Shown: piece by piece, positions 1-64,000 of the stretch
Layout of the letters: each line of letters starts with the position of its first letter
Position numbering within the stretch: position 1 is the stretch's first letter
DNA from: Tubulanus polymorphus
Lineage: Eukaryota > Nemertea > Palaeonemertea > Tubulaniformes > Tubulanidae
Direction of reading: 5' to 3'
DNA length: 64,000 nt
NCBI RefSeq assembly: GCF_964204645.1
Contig: NC_134028.1
Location: 9,403,001 to 9,467,000 of the forward strand
The notes under the pieces: model-generated
What the model saw: the letters and a program-made list of their open reading frames with translations, nothing else
Database searches by the model: none
What the model was told of the DNA's origin: nothing
Program-made: the position numbers and the translations under genes

Positions 1-384
1 ACTAATTACAATAACCCGAACATCTTTTGTGTCTCGGCTATTTTTCTCCTGTGAAGGAAATTATGGTATTGTACTTCTCGTGCGAGGACAGCTTTTTCCC
101 GATACCATTCTATGAGACGTTGTTTGTATAGTCTGTCGTCGATGGAAGTTGCACGAGTCAGTAACATGATATCACACACACACAGGTTTCGTGCATTGAT
201 ATAACCGTCCGTGAAAGATGTTTGGCGGGTTGCGGTAATTATCAAGGGGGTCCGGTTCCTTTTTGCTCAAATGTGGCTGAAGAGCTAGAAATATTAATTT
301 TTTACTCATTAGGCGAAATCGTATTTTAACAATTCGAATAGAATCCGTAATTGCGAAACTCCACGGCAAACTGAGCAAAAATTA

Positions 385-620
385 CACCTTTTTCCTAATC
401 GGCCGGATCATTTCGTAAAATGCAAATAGAAATTGAAATCAGATCATTTACATAATAGCTACCAGTCTTATGGTTGGCTTGATCATGATTTAAAAAAAAG
501 TTGTGTACAGGGTAGATAGGCGGCCGGCTGGGACAACTTTTGAGCTAATCAGGAAGGAGAAACAAGGCATCCACTTTTTAGTCTAACAACTTGATAACTG
601 TTCATAGATAAATGCTTGTT
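385..620 (+). repeat. Interspersed repeat, family E (copy 1)
   Basis: Shares, in order, AATCGGCCGGATCA, GAAATCAGATCATTT, a TATCATGATT-like block, GTACAGGG, CAACTTT, AGAGAAACAAGG and TAGTC/AACA blocks with 18400-18630 in the same orientation. No coding capacity or inverted ends seen; class unknown. Confidence 0.6.
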
Positions 621-647
621 CCCAACGCTAGGACCTCTCTCTATTCA

Positions 648-998
648 TTAATGTATCACATCCTTGTCAAGGGGAAATGTCTTGGGACTACTTAACCGGA
701 TACCGGAGTTGAGCTCAAATTCGACTCTCATCCTCGCACCTTTTCGAATGTATTTTTCCAAAATTTCTAACGACGAGGGGCAAACCAGCTTGCCGTCTGT
801 TCTATCCATTCCTTTTCGACAGACGCCGTTCAGTATTCCTAGATCTACCAAGCGTTCCCAAGGTTGGATGTCAACAACACTGTAAAAATTGGTATCACGT
901 CGGTCAGTCCAGGTTTGGCCATGACGAAGCATCGAGTCAGCGTCGTGACCAATACTTCGATCTTTGTTGCACATTAACGACTTCATCTGTAAATTCAT
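648..998 (-). other. Candidate exon or old coding remnant, 116 codons
   Basis: An ATG-to-stop minus-strand frame of 116 codons with mixed, protein-like composition, including RTDGKLVCPSSLEILEKYIR. A pyrimidine-poor ACACAG lies directly before the ATG, a weak acceptor-like context. Another minus-strand frame lies at 1091-1345 in a different phase. No family recognised and no promoter or poly(A) context. Chance remains likely. Confidence 0.15.
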
Positions 999-999
999 C

Positions 1000-3900
1000 T
1001 GTGTCCCAAAGTGTCAGTGGTTGGTTACTGGTGATATCTGGGAATAATCGTTTTGACACGACACGTCGTCAGTTATCGTCTGAAATTCAATCAATCGGCA
1101 ACAATGGCGACAGTTACACCTCGTTCCATTGTCTTATAACGATAATCGATTTGACACGTGACCACCTGGTGTAATAATATTTTCACGTCTGCAATATGGC
1201 AGATTCGGCGTATTTGATTCACGATGGAAATTTCCGAAAAATTGCTGAATAGTACGTCGTACGTTACTTTTATTTGAAAAATAATGTCGTTCGGTCGGCT
1301 GAACATTTCAGAATGAGACCCCCAGGCATATGCCCATGGCATCAAAAATTATCGCGACACCTATACCCTTAGCAACCGTCTGTGGATTTAATGAATCAGG
1401 GCATAATCAGTTGGTAGATAAGCCGTGTTAACCTGATTGAGAATAAGTAAAACGAGATGGATAGTATTTCACAGGTTAACTTTGTTTATTTGAAGTACCG
1501 TCTTTCGTTACTGGTATAGTAGCTTCATCGGGTGAATGATGAAGCTACCATAGACATTGGAAGCGAAAGCTCGTACTAAACAAGTCAACTTATTAAGTAC
1601 TATTCCGTCTGCTAGTCTTCAATCCACGCTGTATGCACTGGATCTTCAAGCTTTTGAATTCGGATGTTTGGAAAAGCGGTTTTCCAACTCAAAGGAGAAT
1701 ATAGTTTGAAAGAAATGGTCGAGATGGCCCTAACTGGATATATGGTGGTGGATCTTCGCTTTATTTAAGTGGAATCTGCAATTGCCACAGCGTCGGTTCC
1801 CCATTTCCTAAAAAAATGATAATATTAAGAGGATCTATTGACGCAGACATCTATTCTGGAAGGGAAGTAGTACACAGCAACTGAAGCACTTCGCTTGGCT
1901 TTGCTGTTGCCTTTCATATATTCGTGTTTCGTCAAAAGAAAAGATATCCAAGCATCAATTCACGGGGGAACGCAACGACTTGGATTAACTACAATTTCAT
2001 GGTGATTATATTTCATACAAGTTGATTCCTCGCGCGATGAGAGGTCGTCTCGTATTTTGTCGACTACAGCTCAGCCTTCTGCTATAATGCGTTGTCCTGC
2101 AAGGAGCAGCACTCTCACGGGATGCATCGCTATACTGCGACTGTATTGTCATTCGTATAAAACCATATTAATCAAAGAGAATATTTTGGAGAAACTCAAA
2201 ACATCCCATGAGGTGTTTGTCTAGTTGTATCATATCTCTGAGCTCGTTAGATTTTTCATTAAATACTCTGTCAATATGAGACGCAGTGCGGTTTGCTATT
2301 TACCTGTGAATATTCAAATAGACAATCAACTATTGTACTTCACTGATGAGTCAAAAAGTAAAACTGATACTTTACACACATTCCCTGTAGACATTAAGCG
2401 CCACTGAGATGTTCATTGTATCAAAAAGGACAGGGAAACATTTTCAACGTTTGCTCATCTTCTGTAGACACCGCAGATCTCCAGTTCACTATCTACACAT
2501 TTCTGTCGAAGGGAATAGTGTAGTGTTCGTTTTTAATGTAGCCGTTTTCATGATACCGACATGATTGATAGAGACCCAACATGAGTGAAATCCATGTTTA
2601 GTCGTATCTTGAATAGGATAATTTGTGTGCCTTAAATCAACTTCAGATATCGCTTTTTACAATATCATCATCACTCTCTATATTGAACGCTTCAACAAAT
2701 ACCTTACTTGTTATAAGGTTTATTCAAATGTGGAAATTAATAGATTAGATGTTTCATTGGATTAAACTTCAATGAGGATATCACAAATCCTTTCCGATGT
2801 TTTAATGGAATTCGGATATTACCAATAGTAATAATGTGGTAGTTTTTTTACCTTGTAACTTGAATTTGACACTCAAAAAATGTGAAATTCGTTTCCGCCC
2901 TAATTACGAAACCACATTTAACCAGTTATTGATATTTCCAGCCTGGAACCAGGGCGATCCATCTAATCCCCTCCTTGTTTCGACTAAACGACATCTTTCA
3001 CTGCACTCCTGCATACAATGCGAAACTGCGTGGATTGCTTAGACTAAACGATGCCTTTCACTGATCCTCCGCCGCTATCAGCTAAAACATCAGGACCGCC
3101 TTTAAATGCTTCATTGCCGATTCATAACTGCAAATCTACTTAGGCGATTAATGGTGCGAAGTAGTCGAGCGAAGATTTCCCAACTCGGATGAGATTTAAC
3201 GCAATTTAAGAAGCACACAGTTGACACCTACCTCAGGTACTTGGGATGATAAATCAGCATTACAGTAAAACATTAATGGTTGTTTCCATTCTGCATGTTT
3301 CACTGAGTAATGGCTCAAATGCTTTACTTTCATACTCATTACAACGGAATATGGGTTGTGATTTTGCTGTAATAGATCATCAGTATTACTGAACGCAATA
3401 ACCCGATTAGTAGTTAGGAGTCGATGTATGTTGGAATGGATATTCATATCAAGGTGTTCCTCGGGGACTGGATAACAGTCTAGCCTGCAGCCCGTGCCTG
3501 AATACATATCTGAATCATTACTTTCAATTTTAAAACCACTACATGTAGAATACTTATGTTTGGTAGGTTTCGTGTTTAGATATCAGTTATTATTGATCTG
3601 ATGGCCGCAATTTCAGAAAGAAATCGGGAAGTACGTATTTGGTAGGATAGCCGCGTCACCTCCGTCAGGACCGTATAGACCTACGCGAAGTACTTCCTAG
3701 ACCCTACCCACGATGGCCATTTTCAAATATTTTTGACAAAATCACAAATACACATTAGGAATGTTTAAATACTACACAGGATACTATTGCATCAACGATG
3801 AATTTTTTGTGGAAATCGTCATCGTCTATTGGAGTGGTGCCACCCACGCTACGACAGGCTGATGTGGCCCTTCGACATCATATGCTGCACGCGTGGATTG

Positions 3901-5540
3901 TTGGCGGACCATTACCTAAAAGCAACAAAGTAAACCCTCTCGGTTATCGTCCCGACGGTTGCAACAACGTTCCTGTACTTATCTTCAATTTTTTGTAATT
4001 CTCCACACTCGATTTACCACTTCAGACATTTGTTGTTTATGTGACAGCATAATGGGCTTTGATTGGAAGTGGTTGAGAAAGCAAGTAGTGTTCGTAGCCG
4101 AGACATGGCCTGGCCAGCAACAAGCATCACTGGTAGAAAGCACCAGTGATGATATCCAGAACCGAGATCTGGCCTAGCATGCATGGACGTATAAAACTAG
4201 AGTTAGTTTATATGCCGATTGGCTTAGGTAAAGCCCTTCGGTGCAAGCAGAGGGTTGCTGTGAGTCAAACCAGAGCTTTGACTTATGAACTCGCGTGTCG
4301 GCTCTTTTAAATCATACACGCCTATTGAAGCATTCTACGCATATATCGGTGCAGAACTCGTTCCTAAAATGGCCAATTTTGTTAGTAACGAAGAACCCTG
4401 TCTGCATTCCGTGATTACGCTTCGCCGATGAATTATATCTCGCTGCCGCGCAGTTGAGAATCAATGGTTAAATGAACTGCCTTCTAGATCGATATTTGCC
4501 ATTGTAGTTGAGGCAACTAGAGCAATTCTACTCGTCCATGTAGCAGCGTGTATAAGTTAAAAGACACGGCCAATTAATGTCTTATGCATCTTGTAACTGT
4601 TCCTACGTGAGTTTCTTCTTACATTTGCACAAGCTCCTCTTCTTTAATTGCAATAGATACTCAAATACTGTCTGACATCGCCGATCCAGTGCATACATGC
4701 CGCCACCAAAAAGTTTCGATGAGAACTTACGCGCTAGGCAAATGCATGTTAAGGACCCTCAATACGAACGTCCTCATTGCTATCTTTTTACCGAAAGTTA
4801 CTGTTGAAGCTATTTTTCACTTATTTATTTTTATTACTGTGGATGATTCTAATTCGGAATTTATTACGCCCGCCAAAGGGAACGGTTCCAGGTACTGCAA
4901 TAATGATGACCCAGATATATGTATTGTATTATGATTTTTTTTTGCGTTTGCGTCCCGCTGGTGTCGTTAAGGGAGGAAAGTTGAGTCATTTTTCATCAGG
5001 TTTTCCTACATTTGTCGTTGTAATTATTGCGTTATTTCCCTCTAAGGAGCGAAGCAGGTGAAAACGTGAAATTAATAGCCCTGTGTTATGGGTATCAACG
5101 CCAGCAAGCGCTGGTACCTTTTTACACCACGTCATCCATTTCCAACAGAAACACCGTTTAGTGCTGCCATCTTCCGGTGACAAATATCCTTTGTGTTCAT
5201 TTAAAAAGCCACTGGCGCAATCTTTCCTAAACTTGTTAGGAGAAAAATCATGATTATTCTCGTTCAGCTACCAACGAAAGATTCGGCGAGAGGGTCTGCT
5301 AGTTTAAATTCGAATTCAAGAAAATAGGGAAGCTTTATTGAACAAGATTATTAGCAAAGACGCCAATGCACCCGCCTTGCATGGCGCACCACTGATAACA
5401 CTGGCCTGACATTTAGATTTCGTAGGCCAAGTTTTTTTGGTGGCAAGTAATATGTATCAATTGATTGAACTATCGGCAATTTTCTGGATTCTAAACTTAT
5501 TCATTAAAAAGACAGGAGAATTCATCAGATAGAAAAGAAG
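1000..5540. other. No gene recognised
   Basis: AT-rich sequence with short open frames only. The one internal feature seen is a 59-bp-spaced pair, GACTAAACGACATCTTTCAC and GACTAAACGATGCCTTTCAC, at about 2982 and 3041. Confidence 0.5.
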
Positions 5541-5544
5541 TTAT

Positions 5545-5735
5545 GAAATTTAATTAGATACAAAATGAATAACATTATAGGTCTACATTGTTCTTGTTGT
5601 TTTGAAACAACCAATACTGATGACGTAGTGCACACACACTCCATTACTGATCTTCAAATAACGCATATATATAGGTATCAGTGTATAAAAAAAACCTTTT
5701 TGTAACGGCTTCGATGGCGTCACAATTTATGATAA
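5545..5735 (+). repeat. Interspersed repeat, family D (copy 1, 3' part)
   Basis: Carries AATACTGATGACGTAGTGCA, then AAATAACGCATATATATAGG, TATCAGTGTATA and the end block TTTTTGTAACGGCTTCGATG followed by GCGTCA. Same order as copies at 8078 and 24700; the 5' GACCGGCAACCAGTCTAG block is missing. Confidence 0.6.
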
Positions 5736-5739
5736 TTGC

Positions 5740-8070
5740 CTAGTTCTTGTTAAATGACGTAATCATTAATATGTGTACGGCACTTCTTCCCGTGTGATCT
5801 ATCGGATCGTTATCTCGCGAGCATCGCTTTGTGACAGCGTTCGGACAAATGATGCGTCCACGCCAGATGGACGCAATCACGTGTAAGACGGCAGCGTTTG
5901 ACGTCACGGTCGGCTGACCAGACACAATGAATACCTAGTATACGCCTGATGCGTCAAATACAATGACTCGTGACGAATATGGCGGCTCGGTTAATGATGG
6001 TCAATTAGAACAACATTCGATATCGGCGACGAGACCCGATTTTGATTCGTCACCAGAAATAAATTGATCGCCAGTATTTGAAAATGCCGATGTTGCCGGT
6101 CTGCGAATGATTCAAATAGTTTTCAATGAGTCACAAAATCCTGGAGGAAAATATGACTAAAATATCTGGAAATGTCATTGTGAACACAATTCGCGAAAAC
6201 CTAAACAATTCGAACACGTGTGTATTATCCACAGCATCCGAGTATACTAAGAACAGACGATATGCCACTTCCAAGGTCCTTGCATTCAACGATATTTATG
6301 AGCCAACATTAAGCACCTATCTTTATTCCGAATACGATAACCTTTAACATTGATAAATCAAATTGTAATATACCGAATAATATGGTTCAATAAAACAGTT
6401 CAACACAGCTTCCAGACCTGTTATTTTGTGTGAACTCTGCCGTTGTAATATGGGGAAAACGCTATCGTTCAGCCAAGAATCCAGCACAGTGGGCTATATT
6501 TTGTTGTCTCGGGAATTTAGGATAGAAAACAAATGAAGACGATTGAAGGATTTATTGGTGTTCTTTATTCAGTGCGCATAGTCAGATTCTGTCGAAAGGT
6601 CGATACAGTATCGTGATTATGATAAGAGATTTTGGTGGTGAATTGAAAGCTTCCGAGGCAAATAAGACTGAATTCAAAAACACAAATTCAATGTAGACTT
6701 TATCTATACATCGTATGCTGAAACTTAAGTAAACTTCGGAGAAACTATTCGTAATCCTATGCATTTGGTCGATTCAACGTGGATCCATTTGGGACTTTGA
6801 ATTCAATAACCATGGACTTTCAAACGACGAAAGAGTCCATGATTTAACTGATGGGCAATTAGGAGTAAAGTACGTAGGCTTTGTTTCAACCATACACACC
6901 ATTCTCGTATTGACGTGTCGGAAAGTGGCATTTTAGGATCCAATATCACGACGTCGGTATTTTGTGACCCATCACGGCACTCAGGTGTGCCATCGTCGAT
7001 TTTCTAGTAGCGTTTTAACAATTCGGTAACGTATTTATCACGACGGAACTGAGTAGTATAACGATAATGCCCTGATAAAAAAACTGATGTAATTAACCTG
7101 AAAGACAATGGACATCAAACGGTAACCAGTCTACTTGAATATAATCTAATACATGAGTCCGATACTGAGTTACTTTGTACTTGCCGTAATTATCTTGTCT
7201 TTGATTCAGTGAAAAGGTTTACGGAACTATCAGCGTCTAGCACGCTGAAAGTGCCGCCGATATTTCTGAACCTGCTGGGAATTACCTTACCGGTATGAAA
7301 AGATCGTTGATGTAACTTTGATCTGATTGGTCCACATCGATGCTTATACATGACCGTATCCGTGCCTCTGGACAAATACTATAAACCGAGATTTATCTAA
7401 CATCTGGTTGTAATTTGCATTGTTGTGGAAAGAGGAGTTATTGTTCTAAAGACGACCGCCATTGTTTCCTATTGTAATTAACCCGCGCGCGCACCTGCTA
7501 TAATAAGGCGACCCATCTAATGGACGAGTACCCGCGGCGCGTTTTGACTCATCATTTACACGACTCATAATTGCGGGTATTTTTGAATAATAACGAACGC
7601 GTATGGTTGTAAGGTGTTGTTATTATGTGATTGGTGGTCACCTCTCGCATTGTCAGTGCTGCAACTCAGCTGCCTGGCCCCGGGAACATCTAAAGGGCGT
7701 TTGAAATGTGCGACTTCGCAAGTTTCACCCCGTTTGAGATACTTAAGAAAGGACGCTCAAAAGTTGCATGACTCCTGTTCTTGAGAACGGTATGTCTAAT
7801 TGCCTTATCTAAACGAACGCATTTTCCCGATTCTCGCCATAATGCATAGTTTATACATGTATTTCTACATATCAGTTAAATGTGCAGCATTGCGACCAAG
7901 TTGTGCATGAACAGAACTTAAAAGTCTGAAATAAGATAAACAAGAAAACAAAGTTTATTGACACCTTAAAAAATAACACATACAATTGTATAATTTTGTT
8001 GACAATGAATAATATCTTGATATGAAGTATATATTATTGATGATAAATAACGTTATTTTGCATTGGGATA
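5740..8070. other. No gene recognised
   Basis: Apart from the hairpin at 6811 I see only unique AT-rich sequence with a GC-richer stretch at about 7480-7690 (CGCGCGCGCACC near 7484). Confidence 0.5.
6811..6841. other. Short hairpin
   Basis: CATGGACTTTC pairs with GAAAGAGTCCATG across a 7-base loop with a two-base bulge. No flanking T run or other RNA-gene sign. Confidence 0.35.
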
Positions 8071-8077
8071 TATCGAT

Positions 8078-8362
8078 AATTGATTTGAAATGACCGGCAA
8101 CCAGTCTAGCTCATGGGCATTGGTAACGTAGTACACATCCTCTCAAAAATTACCATCAAAATTTATCATGAATAAAATAAGAGTAATGGAATATATTCTA
8201 TCACAAGATCAATGCCAAAATTCATAATCATAATGGTAATTTTCGCCGATATTGATGACGCAGTGCACATCGACTCACACAGAACCTCTTAATTAACGCA
8301 TACTAGGTATCAACGTATATAGATATTATTTTTGTAACGGTTTTTACGGCGTCAAAAAAAAA
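8078..8362 (+). repeat. Interspersed repeat, family D (copy 2)
   Basis: Fullest copy with the one at 24700. Starts near TGACCGGCAACCAGTCTAGC, continues through AATATTGATGACGCAGTGCA and CATCGACTCAC, then TTAATTAACGCATACTAGGT, and ends TTTGTAACGGTTTTTACGGC followed by GTCA. It is about 280 bp with no inverted ends, so it looks more like a SINE-like or unclassified retroposon than a MITE. Confidence 0.65.
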
Positions 8363-8713
8363 CCGCGACGTCGATGAATTGAAGTCTGAATACGAGTCGT
8401 ATTATTAAGTTTTAATGATCGAAGGTTTGGAGCTGCGGTATGAGGAAATGACAATGTCATGCTTAGATAAACACGATAATGGAAATATCATTTTTAACAC
8501 TCACCTTTGTACTCGTGTGTGAGATTGCTGCTGGAAGACAAAGGCATGCTTGTGCGTCATACCTAGCTTGCTTTCAATTAAGGAAACATCTGTTCAGAAC
8601 TATCGAATTCAAATTCGTTTTCACCGATTAAACTTTCGATTGAAAAATCAAAGGTTAAGTAGTTTCGCACGAGGGCGCGTGACAGGACTACAATCGCCGC
8701 AAAAGATAGTGTT

Positions 8714-8795
8714 CGACGAGGATGGGATTCGCACCCACGCGGGAAGAACCCAATGGATTAGCAGTCCATCGCCTTAACCACTCGGCCACCTCGTC
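8714..8795 (-). tRNA. tRNA-Ser (GCU), decaying copy or pseudogene
   Basis: A second 82-nt tRNA-Ser(GCU) on the minus strand, almost identical to the copy at 17461-17542. The acceptor stem, D arm, anticodon stem and GCT anticodon are unchanged. Three bases differ. The T loop reads TGCGAAT instead of TTCGAAT, which removes the nearly universal T55 (pseudouridine site) and damages the B box (GGTGCGAATCC). Two changes in the variable arm turn GGGC/GCCC into GGGT/TCCC and lose one base pair. A TTTT run lies within about 15 bases of the 3' end. The T55 loss should weaken TFIIIC binding and tRNA folding, so I read it as a recent pseudogene, although weak transcription remains possible. Confidence 0.85.
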
Positions 8796-9228
8796 ACATA
8801 TGACACCAACGAATCCTGCTGAAATTCAAATGTTCCCTTAAGTTGTTGATTCGGAATTAATTCAAACACAACTGGGTATTATATCAGCGCAAAGGTCTTC
8901 TTATCGATTGGCTTCGTATATATGTAGCCAGGTTACTGGTCTATTAGGTATATAATATATATGTGGGCTATTGTATGAGGGGTGGGCACAGGCCTGTGCT
9001 GAGTGGAGGGCGGGTTCGGGGGGTAAAACGGATCCCCTAAGAAGTGCCCTTCGCGAAGTCAGTTTCAAGAAAATTCGGTTTTGCAAATTTGGGTACAATT
9101 ATTGTCATGAGTTTTTTTAAATAAAAAGTTATCCATTCTCAAACGATCTATTCGAGTAAAATCGTTTTTTGTTTATGTTATAAATATTAAGGTTATAAAA
9201 AGATTCAAATTCAAGACCTCTTTCGAGT

Positions 9229-9286
9229 GTGTCCTTTTTCACAGTGGAAAGGTGCCCTTTTCTTGAAATAGAACTGCCCTGAATAT
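9229..9286 (+). repeat. TTTTCACxGTGAAAAGGTGCCC repeat (copy 1)
   Basis: TTTTTCACAGTGGAAAGGTG, CCCTTTTCTTGAAATAGAAC and TGCCCT are shared with 41703-41812. Confidence 0.5.
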
Positions 9287-9369
9287 AAAAATGTACACAA
9301 TTCCATCTGTGTGGGTCGATGAATTTCGAGTGGATGTTTCATATGTCATCGATATTGTGGCTAACCCGA

Positions 9370-9402
9370 ATAGACTGGTTGCCGATCAATTCAATTCAAT
9401 TC
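9370..9402 (-). repeat. Family D, isolated 5' end
   Basis: AGACTGGTTGCCGATCAATT is the complement of AATTGATCGGCAACCAGTCT, the start of family D, next to a short (TTGAA)n tract. The rest of the element is absent. Confidence 0.35.
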
Positions 9403-9979
9403 ACGATATATTCAAATTCGAAATAGCTTTTTTTCTCCTTTAGAAATTATATCACACTATTATTGTCGACAACATTTGGCAATATTTTGTGAACTATGAA
9501 ATTACGCCAAAGGGGTTTCAAAAAAGAAGTGTTATTTTCATCTTGTGGTTTTCAGCTAATCTCGGACAACTGAAGCGTATTGCCATTTCTTGGCAAAGTG
9601 ATGCGTAGCTTCACTAAAAGGCATTTTACATTCGGTTGGCTACAATTCATTTATTCTTACCGTTCAAGTGTGTTGTCGAACAATTTCTCTGACCAAACAT
9701 ACAAGAAGATTCAGTGGAAGCTGCCAGTGGATGTTTGCGTATAGTTGCTCTCCCGTCAATCTCACCAGATGACGCAATGATACGGTTACATGGGACTTGG
9801 AGTTACGAAATTGCGCCAAATATAGTTTTTTATTGGACGTTTTAGGGTAACATGGCCTACCGTGGGGCAAAATATGACCCCATTGGCTTTAGAGGGACAG
9901 ATTAATGATTTTGTCTAGTTCATTTCATCTTAGTTTTGGATATCATAAATCTGTAAGTTTTGACGAAATCTTCGTCTGA

Positions 9980-10200
9980 CGGCAGAGCAGTATCCAGGCA
10001 ATAATGTCAGAGGTAAAATACCAGCAGGAAATATGCAGAGTTGTGTTTGCAGAAGTGGATGTGAGAAACATTGGATATGATATCGTTATTTATACTAGAT
10101 GGTACACACTATGATTTTACATATTGAATGCAGTTTAGATAACCTATAACATAACATATTATTAGCGTTAATTATCAATTTGATTTAGATATATTCTAGA
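9980..10200 (+). repeat. Partial copy of the GCCAGAGGTAAAAAT element
   Basis: TCCAGGCAATAATGTCAGAG and the following units match the array beginning at 10825, and the sequence then runs on through a shared segment (around 10065-10140: ATTGGATATGATATCGTTAT and CATATTGAATGCAGTTTAGA) homologous to about 10955-11020. It is a direct, diverged duplicate of the left part of the larger element downstream. Confidence 0.5.
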
Positions 10201-10740
10201 TTAATGAAAATTATAAAGTGAATGGCCAGTGATATACTTACTTCAATGCAGTCATTGATTGTCTTTTACAATATATATTGCGGCTGATTGTAGATAAAAA
10301 GTCAGAAATCGACACAAAAGTTGAATGTTAAATCAACAGTCATTTCTTATCTCAAAACAGTCATTGCGTATCACTAATGATGGATCAAAAATTGTTGTGG
10401 AAGAAAACGCATAAGTTTGAGAAGTTTCTCGCTAGCTAGTTTGTGGTAAATCTTTGTATCAAATATGCAATCAAATGGTTGGTTAAGGAGAAGATCTGAC
10501 ACACTATTGAAATTCATTAAATCAAAAGTTTTGTTACATGCAGCCAGTAAATTGAGATTCTTTTTGCGTTGTTATGAAAAATTATTCAAATTTTCACTGA
10601 CCACCACGTTGCTGTGAAAGCAAACCCATTTTTGTTTATCGCGTTTGTCAATATTTTTACCTCTAGTAACGCCAGTTGCATAGTCACGGCTTAGACCGAA
10701 AACCAGTCTAATACCAACTTAGTTCTACAGCCAATCTAAC

Positions 10741-10812
10741 AAATTGAGACCCGTCTTAAGATTTTAGACCACTGTGGGACTCAAGTTACGAGTGTGCAAC
10801 CAGCCCCTGGCA
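10741..10812 (+). repeat. Short interspersed repeat (pair with 23595)
   Basis: GAGACCCGTCTTAAGATTTT and GGACTCAAGTTACGAGTGTG followed by CAACCAGCCCCTGG align with 23595-23655. Short and diverged. Confidence 0.35.
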
Positions 10813-10824
10813 TTCATCTATGAA

Positions 10825-11700
10825 TCCAGGTAATAATGCCAGAAGTAAAATTCCAGAGGTAAAAATGCCAGAGGATAATCACACCATAAGTAAATATGCC
10901 AAAGGTAAAACTCCCAGAAAGAAATATGAGAAAAATTAAGCGAAGAATTTATTAACATTGGACCTGATATTCTTATTTACACTAGATTTTACGTAATGAA
11001 TGCACAGTTTAGATATACCGTGCATTACAAATTCCTATGATTATAAACATTTAAAAAATGAACGACAAATTTATAAGATAAAAAAAATCACAAATTTATA
11101 TAACAAAGTCTGACACAAGCAAGAAATTCATTAAAATTATTGATATTCTTATTCGCTCGAGATGATATTGAGATGCAACATATTCTTAGATCATTGGAAG
11201 TTAAAAAATTAATGCACATATTCTTACATAATCGAAATAAAAATACGAACATAGTCATGATATATAACACATTTAACCAAATTAATGAACATTAACAAAT
11301 GAATGCACTGAGTTTACATATTGAATGCACAGTTCATATAAAGCATATTTCTATGTATAATAATAGGTATGATAATTAAAATCAAAAACTTTTCGACAAG
11401 TTAGTTTGCTGTAATTCATTACTTCCAAGCAACAATTCGATGAAAAGTTTTGAAGTTTTGATACACTTGTTTCTTATAATCATTGAATCAATTTAACCTT
11501 CTGGCATGATTTCCTCTGGCATTTTTACCTGTGGCATTTTTACACCCCTGGCATTTTTACCTCTGGAATTTTTACTTCTGGCATTATTACCTACGGCATT
11601 TTTACCTATGGTAATATTACCGTGTACCTTTATCTATGGCCTTTTCTTACCTCTTGCATTCATTTTTACCTATGGCATTACCTCTGGTATCATTGCCATG
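10825..11700. mobile_element. Foldback-like element with tandem-unit arms
   Basis: The left arm (10825-10930) is a degenerate tandem array of about 15 bp on the motif GCCAGAGGTAAAAAT. The right arm (11496-11700) is the same array inverted, TTTTTACCTCTGGCA, with about 13 units. The roughly 570 bp between them is very AT-rich and has internal repeats with GAATGCACAGTTTAGATATA-like pieces. No transposase is visible. Arms of short tandem repeats in inverted orientation suggest a foldback architecture. The exact termini and target duplication were not found, so the limits are approximate. Confidence 0.6.
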
Positions 11701-12026
11701 TAGGCCTATCGGCCGAGCATCGTACTGGAAATTCCTGAGGACATTAGAATACAATAGAAATGCGTAATGATATTTGCTTGTCCATATCCACAACTCTGTT
11801 ACATCATAGCGATTGTATTCAAGTAACTCCACAAGTCTCATTTTCACTTATAAATACACATTGTTCATTCATCATATACAAACCACTAATTGTAATCATA
11901 CACTATGTAGTAATTCAATACAATCAAATAACATCTGACATCGATCTATTCTTCCGATGTCGGTTGCTACCAACAATTAAAGATATACAATATCCCGTCA
12001 TCCGATTTACGTACGTACGTCGTAAT

Positions 12027-12139
12027 ACCCTGGATACAGTTCCACATTTCTGAGTTAACTCTGAGTTGAAATCAGTTCATTTCAATGTTTTAACCCCCGA
12101 ATCAAATTTTAACTCACAACTGTGGAACTGGATCCTGGA
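12027..12139. mobile_element. Hairpin MITE, CAGTTCCACA family (copy 1)
   Basis: Left end ACCCTGGATACAGTTCCACA followed by TTTCTGAGTTAACT; right end, read inward, CCAGGATCCAGTTCCACAG followed by TTGTGAGTTAAAATTT. About 35 bp of inverted repeat around a short AT-rich centre. Related ends occur at 13698 and 63384. Confidence 0.65.
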
Positions 12140-12302
12140 AGAGACAACAAAACGAATTCCTACGGGAGTATGAGATGATGTAGTAATCCTGACATTCTTT
12201 AAGTTAAAACGCCTTACTTTTTACGCTTAAAATGTCTCTAATTATCCATGGACACTGGCTAGGACTCGCTTTACTTTCAGAATGCTGCAATATAAATCGG
12301 TA

Positions 12303-12400
12303 CACGGTAAAAATGTCCAGGGAAAAAATGTCACCGGAAAAAAAATTTCCAGGAAAATATCCCCGGGAAAAAAAATCGCCTAGGGAGAAATGTCCCAGTC
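12303..12400 (+). repeat. Tandem array, about 17-bp units (GTCCAGGGAAAAAAT)
   Basis: About six degenerate units of the form CC-(1-4 bases)-GGGAAAAA(A)-ATGTC follow each other. The pattern of a CC/GG core plus an A run parallels the GCCAGAGGTAAAAAT arms about 600 bp upstream, which suggests a related single foldback arm. The opposite arm was not seen. Confidence 0.5.
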
Positions 12401-13697
12401 GATCGTTACTAACTTGGTAATGTATTTAATTTCACATCATAATAACACCAGAGAACAAACTTGGTAATACATTTTAATTACAATTTTAACATTTGATAAC
12501 AAATAATTGCTCTGCTTCGATTTGATTATTTGCATTATAAATTTGAAAACCATATGAAACGGACAGGTGTCTGCTATTTTGAGTTATGAATATGGGACTC
12601 GGGGAGTTTGGGTCTGGAAAAGATCAGCATTTTGTATTCAAAATCGTTTTGAGCGGTATTGCCTACGGTAGATTTAAAGACTTAATTTAAAAAAATCGTT
12701 CGATAGATTCCAACAAGAATAGATATGTCACCTTCATGCGTTTCTCTGCTGTGCGGAAAACGATCGTGGATGATTATTGCTCCTTTATACCCGCTATCAA
12801 AATTTCTAAATATTCACGAGAAAATTACGATACTAATGTCGTGACTGTAATTTTCATCAAGCCATTGGGAAATTTGCCACGGACGGCTTCAATCAGTCTG
12901 AAAACTTCCATACAGATATTTTGTACGGACATTTTCTCCTCTTTGTAGAATAGCCACAGTCTAACGCGGAGAACAGATACTAAGTTTAAAACTCACTACT
13001 GTATATACGTAATTTAAAAGAATAAAATCGAATTTGATCGATGAAGAATTGATGAAGAATTAAAATCAACATACACGACGTTCGACCTCTCACTAGACAA
13101 TATCGTCATATGTGTCAACACAGCCTCTTGTGTTCGTACGTATAGTAATGATTTGTTTTTTTCATGACTTAATTCGCATATTATTTGTTCATCCCCGATA
13201 CTATTTCATACTTAGCACGGCTCATTCCATAAGGATTTTATGTACAATAGGGAGCTTACTAAATTGTGTACATTTTGGCCGTGACGCACTGCAATATCGA
13301 GTGAAAGTCTGTATAAAAACTTTATAGCTTTCTAAACGATGGCAGCACAATCTACGTACTCGAATCGAACGCTTTAAGTGCTATGAATTAACAATAGATG
13401 TCACCACATGCCGACTATTAAAACTCATTAATATTCACGCATATTCGTTATGCTCGTGACGATTGGTAAATACTTGTCTTGGATTGGTTGCTGTAATTAC
13501 GGACGCGATATTTACTTGTCACCTGAAGTTAGTATGAATCGAGCTCTCTCGCTGAACACTTCTCCTCGTTCTCCTGAGTGATCATAACATAAAATGCACA
13601 GCGAAATGCATTTAGTTGGTCCATAGCGTAATTAGAGTTTGCTGACAGTAATACGTATGAGTTCGTAACCTTCCCAGCTAACCCGAAGGCTCTTAGC

Positions 13698-13806
13698 CCA
13701 GTACCCAATTCCACAGTTGTAAGTTAGAGAGTTAACTGTGATTTAGAATTAGTTTATTTCCGATGAGTTAGATCACAGTCATATCTTAATACACAACTGA
13801 GTCCAG
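13698..13806. mobile_element. Hairpin MITE, CAGTTCCACA family (copy 2, diverged)
   Basis: Left end CCCAGTACCCAATTCCACAG followed by TTGTAAGTTAGAGAGTTAAC is close to the family end. The right end, read inward, CACCTGGACTCAGTTGTGT, is more diverged. Limits are approximate. Confidence 0.45.
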
Positions 13807-14123
13807 GTGACTAGAATGATACGATCTAAATAAATATACGCACGGGTCATGTTAATACATGTATTGTCTTCTCGTATCAAACCACGGATTTTCTCCGTAA
13901 ATGCTAAATATAGTATGCGTTTACGTGTAGTTTAGTGAGTAAAGGAATTAGCCGGCTAGACCCCCTAATCTTTTTAAGGTCAATTTTCTTTCGTGTATTT
14001 TGTGCACATGCGTTTGATGATTAAGAAAAAAACGTTGAATTGTCTCAAGTTTTTTTTGTCTTGTCCCATATCATATTTCTACCCAGGAGTAGGAATACAT
14101 TTTTTAAGAAGGCATTTCTTACA

Positions 14124-14305
14124 CCTTGACCCTGCTTTTTATTTGATCGGTAGATTTCGTTTGATCTGTGCGTTTATTTGGTGTCCCTCGCAAACCCACC
14201 ACACCAGCCGGGAACGAAATAGGGGGTTTGACCCTGGAATCGGAAATCGAAGTACAAATATAGTTGGGTGTTCGGCGGTCGAATTTAACGAATATTTTGT
14301 TTATT
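14124..14305 (+). repeat. Interspersed repeat, family B (copy 1)
   Basis: TTTGGTGTCCCTCGCAAACC, CACCACACCAGCCGGGAACG, AAATAGGGGGTTTGA, TGGAATCGGAAATCGAAGTA and CAAATATAGTTGGGTGTTCG, then GGCGGTCGAATTTAACGAAT. Six copies in the window share this order. Open frames here follow from the repeat. Confidence 0.65.
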
Positions 14306-14489
14306 CGAGGTTTGGAAATGTTTGTAGATACTAAGGTGGGAGTATGAGCACAACACCTGCTCCCGGGGATCCGTCACTGCTACCATCATCGCCAAGATCC
14401 CTCACCTGAAGTTGACATAAACATAGATTACAGTTACTACGGAAGCGTCTTGGCACATGAATTTGTAAAAGAATATTTTCAGCCATATG

Positions 14490-14597
14490 CCAAGTTAGCC
14501 GAGTCGGAATTATAAATTGGTTTTCTCAATAGAAAAATAATTTTGAAGTTTATTCCTACTTAAAACTAACTCGGTTATTACGACTTGACCAACTCGG
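14490..14597. repeat. Inverted repeat, possible small MITE
   Basis: CCAAGTTAGCCGAGTCGGAA at the left is imperfectly inverted at the right, where the complement reads CCGAGTTGGTCAAGTCGTAA. The AT-rich middle is about 60 bp. No second copy was seen. Confidence 0.35.
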
Positions 14598-15774
14598 AAT
14601 AAAACTCGACAATTTTTATGACAACAAACATGTCAATGGGACGCTACCATTGGCGCCCGTTAAAACTATGACATTGATTTCTGTCTGATATCAAATGGCT
14701 ATCCACTGATGGGGTATGAAGAACCACGCACGCATACACAAGCCGGGATGGTGGAATATTGGCCTTTTAGCTGATATCCCAAGTGATAGGTATACATAGT
14801 CGAAAGTTGCTCTTAACTTAGTTGAGAGTTAATATAGCCACAGTAAAAGTGATCTACGGCGGTGTCGCTGTCAGGGGAAATATTGAGAAGAGCATTCGTA
14901 CATTCTCTCATATTCCCACTGATCGTCTTTTACTGTCGCTAATTTTCCTACTTAATCAAATTTCTCCACCATTAACTCGCGGTTTCCACCTGGCTACACA
15001 AACCCATACTGACTCATGACTCTACAGGTAATAACCACAAAATGCCTTTAATGGCGGCCATTTAGACGTCTTATCGCAGGTAAGCATTACCGGAGTGCTT
15101 ATCTGCAGGCGGGCAATCATCTAGAACAATGGCTACTTAATTATCGGTGAAGCGTAAAACCCAAGTACGAAATGCCACCTCACGGAATAACCCTGGAGTT
15201 ATTAACAAGCGATTTATGCTCGGATTTACGTCAGCGATCGTTGATCATTTTCCAGTTAATGTGAATATTATAGGTTTTAATATTCAATGACTGGTTTTTG
15301 TTTCCGTAATGGGCGATTCCATAATGAACTGTAGTAAGAATTCCGCTCGATGTATATCGTCGCTACGGGCCTCCTTTAAATACATTCACAAGGAGAAAAC
15401 TCAGTGAAGATGAAAAATAAAAGCAATTCTAATGAAAATACAGAAGCCTATATTCAAGGTGAAACTATGATTCCTTCTACGGAAGGGTACATTTAAAGTT
15501 CATTGATTATTCATAAGCAGATATATGTATTCAATTTAATGTCTAGCTTTCATTAAAACAAGATTCCGAGAAAACCTCACGAAACGATCCTTCAATACTA
15601 ATTTTTATAAGACCTCTTAAAAAACTCATTTGACAAAGCATGTATACGTACGAACCATGTATCGATATCAGAAATTCATAAGTGAATGTTTGATAACCTC
15701 AATCAGCCGCTTGCCGGTTCAGACTGGTTGGAAGATGTTTGAATGAACCGGAACCGAAATTCCCAACAATGCGC

Positions 15775-15965
15775 TTCGATTTCAACAAAACGTTCTGTAA
15801 AATCGACTGCCGATCAAACAACTCTGTCCGATTTCATAATCAAACCCCCAGCTTTGTTACCGACAAACCCGTGTTTTGCTGCTGGTGGGTTTGTAATGGA
15901 CACCAAATCAAAAGAAAATCCAACAAAATTTATAAAACCATAATGACAGGGTCAGTCCCAATCTT
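15775..15965 (-). repeat. Interspersed repeat, family B (copy 2, inverted)
   Basis: The complement reads AAGATTGGGACTGACCCTGT, then TTTGATTTGGTGTCCATTAC, AAACCCACCAGCAGC and GGGGGTTTGATTATGAAATC. It retains the 5' GGGATTGACCCTGT block also seen near 49.9 kb. Confidence 0.6.
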
Positions 15966-16353
15966 AAAATGAGAAAAATATGCAAGGGCACTGGAGTAAA
16001 ACTGTTAATGGCGAACGGATACGTGTTCCTAACTCGTTTGCGAATTCCTAGCTTAAGCTACTAAAATCATTACTCAAAGATGTGTGCGCCGCGCCAGATA
16101 GTCACACTGAAGACAAGATATATACATACGCACAGTAGATGATGGAAACATTATTATCTGTCTCTCATCAGTCACTAGAAGCAAATAAATCGATTTATGA
16201 TGGCGAAGAATTTGTCTCGGATAGCCGACACATCAATACCCAATAGTTTATAATAAATATCAGATTCCATTTATCGCAAACGAGCATGGGCCGTTTCAAG
16301 ATATAGGGATCGTCAGACAGATTTGTCTTCTTCTATCTAGAATTAGTTCTTCT

Positions 16354-16457
16354 GGGCCTGGTTTTATAGACTGGTATAAACTTTAACCCCACTCTATTGC
16401 AAATGAATTGAGTTAGCCCTGGGTTAAAGGTAATACCAGTCATCAAAAACAGTACCC
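16354..16457. mobile_element. Hairpin MITE, GACTGGTATTAA family (copy 1)
   Basis: The left half (GGGCCTGGTTTTATAGACTG, then GTATAAACTTTAACCCC) is the inverse of the right half (GGGTTAAAGGTAATACCAGTC, then ATCAAAAACAG). The middle has AAATGAATTGAGTTAGCCC, shared with the copy at 28434-28551. Nearly the whole 104 bp is self-complementary. Confidence 0.65.
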
Positions 16458-17329
16458 GATATCTTCACGTTGACATATGCCTAATTTATGCCTATATAGT
16501 TGCTTTTATTCAGGATAAAGGTCGACTTTTGATCAGGTTTAAGATCAGGTTTAGAATAGACATCAGCCGTGTCTGGATCGGCCACTTGCTGGACAACTGA
16601 AAGTTTTTTCCAAAGAAAAACTGAAAATACATGTAAATCCAAATTGGCCAAACAAGAAGAAATTATGCTTGTCCAATTTTTTGTGGTAAAACCAAATGTT
16701 TCAACGAGTCAATGATTCACTTGCAGCCCTTGCATTGTCGTATCAAATTTTCAAATTCCCATTCCCATATCAAGGTCCACCCCTTAGAATCTTAGATTTA
16801 CCCTTATCCCTGCATGCAGTTTGCGTGCGCGTGGAGACAGTCCCCATCAACCTTGGAAGTCGATGTAGAGAAGGGTTTTTGAATAGATCGTTTTCTATTA
16901 CTTACAATAATCAGTTCATAATTTTCGAACGAATTCCCAGCCGGAAACCGGTGCCCGAGACGGCCGTTATTCTAAGCTGGAAATCGACGATTGAAAAAAG
17001 TAGATTTATCGACGGTTGGAAGTCACGCAAAATGCGTCCATTGTACGAACAGACAGCAACAGGGAGATGAATTCGTTTGTGATTGCACAGGAAACCGCCG
17101 ATTTATTCCTAAGATTGCTATTTCCGCGATGAATTACGTTTGTTCTGTAGAATCGGCGGCGCTCGAGTTCCCAGCGGCATCATTCGATGTAGGATGAATT
17201 TGATAAATCTCGGGGAATGCATTTGAGGATATCTGAAAGGGGAGCGAATTCAAATGATAATGTAAATTCTTTGAATGAGGATTTATTATTCAATTATTCA
17301 ATATTAATGAAAGTCGGTTGGTTTTGTTT

Positions 17330-17415
17330 GATTGTTAAAAACAGGCGGATTGATTTTGAAATCAAAGTATACAGATACGGTTGTATCTGTATACAGATAT
17401 TTGGTTGTATGATAA
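17330..17415 (+). repeat. Interspersed repeat, family B (copy 3, 3' part)
   Basis: AACAGGCGGATTGATTTTGA, AATCAAAGTATACAGATACG and a second ACAGATATTTGGTTGTATG match the 3' half of family B, ending about 45 bp from the tRNA-Ser gene. Confidence 0.45.
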
Positions 17416-17460
17416 GCTTCGGTATTTTCGAATAAGACAGCCAATGTAAAACAATAAGAT

Positions 17461-17542
17461 CGACGAGGATGGGATTCGAACCCACGCGGGCAGAGCCCAA
17501 TGGATTAGCAGTCCATCGCCTTAACCACTCGGCCACCTCGTC
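17461..17542 (-). tRNA. tRNA-Ser (anticodon GCU)
   Basis: An 82-nt serine tRNA read on the minus strand, decoding AGC/AGU codons in cytosolic translation. The 5' strand GACGAGG pairs fully with the 3' strand CCTCGTC, and the discriminator base is G, as expected for serine. The D-arm region contains TGGCCGAGTGG (the A box), the anticodon loop is CTGCTAA with anticodon GCT, and the long class II variable arm is GGGC-TCT-GCCC. The T loop is TTCGAAT, giving a perfect B box (GGTTCGAATCC). A TTTT run just past the 3' end, near 17448-17451, could act as the Pol III terminator. There is no intron and CCA is not encoded, both usual for eukaryotic nuclear tRNAs. Its function follows directly from structure; it is the likely active copy of the pair in this window. 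Confidence 0.95.
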
Positions 17543-18399
17543 CGTGCGGCAACTTGCGACAGTTTATAAAACCTATTCCAGTTTTTCCTCTTCAAAGGAA
17601 AAATCCAGTAGGCAGGAGCAGACGATTTAACAAAACGTCTGGTGAAGATGATTTCTGCTCAAGCCGCGCTCATCGCAGCCGGTTAGAACTATCATAAATC
17701 TAACGTAATCATCGCCGACGCGATCCAAAAAATATAAGAGACACGCAGTCAGAAACCCATTAAAAGAATGACTCAGTAAATGGTCGAATACAGGTAGCAA
17801 TTAACTCATGAAATTATCAAATATTCATACAGTTCTCGAGAGGAGTCATCGACAGTCGGAAATTGCAGCATAATGGCGAGAGAATAACCATAAATCTTCG
17901 TACACCTGTAGTTTAACTCGACCCGCTATTTCTCATTAGCTTGTCTCGTATGCGTATAGCTCTCCCTCATACCGGTACGTAACCGACGGCTGTGTATAAA
18001 CTGCTTTCTCCTTGCTCACTGTTCCCATCAGTGTCTCTTTAGCTCCTCTGTCTAGGAAGCCTATCTCCAAAAGCGTCTCCCATCTCTCTCTCCTTCTTCA
18101 CATCAGTCTCTCTAACGATTGTACATGCCCCAGCCCTTGTTCTTTATTCAGATGAATCATTCTTCTTATTCGGAACGAAAAATATTTACTGATGCTATTT
18201 GCTTACAATACGTACCACCTAGGGTCCGTATGATTATTTTCATATCATTTCAATTAACGTACAAGAATAAGAATTAGAACTTAACTTTAAGGTCTGTGTG
18301 TAAATTAATTATTCCCAAGAAATAACGTATGAAGTAGATGCTTGTATATTGTTGGGTAAAACGTTTACTGCCGTTTTGCGCGATATGTGATCTAAAGCT

Positions 18400-18630
18400 G
18401 AAAAATGATACCTTGTTTCTGCCAATCGGCCGGATCACTATAGTAAACTACAATAAAATTTGAAATCAGTTCATTTCTGTATCTGGCGGATCTATTAAGG
18501 TTTATAGCCTTATCATGATTCTAATAAAAGTAATGTACAGGGCACCGGGTCAACTTTAAAGCTCTACCGAAAAAAAGAGAAACAAGGTATGAATCTTTAG
18601 CCTTTAAAACTAACATTTAAAACTATAATT
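18400..18630 (+). repeat. Interspersed repeat, family E (copy 2)
   Basis: Diverged match of the repeat at 385-620: CAATCGGCCGGATCA, GAAATCAGTTCATTT, CTTATCATGATT, GTACAGGGCACCGGGTCAAC and AGAGAAACAAGG occur in the same order and spacing. Confidence 0.6.
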
Positions 18631-19950
18631 GAACAGAAATGATAGCTGGAAGTTTGGCGGAGCAACGAGTGTAGACCTTTCCCTGGAGTCTCATCTTAAA
18701 CAAATACTATTTTTGTTCGCATCGGAATTCCTGATTATTAATTTCTCTGAAATAGTCTACATGGGTAGATTTGAAATCAACTGTTGTCCGAAGACCTTTT
18801 GATTTTGTCTCGATTCAAGTGGTATTGTTAAGCGAAGTGGATATTGAAGAAATACCGTGGCATCGGAGCAGTCCTACACGTATACATTTGTCAATTGAGT
18901 CTTCGGTCTTCGGAGACCATTAGCGGTTATTGTTTGTCCATTATCTGAATGAAAGTGGTTACAACAGTGATGACTTATTTCTGAACAACTCCCTCGAGTT
19001 TTACTTGATCTACTCAGAACGTTTTAGTACAATATACTGACAGAGGTTAATATAAAACCCAATGAACCGTGCTACATCTTTCCCAGGGGCAACACAATAC
19101 ATTTTACCGGGGCCAATAAGAAATGAAAAGTTTCGTGAACAACGTTCTGGTGACGGTGTAATTTCGATGAAGCCATGAAAACCTATATGTTTGTTTTAGT
19201 TTGGCTATCTATTCCCTTCTTCGAAAATAAGAACTTGAGTTCGGTCGATCCCTTTATTTTACGTAAAAAGAATGTATGAATTATCCGTTTACAGTAACAT
19301 TTAGTTTACTGTGACAGTGACATTTAGTGAAACACCCCCGATATACCGCCCTCCCATATACCGCCACCCCGCCTGCCGATTGCCAGATTTCCTCAATGTA
19401 CATCTCTATACAAATATATAGTAAAACACTCCCGATATACCGCCATACTCATAATATCATTCAACTTCCATTTCCCAGAGAAAGAATAACCATTGTGGTT
19501 CGCCGAAAGCTTAGCGCCTGGAGCGCAAAAACCCATTTTCAGTTTGCTTCGTGACCTAATGATATTTACAAAATATCGTTTAACCTTGGGAAATTAATCA
19601 CAATGATTACTCCAAGGACGGGTTCGATTAAATGTTATTTTCTATTGCAGTGCACAATGTCGGAGTATCAAAACCAAAAAGTCGTCAGAATTACCAATCA
19701 GTGACGACGAGCGAATCGCATAATGAAGACGAGATTCCAAGGCCAAAAAGATTGACCCTATAACTTTTGTTTAAAAAAAACAACAGAAACACGTTGGAAA
19801 GCGTCAATGAATATCCGGCAAAGCATATATTTTGTTTCTAAAAATCCGATTTTCTACTATGTGTCCCCTTCATCTTTCCAATACATTTAGAGAGGTACGC
19901 GATGTTGTCGGAACCAGGAATCAGATCATACAGATACGGTACACATATAA
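18630..19950. other. No gene recognised
   Basis: Unique-looking sequence. ACACCCCCGATATACCGCC and a diverged ACACTCCCGATATACCGCC repeat about 100 bp apart (around 19333 and 19426) are the only local structure seen. Confidence 0.45.
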
Positions 19951-19954
19951 GTAG

Positions 19955-20338
19955 CCGCGCATAAAGTACGTACGCAAATAGGGGGAGGGGGCTTTAAAAA
20001 TCCGTACAAAAGCGTACAAGGGGAGGGGAGGGATGAGCTCAAAGCCTATACACTTTTCTAACGGGGAGGGTTAATGTTGATAGTACGTACTTTGTGCACG
20101 AAACGCTATGCGATTTTTACAAATATATCCCCTATCTTTCACTTCGGAGCTCTGATGAATGCGAGTGAATTTTGCCTTTTTAAACCATGGATCCTGAAAA
20201 ATCACTTTTACAGGGAGGGGGGCCAATTATAGAAGTATGTACGCTAAGGGGTTATAAAAAACGTATTAGAGCGTAAATAGGGGGGGGGGGTGTTAAAAAT
20301 ACCCGGAAGTCAAGCGTACGTACTATATGCACGGCCCC
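19955..20338. mobile_element. Two adjacent elements with GTACGTAC inverted ends
   Basis: Unit A (19955-20100) runs from GCGCATAAAGTACGTACGC to an inverted GATAGTACGTACTTTGTGCAC. Unit B (about 20217-20338) runs from GGCCAATTATAGAAGTATGT to an inverted end that reads inward GGGGCCGTGCATATAGTACG. Both have G-runs and TTAAAAAT just inside the ends. Ends of this general look (GGGGCCGTGCATAAAGTACG) recall short DNA transposons of other animals; this is from memory and not verified. No open frame of note. Confidence 0.6.
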
Positions 20339-20479
20339 TAATGATATCCGGTATACAAAAAAATAAACGACATTTTAGTGAAAACAGTTCTACACCTATA
20401 TATACGGCTGGATTTTATTTTTCATTTTTTTTTGCTAATTGATTCGGTCTCATTTTTCACCGATGATTTTTGATCTCAA

Positions 20480-20680
20480 ACTAGGGATCGGCCCCGTTAT
20501 TCAATTGGTACGTAGATTATGTTTGATATGTTTTGATTTGATCGGTGTCCCCGACAGACCCATCACACCTACCGGGATCGGAACAGGCGGTTTGATATTG
20601 AAATCGGAAATTGAGTACGGACAGATATAGTTGTATGAATCAGCGGTTGAATTTACCGAATTTCTCTGTTTAAATCGCAG
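20480..20680 (+). repeat. Interspersed repeat, family B (copy 4)
   Basis: Most complete copy: AGGGATCGGCCCCGTTATTC, TTGATTTGATCGGTGTCCCC, GACAGACCCATCACACCTAC, CGGGATCGGAACAGGCGGTT, GAAATCGGAAATTGAGTACG, GACAGATATAGTTGTATG, GCGGTTGAATTTACCGAATT. Confidence 0.65.
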
Positions 20681-21665
20681 TACATATTTGGAAAGTTCAA
20701 AGATGACCCGACCGAGCACGAAAAACAAGATATCTTTTTAGCCTAAGCTTTCAATTGTGCGGTCTGGCTTTCACGAATTTCGTTTCGTATTCGATTTAAT
20801 TTTCTTGTTGCGCGCTGCGTAAGGATTGACTAATTAAACTTGAAACTAAGCCATCGAACTTTAACTTTCCTCCTAACAGACAAATATTAAATCGGACGTG
20901 ATCGCTCTATTCGTATCAGTTTCAACTGATTATGTTGCCGGTGTAACGAATTATACACGGTGTGTCCACCTGAGTCCTATACGCAGTACAGCATGTACTG
21001 GAATCCCCGGTGACCGCTTTAATGATGCAGACTCGCGAACTTGAGCAGAATTAATTTCGAACAGTTTGCGGGTCCCACCGGACCCGGACGAGGCAGGTAA
21101 ACGCGAGGCCATTCTACACTGATGTTTACCTGTTGGTGTACACTCAAGGCACGTACCGCGTCACGGGTCACGATGAAATTCCCACTCTAGATTTCAATAA
21201 TATGAGTGTCGTAATTTCTAGTTGATTTATTGCTCTAGAATTCTTGCAATTCTTTGACAAAAAATAAACAATTAGTAGTTTAAAAATCTTCAAAATTTTC
21301 CAAAGAAAAGTATATATCGATACATACGTCAGTTAATATGCACAGCATTAAGTTACATGGAGCTATCTGCCTTTTTGAAAGGTTAAGATTAAGCGTGAGT
21401 CAGTCTATTTGAAATATAACTGACGTACAGCCTGTACAGCCTGACAAATCAATTTTTTGAGGTGTTTGTATTTTTAGTATTCAATTACATTGTTTCCCAT
21501 GATCTGTCTAACATGTATTTTTCATGATTATTTCAATTCATCAAGAAAGAAATATTTCTTTGAAAATAAAGTTGATTATCACTATTATTACAAATGCTGC
21601 AAGGTACCTGGTGTTTGGGTCTTGATAACGTTTATTTTTGATAACGAAAATTCCTATCCGAATTA

Positions 21666-21841
21666 GGGCACAAGAACGCCAAAACGCGATAAAAACGTCG
21701 AATTTTCTTTTAAAAATCCGTTTAGGCGCTGCAAAACAAATAAATGATTCACCCTTTTGATGGTGCGCCAAACGCATACGGCGTGCCAAAACGGATGATC
21801 TAAAGAAAAACGACGTTTTTCCGTTTTGGCGTTCTGGTGAC
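21666..21841. mobile_element. Hairpin MITE, CGCCAAAACG family (copy 1)
   Basis: Ends GGGCACAAGAACGCCAAAAC and, read inward from the right, GGTCACCAGAACGCCAAAAC; both are then followed by AAAAACGTCG. Internal variants of GCGCCAAAACG recur in both orientations. The 148-codon minus-strand open frame over this stretch follows from the repeat and is not a gene. Confidence 0.6.
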
Positions 21842-21849
21842 CTCATTTG

Positions 21850-23320
21850 CATTTCAAAAATTGTACATTCACCACCCCAATAGTAAGTTCGGGGCATTTT
21901 CATATCATCTCCCAGTTTCGATCGGTAACTTGTGTTTAGAATTATGGAAAATGTAGTTCTTTGATAAAACGGAGTGTCAGTGAACATGCTTTCTAGTTTT
22001 CTTTTTATTTTGTCATGCGTCTAGTTTTGTTGGCGCTTCAATAGTATGGCACTGTTGCTGTTGAAACGTCACTTGACAATTCATTGGGTAATTTTGAAAC
22101 CTATCGCGTTTGTATGAATCTATTTTGCTACTTTATGCATATCGAATTTCTAGAAGTTACGGTTTTGCATTCTTTTACATATACGTATTGGTGAATTGAA
22201 ATATTTGCTTACAACATATGCACTGAAATTCGGATCAGCGCACCACTCACGATGGGGTTCACGATTCACTCTCCATCCAACGGCATCACACTTAACCGCT
22301 GAAAATACCAACAGTTATATTTCAGTATTCAGCCTTAGTATCCGGTTTTCGTGGCTATTGTTATTGAGAACAGTAAAGGCGACGGTTTTCTATAGATAAG
22401 TAGGCTCTTTACAGCCACGCTGTACGTAGCATTTAGATGAATCCATTAAGTAATGGATCGGTATAGATGGATTTGACTGCTAGTCATTTCTCTCTTCCCC
22501 TGACTAATGGTCTTTCACGAGTTATTGTTGAAGTGACTTCACGACATGGCTTTAAACGTGCTACGAATACCTGGGCACTTTATCCTACTGACTAATTATC
22601 GAAATATACAAACAGTCAACAACACGCGCTTGACATTCTGAACGGCAATGCTGTTAATTGCCGTCAATGAGTTATAGAAATATATTAGTGATAGATTGGA
22701 AAATCGTTTCGATGTTGTGTTATAATAGCTACGCAGCTAGTCGCCAGTGCATGCAAATTATGGAGGCAGTGTGTCCCCGATCGTTGGATAGGAAAAATCG
22801 ACAGTGTGCAGAAAAAAAATTCAGATGAAATCTCCACCAAAAAGACTTTAACTCCATTTTTTGGATCATATATATACATATATGATATATCCTTTTTAGA
22901 AGTAGTAGAAGTCTTTCAAGTTGTTGCTTTTTACATGGTTGAATCCGTTGAATCGACGCAATCAGTGTAATAGCGTAAAATGTGCTCCACTTGTCATCAA
23001 AGATCGGACCATTTCAACCTTCGTATTTCCATCAGCGAATTAATTATTACCGGCGCAGAGGTTTCTCATTAACTAATGTTCATTGTCGATTGAATACCAA
23101 TTACACGTACGTACGCAAGAGCGAATTTCGGGAAAACCGTAATTGCGGTCTGGTCGGTCACGGGACTACGAGAATCTGGTAGGTAGATACGATTTTAAGA
23201 AAATTATTCTTGCATCGAGTTCCGAAACATATTCGAAGGTGGCGCTTCGCGGACGGACGGCGCGTTATTCAAATGCTTGGGTGGAACTCGGCGAAATTGG
23301 TAAATACCACCTCACACCGA
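21850..23320. other. No gene recognised
   Basis: Short open frames only; no repeats recognised by eye. Confidence 0.45.
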
Positions 23321-23324
23321 TAAG

Positions 23325-23386
23325 AGATGAGCAGGGGCCGAACTAGCTTTACGGAAAAAGGGGTGCCCTTTCCCCTTGTTTCGCCA
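23325..23386 (-). repeat. CAGTGGCG-type repeat, partial
   Basis: The complement begins CAGTGGCGAAACAAGGGGAA and continues AGGGCACCCCTTTTT, similar in layout to the element at 49493. Short and diverged. Confidence 0.35.
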
Positions 23387-23594
23387 CTGAATTGAAGACA
23401 TCTACCTAGTAATTATTTCAATGTTATTGAATAGGAAGGATCCAAAACAGTGATCGTAAATTACATTTATTTCATCGTAACTTTGTACGAAGTGCAATAT
23501 ATAAATATCGTTAGCCCTATAGATACAATGTAATGACAATATATAACTGTACATGGTGGAGGGTCAAACGTTGGTTTCAGGAATTCACATAGTT

Positions 23595-23655
23595 AAGACC
23601 AGTTTTATGATTTAATACCCCTTTTGGACTTGACTGCACAACCAGCCCCAGTGGT
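23595..23655 (+). repeat. Short interspersed repeat (pair with 10741)
   Basis: AAGACCAGTTTTATGATTTA and GGACTTGACTGCACAACCAG followed by CCCCAGTGG align with 10741-10812. Confidence 0.35.
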
Positions 23656-23801
23656 AAGCGCTGTGGTCTTAGAAATGTTTTTTTTCTGGACATTCAAACA
23701 AACGTGATACTTTGAAAAAGTGATATTCATTTCCGATTACATTTCCATTTAACAATATCGTTTCGTTTTGTGTGGTGTATTACTATTCCTACGTACAAGT
23801 T

Positions 23802-24401
23802 TTAGTCGGTAGTTTGTGATTTACTAAACCAGCACATCCATCGCAACGGAAAAAGGTCATGCAAATATAGATCAAACATAAGTTCAGTTTTGATTACAGA
23901 ATATGTGAGTCCATTTGAACTGTTACGGCAATCAGCATTTATAGATATGTTGCAATATGGAAAGACTGACAGGAATAAGGATGCCTTTATCGCTCTGTGT
24001 CGATTCATACTCGGACTCTGCAGTTTTAAGTTCAAGTACCACTCGATCGATCGCGTAATCGAAAAAAAAGTCGTCACCGAAAATTTTCTCCGCCGCGCAT
24101 TGTTACTCGCGCGTTGGTGATATCTGGAGAGTGGCTGTAGAACAATCATCGGGAAAATCATCGAACAACGATAAAACAATAAAGGTCGGAATTTTGTTTC
24201 TAATGACGAGTTCCGCGGCGATGACGCAATAAGCGATGAAAAGCAGGTTCCGATTTTCTTCGGCAGGAATTCATCATTGGACGATGAGCCTCTCGTTCGT
24301 ACATGTATACTACGTGCGTTTATATCTCCTACTTTGAATTGCTCGACTGAAAGAATACCCACGTGATCGAGTGCGATGTGATGCTTGTCGTACAAGGACA
24401 A
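23802..24401 (-). other. Longest open frame in the window, 199 codons, unrecognised
   Basis: A stop-free minus-strand frame of 199 codons ending in a stop at 23802. It opens after an in-frame TGA at about 24413 and has no ATG near its start (the first usable codon is TTG), so a coding reading would need an upstream splice acceptor, and none is convincing. In 37% GC random sequence a run this long is unexpected in 64 kb. The N-terminal third reads protein-like (SLYDKHHIALDHVGILSVEQ) but matches no family I know. An overlapping plus-strand frame (23890-24120), preceded by an acceptor-like TTTTGATTACAG, is an alternative. Possibly an exon, possibly chance. Confidence 0.2.
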
Positions 24402-24699
24402 TGATATTTTTCATCTTTTGGTATTAGTTGAGCCATAGTGTGAATTTCACAGCGTGTGCACATTTTAAAGAATCGAAATTTCGAGTTTCCAGTTCAGTTA
24501 CTCATAATTTGGAGTTACGAAGTCACAATTTCAACTTATAGAGCCACTTTCGAGCTATAAAACTTCTAATTGTTCACTTGAAATTTCATCATTCAGTGTG
24601 TTTAAATTATTGACGACAATTAATGAAAGGATATGAGTAAAATAATATGAAGGATCAATAAAGTTATTTTGAATTTGAATATAATACCAATAATTAAAT

Positions 24700-24985
24700 T
24701 GAATTGACCGGCAACCAGTCTAGCCTGATGATGTAGTGCATTTCTTCTCAAAACTTGATTATCAAAAAGACATGGTAATTTACAAGATAGCAAATAAGAG
24801 TCGTGAAATATTCATATTTACATGATTAATACCAAAATGCATAATTCTAATGATACGTTGAAACGTCAATATTGATGACGCAGTGCACATCGACTCACGC
24901 GTTACCCCTTTAATTACGTAGTAAAGTTAAAAGTTATCAATGTTTAAAACATTATTGTAACAGTCTTTGTGGCGTAAAAATTTGA
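24700..24985 (+). repeat. Interspersed repeat, family D (copy 3)
   Basis: Starts TTGACCGGCAACCAGTCTAG, contains CAATATTGATGACGCAGTGC and ACATCGACTCACGCG, and ends TTGTAACAGTCTTTGTGGCG. Between these, AAATAAGAGT, GAAATATTCATAT and ACCAAAATGCATAATTCTAA match the copy at 8078. Confidence 0.65.
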
Positions 24986-25549
24986 GTGTTGAAAGGAAAG
25001 CTAGAAAATACATCACCAACCCTTATCCACGTTACGGCTGGGCTTATATCATTATTTTGACGTGTAGCCAAATATCAGCGTGTGACTGATAATCGAGAGA
25101 AAGATAGCGGAGATAAAGCGATAAACATCAGGAGTTGAATCATTATTCGCTCTATGGCCACAACAGGGGAATAAAATATTTGTCACTGATGTTGAACAGG
25201 ATAGACAATGTCTAAGTACGGAATTAATAAATGTGTCCCCGCAGTGCCTAAAGTTTTGTCAATTATTGACGTGTCGGTGATCTATCTTGTGATGACGTAG
25301 CTCATATACGTGGATGATTTTGCTGAGTCGTCGCGTTGTCCCCGGGGTGTGACGAGGCTTACGGCGTGAAGACAATGCGGTAGAAACGCATCACGCACAC
25401 GCGCTTCGCTGTTTGCGTGTCGAATTGTTTCATCGAAAACGAAAACAAAACTCATTCATTATCGTATTTTCCGTACGGGTCGATACTTTCCCTCGAATTA
25501 CGCTCAGGAGTCGGTCCACGCGGGTGCGAATTAAATAACGGGGTAACCG

Positions 25550-25735
25550 CGCCGCTACTATGGCAATCGAGGATTCCGCGTATGGCAGGCGAGGATCCAC
25601 GAGGTTCGCTGCGGTCTTCCGCGTTTGATTTCGTCTACGTTTCAATTTAAACTGAATCGACTATTTCTTGTAATGAAAACAATACCGATATCTTAGTAGG
25701 AAAATGAATTTTTCGTATATTTGTAGGGTTCGTGG
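25550..25735 (+). repeat. Interspersed repeat, family C (copy 1)
   Basis: GGCAATCGAGGATTCCGCGT, then ATGGCAGGCGAGGATCCACG, AGGTTCGCT, TTCCGCGTTTGATTTCGTCT, ACGTTTCAATTTAAACTGAA and a weaker AT-rich 3' part (CAATACCGATATCTTAGTAG, then TGTAGGGTTCG). Four copies in this window share these blocks. Open frames on both strands in the GC-richer half are not supported as genes. Confidence 0.65.
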
Positions 25736-26010
25736 AAATGTATGGATTCGGTAGCCTAAAATTTCAGTTCAAAGTTCATTGAAAACGAACTAATTTTGAC
25801 AACGTAAGACCTAGTGGTCGTAACGCCATCTAGCGGGATAGCGGGTGTTGCAGATTCCCCATTGAGATATATTTAGAAGTTTTACACGTTATCAAAGTCT
25901 TATCATGTATACCAGATCATACCTTGATACGAAGTTACGATTGACGTGGATCTTTATAACTTCTAATATTAATATTAATATCACTAGTATTCACCTTTTT
26001 CTTCTTTTTC

Positions 26011-26341
26011 AGCTTGGCGTTACGTTGTGTTTGAAACTTACACGAAGGACAGCGTCTACGCTTAATAACCCAGCGTTAACCCTGCGGATTTCTAAAGACA
26101 AAGGAAAAACTTGGCGTCGTCTTGTCGCTGCTGCACAGTCGGCAAAGCACGTACAGACGAATTTAGCCTGAGGGCTTCCCGTTAAACGTAAAGCCGGCAA
26201 AGCACCAGTAAAAGTAAAGCCTTCAGATGAACTACGTCGGTTACCTACAATTCCTTCTTCCGGCTCTTTGGTCATGGAAATAATCATTAGTCCAAAGACT
26301 ATAAAGTTAGATAATGATTGTTTCAGCTTGTTTTATAAGTA
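26011..26341 (+). other. Candidate coding fossil behind a strong splice-acceptor-like site
   Basis: TTCTTCTTTTTCAG ends at about 26011 and is a good acceptor consensus. The plus frame after it reads LGVTLCLKLTRRTASTLNNP then SKDKGKTWRRLVAAAQSAKH up to a TGA at about 26169, and beyond that single stop it continues GLPVKRKAGKAPVKVKPSDE and onward to about 26341. Lysine/arginine-rich, with no recognised family. Could be a decayed exon or processed pseudogene. Confidence 0.2.
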
Positions 26342-27402
26342 GGCCAATGCTGACGGTCATGATAGATTTGTAAATCAATAAATTTTCCAAAAATTTAACA
26401 CAGTTTTGTCGGCATTCCGCGAGGAATGTTCCTCTTAACCTAATGGTCTCTAAACTATGATTTTCTAGATGGGTGCACTGAAAGAAATGACAATTTCCCT
26501 GCGAGATTTTCAAACATTTAGGCAAAGTTAAGTCAAAATACTCGCATGCATACATTTATTTGCAGGTTCGAAAGCTTCAAATACGAAAGGTCCATCCATT
26601 CAGATTCGAAAGAATGACGAAGATGGCGAAGTGTGGTGGACCTTATTGTCGCTATACTTGCGTCAGCGGCAGCAAACGAAAGGGATATTTGATGGACGAA
26701 TGATTCACAGCCGGGCGAAACAAATTGCTAATTCTTGCTAAGTCTTCGGTTATTGTTATATGGGGTGTAATCCCTGGTGGGTATTAATCTGAACCACGTG
26801 ACTACGTGCGGTATATGACAGTCATCTGCACTAGACGTTAATGACCATCACGCATCACGCGTACTCTTCACTCTCCGCCTTCGCGCTTGTATCCCAAGGC
26901 TCTTTCTTTCCCCGTATATTGTAGCAGATTTTAAAGATTCACGCTGCGATGGAGATTCGGGTGTACCTCGTTCGTATATTTTTCTCGAGTGCTACAGTTG
27001 AATGACTTCCCGGTTGTGTTGTATGTACGTATCACAATCTGAGTGCATGAATCACTTCGCCTGGAATGAACGCCATCTTCTCGAATAACGGGGATAGGCT
27101 CTGTATCTAAACAAAAAGAAACCAGCAAAATATACCGTTTTAATGTTAGGTAACCGCTAAACGCCCAATCACCGTATGTTTGTTGGACTTTCGCCGAATC
27201 TCGGTATTTTCAGACTAAGCTACGGACTTGTACTGTGCTGACTATTTCGAGTATTAGTGAGGAAATATCAAACAGAAAGTGGCAGTAATATCGCTCAAAA
27301 ACTAATCGGTCTAAGCAGAACTAAACTGAATATGCAAGACCTATGTTATCTATGAGCAAAATCGTCAGTTTTCCAAACCAATGTAAACTGTTTTATTCAG
27401 TA

Positions 27403-27571
27403 CGGAAGAGCATTGCAGCTATACGATTTTTTTTCTAAGTCGACATTTCGCCTTTTAAACTCAAAATTTCAAGTTAAAAAGTTGAAATTTCGACTCAGTA
27501 AATCGAAATGTCGAGTTTAAAAGTCAGAATTTTGACTTAGAAAAAAATCATATGGCCACAATGCTCTTTTG
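27403..27571. mobile_element. Hairpin MITE with TA flanks, 169 bp
   Basis: Ends are CGGAAGAGCATTGCAGC and, read inward from the right, CAAAAGAGCATTGTGGC, followed on both sides by a near-identical run (ATACGATTTTTTTTCTAAGTC and ATATGATTTTTTTCTAAGTC). The centre consists of further inverted AAATTTCGACT/AGTCGAAATTT-like pieces, so almost the whole element folds into one hairpin. TA sits just outside both ends, fitting Tc1/mariner-type mobilisation. Confidence 0.75.
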
Positions 27572-27984
27572 TAATCTCAAGAGTAAATTTGGAAAACGTT
27601 ATTTTTTGTTAGGATGTGTATTTCTGATTATCTGTCATACAAGTGTAGTGCTCACTTTGATAAAGAAGAATAAACTTATTTATAATGAAAAGTGCCAAGG
27701 ACAGCAAATAGAGGAAATTTCCATTGATTAACGACAAGAGACATGTTATCTCAGAGAAAATAATTTTGATTAAATCAAAACGTTAAACGATTTTATTTCG
27801 AGACATCGATTCTGAATTGATTAAAAACGTATTCTTTATCCGATGTCTCCATGACGAATCGTTAGTAAAGTGCATAGAAAACAGGTGTACGAATATAGTT
27901 TTGATAATCCGGACGGGATTAAGTCATTGTCATGGTGTCATTTCCTCAGTGCTGCTCGATTAAGTCAGACGGCTAGCTTATGTC

Positions 27985-28200
27985 GGGATACGGCGCTACG
28001 GATAAAAAATGTAACTGGCGAGAACCTAGCGGTCTACGGTATACCGCCAGTTGCCGTCATACTCGCCCGGCAAGTCGGTTTGCACGACGCAAGCCGACGC
28101 CTACCGAGTCGCATCCCGCAAGTTGTCAATGCTCTACCCTGGCTTACCGCTCGCTCCCTGCCAGTTGCTTTCGAGGGCGAAACCGACCTGAGCTCGGCTA
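27985..28200. other. GC-rich island of unknown nature
   Basis: About 215 bp with well over 50% GC and many CpG sites inside roughly 37% GC surroundings. Two plus-strand frames are open across it. No tRNA, rRNA or snRNA features recognised. Could be an unrecognised exon, a recent insertion, or an unmethylated regulatory stretch. Confidence 0.3.
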
Positions 28201-28433
28201 AGACGTAGCGGAAATGATCGTGAGGATTCTAGCTGATCGGAGATGCACATGTACACATTACACTAAGCCTTCTTGTAGTTATATCAGTGAATTTTTAAAA
28301 GATTAAAACATAGATAAGAATTTAGACTAAGAACAAATAGAAATATGAAAGATCGTCGAGCTTATGGAGTGCTACCCCAGAAAGGTTTTGAAAATCGAAT
28401 ATTGGGAACGCCAGATGGTGCAAGAAAACACCG

Positions 28434-28551
28434 GGGCCGATTTTACAGACGGGTATTATATATCTCTAACCCTGGGGTTAACAAATGAATTTGAAAATGA
28501 ATTGAGTTAGCCCCCGGGTTGAAATTAATACCCGTCTATCATACTAGGCCC
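28434..28551. mobile_element. Hairpin MITE, GACTGGTATTAA family (copy 2)
   Basis: Ends GGGCCGATTTTACAGACGGG and, read inward from the right, GGGCCTAGTATGATAGACGGG, both followed by TATTA and then AACCC(T/C)GGGG. The centre contains AAATGAATTGAGTTAGCCC exactly as in the copy at 16354-16457. Both copies carry matched changes on the two arms (ACTGG versus ACGGG), which keeps the hairpin paired. Confidence 0.7.
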
Positions 28552-28609
28552 TATGGCTATTTGTAGTGAGAATCAGTTCATTTTCAACTTGATCTTTAGG
28601 CTTCCAAAT

Positions 28610-28805
28610 CCTAAAATTATCAAACGAGTCATCGGATAGATGTAAGATATGCTTTTTCTCACTCGGTGTATGGTATTGATTTCACTGAAAATTGATTTAC
28701 TAATCGGAATTTTACTCGAATTTAATTGAAATGTAGACGAAATTGAAGCGCGGTAACCCAGTGCCAGTAGCGATCCTGGTGGATTATAACCGAATCCTCG
28801 TTTCT
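28610..28805 (-). repeat. Interspersed repeat, family C (copy 2, inverted)
   Basis: The complement reads CGAGGATTCGGTTATAATCC, ACCAGGATCGCTACTGGCAC, then TTCAATTTCGTCTACATTTC, AATTAAATTC. It matches the 3' two-thirds of the core; the left ATGGCAGGCGAGG block has been replaced. Confidence 0.5.
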
Positions 28806-28809
28806 CTCG

Positions 28810-29940
28810 GTAGCCTTGTCGAGATGTTTGAGGTTTCCTTGCATATTTGGGTGGAAACGAGAGAAAACTGTCTTATTTTTCCTGCAATTTGGTCTCTCAA
28901 GTATAGATTTTAAAGCATATCCTGAACATGAACTCAAATCGTTTTCCTTAAATCGATGCCAAAATTTCCTCATAGGCCTTCTTCATGAGGGTGGGCCTTC
29001 GTGGGCCTTCTATTTTCAAACTGATGTTATGGGCCATTTGCTCATGAGTTGGTTTAATCAAAACTGCATCGTTGCAAATAACATTTATTCAACCAACTTT
29101 TGAGAAACGTATTCTTGGTTCCAACGGGATATGCGTTAAGTGTCACCGTCAGATGAACCTAAACCTGAAATTTAGTTTCAGGTGGTTGGAGTGTGATTAA
29201 ATACGATTTTATCCTGCCGGCTCACTTAGCGAAAAGGGTATTAAGGATGTTCGCATAAAACTATTTTCTCAAGATACTTTGCATTAATCTAAGCTGTAAA
29301 CTGAGGAGCAGACAGTTGAATAACCACCAGCTGCAGTTTCAATTACACCCAATTCAATTTATATCACACAATATTCAATTACCATTAATCTTAACGAAGT
29401 GGAATTTAATGCCTGTTGACAATGCAACAGTATGGAGAATGTTCAAAAGCATCCATCCATCGAATCCTCTGCTCTATCACGACGTATATTATGGTGGAGC
29501 CAAATAATCAGTATTTGTATTATCAAAATTGACCATTTCATAACCTTTATTTTCACTACTTATTTGTCCAAATATTGTCTTGTATTACTGAATATTCTAG
29601 CATCAAAATCTAAAATGTGCCTTATTACATCCAACGGAATGCAACTTAGAGTGCGATAGGCCTACCTTGAAGTGGTTAACGATCGTGAAATAGAATTTTA
29701 TCAATTTGGATAATATAGGTAATAGAACAATATATTGAATTAATTACTTGTTTCAGATTTTGCTTTCTTAGTTCTATCAAATTAGTTCTAAGTCCATGGT
29801 TCTATAAAGTCCTTATACCTACAGTCTTAAACCCACCAACCTCTACCCTTCGTTTTTCGAATGTTCTTCTCCGTTTTCTCCCTATAGTTGGGAAAAAGAA
29901 ACATCGAACCCGCTAATAATGCCCTGGTACAATGAAATTT
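28810..29940. other. No gene recognised
   Basis: Unique AT-rich sequence; a small GTGGGCCTTC duplication at about 28992-29010. Confidence 0.45.
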
Positions 29941-29944
29941 GATC

Positions 29945-30092
29945 AAACACGCATCACATTAGTTATAAAAAAGAGAAAATTGACCAAACAATGCAGGACA
30001 AAAATACCCGAACAAAATGGCGATTAGCAACTGTAAAATGGTTTATTGAAAGATGCATTTTGAAAATAGGACAAAAATTCCAAAACTAAGTG
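29945..30092 (+). repeat. Direct repeat, family I (copy 1)
   Basis: AACAATGCAGGACAAA, then GCGATTAGCAACTGTAAAAT, GGTTTATTGAAAGATGCATT and TTGAAAATAGGACAAAAATT match 30830-30975 in the same order with an offset of about 885 bp. Confidence 0.6.
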
Positions 30093-30829
30093 GCTTGATG
30101 GTTTTAAGAAATGGTATGAAAAAATGACAAAAATGACCTCTTCCCTCGCTATTGCAATGTGGCGTCTAGGCGATGACTTTCTGAAAGTGAGAAGTGGTAA
30201 GAAAATGAATAATTTTGCCATTAGTAAAACAATGAATAAATGTGTAAATTGGCCATAAGCGATTTAGAAAATGTTTAAGTGTTGAATGTCCTCGAGCAGA
30301 TGAGTCCACAGGCAAATCGATACCACCACCGATAACAGAATCCATCTCACCGACATTTTCTCACGATTAGTCGAATTGGATATTCTAGAAGTTTTATTTC
30401 CTTACAGCATAATCAGATCCGCGAACAATACGCGCCAGTACCGAACGAGTATCTGTATCGTTTTCCTAAGTTAATGGAACTATGCAACCGTGACAGCCAC
30501 ACGAGTGTCATACTCCGTCACTTTATTGTCTACCGTGAATAAAGACATTCATAATTACCTCTTAGCCTCAGTCATTGATAGACAATCTAATTTTACACTC
30601 GATAGTTTCCTATTCGCATCGGTTTCGCCGTGAACACTGAAGGCCTCGGTGTAATTAATGATACTCGAAGAAGATGCGGTCGTTTTTCTCAGCAGATAAT
30701 TCGCTCAAATATCCGTGAAGTAACGCGTTTTCGTTTTCACGTTTTAACCAACGATGATTCGGGTGGATTTTGAATGCCGTCAAAATTATTCAGAATGCAC
30801 TATTCATCCACCATTGACATATGATTAAA

Positions 30830-30975
30830 CTTGCATCATAAATAGCTTTTTAAAGAGAGAAACAATTACCTAACAATGCAGAGCAAACGTACGCTAACAA
30901 AATCGCGGTTAGCAACTAAGAATGGTTTATTGATAGATTTATTTTGAAAATAGGATAACAATTCCAAACCCCAAA
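30830..30975 (+). repeat. Direct repeat, family I (copy 2)
   Basis: AACAATGCAGAGCAAACG, GCGGTTAGCAACTAAGAATG, GTTTATTGATAGATTTATTT and TGAAAATAGGATAACAATTC. About 80% similar by eye to the copy at 29945. Either two insertions or an old segmental duplication. Confidence 0.6.
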
Positions 30976-31960
30976 TGAACAATACCACCCTTATTCTGAA
31001 TGACCATCATCAAGACGTTTATACAAAAATTGAAGTTAAGTCGGTGACTTCTATCAAAAATATAGAGGTATATACATGCATATGCTTAGCCATCGGACAT
31101 GCCATACTATGGCATTAAACCATTTTGCTTACATAAATATTTAGAATTTGAGGGGTTGTTGCTTGATTCTATAGTGAAGTGAAATCTCCCGATTCGTCAT
31201 AACAATGAATAACATATCCGTGGTATCAAGTGGGCACCGGAAGATGGCATGGGTTCTGGCTACTTATCCTGAACCGTACGGTGGAAAGAGTCGCCATGGC
31301 AGCGTCCAGTTCTCCACAAGATTCGGTACTACGTATACGGCCAACGAGCAGATTTATCAGACAAACCAGCTCGATACGTAAGATCTCAAAAGTCAATCGG
31401 AAAATACCGATTCGTTGATGAACGTTGAGACAAAAATCAATAGTGATCAGCAACAGGAGGGAAATACGAGCGAGGAGTCAGTGAAGCGATGTCGCAATGA
31501 AGGCACTCGCCAAGACGCCAGAACGGATAAATAGAAAGGCTCAACAGTCGATTGGAAACTAGGCGTCAGACTCGATAAGAAGGATGAAAGAATTCTGAAC
31601 AGTTAATTAGACCAGTAATGATGAAGGCATAGTTAGTATTGACCAGCTGAGCACCATGTACGTCGTCTGTAGATCAATAGTGAATAAGGACGTTTGATGC
31701 GATAACTCATCGAGTCATTGACTTCAGCTGATTCAGTTTGAAGTCACCCACGCCGTATAAAATATATTTACGTATATGCCAGCGGTAAAGATCCGAATAC
31801 GAGACATCAAAGTGTAAAAACGAATGTATTACGGAAAAAGTTGCAATGTTAACGATGATAATATTGAGAGCAGGAAGAAATATGAAATCGGTGACTTATC
31901 TCAAAATACAGGCGATACTGGATAAAAGGTGTATAAGAAAGGCATTAATACCACACTTCA

Positions 31961-32130
31961 GGGCCGTATTTAGCAGCCCCCCCCCCCCCACAAACTTTGA
32001 AAGAAGGTGCCCATTTTGCAAATATTATTGTTTTGTCCTATACAACCGCCCTTTTGCGGTATCTCTGACCCCCGCCCCCTCCATAAGAAGAAAAAGAAAA
32101 TCCAAATGCTAGGTGCGTACTGCCCTGCAC
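31961..32130 (+). repeat. Low-complexity-rich repeat remnant
   Basis: AGGGCCGTATTTAGCAG followed by a 13-base C run, AAGGTGCCCATTTTGC, and later ACCCCCGCCCCCTCC. It resembles the G/C-run repeats near 23.3 and 49.5 kb in having GTGCCC blocks. Open frames here are low-complexity by-products. Confidence 0.4.
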
Positions 32131-32134
32131 TAAG

Positions 32135-33540
32135 CCATGAAGTACACTTCATGTATTTTGTATCACTGATTTTAATCTCCTATCCTTCAAACCATCTGTT
32201 TTTCTCCTAATCGCTGTAATTTTCAAGATGATATATGTAGCCACTACTATGGAGGGGGTCCCATCATTTTAGTTGGAACAGCCTGTAGTCGGTTTTATAT
32301 ATATTTCCTTAAAGTCTTCACGTTATATCTAATTTTTTTTTAATCAATAAATGTTTGATCTTAAAGTTAAATGTAAAATCTGTTGGTTCGTGTTGTCTAG
32401 TTTTCATAACAGGCATTTGCTGGATTTAGTTCACAAGTTTAAACATATTCAAGTTTTATGAGGTCGCTGGCTCATGTAGCCTTGGTGCTAATTATTATGA
32501 GATGTGAATTTTGACACGTATTTGCTGATGCAATTTTTACCGGAAGCTATGGGGTTCACAAGAATTTCAATTATTTTAATCATATAAAGAATTCATTTTT
32601 CTTAAATGAAGATGAATATTAGGATTTCACAATTATGTGGCGGGAGTTAAATACATTAGTCTTGTTTTGGGTAAGTTCTTTTTCACCATTTTAGGGGATA
32701 AACTATCTAATTTTTTGACTTGAATAGATCTTTGAGAGATTATTTTTAAGGGAGCCCCTGCAGGAAGTTGGGCGTGGATAGTTTGGAGAGAGAAGGGACG
32801 CTTTTGAGATTTCGAGATAGGAGGAAGCTCAACTCGAGCTCTCCTGCAATTTTTGAGTTTTTACAACTAGTAAAACTTGATACGTAATTTATATAAGAAA
32901 TCTTTTGTGGCAGTTGTCATAATCGTCACAAACTTTTTTACTGTTGGAGAACTTCTAACGGGATTGAATTTTAATCATTACGGAGTTGTGTTCGTGATTC
33001 GAAAGTGATTCGGAAGGACACTTAATATTAGTGGTAGTTAAAGTTTAACGGCCACAGGAGTTTTACCAGCTTGGTGATAAAAAACATTGTTAAGTAAAAC
33101 TGTTTTTTTCCGCGTACCAATCTCCGCGTACCACCAGTGGACTTTCATCATCAGTGATATTTGCGTGACGTGCAAATTATAATTTCGACAGATACGACGC
33201 ATTCAGCAAACGTTTAAAAATTTTGGAACCACAAATCAGCAATTACTACAGATTTTTGACAGCAACAGGAACCACAGCGAACTATTTCGGGAGCAGCGCA
33301 GCGAACAATTTCGAGGAGCGGCAGAGCGATCTTTTTGGAGCGACGCTAAGTTAAAATTTATAAACTTTTGAAGAAAAAGAACTTTAATTGATCATTGACT
33401 TACATCTAAGCTAATTTAATTTGATTTGATTTTTATTTTTCTGATCTAAGTTTCGTAAAAAGGGCCCTGTTTATTTTCATTTTTTTCTAAGTACTTTAGT
33501 TATTTTGTTTTTGAATTATTATCTTAATGAATTACTTATC
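32135..33540. other. No gene recognised
   Basis: AT-rich, T-run-rich sequence. A repeated GGAGCG/GCAGCGAAC piece at about 33290-33345 precedes the (AT)n tract. Confidence 0.45.
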
Positions 33541-33542
33541 TT

Positions 33543-33647
<105 letters not shown>

Positions 33648-34455
33648 CTACGAATTACTGGTTTTTTTTATTTGCTGTTCTGGACTCATGCCCGCACGGT
33701 GGCATAGTTTTTATTTTAGGCAAGTGCGGTTACATATAGCGATTAGCCTATCGTCGTTACAGTACAAGTACAGGTCCTTTTGTTATACGTAAATGAAGAT
33801 TTATTTTTTAGGCAATTGTTGACCTCATACTCGAAACAATTTCTAAGAAGACATCCAGAAGTTACCTCATACAATGTGCAGCCTGGTTCTGTTTGATTAT
33901 CACATAATCAAAGACTGCCTCAACATTCACTTGACTCATGCCGGATTTCTTTCAACACACTTCATACACCGAAGAAGAAAGACTTTGTTTTTCTGTTTTC
34001 GCTTCCTAATGAGAGTGTTATCACGCGTTGACACCTGTAACTAGAAAGAAACTGACTCATTCCCGTCGTAGACGCGACCTTAAGATTCCATTACTGAACA
34101 TTTCCTCGATCCTCTCGTTCACGCCGTGCATATCATCCGTTATGACAGACAATACGTCACGGATACTGCATGTTCACTAACTGTATCACAACAATTTTTG
34201 TGGTGACTCATTATCCCTTCTTAGCCGCGGAAAAGTAGCCTTCCGTAAAACAAATGCATCTTCGAAGACAAATCTATTTGAAATTTTCCAGCTAAGTGTT
34301 TATGAATCCATTTGATATCTGAACAGTAGGTTTGCTGTGCTTGATAGGCCTATTAGATTACCTATTGGACTGACTACAGTGTATAGGTTTGGTGAACGTT
34401 TCGGGCTATACTAAAAAGAGTTCTGTACCTAGAGGCACGTTGAATAGTCTTTTCA

Positions 34456-34640
34456 TTAACCCATTTTCTTTTCACGCGAGAAAATTCAAAACTTTTGGAT
34501 TGCTCGCGCGCGAGAATTCAAAACGTTTGGTTTTCTCACGCGAGACAACAAAAAATGGGTTATCGTAAACATTTTCCTTATCGTGTCTCTAGCCGTACAG
34601 AAAAATCGTGTGTGGCCCAAACTAGCCAGATTGATTTTGA
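34456..34640. mobile_element. CACGCGAG hairpin element with downstream tail (copy 1)
   Basis: A hairpin spans 34456-34562: TTAACCCATTTTCTTTTCAC followed by GCGAG is mirrored by CTCACGCGAGACAACAAAAA then ATGGGTTA. A central GCTCGCGCGCGAG palindrome is rich in CpG. The next 75 bp (TCTCTAGCCGTACAGAAA, then TGGCCCAAA) also match the copy near 60.2 kb. Confidence 0.55.
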
Positions 34641-35029
34641 TTATGTTAGATCTTAATAATACAATACCGTACGGATTATTTTCAACCAATATAATGTTCA
34701 TATGAATCGTTCTATTCCAATCAAAAGGGGAAAGAGACACACTCGAGTCGTAATCGTAAATTGTAATTTTTCTTTTTAATTTCTAGATTTGAAGATACTA
34801 TATCACACAAACTTTTTAAGTATTCCCATAACATGAATTGTCAGGTATCTATTATATTCTACATACATATAGAACAATTACGAACATGTACATTGCAGTT
34901 CATCTTACGATTTGCGGCCAAATTTTCGATTTGCGATGCTTATGTTGTGTTTGATTCTGTAATAGAGACCCGCGAAACAAGTTCATTTTAAATGAACTTT
35001 GAATTGAATTTGTCATGCTCCTGAATCCA

Positions 35030-35245
35030 TGTATTATGACAGAACCTACAGAATATACTATATATTCATTTTCTTACCAGATTATCTCAATATCATCAAT
35101 AAAACAATTATTAATGAACAAAGTTCATATTCAGTTTTAATTGAAATGTAAAGAAAATGAACGCGGAAGTCCGAGTAACTACTAGCGAACCTGACGGATC
35201 CTCGCCTGCCATATGTGAACTCCTCGATTGCCACAGATGGCTCCC
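35030..35245 (-). repeat. Interspersed repeat, family C (copy 3, inverted)
   Basis: The complement reads CTGTGGCAATCGAGGAGTTC, ATATGGCAGGCGAGGATCCG, TCAGGTTCGCTAGTAGTTAC, TCGGACTTCCGCGTTCATTT, CATTTCAATTAAAACTGAA and then the AT-rich 3' part with ATGATATTGAGATAATCTGG. This is a nearly full copy. Confidence 0.65.
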
Positions 35246-35364
35246 TATAAATGTTTCATTATAGTATCAAAATACTTTTAAAATTACTTTTCTTAATAAA
35301 ATTACTTTTTCGGATCCATCCATTTTTCACTTACAAATTACATCACAACCAAACGCATTCGCGT

Positions 35365-35450
35365 GATAGGAAAAACGAATCGAGACTCGAACTCACAACC
35401 TGGCGAGTTGTGAGTTCATTTCCTATTGACATAGGCCTCACACCCGACCA
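35365..35450 (-). repeat. tRNA-like SINE head or tRNA pseudogene
   Basis: The complement has GGTTGTGAGTTCGAGTCTCG (T-arm-like) preceded by TAATGGTCGGGTGTGAGGCC, about 45 bp upstream, which resembles a D-arm region. The B box deviates (GAGTTCGAGTCTC). Not foldable into a full cloverleaf by eye. Confidence 0.4.
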
Positions 35451-36380
35451 TTAGAATCATTACGCAAGATAAACTGTGATTGTAGTCTCGACAATATTAT
35501 CTGTAACGTCATTTCAACCATATTCACATGAATTCAATCGAAAGACAAAATCGATTGGTTTGATTACAGCCTGAATATGAATCCAGCATTGATATCGCAC
35601 TACAGTTATAAGCACACCAAGCGGGTCATCGCTTTTAAGCGGAATCCTCCACAGAACTCCGCGTCAGTTGACATAAAACTGGCCAACACTAAACTATGGA
35701 GATGTTATCGTGAGATATGGAGATATCACCTTTTACTGTCTGATTCAATTTACTGGTGTTGGAGTTCGTCCTGCTATAGACACAATGATTAATTCCGGTA
35801 TCAGCCCTTAGAGAGCTTTATGTTGCTAAATAATTCATACTGATTACCTGTGTATACAAGATGCAGGTGGAACACCTTTCCAGTGAAATCATGTGCGTAG
35901 AATTAATAGACGTTGCTATCTCAGTACGCGGCAACTTCGTATTTACTGTCTAGAATAAAAAAGTATTATTATTGCAATATACTTTGAGCATTATGTTTGT
36001 CACTCAAACTTTATGCGTACTGTACTATAGCACTTAACAGAAACTACAGAATCAACAAATGATACGATATCAATGACTCTTTTTCTTTTAGCACAAATTC
36101 AAATAATGGCTTTTCTAGATTTTTTCTAGATTCATAGATTTATGACATACATGGCATATATCTATGAGGTCACACTGCAAATAGTTAGATTACCCCTTCA
36201 TCAGTTGAAGACGGATATTAAAGGCTTTCCTAAAAGTAGAAAGATTGTATGATTTACTAGTACTGGAAATTAAGTTTTCTTTTTGTTTAGATTTGTCCAG
36301 TAAGTTCTTGGTATATATATATAACTTAGTCTTAAGCCAGAGTATGCAGGACATATTTCTTTATGCCTTCCCAAATACTA

Positions 36381-36408
36381 ATTACTTACTTACTTACTCA
36401 CTCACTAA
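36381..36408. repeat. (ACTT)n / (ACTC)n microsatellite
   Basis: TTACTTACTTACTTACTCAC, TCACTA, about 65 bp before the hammerhead-like motif. Confidence 0.75.
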
Positions 36409-36470
36409 TTTACTCAATGAACTTGTTCTCCTGTGTATATATATACCCTCCGTTTTTTTGTCATAATCTC

Positions 36471-36512
36471 ACACCTGACGATGATCTCTAGGGTGAGATC
36501 GAAACGTCGTGT
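36471..36512 (+). ncRNA. Hammerhead-ribozyme-like motif (Penelope-type)
   Basis: Contains the hammerhead core in order: stem I strand ACAC (36471-36474), CTGACGA (36475-36481), stem II GATCTC / loop TAGGGT / GAGATC (36483-36500, six perfect pairs), GAAAC (36501-36505), GTC (36506-36508) and stem I return strand GTGT, which exactly complements ACAC. CUGANGA plus GAAA and an NUH cleavage site (GUC) are the known catalytic elements. Stem III would be only AC/GU with no loop, so a single molecule may not cleave; the ACGU at this spot is self-complementary and could pair between two copies. Minimal stem III hammerheads are known from Penelope-like retroelements. Activity is inferred; the sequence match is direct. 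Confidence 0.62.
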
Positions 36513-37394
36513 ATTCTATATTTTAGATTTCTTGAATGAATAATTTCTCGATTTTGAAATCCTTTAAATTTGTACGTACATAGGGGGTTTTCATCGTATT
36601 AATGACTAATAAATGGTTAACATATCAGATGTAGTAAGCAAATTAGTCTTTTCAATCGAAAAGCTTATTCATTTAAATATGGAGGTCGTAGACATTTCAA
36701 CCTTTGAATGATTATAAAACTTTCGGTCGAGGCAAGTTTTGTCACGTTCTGTCACTAGTTTTCATACTCGAGATTCGGCTAGGGGAAACAATGCCTGTGA
36801 GCCTTGTAAAAGTGAATCATCTTGCGATTTGTCAGATTCAGTTTACCACAAATCTTCCACTGTTAGCATTAATTATTTGAACCAGCTCGATGCCTTACGG
36901 GGCCCGTTAATTGGCAAAGACGCTCGCAAGTGGAACCCAAACAATACAATCACTGTTCGGTGTACGCTTGGAGAACTTCCAACCTTCGGGCTTCACAAAA
37001 ACGAGATTTCACGCTTGATTGTCACTCGTTAGTTTCCTTTTTGAGATGGAAGCTTTTATCTGTACGACAAACGTAAGCGTCGCGTGGCCAGGTGAAACCG
37101 ACGATCTATGACTAAGATGCTCGATAAATAACAATACTCAATGACAAAAGAATCCTTACAATGAAATTAATCAATAATATCGATCCGATTAAGAACAGGT
37201 AACTGTTAACGACAAGCAGATGCGGATTTGACTCAGTAGTCAAATTAAAACCTCGTAAGGTTTTCTTCTCACACGTTTCAAAAGCTTATCAAACCGTCTC
37301 AATAGATGACAGTCATTTTGCTATGTTTTATAGGGACTACCTCAGTGTATGGTTTAGACTTAACCAGATTTCTGGCTTTGCTTTAGTTTTTTTT

Positions 37395-37590
37395 TCACCA
37401 GTGTGAGTCAGTGTGAACTACGTCATCAATATTGGGGTTTAAAATTTGAAATAATAGTTAGGAAATTTAACCAAATACGAAATAAATGCCAATATACATA
37501 ATTGTTGTTGGAAAGAATGTTCATGTCTTTTTATGATGAATGAAATTTTTGATAATTCAATAAGTCGATGCCTGGATATTAAGCAATACA
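37395..37590 (-). repeat. Interspersed repeat, family D (copy 4, inverted)
   Basis: The complement of GTGTGAACTACGTCATCAAT (37410-37429) gives ATTGATGACGTAGTTCACAC, the family core, with CTGACTCAC after it and a diverged AT-rich upstream part. The downstream AACGG...GCGTCA block is lost. Confidence 0.5.
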
Positions 37591-37811
37591 TTACATTTTT
37601 CAAGGCGTCCATTAACCTTAACCAGTTTAGTTTTCTTGATTTTTATTAAGGACCCTTTGTTACGAGGACGGCATTTGAGCTTTTTTGAGAAACTAGGGTA
37701 TTTCTATTTAGGTACCGGTATTGCAGATTCTCCAAATATATCATCTCTAAACCAAATAAACTCACCAAATACACTCAAAGAAACACATTAAAAAATCAAT
37801 ATTTATTATGT

Positions 37812-37955
37812 GATTGTCGGATTGTCGATGGAAATTTCCTCGACAGTTCTTCTGAATGTCGGATTGTCGAACGAAATTTTTTCGACAATGCTTATGATTG
37901 TCGGATTGTCGAAGAAAATTGTTTCTACAATGCTTCTGATTGTCGAAGGAAGTTC
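37812..37955 (+). repeat. 42-bp tandem repeat, about 3.4 units
   Basis: Units start at 37812, 37854 and 37896 with a truncated fourth at 37938, each GATTGTCGGATTGTCGAxxG, AAATTTTTTCGACAATGCTT, CT. Each unit holds an inverted pair (TTGTCGAA / TTCGACAA) that can form a stem. As 42 is a multiple of three, both strands stay open across it, giving 14-residue repeats. Confidence 0.85.
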
Positions 37956-38160
37956 TCCGGACATGGGACAAAAACCGCAATACGCAGTTTGTCCCTACGA
38001 CCTCGGCACTATTCAACCAGAAAACGGAGTTGAACCAATATTATTCGTAATAGAACGATAACCACACTCAAACGTGGTGAATAAGATAAAATCCCACTAT
38101 TTACAGATTAAAAGAATTTAAAAACCAGAATTTATTTATTCAATCTAATATATATAAAAG

Positions 38161-38198
38161 ACACGACGTTTCGATCTCACCCTAGAGATCATCGTCAA
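38161..38198 (-). ncRNA. Second, damaged hammerhead-like copy
   Basis: On the minus strand the 37 nt from TGACGA through stem II, GAAAC, GTC and GTGT are identical to the copy at 36476-36512, but in the opposite orientation. The base before TGACGA is T instead of C, so the CUGANGA box is broken, and the 5' side of stem I no longer pairs with GTGT. The change falls exactly where the TTCGTTTTTGC repeat cluster begins, suggesting that a later rearrangement cut the motif. Probably inactive. Confidence 0.6.
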
Positions 38199-38418
38199 AC
38201 TTCGTTTTTGCCACCGCGCAAAAACGAACTTTTCGTTTTTGCTACCCCGCAAAAACGAAATATTATAGCGCAAAAACGAAAAAATTCGATTTTGTTCTAT
38301 GAAATTCGTTTTTGCGCCCTAGCAAAAACGAAAAGTTCGTTTTTGCTCTATAAGTTTCGTTTTTCTATAATCGAGGTCGTGTAAAAATTAGTGCATTTGG
38401 CCCTTATCAGCCACCATA
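38199..38418. repeat. Palindromic TTCGTTTTTGC cluster with foldback-like terminus
   Basis: Holds about eight copies of CGTTTTTGC or its complement GCAAAAACG in alternating orientation, so the stretch can fold back on itself many times. It ends with GGCCCTTATCAGCCACCATA (38399-38418), whose complement is identical over 20 bp to the left terminus of the foldback element at 55779. The opposite terminus is not found on the left side, where the cluster abuts the damaged hammerhead-like copy. Likely a truncated relative with a different internal repeat. Confidence 0.6.
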
Positions 38419-38419
38419 C

Positions 38420-38640
38420 TTCCATCATGTAGAGTCCATGATCATAGTCATCTCCAACATGAACGTCATCTCCACCTTTCTGCCATCATAACCATATCCA
38501 ACTTCTCCACCATTAATTACCACCAGCACCACCATCTCCTCCATCATGACCATCTTCATCCCCACCAACACCATCATTATTATCATTATCGTCATCTCCA
38601 CCACCATCACCATCTCCACCATCTTCATCATTTCAACTAT
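38420..38640. repeat. CCA/CAT-rich imperfect microsatellite
   Basis: Interrupted mixture of CATCATC, CCACCA and CCATC units over about 220 bp, starting next to the foldback-like terminus at 38418. The Met/Val-rich minus-strand open frame is an artefact of this bias. Confidence 0.8.
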
Positions 38641-38644
38641 CTCA

Positions 38645-41600
38645 AACGTCACTGATTCTGAGTAACTAACATGGTTTTTATGAAAAAAGAATTAATCAAA
38701 ATTATTCTATTCGGAGTTACTAATCCAAAAAGATATATTTAAAGAAATATTTCCTCCAGGAGGCTTCCGTAAAGACATGCCATTTTTATAGTTTCATGAA
38801 TTTTTCCTAGATCGTCTTGAAATAGGGAATCTGTAATTCCAAGTTTCGTGCGTTCGGTTTTCTGCCAGTTTGATAGGTACCGTAGCCCACAAACAACGAT
38901 GACTGATCATTGGGACCTTTTCTAGAATTAAAACAGCCTCCTTAGAGGCTTAAAAAATTGCAAAGCCGACCTTACGGTCGTCAGTGCGGGGTATTGGGTA
39001 TAGTTTTCAACTAGCAATAACCACGTCTCGGATTAACCTCATTGAGTATGGTATCGCCACTGCGCAGAGCTGCCCGCACCAACTAGGCGCGGATTTATAT
39101 GTTGCCATACCACTCGTAATCACGACGGTGATCGAAACCTGACTGGAATATCGTCGAATAAACATGAATATCTATGCAATAGAATAAGATTAAAATGCAA
39201 GTTTTTTCATTGTTTAATTCGATGCAAATATTAGAGCACGACTAAAATAAATTGAATATTTCAGCTGATAATGGAGTTTCAGCGACGGTCCTTTTGCGTA
39301 AAGGCGCAAGCAGGCGGCGACCTAGTAGGTTTTTATCACCGTAAAACTGTTCCTATTCTTATCGCGCGTTACATTTGGTTTTTAAGTTGCTCTGATCTTG
39401 GTTCAAAGACTAAACTTAACCCTATTGGATTGTTCTTTTAACTTTTCAAGACATGTTTAGCAGAATATCTGAAATGGGTTTCTTTTCAAAAGTTTTATTG
39501 TGTACTTTTTAACACATCTTATTTCCTAAATTAAAAGATGCCGATGCTTTAGTCCGGGGACATTTTTAGCAATAGAACATTCAGACAGGATGGAGAAATA
39601 CCCTATGCGTCTCTTCCGCCCGCAAGTGACAAATCCAAGCTCATAATTGCTCAGATTGAAGGACACAGAGGACTAACGCGGGAACTTAAGGTAGGCAAAT
39701 CTGCTCGTTGATTCTTACTAGAGCAGACTAGGTCCCGGGTGCTTCGTGAATCAGGGACTCTTCTCTGCGTGTGAACCTACGGGTAGACATACGTGACACA
39801 GGCTTACGTGTGTTTCGTGAATACGTACGTTCCCTGGCACTTTATTTTCGCAGGGAAGAGCAGTGAGCGGTCGAAAATATGCTTTTCCTATGATCGATAG
39901 AAAGTGAAAATGGTGGTCTATATCAGTACTCATTCTTCATGAAGTGGAGATCAGGACCCAGCCTCACTAAACGGATTATCTCCTTAATCGAACATAAATT
40001 GAATTAACGAAACTAAACTAAATAGATTTAGGAGTAACGCTTTTTGTAAGACTTGGCCCTTTGCCAAACTGTATAGATATAGGCTAATGCATTCTCCACT
40101 AGTCAGCGCAGTGATGCCACTCATTCTCCATACGGTTAGAGAAATAACAGTATCCAATCAGGTTCAATGAGTAGTCCAATCAGGTTTCTAATGAGTAGTA
40201 AGTCGAGCCCTCAGTTCCCGTCCACCGCAGTTTTCAGAGATTTATGGCGCTCTATCGATTGACCTGGATGGAATTATCAATCGGGTTTACGATCTTATCG
40301 GACCCGATCTTGTAAATAAAAAAACATATTTTCTACTTAGTCAATCACACTTAAGTATGCAGAATCACGTTTTTATTTAAACGTACCGACTTACCGTATG
40401 AGTATATTGATATAGATTAACTATAGTGAATTTAGTAACAGTTTATCCACACAGAGAATGGTACGGTTAAACAACTAATGAGTCAGAAAAGTTACACAAT
40501 GCCGCAGAAGCCGGAAAAATTAGTGAACCGTTCTGAAACTATGGAGGCGCGCCTGTGGTGTTTAAGCTGCTGAGGAGAAGGGGAATCCTCATAAACCCCA
40601 CATACCAAACTCAATATGTCATACATCTTACTAATTACCTTCATTTCTCTAAGCGGTTGAATAATTGCCGACGGAAATGGGCGCACTCTGTGCAGGATGA
40701 CTCAGCTAAAAGAAGCCTCCCCAATGCCCTGTTCGCAGCTTTCCGTTTCCAGCAGCATGCGACTAGACGCTCGCTTTTGTATTCGATGTATCATTTTTCG
40801 CCGCCCAGTAGAGAATGCCCTAACCGCTACGAAATCCGAGCGCTGATTGGTCCGCGCCTAACCATCGCGGACGACGTGAAAAAAAATGATCACGTGATCG
40901 ACACAACGGTCGATCTGATGTTTTAATTAGTATCGATATTGTTCGAGTATCTACGGTGTGTATCCCGCTATGATACAGCCCACCAATACCTGGATCCTCG
41001 AATCCTGTGAGTCACACAGAATTCGCCTTGTTATTAAGTATTAATTGTCAGATGAGACTGCCGAGAGTTGGGAGTATAGCATGCGTTAATGCAACTTGAC
41101 TTTCATAATCTGGATGAATCCTTCGATAAAATCGGCTTATTTAATCAATATCGACCAATAGTTTTTTATCTGTCCATTTTTCGAACGCGGCGCATAATCA
41201 GGTAGTCGTATGAATGGGAAGATCCGTGTATAATAAAAACTAGTGTTATTGCCCTCACGAGGAAATTTATCACGGACTTCCTTATATACGATTCGTTCAT
41301 CACGAAAAAGTCAAGCCTTGACTGTGCGTTTGTCTTGGCAATCGCAGAGTTTGAACAAGATTGCCCTTCCTGGAATTTGAATGACTGGTGTTCATAGGTA
41401 TTGCGCTTCAATAATTTCATATTCTCCTTTTTGGGCGCCAAAATTTGATTAAACCAGCTTCGTCGTATAAACTCTGGTTTGAACGTTCATGAATTTAAGC
41501 AATGTGTAAGGAATTCCCAAGTTATCAATTGCAAAATTTGATTTCCCCAGCTCGTGAAACTCCCTGAAATTCTCCTAAGTGGCCTCCAAAAGTCACTGTC

Positions 41601-41700
41601 GAAAAAATTTTATCAGGTTACGATTTTATGAAAATTTGATATAATTTTCATGATTTTTTTTGGAAAATGAAAAATGATTTATTCAGGTACCCGGGCATTT
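38645..41700. other. No gene recognised
   Basis: Three kilobases without recognisable genes or repeat families. The 123-codon plus frame at 40555-40926 has no known homology and begins without an ATG, so I do not call it. Confidence 0.45.
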
Positions 41701-41702
41701 AA

Positions 41703-41812
41703 GATCTGCCCTTTCCAATAAGAAAGTGCCTCTTTTCACGGTGAAAAGGTGCCCTTTTTCTTGGAATAGAACTGCCTCTCCGTAAAGCTCGGCACGGGCC
41801 TGTTCCCGTGAT
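41703..41812 (+). repeat. TTTTCACxGTGAAAAGGTGCCC repeat (copy 2)
   Basis: CTTTTCACGGTGAAAAGGTG, CCCTTTTTCTTGGAATAGAA, CTGCC and then CTCGGCACGGGCCTG. Contains a short palindrome (TTTTCACGGTGAAAA). The order matches the inverted copy at 43653-43745. Confidence 0.55.
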
Positions 41813-42254
41813 TCCATGTCGAAGGACTAACGCCGAAAAAGGGTGCGATTTTAACAGATTTGTTTCACGAATTTCCACATGTTTGTGTATCATATTGTAA
41901 CAAGCGATATAATCGAGTGAACGTATTCATTTCGATGTCAGACGTTCGCGAATCAATAAGCCGTATTGTGTTTTGCGTTGATTCTGTCTTCTCTCGGACG
42001 TAACAGAAAACTTCATTTCCGTATTTGATAGAATGTCTCTTTCTTCTTTGGTCCCTGGATTAATTAAACTACCAGGAAACGTACATACAGCCAATGCATT
42101 ATATACGGTGATTTCTATGTAAGTAGAGAAATGGCATGTGTAGTCCCTGTATATGGGTTTCTATAATACTCATATTCATTTATCTATTCTCTTTCGGCCA
42201 GCTACTACATTTTGTATTTTCAACATTCTTTTTTCAAGGTTCCAGTTTATACAA

Positions 42255-42302
42255 GCCTTGGTTTTTCTGCAATTTATTTCTGAAATAAATAAATAAATAT
42301 AA
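42255..42302 (+). repeat. LINE-like 3' tail (AAAT)n
   Basis: GCAATTTATTTCTGAAATAA followed by further AAAT units. The same ATTTATTxxTG...AAATAAATAAATAA layout ends the stretch at 59850-59967, suggesting a shared retroposon 3' end. Confidence 0.4.
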
Positions 42303-43652
42303 TGAAACTATCATCCAAAAAAAGCTTTCCGAATGGTTTGTATTTTTCAATGAACTGCTTTTCTTCTTATTCAAAAATGTATTTGATTCTACGGTATATT
42401 CAAAAACAAAAATTTTTGTAAAAATTATAAAATGAATACATAATACTCGAATTACATCCTACTCAGTACATGTAGCATATAAAGGTTTTCGTCGATGTAC
42501 TCAATTCGTTATCTAAAGAGAAAACTTCAAGTATACACGGTTCAATTCGTTTTAAAGTTAATGGATATGGACCAATAGAGTCCTCGCAACTACGATTTTG
42601 TCGCAAGTAAACACCATATTGGACATCGAACAAAATACCTGATTCACATTTTACTACCCCCACCCCTAGCCCACTGAGAAACACGCGGGACATTGTTCAA
42701 TGTTTCTTTTTCTTCCCCCAGTAGAGACCAGTGAAGAACCTTCGACCAAAAAACTCGTGAAACTCACGAACCCATCAACCCTGTATAGACGAGACGGCTC
42801 AAACTACTACGCCTCCTTATGAGATTCACGAGACCCAGTAGTGTCTACGTCTTCATCAAGTACATTAGTGATGTTTGGTAATTTACTATTTTATATAGCT
42901 GATGTACTGAACATCAAAAGGTATAAACTGTAATTGGATAAATCTTTGGTAAAAATGCTTTTGTGGCTTCAGGTTTGATTTCTTTCGACTGACCAATAAA
43001 CAAAAGGAGTTTTCATATTCTTCTGTTAATCGCCGTGTTTTATCGTATTGTGTCTTCTTGTATTTTCTTGCAGACGCCTGACTCCCGGAGTCAAGTCCGG
43101 GCGTAATTACGTACTTACACTGCTCGTATAACGAAGTGAATTAAATACCTCGGCAGATGTAGCAATAATTGTGAATTTATTACGCAGTATGATCGAACCA
43201 ATATCACATAACGATTAGATAAACTGATAAGGGGTTTCATTGTCGACGAATAAGATGATTAGATTATTAGAGAAAGATTAGAAAAAAATGATGATCACTA
43301 TGGGGAAAAATTCATCTTATGATGATCTTATTAGACTGTAGTATTTCGAACTGAGTTACATAAAAGTATAATTAATGGGCATTGTGGACTAGATTCCTTG
43401 TAGCCAAGCAGCACAATTGCGCCAATTGCACAATCACATTTTTGTCAAAAAGTTCTCGGCAGGCACGTAGTGAATTAGAAAGGATTGAAAAGGTCACGTC
43501 AAAATGGCCTCAGATTGTACCTCGTATGGCAACTACTTTTTCATAGGGTTGGCCCTCAGACCCCTTTTCTTCACACCCAGTTTCAACGACTTCATAAAAC
43601 GTCCACTTTCATTAAATTTACGTGCCAAATGCTATGATTGAGTCGGTAAATC

Positions 43653-43745
43653 AGGCCCGTGCCAATCTATTTGAGGTGCAGTTCTATTTAAAAAAAGGCA
43701 CTTTTCACCGTGAAAGGGGCACTTTCCTATTGAAAAGAACTCAGA
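43653..43745 (-). repeat. TTTTCACxGTGAAAAGGTGCCC repeat (copy 3, inverted)
   Basis: The complement reads GTGCCCCTTTCACGGTGAAA, AGTGCCTTTTTTTAAATAGA, ACTGCACCTC and TTGGCACGGGCCTG, the order seen at 41725-41812. Confidence 0.55.
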
Positions 43746-44125
43746 AGAATGTTAGATACCCGGTCACGATACTCATCGATTCAAACGTAATTCTTATTTT
43801 CTAGTTTCGTGACGGGAAATTTCTATTTCATCATCGGAGAATCTAACAAAACCTAAACGCGCGCATAATAATTACACGTTAAAACAACAGTTAAACGCTA
43901 TCGCCACGCAACGCTCGAGTCGAGGGAAAAGCAACGTTCATGGTTAACTTCCCCATCCCAGTACCGCAATACTTACTGGCACTGGAGACTTTCCATATTT
44001 TCAAAATATTAAAGCTTCCGTCGTTTTGCCTCCCAACCCTTGTGGCCTCGAAACTCCACAAACTCCGAGTGTTTCATATGGTGTCTGATTCGAGCCATTG
44101 CGTAAAATTCCTGGTCTGCAAATTA

Positions 44126-44314
44126 AGACGCCAGAACGCCAAAACAAAAACAAAAACATTTCTATTGAAAATTCCGTTTTGGCGACTCCGCCAAAATGTA
44201 GAATGTCCCGTTTGGTGCGCCAGAATCCATAAGAAATCCGTTTTAGCGTGCGAAATCAATGATGATTCCCCGCTAAAATGGAAAATTGTTTATTTTGGCG
44301 AGCCAAGACGGCTT
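44126..44314. mobile_element. CGCCAAAACG-family repeat (copy 2)
   Basis: Begins GACGCCAGAACGCCAAAAC, matching the ends of the element at 21666-21841, and contains several TCCGTTTTGGCG / CGCCAAAA motifs in both orientations, ending at TTTTGGCGAGCCAAGACGG. The 126-codon plus-strand open frame here is a by-product. Confidence 0.55.
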
Positions 44315-44319
44315 TTATA

Positions 44320-46640
44320 AGAATAATGTACCTTATTTTCATACCAGGAATTCTACATAATGGCCCGAATCACCCACCATAGTTTAAAGATATTTTTACT
44401 GGAATATCTTAATTATTTGAGCCGAATCTTAATGTAAAATTTGATTCGAAGTTAGAAGAAAAACGATCTCCGGGCTGCAGGAATAAGAGTGAATAACAAC
44501 ATAGCGACCGAGAAACGAGCTTCGCTACCCGGAACCAGACGACGATCGTCTTTTCAATATATTCTTCTGATATAATGGACGCGTTGTCTTTCCCGATGTC
44601 GGACTAATAGGTGATTTAAAAACGAGAAGTCGATGCAAGTTGATTAGGGGTGTCTTTGTTGTGTGTCTTGGGGACAACTCTCCGCTTCAATTTGTGTAAA
44701 TTGAATTACGACTGGAACAGACGTTAATTCTATCGGAGAGTCAGGTCCACTGCGATCTGCAAGTCATTTTAATTTCGATTTACGCGCTCGGTAGTTTAGA
44801 GACTTATGCCGGATAACGAAGTCAATGGTCCCTGGTGAAATGAACTATCATCGCAGTCTCAACCTCTGGACACAAAGCGCGCATGGATCGTCGCATCACG
44901 CAGAACTGACACCGCCAATATATTTTCAATAATTGAGCGTAGACGCTTCAATTTCCATGTCACGCTAAATTCTTACGACGAGACCTACTTAAGTAAACTG
45001 CCTGCGTAACATCGCGTGACCAGGATCGTAGAGACCATTTTTTGCAATGGTTCAAAAACGGTTTTTATTTCTAGCGTTGTGTAGCGAAAAGATTAATCTT
45101 TATACAAATTATATGCATGCTGACATGTTGATACGTAGTTTTCTTATCAATCAATTCCATCATTTCTATTCGGGAAAACAGCGACAGAATGAGACAAACT
45201 TGATAATTTGTTTTCTTTTTTGCGCAGAACGGATCGGTCAAACAGTTGTACTGGTCAACTCGCAACTCAATTCGAATGAATCTAAGATACATGTCTTCGA
45301 GGGAACTTCATTTTCCCACCAAACCGTCTGCCCTCGCTACTATACTTCCTAACCTATAACTTGCATCTATCCCTACACCTCAACTTTTTGGCTAGGTCAG
45401 AAATTTCGCATACTTGGTGTTGCGTATTCTTAGCCCACTTACTAGCGGTTTATGACATATCCTCCGCACTAGGTCAAACCGCATGGACGTTTGACCGCAT
45501 AGTAATTTAAGTGTAGTTTAATTAGCTGATGTGGCATTTTCTTTATACGTAACTGTCAAAATAGCTGGAGCATTTTGACCTAGTTTTCATCTAATTTCAA
45601 TACAATTATAAATAGTTATCTAGGATATTGTTGTATACGCATGTTTATGTAATAACATTTCTGTACGTCAAAAACATCTAAGGCGTTTTTTACATTTCTG
45701 ATATTTCATTATCTTTATAAAGTCAAGCAGCTGGGGCGCTTGGCCATAATCACGTAGATTAGCCTTATTTTCTTTTTGCAAAATAGAATTTTTCTGCCAT
45801 CAAAACTTTCTCTATCAAGACATAGCATTGAAACAGCCGGTGACGCAGTTATTTGAATTATCTGTCTCGCTAAATGCTGCGGATTCCACAACAAACAGGT
45901 AAAACGTGAAGGTATGTCGCAGACCTATCGTTCGATAATGACTCATTTTAAAAGCCTCTTTGCTCCGGCTATGTTTCCTCAATTTCTCGAAATTAAAAAG
46001 AAATCTCCTTACACAAACAGCAAACACACTAATTACAGGAGACATAGCAGCGCAGTCTTAAGTAACAAGTTTGCAGGTATGAGTCAAACAGTGACATTCA
46101 CAGACTTTATGTTACGCGTATCTAGCTAATGCTAACGGTGTTCATCATTGTTTGTGTGACAAAGATAAGTTTAGGCTTGGGAAGAAGATTTCTCAGAGTA
46201 CGTATCTTACCTATACGTGCCGTCCTATCATATAAGTAAGATATATTTATTTCATTTATACATCTAAACATACATGTAATTATTTACACTATTTCTTACG
46301 AGAAATTCATCACTATATTCATTCCTAATGGTGATCTTTCATTTCCTTCTTTCATTTCTACCATCATTACCTCAAGTAACCGTTTTTTAAATGCACCTAT
46401 TACCCATGATCTTGTTAGTAATTGTGCTTTTTAAAACTATTCCAATATTTCTCTATCATTGTCATAATTATGTAGTAGACATTAAAAATAGCAGTCTAAT
46501 CTATAACAGAAAATATATTATTATTATCATTATTATCATTATTAAGTAACTGAGATAATTTCTCAACTTAACTTCTCTATTTTGATGCTATCATGGTCAC
46601 TGCTAGACCGCTGTCTCTCCTACTGCTTTTTCACTCTAAA
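44320..46640. other. No gene recognised
   Basis: Overlapping short frames on both strands near 45050-45350 and 45815-46130 look like chance. Only the microsatellite at 46512 stands out. Confidence 0.45.
46512..46545. repeat. (ATT/ATC)n microsatellite
   Basis: ATTATTATTATCATTATTAT, CATTATTAAG. Confidence 0.8.
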
Positions 46641-46800
46641 ATGTGTATCTATTTACTTAGGGGCTAGACTTAGACAATCCATATGATGTTTTGAACCCCT
46701 GACGCGCTCATAATGTATGTACTTGGTGTTTGTAATGTAATGAAATTTGTATTTAATCGATGAATTCTAATATACTAAACTAAACTAAAACTAAACTACA
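46640..46800 (+). repeat. LINE-like 3' end with (ACTAA)n tail
   Basis: GGGGCTAGACTTAGACAATC, GACGCGCTCATAATGTATGT, TGTAATGTAATGAAATTTGT and the tail ACTAAACTAAACTAAAACTA. This layout is typical of non-LTR retrotransposon 3' UTRs, but no coding part is present. Confidence 0.45.
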
Positions 46801-48050
46801 CTTTCAAAGCAATATCTTGCAAATATTTCACTTGGAGAATCGCCGCAGTACAGAGGGGCAACAAAAGCGTATTTCGCCCGATTCAGTCGATTTTGAAAAT
46901 TGCACGAAATATTCGCAATAATCACGCCCAACAGATATCGTCGAGCGAACCACCACATTCTCTATCAACAAATCGGAGGTATCGTCGCGACTCGCCATTT
47001 TGTACGCGTCACGTGATCTACTTCTTGTTGCTCAGTGGCGCACACCATTCAGACGATTATCACGTGCGCCCAGACTTATCAATTCCAAGCACAGAAAAAT
47101 ATGTTCGTGTACCCTTAGCCAGTATATATCATTGCTGTGGTTTACAATAAGAGCAAAAATAGAAAACTATCTAAAAATGTTTCATTGTATTCTAAATTCA
47201 CTGCTCCTTATTGGATGTATTAGTTTATTGACTTTTTTTGTATTTTTCCTGGTGTTTTTAGGCTGCGATATAATATCTACTTAAATTGATTTCTTAGTGT
47301 CCCATTTCCGTGTTTCCCCGCTTGTGTGCGTTGAGCTTAGTGCAAAGATGATTTTATGTTGAGCTGATATCATCCTTATTTCTCCTCGATGCCCGTACAC
47401 TAATGTTCATATCAACGCATTGATTCTTAATGATTCAACAACGAACAACGAGTGAGTGTTGTCGAATGCAACTTTAATGTCTGTTCAAACTATTTTCTTT
47501 TTTCAATTCTATTTTAACGATTGCCGGCAGTCCCAAAGGCGTCCGGGGACAAAGCAATTCAACGGGCATTGTCATATATATTTCAAACTACCCCCACCGA
47601 TGGGGAATAGATTGATAACCTTTGATGACAAGTCCCCTAGCGAGGCCATCAAGTATTCTTTAATCACACTAAAAGCGTGTCTCAATCCGCTCATAAAATG
47701 TCACTAGTCGCCGTCACAAATGACCAGACTGTCGTTTGTCGCGCTATCGACGTCTCTGATCTCAGTTACCGCTATACCCATTGTGTTCATATCTTGCGAG
47801 ACCAGCTTCCAGCTTTTTCTAATCTCCCACAATTAAGCGGGAGTCAGTCCGGGGGACTTCTATGCAATTATTTCAGCATATATACGCCGACATCACCCCT
47901 GAGTCAACGGGGCCATTGTTGCTCGGACGCTAGGCGCATCGGTGTCGTAGAGTTAATTGAATTTGTGTATCCATTTCTTATCAAAACTCACCTTCATAAA
48001 AAAAACTGCTGAGTCAGTGGGCGCTGTATATACTACTACACGATATAATC

Positions 48051-48357
48051 CGCGATCACACGAGCGTTTTGACGCGGGCCAAGTTGGCTCGGCCAAGTTC
48101 GGCCCATTCACGCGGGTACCAGGTGCCAAATGGACGGGCATTGTCTGTTTGGCCCGGGTCAGACTCTAGCCAAAATTAAGCACGGTGAAATTTTTGCGTG
48201 TGAATTGTGAACTGCTTCTGGAGGTGCTCCAGTTCGTTTTGTGGATTAGAATATCGCACTGTTTAGTAACGAGTGAGCGGTTTGCGTGTGAATGCGCTTG
48301 GCTCGGGTCTGATCCGTGTCAATTTTGCCCGGGCCAAATCGTCTCCATGTGATTGCG
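48051..48357 (+). mobile_element. MITE, GGCC-rich, 307 bp (copy 1)
   Basis: Left end CGCGATCACACGAGCGTTTT; right end, read inward, CGCAATCACATGGAGACGAT, both followed by GGCCCGGG-type sequence. Internal TTGGCCCG and CGGGCC motifs repeat in both orientations. No coding capacity. A partner with the same ends lies at 52663-52961 in the opposite orientation. A target duplication was not clear. Confidence 0.7.
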
Positions 48358-49492
48358 ACTATTGAATCCATTACTTTTCTACGAGAATGATTCGATATCA
48401 TCATCTACAACATCCAAAATTACTGTAATAGTTAGTATTGCATTAAAAGAAAATCTATTTGATGTAATGCCATTGTTCCAATTTGGTACAAGCGGCTTCT
48501 CACGAGTCACGAGGAAAATAATGTTTCTTTCGTGTGAGTAAGAGCAAAATGAATCTAACGATTGCGACCACTTAAATTTTCCATTAATCTTTGAATTGTT
48601 GTATAAACGATTATTGCTTTCGAAGAACAGTAAACGAGATGAATCATGTCCGAAACAATGACTCGAAACCCAAATATTAATAAACCCTATATCTCATTAA
48701 TCGAATTCTTCTATTTCAACTATTACGACTTGACAAACACCCAGTTTCTCTTGTCTGCACTCATCACGTGTTTTATAACGTTACTATTGATGTAAGCCGC
48801 TGTTACAGTTTCTGTGTCAACAATTCGAATCGTATAATAGCCGGAGAGAGATGGTCGTTGAAGTCGGCGCGCGTTTGCTCGCGCGATTGTTTCGTGGTTC
48901 ATCGCGGTTTCCACAATCGGCTTACCGTAAACATCGAGGATTTCACATCTGGGACCATGACGTCATTCCTTGAAGAGACAAATACAGAATTATGTTGTTT
49001 TCTTCAATATTCGAATGCTAACGTGTGTGGCTATGACGTAAAATACCTGACACGTAAACGAGGTCACGGGGCGGATTTATAGAGGCGGTGCGCAGGTCGT
49101 AGATTTCTTGTATCGAGTTTTTTTTTAAGAACATTTAAAAATGTAAGGAATTCTAGAATCCATTTTTTGAAAACGATGATTTTAAAAGCAGGAATTAAGG
49201 TAAAGGTATCTTTCTACTTATCTGAGGCTTAGCATCTTTGCAAAACACGTCGAAGTAGCTTTTGCCCCTATTACCCAACCAATAATCAAACATTGAGATC
49301 TACCCAAGTACAGGTGTATCAGTATTTCCGTCACCTTTCCTGATCGACCTACACATCTTGACGCCTACACAGCTTATTGTGGTCACATGCCTTACTACGA
49401 CACAGAGCGCAAGCCAAGAAGAAAAATACCAGATTTTTTTTCCATAAGTCGGTTTTAAGATATTCAAGCTACAGCCACTCGTGTGCCACACA

Positions 49493-49555
49493 ACAGTGGC
49501 GGATCAAGGGTGGTTCGAACCCACCCCTTTTTCCGGATGAGTGCCCTTCAGAGAA
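49493..49555 (+). repeat. CAGTGGCGGATC-type repeat end
   Basis: CAGTGGCGGATCAAGGG is followed by the palindrome GGGTGGTTCGAACCCACCC and GAGTGCCCTTC. Sequences starting CAGTGGCGGATC are common transposon ends in animal genomes (from memory). The GGTTCGAACCC match to a Pol III B box here is a consequence of the palindrome. Confidence 0.45.
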
Positions 49556-49784
49556 TTGACGATGAAAACACACACACGTTCATTGAAATATTTCCCGAGA
49601 GATCTTGACTTAAATGCCCTTGGATTGCATGAAAAGAAAATGTATCTCAATTTGCATACTCTTCATTTGTCTTCCGCACTCACGGCGCGCATTCCGAGTG
49701 AACCAACCCATGTCAAAAACCTAGATTCCCTGCTCGGCTGAGTTCTCACGAGTCTCCTGGTGTTCATTCGTTCAATCCTGTTTC

Positions 49785-49890
49785 GATCCAGGCAGGTGTG
49801 GTGGTTTGGTAAAGCACCGAATCAAGGGAAATTTACCAATCAAACAAATAACAGGGTCAATCCCGATTTTGAATTTAAAAAAAACCGCAT
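49785..49890 (-). repeat. Interspersed repeat, family B (copy 5, inverted 5' part)
   Basis: The complement reads AAATCGGGATTGACCCTGTT, ATTTGTTTGATTGGTAAATT, then CCAAACCACCACACCTGCCT. The 3' half is absent. Confidence 0.55.
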
Positions 49891-50020
49891 GACTGCAGTC
49901 ACTGCCCAGAACTTTGTTTGTTTGTGTTTGCCATATTTAGTATAGTAGTATGTTTATTTTTCATAACTCATACATACAATGTCACATTTGGACAGGTTTT
50001 GAGTGCACTATATGGTTATG

Positions 50021-50073
50021 AAGGATCCAGTGCTAGCCAGCTGGCTGCGCTTAGGATTAAGGCACTGGACCTT
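50021..50073. other. Imperfect hairpin
   Basis: AAGGATCCAGTGC is mirrored by GGCACTGGACCTT about 27 bp later, and AGCCAGCTGGCT lies inside as a second palindrome. Could be part of an unrecognised repeat. Confidence 0.35.
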
Positions 50074-50075
50074 GT

Positions 50076-50423
50076 TTAAACCGTAAGAGAGGTATCATCA
50101 TCTTGTAATGTCAGCCACGTAGTGATATATGTAAATTGTTCTGATCGAGGCCAACGATCGAACGGAGAACGAACATTTTTCCAGTCCATGTGATTTAACA
50201 CAGGTAGATAATACTCTCGTATAGGTCTAGTAGTAGTCTTATGTATCTCCTGCCTGGGAATAATATTGATAAGATTTTCCAGCGGCGGCAGTGCGCACGT
50301 TTGACTCAGAGCACTATGCGCCCACCTGCTCTTTTCACGACACCCGTCTATCTTGTCGTCAGCCGATAAAACACCGCCGTAACCGGGAACCAGTCCAGAT
50401 GTTCCGTCACGTGTCAAATACAC
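50076..50423 (-). other. Candidate coding remnant, 115 codons, unrecognised
   Basis: Open minus-strand frame with balanced composition (for example HMDWKNVRSPFDRWPRSEQF), not overlapping any repeat I found apart from touching the hairpin at 50021-50073. No homology recognised; chance is a real possibility. Confidence 0.15.
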
Positions 50424-50829
50424 GCGTGGTCCTAGCTAGCAATCGAAGAAAGCTATACATGCGATGACACTTGCATCACCGCGGGAGAATAAAAGTAAAA
50501 TGTTTCTTTCCCGCGCTATTGCACAGCCTTCTTTCGAATAAGAAGGACATGTAGAGCCGATGATAGAAAAAAGGTTAATCACAGAAATATACCTCAGCTG
50601 CAGTAATGTCGATAGTTTCACATGATCAGTCATCCACTCTCAGTTTAACCATTGTGTTTTTATTTTCCATTTTAATCATCCATTCGAATAGTAAATGGAA
50701 GGAAAGCATTTCGAGTATATTATAATGTATATACAAACCTGTCCCTTTGGGAAGACCCTATGATTGACATCGAATAAATTATTGGTTCCGTTCTTTTCTT
50801 CACCTTCATCATTCCTGTACCCGTATCGC

Positions 50830-51030
50830 TAACTGTGGCAATCCAGGATTCCACGTATGGCAGGCGAGGATCCACCAGGTTCGCTAGTAGTTAATCGGTC
50901 ATCCGCGTTCTATTTCTTCTACATTTCAATTAAAACTGAATGAATTTTCTCTTGAATATTTTGGAAACTATACCCATCTAGGTAGAAACATATTGATTTA
51001 TTGTATATTGGTGGGTCGTATGATAACATA
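50830..51030 (+). repeat. Interspersed repeat, family C (copy 4)
   Basis: CTGTGGCAATCCAGGATTCC, ACGTATGGCAGGCGAGGATC, CACCAGGTTCGCTAGTAGTT, AATCGGTCATCCGCGTTC, then ACATTTCAATTAAAACTGAA and TGGTGGGTCGTATGATAAC. Likely closest to the ancestral sequence together with the copy near 35.1 kb. Confidence 0.65.
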
Positions 51031-51589
51031 TACGAGAGGTATTTTTTGAAAAATTAATAATTAAAAGAATACGATTCACATAGTCCTATACTTTTAAAAC
51101 TGTTTTGTAATCAAGGTATCTAAAATAGCATTCATCGTTCGGGAACTCTAGACGTCGATTTAGCAGGCAGGAGTCTTTCCCGAAATAGACGACTGAAATG
51201 CACATCTGTGCTGTCGCATAAGAAATAATCTTACTAGAAATTCAAAGATAAATACAAATGAAAAGTGAGATGAGATTTCTTTTCTAAAGAACAATGGCCA
51301 CGGGCTCCACACGGTGAATTCAGGAAATACCAACAAACTTTTCTATGTAAAATTCAAATTTTAATTTTATGTGACACACTAAGATATTACAGTATCTATA
51401 TATGCCCTAGCCGATTATGTGACTATACTGACACTATCAATTTATGAAACTTCATAAAGAACTGCCTGTCATTTTCAAACCATTTGAGATAAATCAGCCA
51501 AATCTTCAGGAGAGATGGATTACTATTATACTTTTCACCACAAAAAAAATTACTTTATTAAAATCCAATTACCATGACTCAGTCTATTG

Positions 51590-52120
51590 TTGAAATTTCT
51601 CAGTACGTTGCCAATCATCTGAGTTATTGCAGATGTTTCTCTTGAAATCATCAATAGTTTCTGGTTTGTTTTGGTACACTGTATCCTTCAGCTAGCCCCA
51701 CAAGTATAAGTCCAGTGGATTTAGGTCAGGCGAGTATGGGGCCCAGTCGTTTACAGTTTACAGCGCTGTGATTATGTCACCCAAATGCCTAGGCAGAATA
51801 TCAATTGCTCTGCGTGCTGTAAGACATTGCGCACCATCCTGTTGGAACCACACTGGATTAAGACTTCATCTAGACATCTACGAAGTTTTGTAATAGAGTA
51901 CTGAATCGGCATCTTATGATAGCCGGCCCCATTCATAGTCAGCATTTCCTTTTTTGTCAAAAAGTATAGCCCGATTAAAGGCCCACTTGATGACCTCTGC
52001 ATGACAAATCGAAAGATTACACCTCGTAGACAACCGATAGCTCACTCGATGACTTGGCAATCAAATATGGATTCTTAACCCCGAAATCTATGGTTCAGAT
52101 GGAGTATACACGGTGTATCA
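51590..52120 (-). pseudogene. Degenerate Tc1/mariner-superfamily DDE transposase
   Basis: Minus-strand remnant of a transposase that would cut and rejoin transposon ends. Reading downward from about 52120, a first frame gives the stretch GLYFLTKKEMLTMNG (about 51980-51920), which matches the conserved 'GxYFF...GNxxTVNG' core. After a frameshift near 51850 the other frame reads WFQQDGAQCLTARRAIDILP, containing the second catalytic aspartate in QQDGA. It continues, after an in-frame stop, as WAPYSPDLNPLDLYLWG with the third catalytic aspartate in SPDLNPLD, and then KDTVYQNKPETIDDFKRNI to about 51610. This block order is standard for IS630/Tc1/mariner-type DDE transposases. Several stops and at least one frameshift rule out function. 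I could not find its terminal inverted repeats, nor a clear N-terminal DNA-binding region. Confidence 0.82.
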
Positions 52121-52662
52121 TGAAATGTATCATGCCTATGATAGTATTTCAACAATCCATCGGGCAAACATCCGGGTCTACCAACCTAATCCCCCCCCCA
52201 AAAAAAAAAAATTGATTATATTTAATGAATTTCTTTTCTTAAAACTTCGGTAACACATTTTCTGAGACACAATGTATAGCGAGTTGTTATTCTTGATTGT
52301 GGGTGTATGACCTAACAGTACAATGTCGATTTAATCTAAAGTAATCTAAACGGTATATCACAGTCAAGGTTGTTTAACTTGAAGGAGGCGTAGCCGGGTT
52401 TGAGTCACGCAGACCCGTTCTGTTTCTAGTAATTACAGATGCGTGGGGAGACAAACATATCTCGTTATTTTCAATTTATATCGAGAACAAAGCCCAACAA
52501 ATCATTGTTCATTCCTGATTTCAGGATTTAGAAATTCAATTAAATTCCCAGTAATGAAATCAAAAGTACATATTTGCTCGTATTTGCTAAGACATTTGGT
52601 GATACCATTGTACTACCTGAGACCTCGGAGTAATCAGACTGATGCAGGCTCAATCAGGCTCA

Positions 52663-52961
52663 GGATCACACGGAGACGATTTGGCCCGAGCACAGTTGGT
52701 ACGGATCAGGCCCGAGTCAAATTTGGCCCGTGCCTAATTAGAGAGCGCGTTCAAACGTAAACCACTCGATGCAATGTTCAAAGCGAAGTGAGTCATTTCC
52801 GGAACCAGTTGCAATTCGAACGCAATCATTTGTCCCTCTCCAAAATTTGGCACGGGCCCGCTCCGAAGGTTTTTGATCGGGCCAAATTTGGCAAACAGGC
52901 ACGGGCCCACATGGTACCCGTGTGAAATTTTTTTTCGGGCCAAAACGCTCTTGTGATCGCG
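52663..52961 (-). mobile_element. MITE, GGCC-rich, about 299 bp (copy 2)
   Basis: Left end GGATCACACGGAGACGATTT matches the right end of the copy at 48051-48357, and right end, read inward, CGCGATCACAAGAGCGTTTT matches that copy's left end. Orientation is therefore inverted. Internal TTTGGCACGGGCCC motifs occur on both strands. The open frames across it are by-products. Confidence 0.7.
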
Positions 52962-53511
52962 TCTGATAAATCAGTCTTACTCGGTCACATACGTGTGCTG
53001 CCATACGTGTGCTTAGGTCATATTTCGGTCCTTCAAGAACTTCCCCAGTCATTTCTATAATCTACCACGTGATTCAGTTGGCGCTGCCATCTCACTCGCA
53101 GCCACGAGGTAAATGGAAACTAGGAGAACTTGTAAAACAGCCCCTCGAACTAACTCGTGTAATCATGGCTTACTGTTTCAAATTAAGCAACCATTTAACG
53201 TGGGGAATTTTAGACAAATAACCGAGATCTCGTCTTACCAGTATTCAGAACGTGTTTGGTTAATTTCAGCGGCGATGAACGTGTGTACAGGTAAGACCAG
53301 TCGTGTCTGCGTGAGTCACTGCGACCTGAAGACGCCAAATACACCGCCATCCCTTAGGAACTATTCTACCCCTGGTAAGGATTGTATTATCTGTTAGTCG
53401 AGGCGCCGCTTAAATCCACCAACAACCGGTGACTCATTGAGAGACATATCTCAAAAACTTTTCTTCAATTTCTTCCGACCGGTTAATCCGCGGTGCTATG
53501 ACAGGTAGAGA

Positions 53512-53536
53512 CAGAGAGAGAGGGAGAGAGAGAGAA
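53512..53536. repeat. (GA)n microsatellite
   Basis: AGAGAGAGAGGGAGAGAGAG-type tract; a short (GT)n tract follows at about 53613-53626. Confidence 0.85.
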
Positions 53537-54067
53537 TGTAGCATTAATTAGTCTATTGCGTACAGAACCTTTTCATCCGATTTTCTATTTCGTAATTAGA
53601 AAACGATGAGTGTTGTGTGTGTGTGTACGTACAAGGCTCTGAGCCTCGGTTGTGAACTCACCGATGTCCGTCTAGAAAAAAAAACAAGATATAGACACGC
53701 AACTGTAGTAAAACACTAGGTGGAAAAATTGGCAGATTGTGTGTGGAAATGCTTGGATGTTGGGTGAATTGCATCATACACTATATTGTGATCTACCGTC
53801 TCCTATTCTTGTACCGATATACTCACCGATTCAGGGCGTTCATCATCAAGGTTTTTATCTAACCCGATAACAGGGAATCGACACATCACGGTTAAAGGTT
53901 TTAAACAGCTGTAATTAACAAGAAGTTAGACATTGTGAACATATTCACTTTACTTAACTTATACATTTAATACGTTACATGCTTTATTGACAGACTCGAG
54001 GGAAAAGTTTCATCACCATTACGCAGGTACTACATCAAGCTGTACTAAAGGAACCTCTGCCCGAAAA

Positions 54068-54493
54068 GCCACTTAGTTGTATTAATGTACTTAGAAGCGC
54101 ACTTTCTCGTACCTACAAGACCCGGGTTCGATTCCCGGTGAGTGTCCATAATTTCACTGTCAATATTATCATCGCAACAACCCAACAAGAACCTGCAGTC
54201 GTCATCTAAACCCTTTTACCAATATCCTATTTCACTTTCCACTGAGCATCACACAGCTCGCCATCCCGAATAGATATATTTTAGTCCATTTCAGAATAGA
54301 GAAAAAGGTTGATTTATTACGTGACTGTCCCTTTCTGTGTGATATGAGGTTTTTTGCATTATCAAAATCATGATTTTCCCATTATGGCATCTCCCCTTAT
54401 GGCTTGGAGATGTCCTTTTCTCAAATTGTATTTATGTGTGTATATTAATTATTTGTTATTAGAGAGAATAAAGCATTCATTCATTCATTCATT
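54068..54493 (+). mobile_element. tRNA-headed SINE-like element with (ATTC)n tail
   Basis: The head ends in a well-kept T arm, CCCGGGTTCGATTCCCGG (54121-54138), with an intact B box; the A-box side is degraded. About 270 bp later the sequence has CCCTTATGGCTTGGAGATG and ends AATAAAGCATTC followed by four ATTC units (to 54493). A tRNA-like head with a short tandem 3' tail is typical of SINEs mobilised by CR1/L2-type LINEs. The head and tail might be separate insertions. Confidence 0.5.
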
Positions 54494-55529
54494 ATAAGAC
54501 CCTCAATCTCGATGTAGATGTACGTAAAATGAACGGAAGTATCAAATAGATTTGACACGGACAATGAAAAGTCGCTTGTAAATGATGCATATATGTAGTA
54601 AATATGGTTGGGTGATGCATACACGCTTGTCACAGCTCCCTTTGCTGAGCGCACTTATCGGCTCATGCGCAAAATGTGCTCGAAGGCCGAGATTTATCAA
54701 ACGAATAAACAATAAAATCAACAATTCAGAACACAATGATAATTGAGCTCAATTCATTTGAGTTGCGAAACGTCTTCATAACCAACAAAACATAACAAAA
54801 GACTTCATTTAGCCTTCATTTAACTATTGGCGTCTGGAATCGTCCTACGCGATTACGTGTAGATATTGTCAATGTCCAATCGTTGAGAAAAAAAACGCTG
54901 TAAAATTTATGTGAACAACTGAAGCGAACACAACTAACAATCAATCTTACACCTTACTGTCTGGTAAACTAGAAATGTAACGCTCATCCGGGACACGTCG
55001 CCCGTAATGTCATTTCGGTGGAAATTCGATAAAACGTCAGAATACCATCTGGCGACGTTTTTTACGCTTACGTTAACGCTTAACGCGGCTCTGCGACGTT
55101 CTTCGTCAAGCGTTATCATTCCGTATTACGTTATTCCCCTTAATTATCTCATAATATCTGCAGGTCTGAAAATAATTGTCATATCGGCGCATCTTACTGT
55201 CAAAGCCTCGGGGGTGACATAAATAAAATTATTTGACACGGTTTAATGCAGATTCATTCAGATACTCGACGGACGCGTCTCAGACAATGGTTACAAATCT
55301 CCCGTACGATTCTAATGCGCGTCTACGCAGGTTTTAATCGACTCCGCGGATCAAAGACGAGTGTCTCTCGATCCGTAACAACTACTGTTTATTAACGTAG
55401 TCGTGTTTATCCGTCGATAACATCTTGTTCGACGAATTAATTATTGCACCCATATACTCTAGATCGGGATCGACCGTTTCATCGCAACGAAACGAAAAGT
55501 CTCGTTGGTTGTCCCGCTTATTTATCTTG

Positions 55530-55645
55530 ATTCGATTCGCCGTCCTTATACAAACCCGCTACACCTGCCGGGAACAAAATAGGCATAGTTGGTTTCCAAA
55601 TTGGAAGTACAGATATAGTTGGATGGTTGGTTGATTTTTTTAGTT
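55530..55645 (+). repeat. Interspersed repeat, family B (copy 6)
   Basis: CAAACCCGCTACACCTGCCG, GGAACAAAATAGGC, AAATTGGAAGTACAGATATA and GTTGGATGGTTGGTTGA keep the core order with a short internal deletion. Confidence 0.55.
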
Positions 55646-55654
55646 TTGACAATT

Positions 55655-55705
55655 TTGATAATGATAATAATAATAGTTATGATAATGATAATAATAATAA
55701 TGACT
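55655..55705. repeat. (GATAAT/AAT)n microsatellite
   Basis: GATAATGATAATAATAATAG, then TTATGATAATGATAATAATA. It lies between a family B copy and the foldback element. Confidence 0.8.
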
Positions 55706-55778
55706 TATTTTCTTATATAGCGCACTCTAGCAATTTAAGTCGCAGTGCATTTAGGAATTTCGGTTCCGGTGTCATAAT

Positions 55779-57003
55779 TATGGTGGCTGATAAGGGCCAT
55801 CAAAATATTTCCAGACAAAAAATAATTTTGTCATGAAAAATAATTTTCCATCGAAAAATATTTTGTGAGTGAAAAATATTTCGTGAGTGAAAATAATTTT
55901 CCATCGAAAAATATTTCGTGAGTTAAAATAATTTCGTCATGAAAAATAAATTTCCATCGAAAAATATTCGCGAGTGAAAATAATTTCGGTGTGAAAAATA
56001 AATCGCCTTCAAAATATTTTTTGTGAGTAAAAATATTTCCATCAGAAATATTTTCCTATGTCTAAAAATATCTTTGCTGTAAAAATAATTTCGGGTTTTC
56101 CCGTTTTCACGCAGCAGTGTTTGTACCGTCAAGTATGTAGTGTGTATGTAGTGTGTTGAACGGGACATCAAGTAAAAGATGTCTTAGTTTTCAATCCTAC
56201 GGCTACAGCAACTTGTATCCGTTATTTTTGCCCTTTTTGTTGATATGAGGATTCCATTACATTGACAAAAATGGTTATTTCTAGATGGACCGGAGGAATC
56301 AAAATCAAGAGCCCTAATTTAATTTGATTTTGACTGTACAAAGTTTTGGCCCTAATTTGTGTTCACATGGACCCGATGACGGCACCACCATCCCATCCTT
56401 CCTAACGTTAGGTCTCAAGGATTCGTCACGACATTTTCGGATCAAAACCAATGCTCTACCCAACTACTCTGATTTTACATGAGAGCTGTGCGGTATACCC
56501 TGTGTAGTTCATGCACGCAGTGATACTATACTTAGGGCTAGTAGCATGGATGAAATAAGTTCAAGTGAGACAGTTCAATCGACAAGCGCGCGCGCACACG
56601 CGCGCATTAGCGGAAAAACCCACAATTATTTCTTACACAGCAAAAGTATTTTAGTATCGGAATATATTTTGAAGGACGGCGATTTATTTTTATAGCAGAA
56701 CTATTTTTGCTCAGCATATATGTTGAAGGTGATTATTTTCATGAGAAAATTATTTTCGCTTACGAATATATTTTGATGGAAATTTATTTTGCATAGCGGA
56801 ATTATTTTCACTCACGAAATATTTTCGATAGAAATTTATTTTTCATGAAATTATTTTCATTCACGAATATTTTTCGATGGAAAATAATTTTTTATGACGA
56901 AATTATTTTCACTCACGAAATATTTTTCGATGGAAATTTATTTTTCATTACGAAATTATTTTAATGTCAGAATATATTTTCATGGCCCTTTTCAGCCCCC
57001 ATA
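55779..57003. mobile_element. Foldback-type DNA transposon with 6-bp target duplication
   Basis: The ends are inverted: TATGGTGGCTGATAAGGGCC on the left and, read inward on the other strand, TATGGGGGCTGAAAAGGGCC on the right. The element is flanked by a perfect CATAAT duplication (55773-55778 and 57004-57009). Inside each end lie about 250-330 bp arms made of degenerate tandem units of roughly 53 bp that alternate CCATCGAAAAATATTT, CGTGAGTGAAAATAATTT and CGTCATGAAAAATAA; the right arm is the reverse complement. The centre (about 56100-56640) has no long open frame, so the element is non-autonomous. Long inverted arms built of tandem units are the hallmark of foldback elements. Open frames here are by-products of the arms. 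Confidence 0.8.
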
Positions 57004-57845
57004 CATAATGAAATGCCTCCCCTTTTTCATGCCCCCTTACAATGGATCTCAGCAGCCCCATTATCACTTTCAATTCGTCAATCTTTTTTTTTGGGGGGGG
57101 GGGGCAACTGACATCGGCGGGTATCGGATTCAATGACATCGGTTCGTCTCAACATTTTTACATCCAGCTGGAACTGACAAGCGACTGATTATGATTTATT
57201 TTTGTTGTCCGCCTGAAAAACATCGAGATTTGAAAATTATCACATTATAAGGGTTTAAGATCATCTACTGTCCATTATTACGTTTTTGTCGTTTTCCTTG
57301 TGTAAATAGCCGGAAAGATTGTCGTTTCTCGGGTAGAAGTAACTCGGCGGTAACCTTAAGGCGTTTTTAGCAACTGCACGCATAACTTTTCTCGAGTTAC
57401 TTGCTTTTAGAGCCTACCTGTACACGGGAAGTCTTTCAAACTTTCCATTGCTACGAACACGTCTGAAATATAATGCCAAATGCAACGGATTAATCAGACG
57501 ATCGCACATACGTAGATCTACTACATTGGCCTAAAAACAATTTATTAGAGGAAACGTAGTTTGTCCAATGGCAGTGTTTTGTTTTGTATGTGGATTATTT
57601 GTCAGTGTGTGATGGAATTAAGCCAATACTCGGTTCGTCCTTGGGATGAGGTGTATGTATAGGACGATTGCCGTGAAACGATCCTGGATTTGAAGCGATG
57701 ACACGCTCAGCTCATTGCAACTGTAGCAATTCCCTCTAACCTTCGGGTACCCGGTAATCAGACTGATTACTCCAAGATCTAATCGATCACATGTTGTCGG
57801 CATTCCCCCCCCCCTCTTCTCGACAGGATCCCAACAGATGGCATT

Positions 57846-57910
57846 GTGTGGGACTGTTGCATAGTACCAGCGTCAAATTCCATCAGGTTCGAATCCCAGT
57901 CATAGGATGC
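57846..57910 (+). repeat. tRNA-like SINE head fragment
   Basis: GGTTCGAATCC (57886-57896) is a perfect B box within CATCAGGTTCGAATCCCAG. The upstream half is only weakly tRNA-like and no A box is clear. Probably an old SINE head. Confidence 0.35.
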
Positions 57911-58589
57911 TGATTTTGGAGGTCAGGCCGTGCCTGAGATTATCATTTTCTTAGCTGTCAATTCAAGACAATTCAAAAAGTACGTTCGGTATTCACTTAA
58001 TCTTCCTTCGCAGACATGTGTACGTTTTCGTCGAGCTATTGATTTATTGTTATGATTGGCATGTAACCATTAACTCTAAACCTAACCTTAACCTTTAAAT
58101 CTTATACTAACCTTAACCATAATGCCCAACCGAGATCCCGTAAGAAAGGCCACAGCATGTAATTAGAGTTAAATGCACTTAATCCTGTTCATTTTATCTT
58201 GTATTAATGCCTTATGGAAACTTGACCGTTGCGACGTCTGCTAAGCCAACGGTTGTCTAGCACCAAGGGCACTATTGCAAGGGCAAGTAAAACGTCCTTG
58301 GGGGATTTGCAGAGTTTTGTCTGGTTTTTTGGTGGATCAGCTGAAAATAGACTGGTATAGACTGAGATGACCGTAAGCCTGAAAAGGCAGATCGGTTAGG
58401 TTGACTTGGGTAGATTGACTGGGTAGATTAACCAATGCATGGGAAATTGACGTATAGTCATAGTAATGTAGGCACATTTGTAGACCAAGGATTTAAAGCC
58501 TTGCACTATATCCATTTTCTCCATACATGTAAATATTAGATAATTTGGTAACTCGCATTAGTTTTAATCTTTGTCTCTTTCATCGTTAT

Positions 58590-58728
58590 CCTATGTACCA
58601 AAAATTTTATACACACCATTTTTTTCATATGATTTTTGGTACATTTGTGAATTTTGTTTTTTTTTTGTTATCAATAATCGTGCAAGATTTCATGATAAAT
58701 ATATATTGAATTGAATTGAATATGTATT
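58590..58728 (+). repeat. Retroposon-like 3' end with (TTGAA)n tail
   Basis: Two inverted copies of a TGTACCAAAAAT / ATTTTTGGTACA block (58595-58605 and 58634-58643) precede a T-rich stretch and the tail TTGAATTGAATTGAAT. Consistent with a retroposon 3' end; family unknown. Confidence 0.4.
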
Positions 58729-59849
58729 CTGCGTTTAAAAACGGCAGTTGTAGAAATGCAGGAAAATGCCAGAGGTAAAAAAATAACTGGTATTAGTGAC
58801 AATCCAAACGATACAATATAGTTTAGCAGAATTTTCGGCAGAAGTGTAATTCATCCCGCGCTCACCTCTGATAGGAAGCCTTCAGAAGCTTTGTCGGTTA
58901 CATTTCAATAACACGGGTTTTTTTCGTACAGTACTCATTTTACGATCTTAGACTTGAAGCGCGGGTTTAACGCGCTCTGAAATGCGCTATCCGCATTTCA
59001 ATGCTTTTACCAGCTACGTTTCTCTAAGCTATGGTTATCGGATGTCTCGTGAACAATAGCTTACCGAGAACTTTCAGGGAATTTGACGCTCGCAAGGGAC
59101 TCATTATTCTGCCAGATATGCCCTGGCAAACCTTAGATATCACGTTAAAGCTTCATTTAAATTCAACCTGTGCGCCGTGTAATGCATGAATTTATTTCAA
59201 TTCCGCCTCCAGAATTTATTCGTCTCTCCACTATTCTAATGACACAATAGGGAGTCGAGAAAACGAATTTTAATATTTCCCCCTCTAATCAAATATGGCA
59301 GAATCTTCTCGTTTTAAAAACAAATGCGGTCGTGGCCTTGATAGTGGAATCGGGATATTTTGAATTTCTAAATTCTTAACAAGTGGAAATCTACAATGTT
59401 GATCCAAAGCGTTTATTGTCTGACGCTTTGATGTCCACTGTGTTGGGTTTTACTTCTTAATTCTAAATACCGAGATACATATTGATTACGGGTTTAGCTC
59501 AGATGTGGTAAAATAATCGAAAGTAAGAGCGATAGCAAGTTACGTCCAATTTATTCCAAGTCAAGAGACGGAATGAAAGAAGGAGAACACGTGCTTATAT
59601 AAGCACTGATTAGTGATGAGCCACTGGCCAGTCCGGCACAAATAATAAGTACCTTATACAGACTGTTCAGTGTACTGTTAGGAATATAAAATCAATACTC
59701 GTATAGGATCAAAATATGAATATTGCGAATCATAAAGTTATTAAGATATTGAGTTATTGAAATTATTTACTATTCATATTATTCCCCTGTACCAATATCA
59801 GTCCTCCAGTTCTGAATTCTTATTCATAGCATCTGATCTAATCTATCTG

Positions 59850-59967
59850 AGTTTATATATATTTTGTATGAATCAAATTAATTATCTATTGTAATTTTGT
59901 CTGGTATTTATTTATTGATGTAAATTATTCAGGAAATAAATAAATAATAATAATAATAATAATAATC
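59850..59967 (+). repeat. LINE-like 3' end with (AAT)n tail
   Basis: TGTAATTTTGTCTGGTATTT, ATTTATTGATGTAAATTATT, CAGGAAATAAATAAATAATA and further AAT units to 59967. Typical 3' end of an old LINE. Confidence 0.45.
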
Positions 59968-60169
59968 TTCTATAGTTGATAAGATATAAATTTGTTTCCG
60001 AGGGCACGTGTTCGAATCTGAAACATTTGAGATACATATTTCAGTTCGAATGCAATATCTCTGATGTCGACTCGAGCTGAAATCAAAATAAGCGGTTTGT
60101 GTCAACGCGGAAAAGAACATCTCGTTCGTACGTTATATTGTGCCCAGGGTTTATAGGGGGGGGGCTGTT

Positions 60170-60275
60170 TTGTTTTCTGGCGCGAGAAAAAAAGTTAATG
60201 GGCCAATGTGTTTTTTTAAGCATGCCTCTGGCCGTATAGAAATTATCTTTTTTTTATAATGGTCCAAATCATTTA
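60170..60275 (+). repeat. CACGCGAG element, partial copy 2
   Basis: TTCTGGCGCGAGAAAAAAAG, then TTAATGGG, then CCTCTGGCCGTATAGAAA and TGGTCCAAA follow the same order as 34530-34625. Only the right half of the hairpin is present. Confidence 0.45.
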
Positions 60276-60289
60276 GTCCTAGAATCATC

Positions 60290-63200
60290 AAATTTGGTCC
60301 TTGGAATCTATCCTACGTGAAGGTTAAACTCTGCAACCTCTGGCAAGCGAGGAAGAGTCATCGAAAGTGTTGACATCGCCAGGCATTGACAAATCTCTAA
60401 TGAGAGACAAAGAGATGTGACAATTCTTTATGGGTGAAAACCGTGGTTAAATTGAAGTTTACTCTTGACAATAAATATTGACAGTATGCGGCATCGGCTG
60501 AGTCATATTGTTACACAGGCTCAACTCTTAGTGTCATAATATCCGATAATTACTGGTAAATTAAAATACAGCTCAACTACTCGCGTCGTCATATTGACAT
60601 TGACTGCTTTGATCTACGAGTTCTGCACGTGATTCCATCGACTCTGTTTCCATACTGCACAGTCCGGCCATCACAGAATGACTGTGCATCTTTAACGCTG
60701 ATAAAAAACCGTTGCAAAAAATGTTTTTATATGTATAAACTTTATTGTCAAAGTATTACAACTTTTATGGCGAAATTAACACAGCATAATATCATAATTG
60801 ATTGAAGATTGGTGGACAGGGTTCTCCATATCATGTTAGTTGAAATCAGTTGAAAAGAAAAATAATCTAATGATATAGAGAACTTACAACAACAAAACGG
60901 AAAAGGGAGTTAATTACAGTTTGAAAAGATGAATAATTTATGCATTCTTATTTGTCAATAATTTAATTCAATTCTCGAAATGTGTTTGCCACTAAAACTT
61001 GTCCAGCACTCGCTGAGTGTTGGGGCAGTGTTATTAGAGACACGACATGCGGATGCGGTTTAATCGTGATGTACCATATTCGTTTAATTAGGGTTTCCTG
61101 ATTTTCGGTAGAAAACCCTATTGTTATTCCTTCGACTTTTATTATTATTATTATTACACCGGTTCTTTTCACGCTTGATTACACCCTTTACAAGTCTGTT
61201 ACTATCCTCGCTGTTATTCAAGACGAAATCTGTCCAATGATATTCTGGCATGAATCATATATCTAACGTTACTGCACCTGGATTTTACGGATCATCGACT
61301 TAAATTCGCTTTCGGTTTTTGAACATCGTACATTTAGCCCCAATGATGAACTGCCATATAACTTTAACCCGTCACCATTTCGGGGAATTCGCCGGACGTT
61401 TCTTGGGACAATTTGGTAATCTACGATATCAATCCAAGTGTAAATGTAATTTATTCCGCAAATTTTACACATTCGGCGGCAGGATTTAAACGATAATTTG
61501 AACAACATTTCGTTTCTCCTACGTTACGTTACCTATCTCTACCAGATTCACAGGATATTTACTACTGTATATTACCTCATTGAATATTATTCAATTTTTA
61601 TGATTAACATAGACACCTTTGTTCGTATCCCAAGAGACGTTAAATTTTCGAAATTCAGAAGTCTAGAAAAGAACTGTACTAGAAAAATAATGTTTATTTT
61701 TAACGATTTAAAATTGACGCGAGCACGAAATTTGTAAATGTACAAAAGTGTGTCCACACAAATATAAATATTTATACCATGCATGTCATATACCTATACA
61801 TATCATGGAAATGCTTCTAAGTACCTATTGTATATTTTACATGTTTTGGTGATATATGTTGGAATTATCTTCAGGTAGTAGCTTTACAGTTTTATCATGC
61901 ACCCGTTTTGTATCATAAAAAATGTACGGATTTGGATGATAATTCATACAGATATAAGAACACAACACAGAGCCTTAATTCCCAATCTTACCACTTGGTA
62001 GCATAAATTTCAATTCACTATCAGTTTTCTTTTTCGCGCGTAGTCTAGTAAATCACATAACTTGGTTTATTGATATTCTTACATATCTGCAACATGCCAT
62101 TTGGCATAATTAGTTATATATCACTGCCACCAGGTGACTGTGTCCTGAAAGGACCATATCTTCGTTTTCCTCAGAGCTATCGTGACTACATCCGGTAGAT
62201 CTACATTCCTATCAAGCCTGCATATGTTGACGCCTAGGTGGCGCTTCAACAAAATAACCTGTCTTCACACCTTTTTATGTAAATAGACCTAACACTGTTA
62301 CTTAATGCTGTAAATAATTATATCCTAATTAAACTCGCTAGATTTGTTTATATCAGCCTTGAATTACTTAAGTAAACTGCATGTACATGATATTGTCTCT
62401 ATTATTATTCTATTCCATATTCGTATTTTATAAAATGTTGATACACTGATTTTGACGGAACTTTGTAGTAAAGAGTTATCGCCGATCTTTTCCTGTTATT
62501 CTGTTAGTTTTGCTGATTCATTCATCGTCGACAATATAAAGTTATTTAGTTATTTTTCAAGGCGTCGATAAACTCATTTTAGTAAGTTTTTTTGTTGATG
62601 TATTAAAAAAGATAGGAGCTCCCCGATATACTGTAAATACATATGTAAGTTGAAATTCTATATTTACTTTTTCATAACGAGATTGATATAACTGAATTAA
62701 TGTGCGTGAATTGAAATTTCACAAGTTACTTAATATGGTAAAATTGAATTATGATTCATCTTTAAACAATGATAAGAAATTTAGTTTTAATAATTCTACG
62801 GCAAGTTTTTCATACCATCTCTCGTTAGCACGCGTTAGAGGATTTGTACGACGACACCGCCGAATTCCCTTGGACCGGGAATTTTCTTTAGAGATATGAG
62901 CAAAGCTCGCCGGATGATGCGACGATGTAGCGAACAATTTCGAAAATTTTAATTCCGTTTTAATTTGAGATGTTAGACGAACGTGTCGACGAATTCGGCG
63001 GAGTGAGTAATTTTATTGAATTTGTTCTACCAGGTGAAAACCTATCGAGTAATCTAGAATCTCAGTTGGGGGTATACGGCTCTATATAAATGTCCTTCTG
63101 TACCAGTCCTCTGTATCGGACCGATGACGCATATCTGTCATATTAATCTAAAATATTCCCACATGTCTCTCTGAGTTGTGCTCGCTCGAACTATCAATAA

Positions 63201-63380
63201 AAAAATAACGGACGAGAGATAAAGGTAGTCAGGTTCCTGCCTGGCAAATCGATTTATCAACAACAGATCAAAGATAGCTCAAAAATCTCCCGATTTTTCA
63301 ACGAGCTAGTATCCAATCCCTGTGAGTGCAAACATAGCGCCTATCTATTGCGAGAGTGCAAAGTATTGTTTGTGCATCTT
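60290..63380. other. No gene recognised
   Basis: AT-rich, with a short (ATT)n run at about 61138-61156. No repeat family recognised by eye. Confidence 0.45.
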
Positions 63381-63383
63381 ATA

Positions 63384-63440
63384 TCCAGGATCCAGTTCCA
63401 CGGTTGTTGGTTAGAATTAACTCTTAAAGTTAGCTTTTGA
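63384..63440 (+). repeat. CAGTTCCACA-family MITE, single end
   Basis: CCAGGATCCAGTTCCACGG followed by TTGTTGGTTAGAATTAACTC matches the right end (inverted) of the element at 12027-12139. I could not find the opposite end, so this is probably a truncated copy. Confidence 0.5.
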
Positions 63441-64000
63441 CCTTTAGTTAGTAGACAGAGCGACTTGCCATTTCGAGATGTGATGTTAATACGCTGAATT
63501 CCAAGAGCGATTTCAAGTTAGATTTAGCCTGCTCTAACAAGAAAAGGCAATTGCTAAAATTCAGCAATCATCAAATCATTGATTATCAAATTCCTAAACA
63601 GGTAGACAAAAGAAAACTTGAAATTATTTTCGCGCGTGTTCCTGCTTCATCCATATAGAAAATATTTGATTATTCCGGAATAAAACTTATATTTAGCACG
63701 TCAAAACGAATTAATAGAATTTTCATATAGCACCGATACAATTTAAGTTGTATGCCCCTCCCCTCCTAAAACCGTGTTCCCTAAAACCTGATCTGGTGCC
63801 GTGAAATCGGATCCTCCTAAGGGGAATCTAAACAAATTTGCTTCAGTTTATGTTGTTTGTAATGTTTCAGAAATATATCATTTCATACATAATATATATT
63901 TATCACATTTTGGCTTTGAAACGCTTTGGTAGAAAATAAACCACGACTTCATGTCCAGAATTGTCACCCCATCTGCTGACGATAATGATAGTGATAATTT

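Follow-up and report, generated by a model that had tools for sequence, protein, structure and literature searches.

A minimal hammerhead motif in the terminal repeats of Penelope-like elements of Tubulanus polymorphus, and the single tail of their paired copies

We describe a short RNA motif whose identity as a minimal type I hammerhead is supported by its core, by the order of its parts, and by compensatory stem changes across families. Sequence comparison places it in the terminal repeat (pseudo-LTR, or pLTR) of Penelope-like elements (PLEs), and the family found here, family A, appears on the same grounds to be a Penelope-like family with about a thousand end-copies in the genome. Many copies stand as joined, opposed pairs in which one far end, and only one, carries an additional short tail. 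This one-tail rule is better supported than any role for cleavage. The window, by which we mean the whole 64,000-nt stretch of DNA that was analyzed, carries what reads as an old, interrupted, and dead fragment of such an element.

The hammerhead motif, its surroundings, and its families

A hammerhead is defined by the core CUGANGA, GAAA, and UH, and these elements occur in the order proper to type I in the window motif and in its relatives. The initial annotation had described every core element in the right order, an exact ACAC/GTGT stem I, a six-pair stem II, and a stem III without a loop. A direct read of 36471-36512 bears this out, with 4/4 pairs in stem I and 6/6 in stem II; A36504:U36507 and C36505:G36506 are the only pairs possible in the loopless stem III. 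Core-position names such as C3 and A9 are applied to residues that we take to be their equivalents. The self-complementary ACGU could form 4 bp between two molecules. No open reading frame of at least 80 aa runs over the motif in the six-frame list for 30000-43000, so a coding explanation is not backed.

Scoring with the Rfam hammerhead covariance models, which had been proposed as a check, went against the motif: there was no match over the window at the gathering score and none in 36400-36600 when the threshold was relaxed to E ≤ 10. The relaxed search also missed loci of families B2, B1, and C, and because these loci have covarying stems, the missing match carries little weight. An Rfam match is a database criterion, and the small PLE variants are not defined by it.

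Table 1. Features of the window around the hammerhead motif
Feature	Position	Strand	Remark
Upstream piece of element 1	36088..36116	+	27-29 bp match, 85-90%
Secondary insertion splitting element 1	36117..36352		~236 bp
Element 1, 3'-terminal part of old family-A PLE around the hammerhead	36353..36602	+	tailless
TATA-like stretch	36436..36445	+	35 nt before ACAC in the window copy; putative promoter role
Minimal type I hammerhead motif	36471..36512	+	direct read, genome copies, alignment of relatives
Stem I strands, ACAC / GTGT	36471-36474 / 36509-36512	+	4/4 paired
CTGACGA core (CUGACGA)	36475-36481	+
Extra T (U in RNA) between A9 and stem II	36482	+
Stem II strands, GATCTC / GAGATC	36483-36488 / 36495-36500	+	6/6 paired
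Stem II loop TAGGGT	between 36488 and 36495	+
GAAAC	36501-36505	+	including GAAA, 36501-36504
GTC (GUC) upstream of predicted cut	36506-36508	+
Predicted cut site	between 36508 and 36509
Element 2, younger family-A end fragment	38048..38197	-	tailed

Two family-A fragments were found in the window (Table 1). Element 1, which holds the motif, is ~77-84% identical to sister copies by blastn and, as entry L009 of the arm table, matches only positions 1-124 of the arm reference, meaning that it has no tail. The equivalent of its upstream piece stands ~25 bp before the rest of the element in the sister copies L016, L035, and L049. The stretch 36269-36357 is found again, reversed, at another locus (L026). 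Element 2 starts at the second base of CUGACGA; C3 is missing, with a T in its place, and its motif should therefore be dead. The two elements are mutually inverted, with 1,630 nt between their matching parts, and because of this orientation they would be unable to form a dimer within the same transcript.

Several other features were observed in the window. A palindromic repeat cluster built on TTCGTTTTTGC...GCAAAAACGAA (38198-38364) adjoins the 5' end of element 2, and 37811-37963 is a tandem array of three to four copies of a 42-bp unit. A U4 spliceosomal RNA gene (38937-39071, minus strand, 107.8 bits) lies ~0.7 kb from element 2; together with the genome size, it marks the host as a eukaryote. 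Further away are two tRNA-Ser(GCU) genes on the same strand, ~8.7 kb apart (8713-8796 and 17461-17542, both minus), and an AT-dinucleotide tract of ~100 bp (33545-33645).

Within the window, the bare pattern CTGANGAN{4,30}GAAAC was found twice against 1.01 expected, which is not significant. Across the genome (267.8 Mb, 77 contigs), the same pattern occurred 5,904+5,920 times versus 1,067+1,069 for the reversed pattern, and with GTCG added at a spacing of 8-30, as CTGANGAN{8,30}GAAACGTCG, the counts were 584+549 versus 4+1. A 35-mer from the window had 531+512 = 1,043 near-copies with at most 3 mismatches, versus 0+0 in the reversed control. At most 1 mismatch was allowed for the other families, of which B1 had 93+98 copies and C had 952+910, with a control count of 0 for each. 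A chance origin of the motif is ruled out by these genome counts against reversed controls. At least two families besides A are thus present in the genome (B1 and C). The motif families are new; their kind, the minimal PLE hammerhead, is already published.

We aligned seven representatives of families A, B1, B2, and C (alignment A1, 42 columns, gapless). The copies had been expected to conserve CUGANGA, GAAA, and the stem pairings, and they do: 97.6% of the 84 cells in stems I, II, and mini stem III are paired (7 sequences, 12 pairs), a percentage helped by drawing the representatives from a list restricted to motifs with 4 bp or more in stem II and 2 bp or more in stem I. The families themselves were collected with the core regex, which did not demand stems, so the invariance of the core between families is partly circular. 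The same partial circularity applies to the variability of N7 across representatives while CUGANGA and GAAA are kept. Eight of the 12 pairs are changed on both sides (5.0 in shuffles), as are 22 cells (6.3 in shuffles). The true register is the best of all slides, with no slid register close; 92.9% of cells are paired in helix 1 and 100% in helix 2. Helix III (2 bp, loopless) is invariant in 7/7 representatives, and because it never varies, the ACGU of stem III has no support from covariation. Six of the seven have U12 between A9 and stem II, and the seventh has G there; A9, U12, and the base that opens stem II read AUG.

Single-strand fold prediction favors a plain hairpin with an added GACG:CGUC pairing over stems I and II (-15.7 versus -10.1 kcal/mol, 42 nt), and a 47-nt segment gives the same plain-hairpin fold at -16.5 kcal/mol. 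The extra pairs of this extended hairpin (GACG:CGUC plus U:G) are broken in 3 of 35 cells and changed on both sides in none, and the hairpin is pairable in 95.2% of cells across families, largely through G-U pairs. A divergent hammerhead-like motif with a GAAAG...CTC stem III pair and a 7-bp stem II was also seen at L016 (2118-2161, plus strand) and possibly represents a further PLE family.

Penelope-like elements and the arrangement of their copies

A connection to Penelope-like elements had initially been drawn by inference, and longer copies now give it substance. Six family-A copies (L035, L034, L021, L013, L016, and L049) have ~0.9-1.6 kb upstream of the hammerhead in common, and this stretch contains a decayed reverse transcriptase (RT) plus GIY-YIG frame with 40-66% tblastn identity per piece to an 833-aa PLE protein; one of them, L016, also has 95-100% identical pieces from a nearby family-C copy. 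The decayed frame stops ~85 bp before the hammerhead (L035 and L013). The 833-aa PLE frame is open at a family-C locus (L069), where it sits in tandem units of 2,856 bp that each hold a single hammerhead; an inverted 5' arm is present as well. Its protein carries RVT_1 (PF00078, 6.2e-10) and GIY-YIG (PF01541, 1.6e-5) domains, as in a single-ORF PLE. Among the loci fetched, intact tandem units with an inverted arm were not seen for family A. Genome-wide, PF01541 gave 306 candidates and at least 150 matches. The window itself has no tblastn match to the 833-aa protein at 1e-3, since only the end of the element is present there. The upstream frame in longer copies and the family-C tandem PLE together make the hammerhead a terminal feature of PLEs.

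Pairs were counted at 126 family-A loci, 90 picked by the exact hammerhead and 36 by a downstream 38-mer; another 30 loci (L009-L038) served the analysis of the upstream region and a 120-locus arm table, outside the pair counts. At 75 of the 126 loci (three in five), two opposed arms of ~120-160 bp meet head to head near the hammerhead. The far ends lie mostly at one of two points ~35 nt apart, and the extra stretch is a tail of ~36 nt that is predicted to fold as a stem-loop in all three families (A, B, and C).

Among the 90 exact-hammerhead loci there are 58 pairs, and exactly one arm is tailed in 58/58 (50 tail/no tail and 8 tail/other); the remaining 32 loci are single-arm copies (18 tailed, 12 tailless, 2 other), with target duplications recognized by eye in L046, L048, and L052. 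Over all 75 pairs, a script assigned 65 as tail/no tail, 9 as tail/other, and 1 as no tail/other, giving exactly one tailed end in 74/75. In the single exception (L138), the last letters of the tail are found by eye beside the target duplication. Neither two-tailed nor two-tailless pairs were found among the 126 family-A loci (0/75 for each). The rule extends to the other families: 9 of 10 family-C loci are pairs, with one tail in 9/9, and 5 of 10 family-B loci are two-ended pairs, with one tail in 5/5, so that families B and C together have one tailed end in 14/14 two-ended pairs. One more family-B locus is tailed/truncated, and a recognizable inverted arm is absent in 4/10. Small match overruns beyond the end point were judged by eye at L176 and L172.

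The pairs are bounded like insertions. Flanks of at least 8 bp are shared in 57 of the 75 pairs versus 34 of 3,705 shuffled combinations, and the target duplication is ~12 bp (median shared stretch over the 75 pairs, 12 bp). Junctions are distinct in 68/75, which argues that the pairs are largely independent events and not copies of one master. We found no count of exactly one tailed end in essentially every pair in the open-access papers searched, and the rule may be known. A trailing enzyme blocked on one shared RNA would be expected to leave a longer tailless arm; a tendency of the tailless arm to reach further toward the 5' end was considered and not kept (45 versus 24, 6 equal, p = 0.015, 75 pairs; 37 versus 16, 5 equal, in the 58 hammerhead-picked pairs, but 8 versus 8, 1 equal, among the 17 pairs that the 38-mer supplied). 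In 13/75 family-A pairs, the tailed arm starts at hammerhead positions 20-24 (loop II), as would be expected if the folded hairpin made reverse transcription pause, though the palindrome makes the alignment there uncertain.

The 5' ends of copies were examined in 78 arms with the exact downstream 38-mer, picked regardless of the hammerhead. This 38-mer occurs at 886 places in all, and 78 of the 80 listed on C2-C4 were used; one place in L028, element 2 of the window, and 20 listed on C1 were left out. The arms begin at -3 to +7 of ACAC in 28 cases and at -4 in 9 (ambiguous, as the palindrome of the neighboring arm blurs alignment); another 16 begin upstream of this range and 25 beyond it, inside the element. 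The commonest copy start is thus at the first bases of the hammerhead. The cut site is passed by 62-63 of the 78 arms, where the 63 includes the second arm of L129, whose start the BLAST table places at the cut site instead; 1 arm starts exactly there and 14 end short of it. Also, copy starts do not pile up at the cut site, with 5 of 150 arms (75 pairs) at positions 36-41 and no excess over neighboring positions. Because copies start at the first bases of the hammerhead and show no such pile-up, the RNA was probably copied mostly uncleaved; the simplest reading of the copy ends is an RNA that starts at the hammerhead. The first TATAWA stands 31 nt before ACAC in 24 of the 37 copies having that region, and this spacing and the copy ends together suggest a transcription start at ACAC. 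At positions 11-231 of a family-B locus (L171), an intact family-B hammerhead copy is preceded by nine partial repeats in direct orientation, spaced 25 nt apart and each covering the first 21-30 nt of the motif; the pattern resembles slippage or jumping of the template at the 5' terminus of the RNA.

Proposed insertion mechanism and alternatives

We consider it very likely that the copies reflect a minimal hammerhead in a PLE pseudo-LTR, a Pol II start at ACAC, priming of two cDNAs, and a template that is usually uncleaved. Transcription would begin just at ACAC, so that the RNA opens with the hammerhead. Both target strands would then be cut by the PLE protein, which would prime one cDNA on each, with the two cDNAs using two different internal start sites (tail and no tail) and both extending to the 5' end of the RNA, where they would usually copy an uncleaved hammerhead. 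Any ribozyme cut would occur as a dimer or with help from protein, and it would shorten the template, not make it. Cleavage between two molecules, which the initial annotation had regarded as the likeliest mode, would fit what is in print, either as dimer action (PMC7761336) or through a need for the PLE protein (PMC11167929). It is also plausible, and we put it forward only tentatively, that a cDNA pair is obligatory for every Penelope-like insertion, one per strand from two fixed starts, probably made by the subunits of a PLE dimer on one RNA, with the 5'-end hammerhead marking the meeting point and cleavage opposing copying. The strict rule of one start of each kind is not predicted by the in vitro results on the Anolis element, where RT starts showed no strand difference (PMC11167929).

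Inverted pairs might instead form by self-priming (snap-back) on a single cDNA or antisense RNA, as proposed for Penelope elements of Adineta vaga (PMC3846280), and the hammerhead is partly self-complementary. We regard this as rather unlikely: snap-back leaves the far end of the second arm unset, yet two fixed points occur, one of each, in 65/75 pairs, and both the shared flanks of at least 8 bp around the whole pair (57/75) and the diversity of junctions (68/75 distinct) stand against it. Alternatively, the conserved unit could be a plain DNA or RNA palindrome that helps two cDNAs anneal and join, its likeness to a hammerhead being incidental or vestigial. The extended hairpin is the predicted minimum and is mostly pairable across families (95.2% of cells), the arms meet near the hammerhead, and A. 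vaga PLEs have palindromes at the inverted junction (PMC3846280). Annealing through stem II would, however, leave overlaps of at least 6, seen in only 4/75 pairs, and 29/75 junction gaps lie at -2 to +1. The extra pairs of the hairpin lack changes on both sides, with 3/35 cells broken; CUGANGA and GAAA are constant while N7 varies, a partly circular observation; and published minimal PLE hammerheads cleave as dimers, going by the title of Lunse 2017 as cited in PMC7761336. On balance, a palindrome of this kind is distinctly unlikely to be the explanation.

Two further readings concern how the copies multiply, and both seem highly improbable to us. Were the pairs a non-autonomous inverted-repeat element that multiplies as a unit from a single master, tailed at one end and tailless at the other, the one-tail rule would, by reasoning alone, be automatic. 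That 75 pairs have 68 distinct junctions disfavors such a master, as do the recurrence of the rule in three families whose tails differ and the occurrence of single-arm copies at 32/90 loci, some with target duplications. The copies could also be metazoan retrozymes, whose short hammerhead repeats stand in tandem and spread via circular RNA from double self-cleavage. Their unit size is like that of the arms, their GC content is likewise low, and they co-occur with PLEs (PMC7761336). Against this, stem III is loopless, copy starts do not pile up at the cut site, and head-to-tail units of 150-450 bp with hammerheads were not seen by eye in the 120 loci. Copies in direct tandem, which the initial annotation had suggested looking for, are found as the family-C units. 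By eye, none of those 120 loci has whole units adjoining each other head to tail; the nearest case (L022) is a pair of plus copies separated by 0.6 kb, within which an inverted copy lies. The optional tail of 30-40 bp and the target duplications of PLEs are both present.

Known systems and meaning

Minimal (small) type I hammerheads of Penelope-like elements were reportedly described by Cervera and de la Pena in 2014 and by Lunse et al. in 2017. It is established that PLE pseudo-LTRs carry minimal hammerheads, that these are dispersed in thousands of copies, and that they may cleave as dimers (PMC7761336 and PMC6155905). The families described here resemble them in type I order, loopless helix III, pseudo-LTR location, thousands of copies, and a proposed dimeric cleavage. 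Metazoan non-LTR retrozymes also have a type I hammerhead, a short low-GC unit, and many copies, but they are head-to-tail tandems (PMC7229834), whereas copies here are single or head to head.

The closest parallel with biochemical data is Poseidon PAc of Anolis carolinensis (Frangieh et al. 2024, PMC11167929), which shares with the elements here a single RT plus GIY-YIG ORF, tandem repeats, and an optional 30-40-bp tail. A hammerhead at the pLTR/ORF junction and RT starts in an AC-rich stem-loop are further likenesses. In PAc, two internal RT starts delimit the optional tail, both strands are cut and extended, and unprocessed RNA is used; hammerhead mutants had no effect on insertion, so cleavage was unneeded in vitro, and no RNA reads were found to begin or end at the cut site. 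These in vitro results agree with an uncleaved template. The difference lies in the start sites, for which no difference between the strands of PAc was reported in vitro, whereas here one of each is found per joined pair, essentially always.

Pen2a and its relatives in A. vaga (Arkhipova et al. 2013, PMC3846280) are alike in having an inverted pLTR joined to a direct one, an optional tail of 31 bp on one of the inverted pLTRs, target duplications of 8-10 bp, and TATA and Inr-like motifs in the pLTR. They differ in that few copies are known, the tail is called optional, and self-priming is favored. The word "hammerhead" was not found in the available text of that paper. Inverted pLTRs and short 3' extensions are also mentioned in PMC8969392.

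The role of the PLE hammerhead has been described as still a mystery (PMC7761336), and the mechanism of PLE insertion is only partly known; the copies studied here amount to a large natural archive of completed insertions. They indicate an RNA template that is mostly uncleaved and two RT starts that are each used once per joined pair. The purified enzyme of the Anolis element exists, and with it, or with end counts in other genomes that harbor young PLEs, both statements could be tested.
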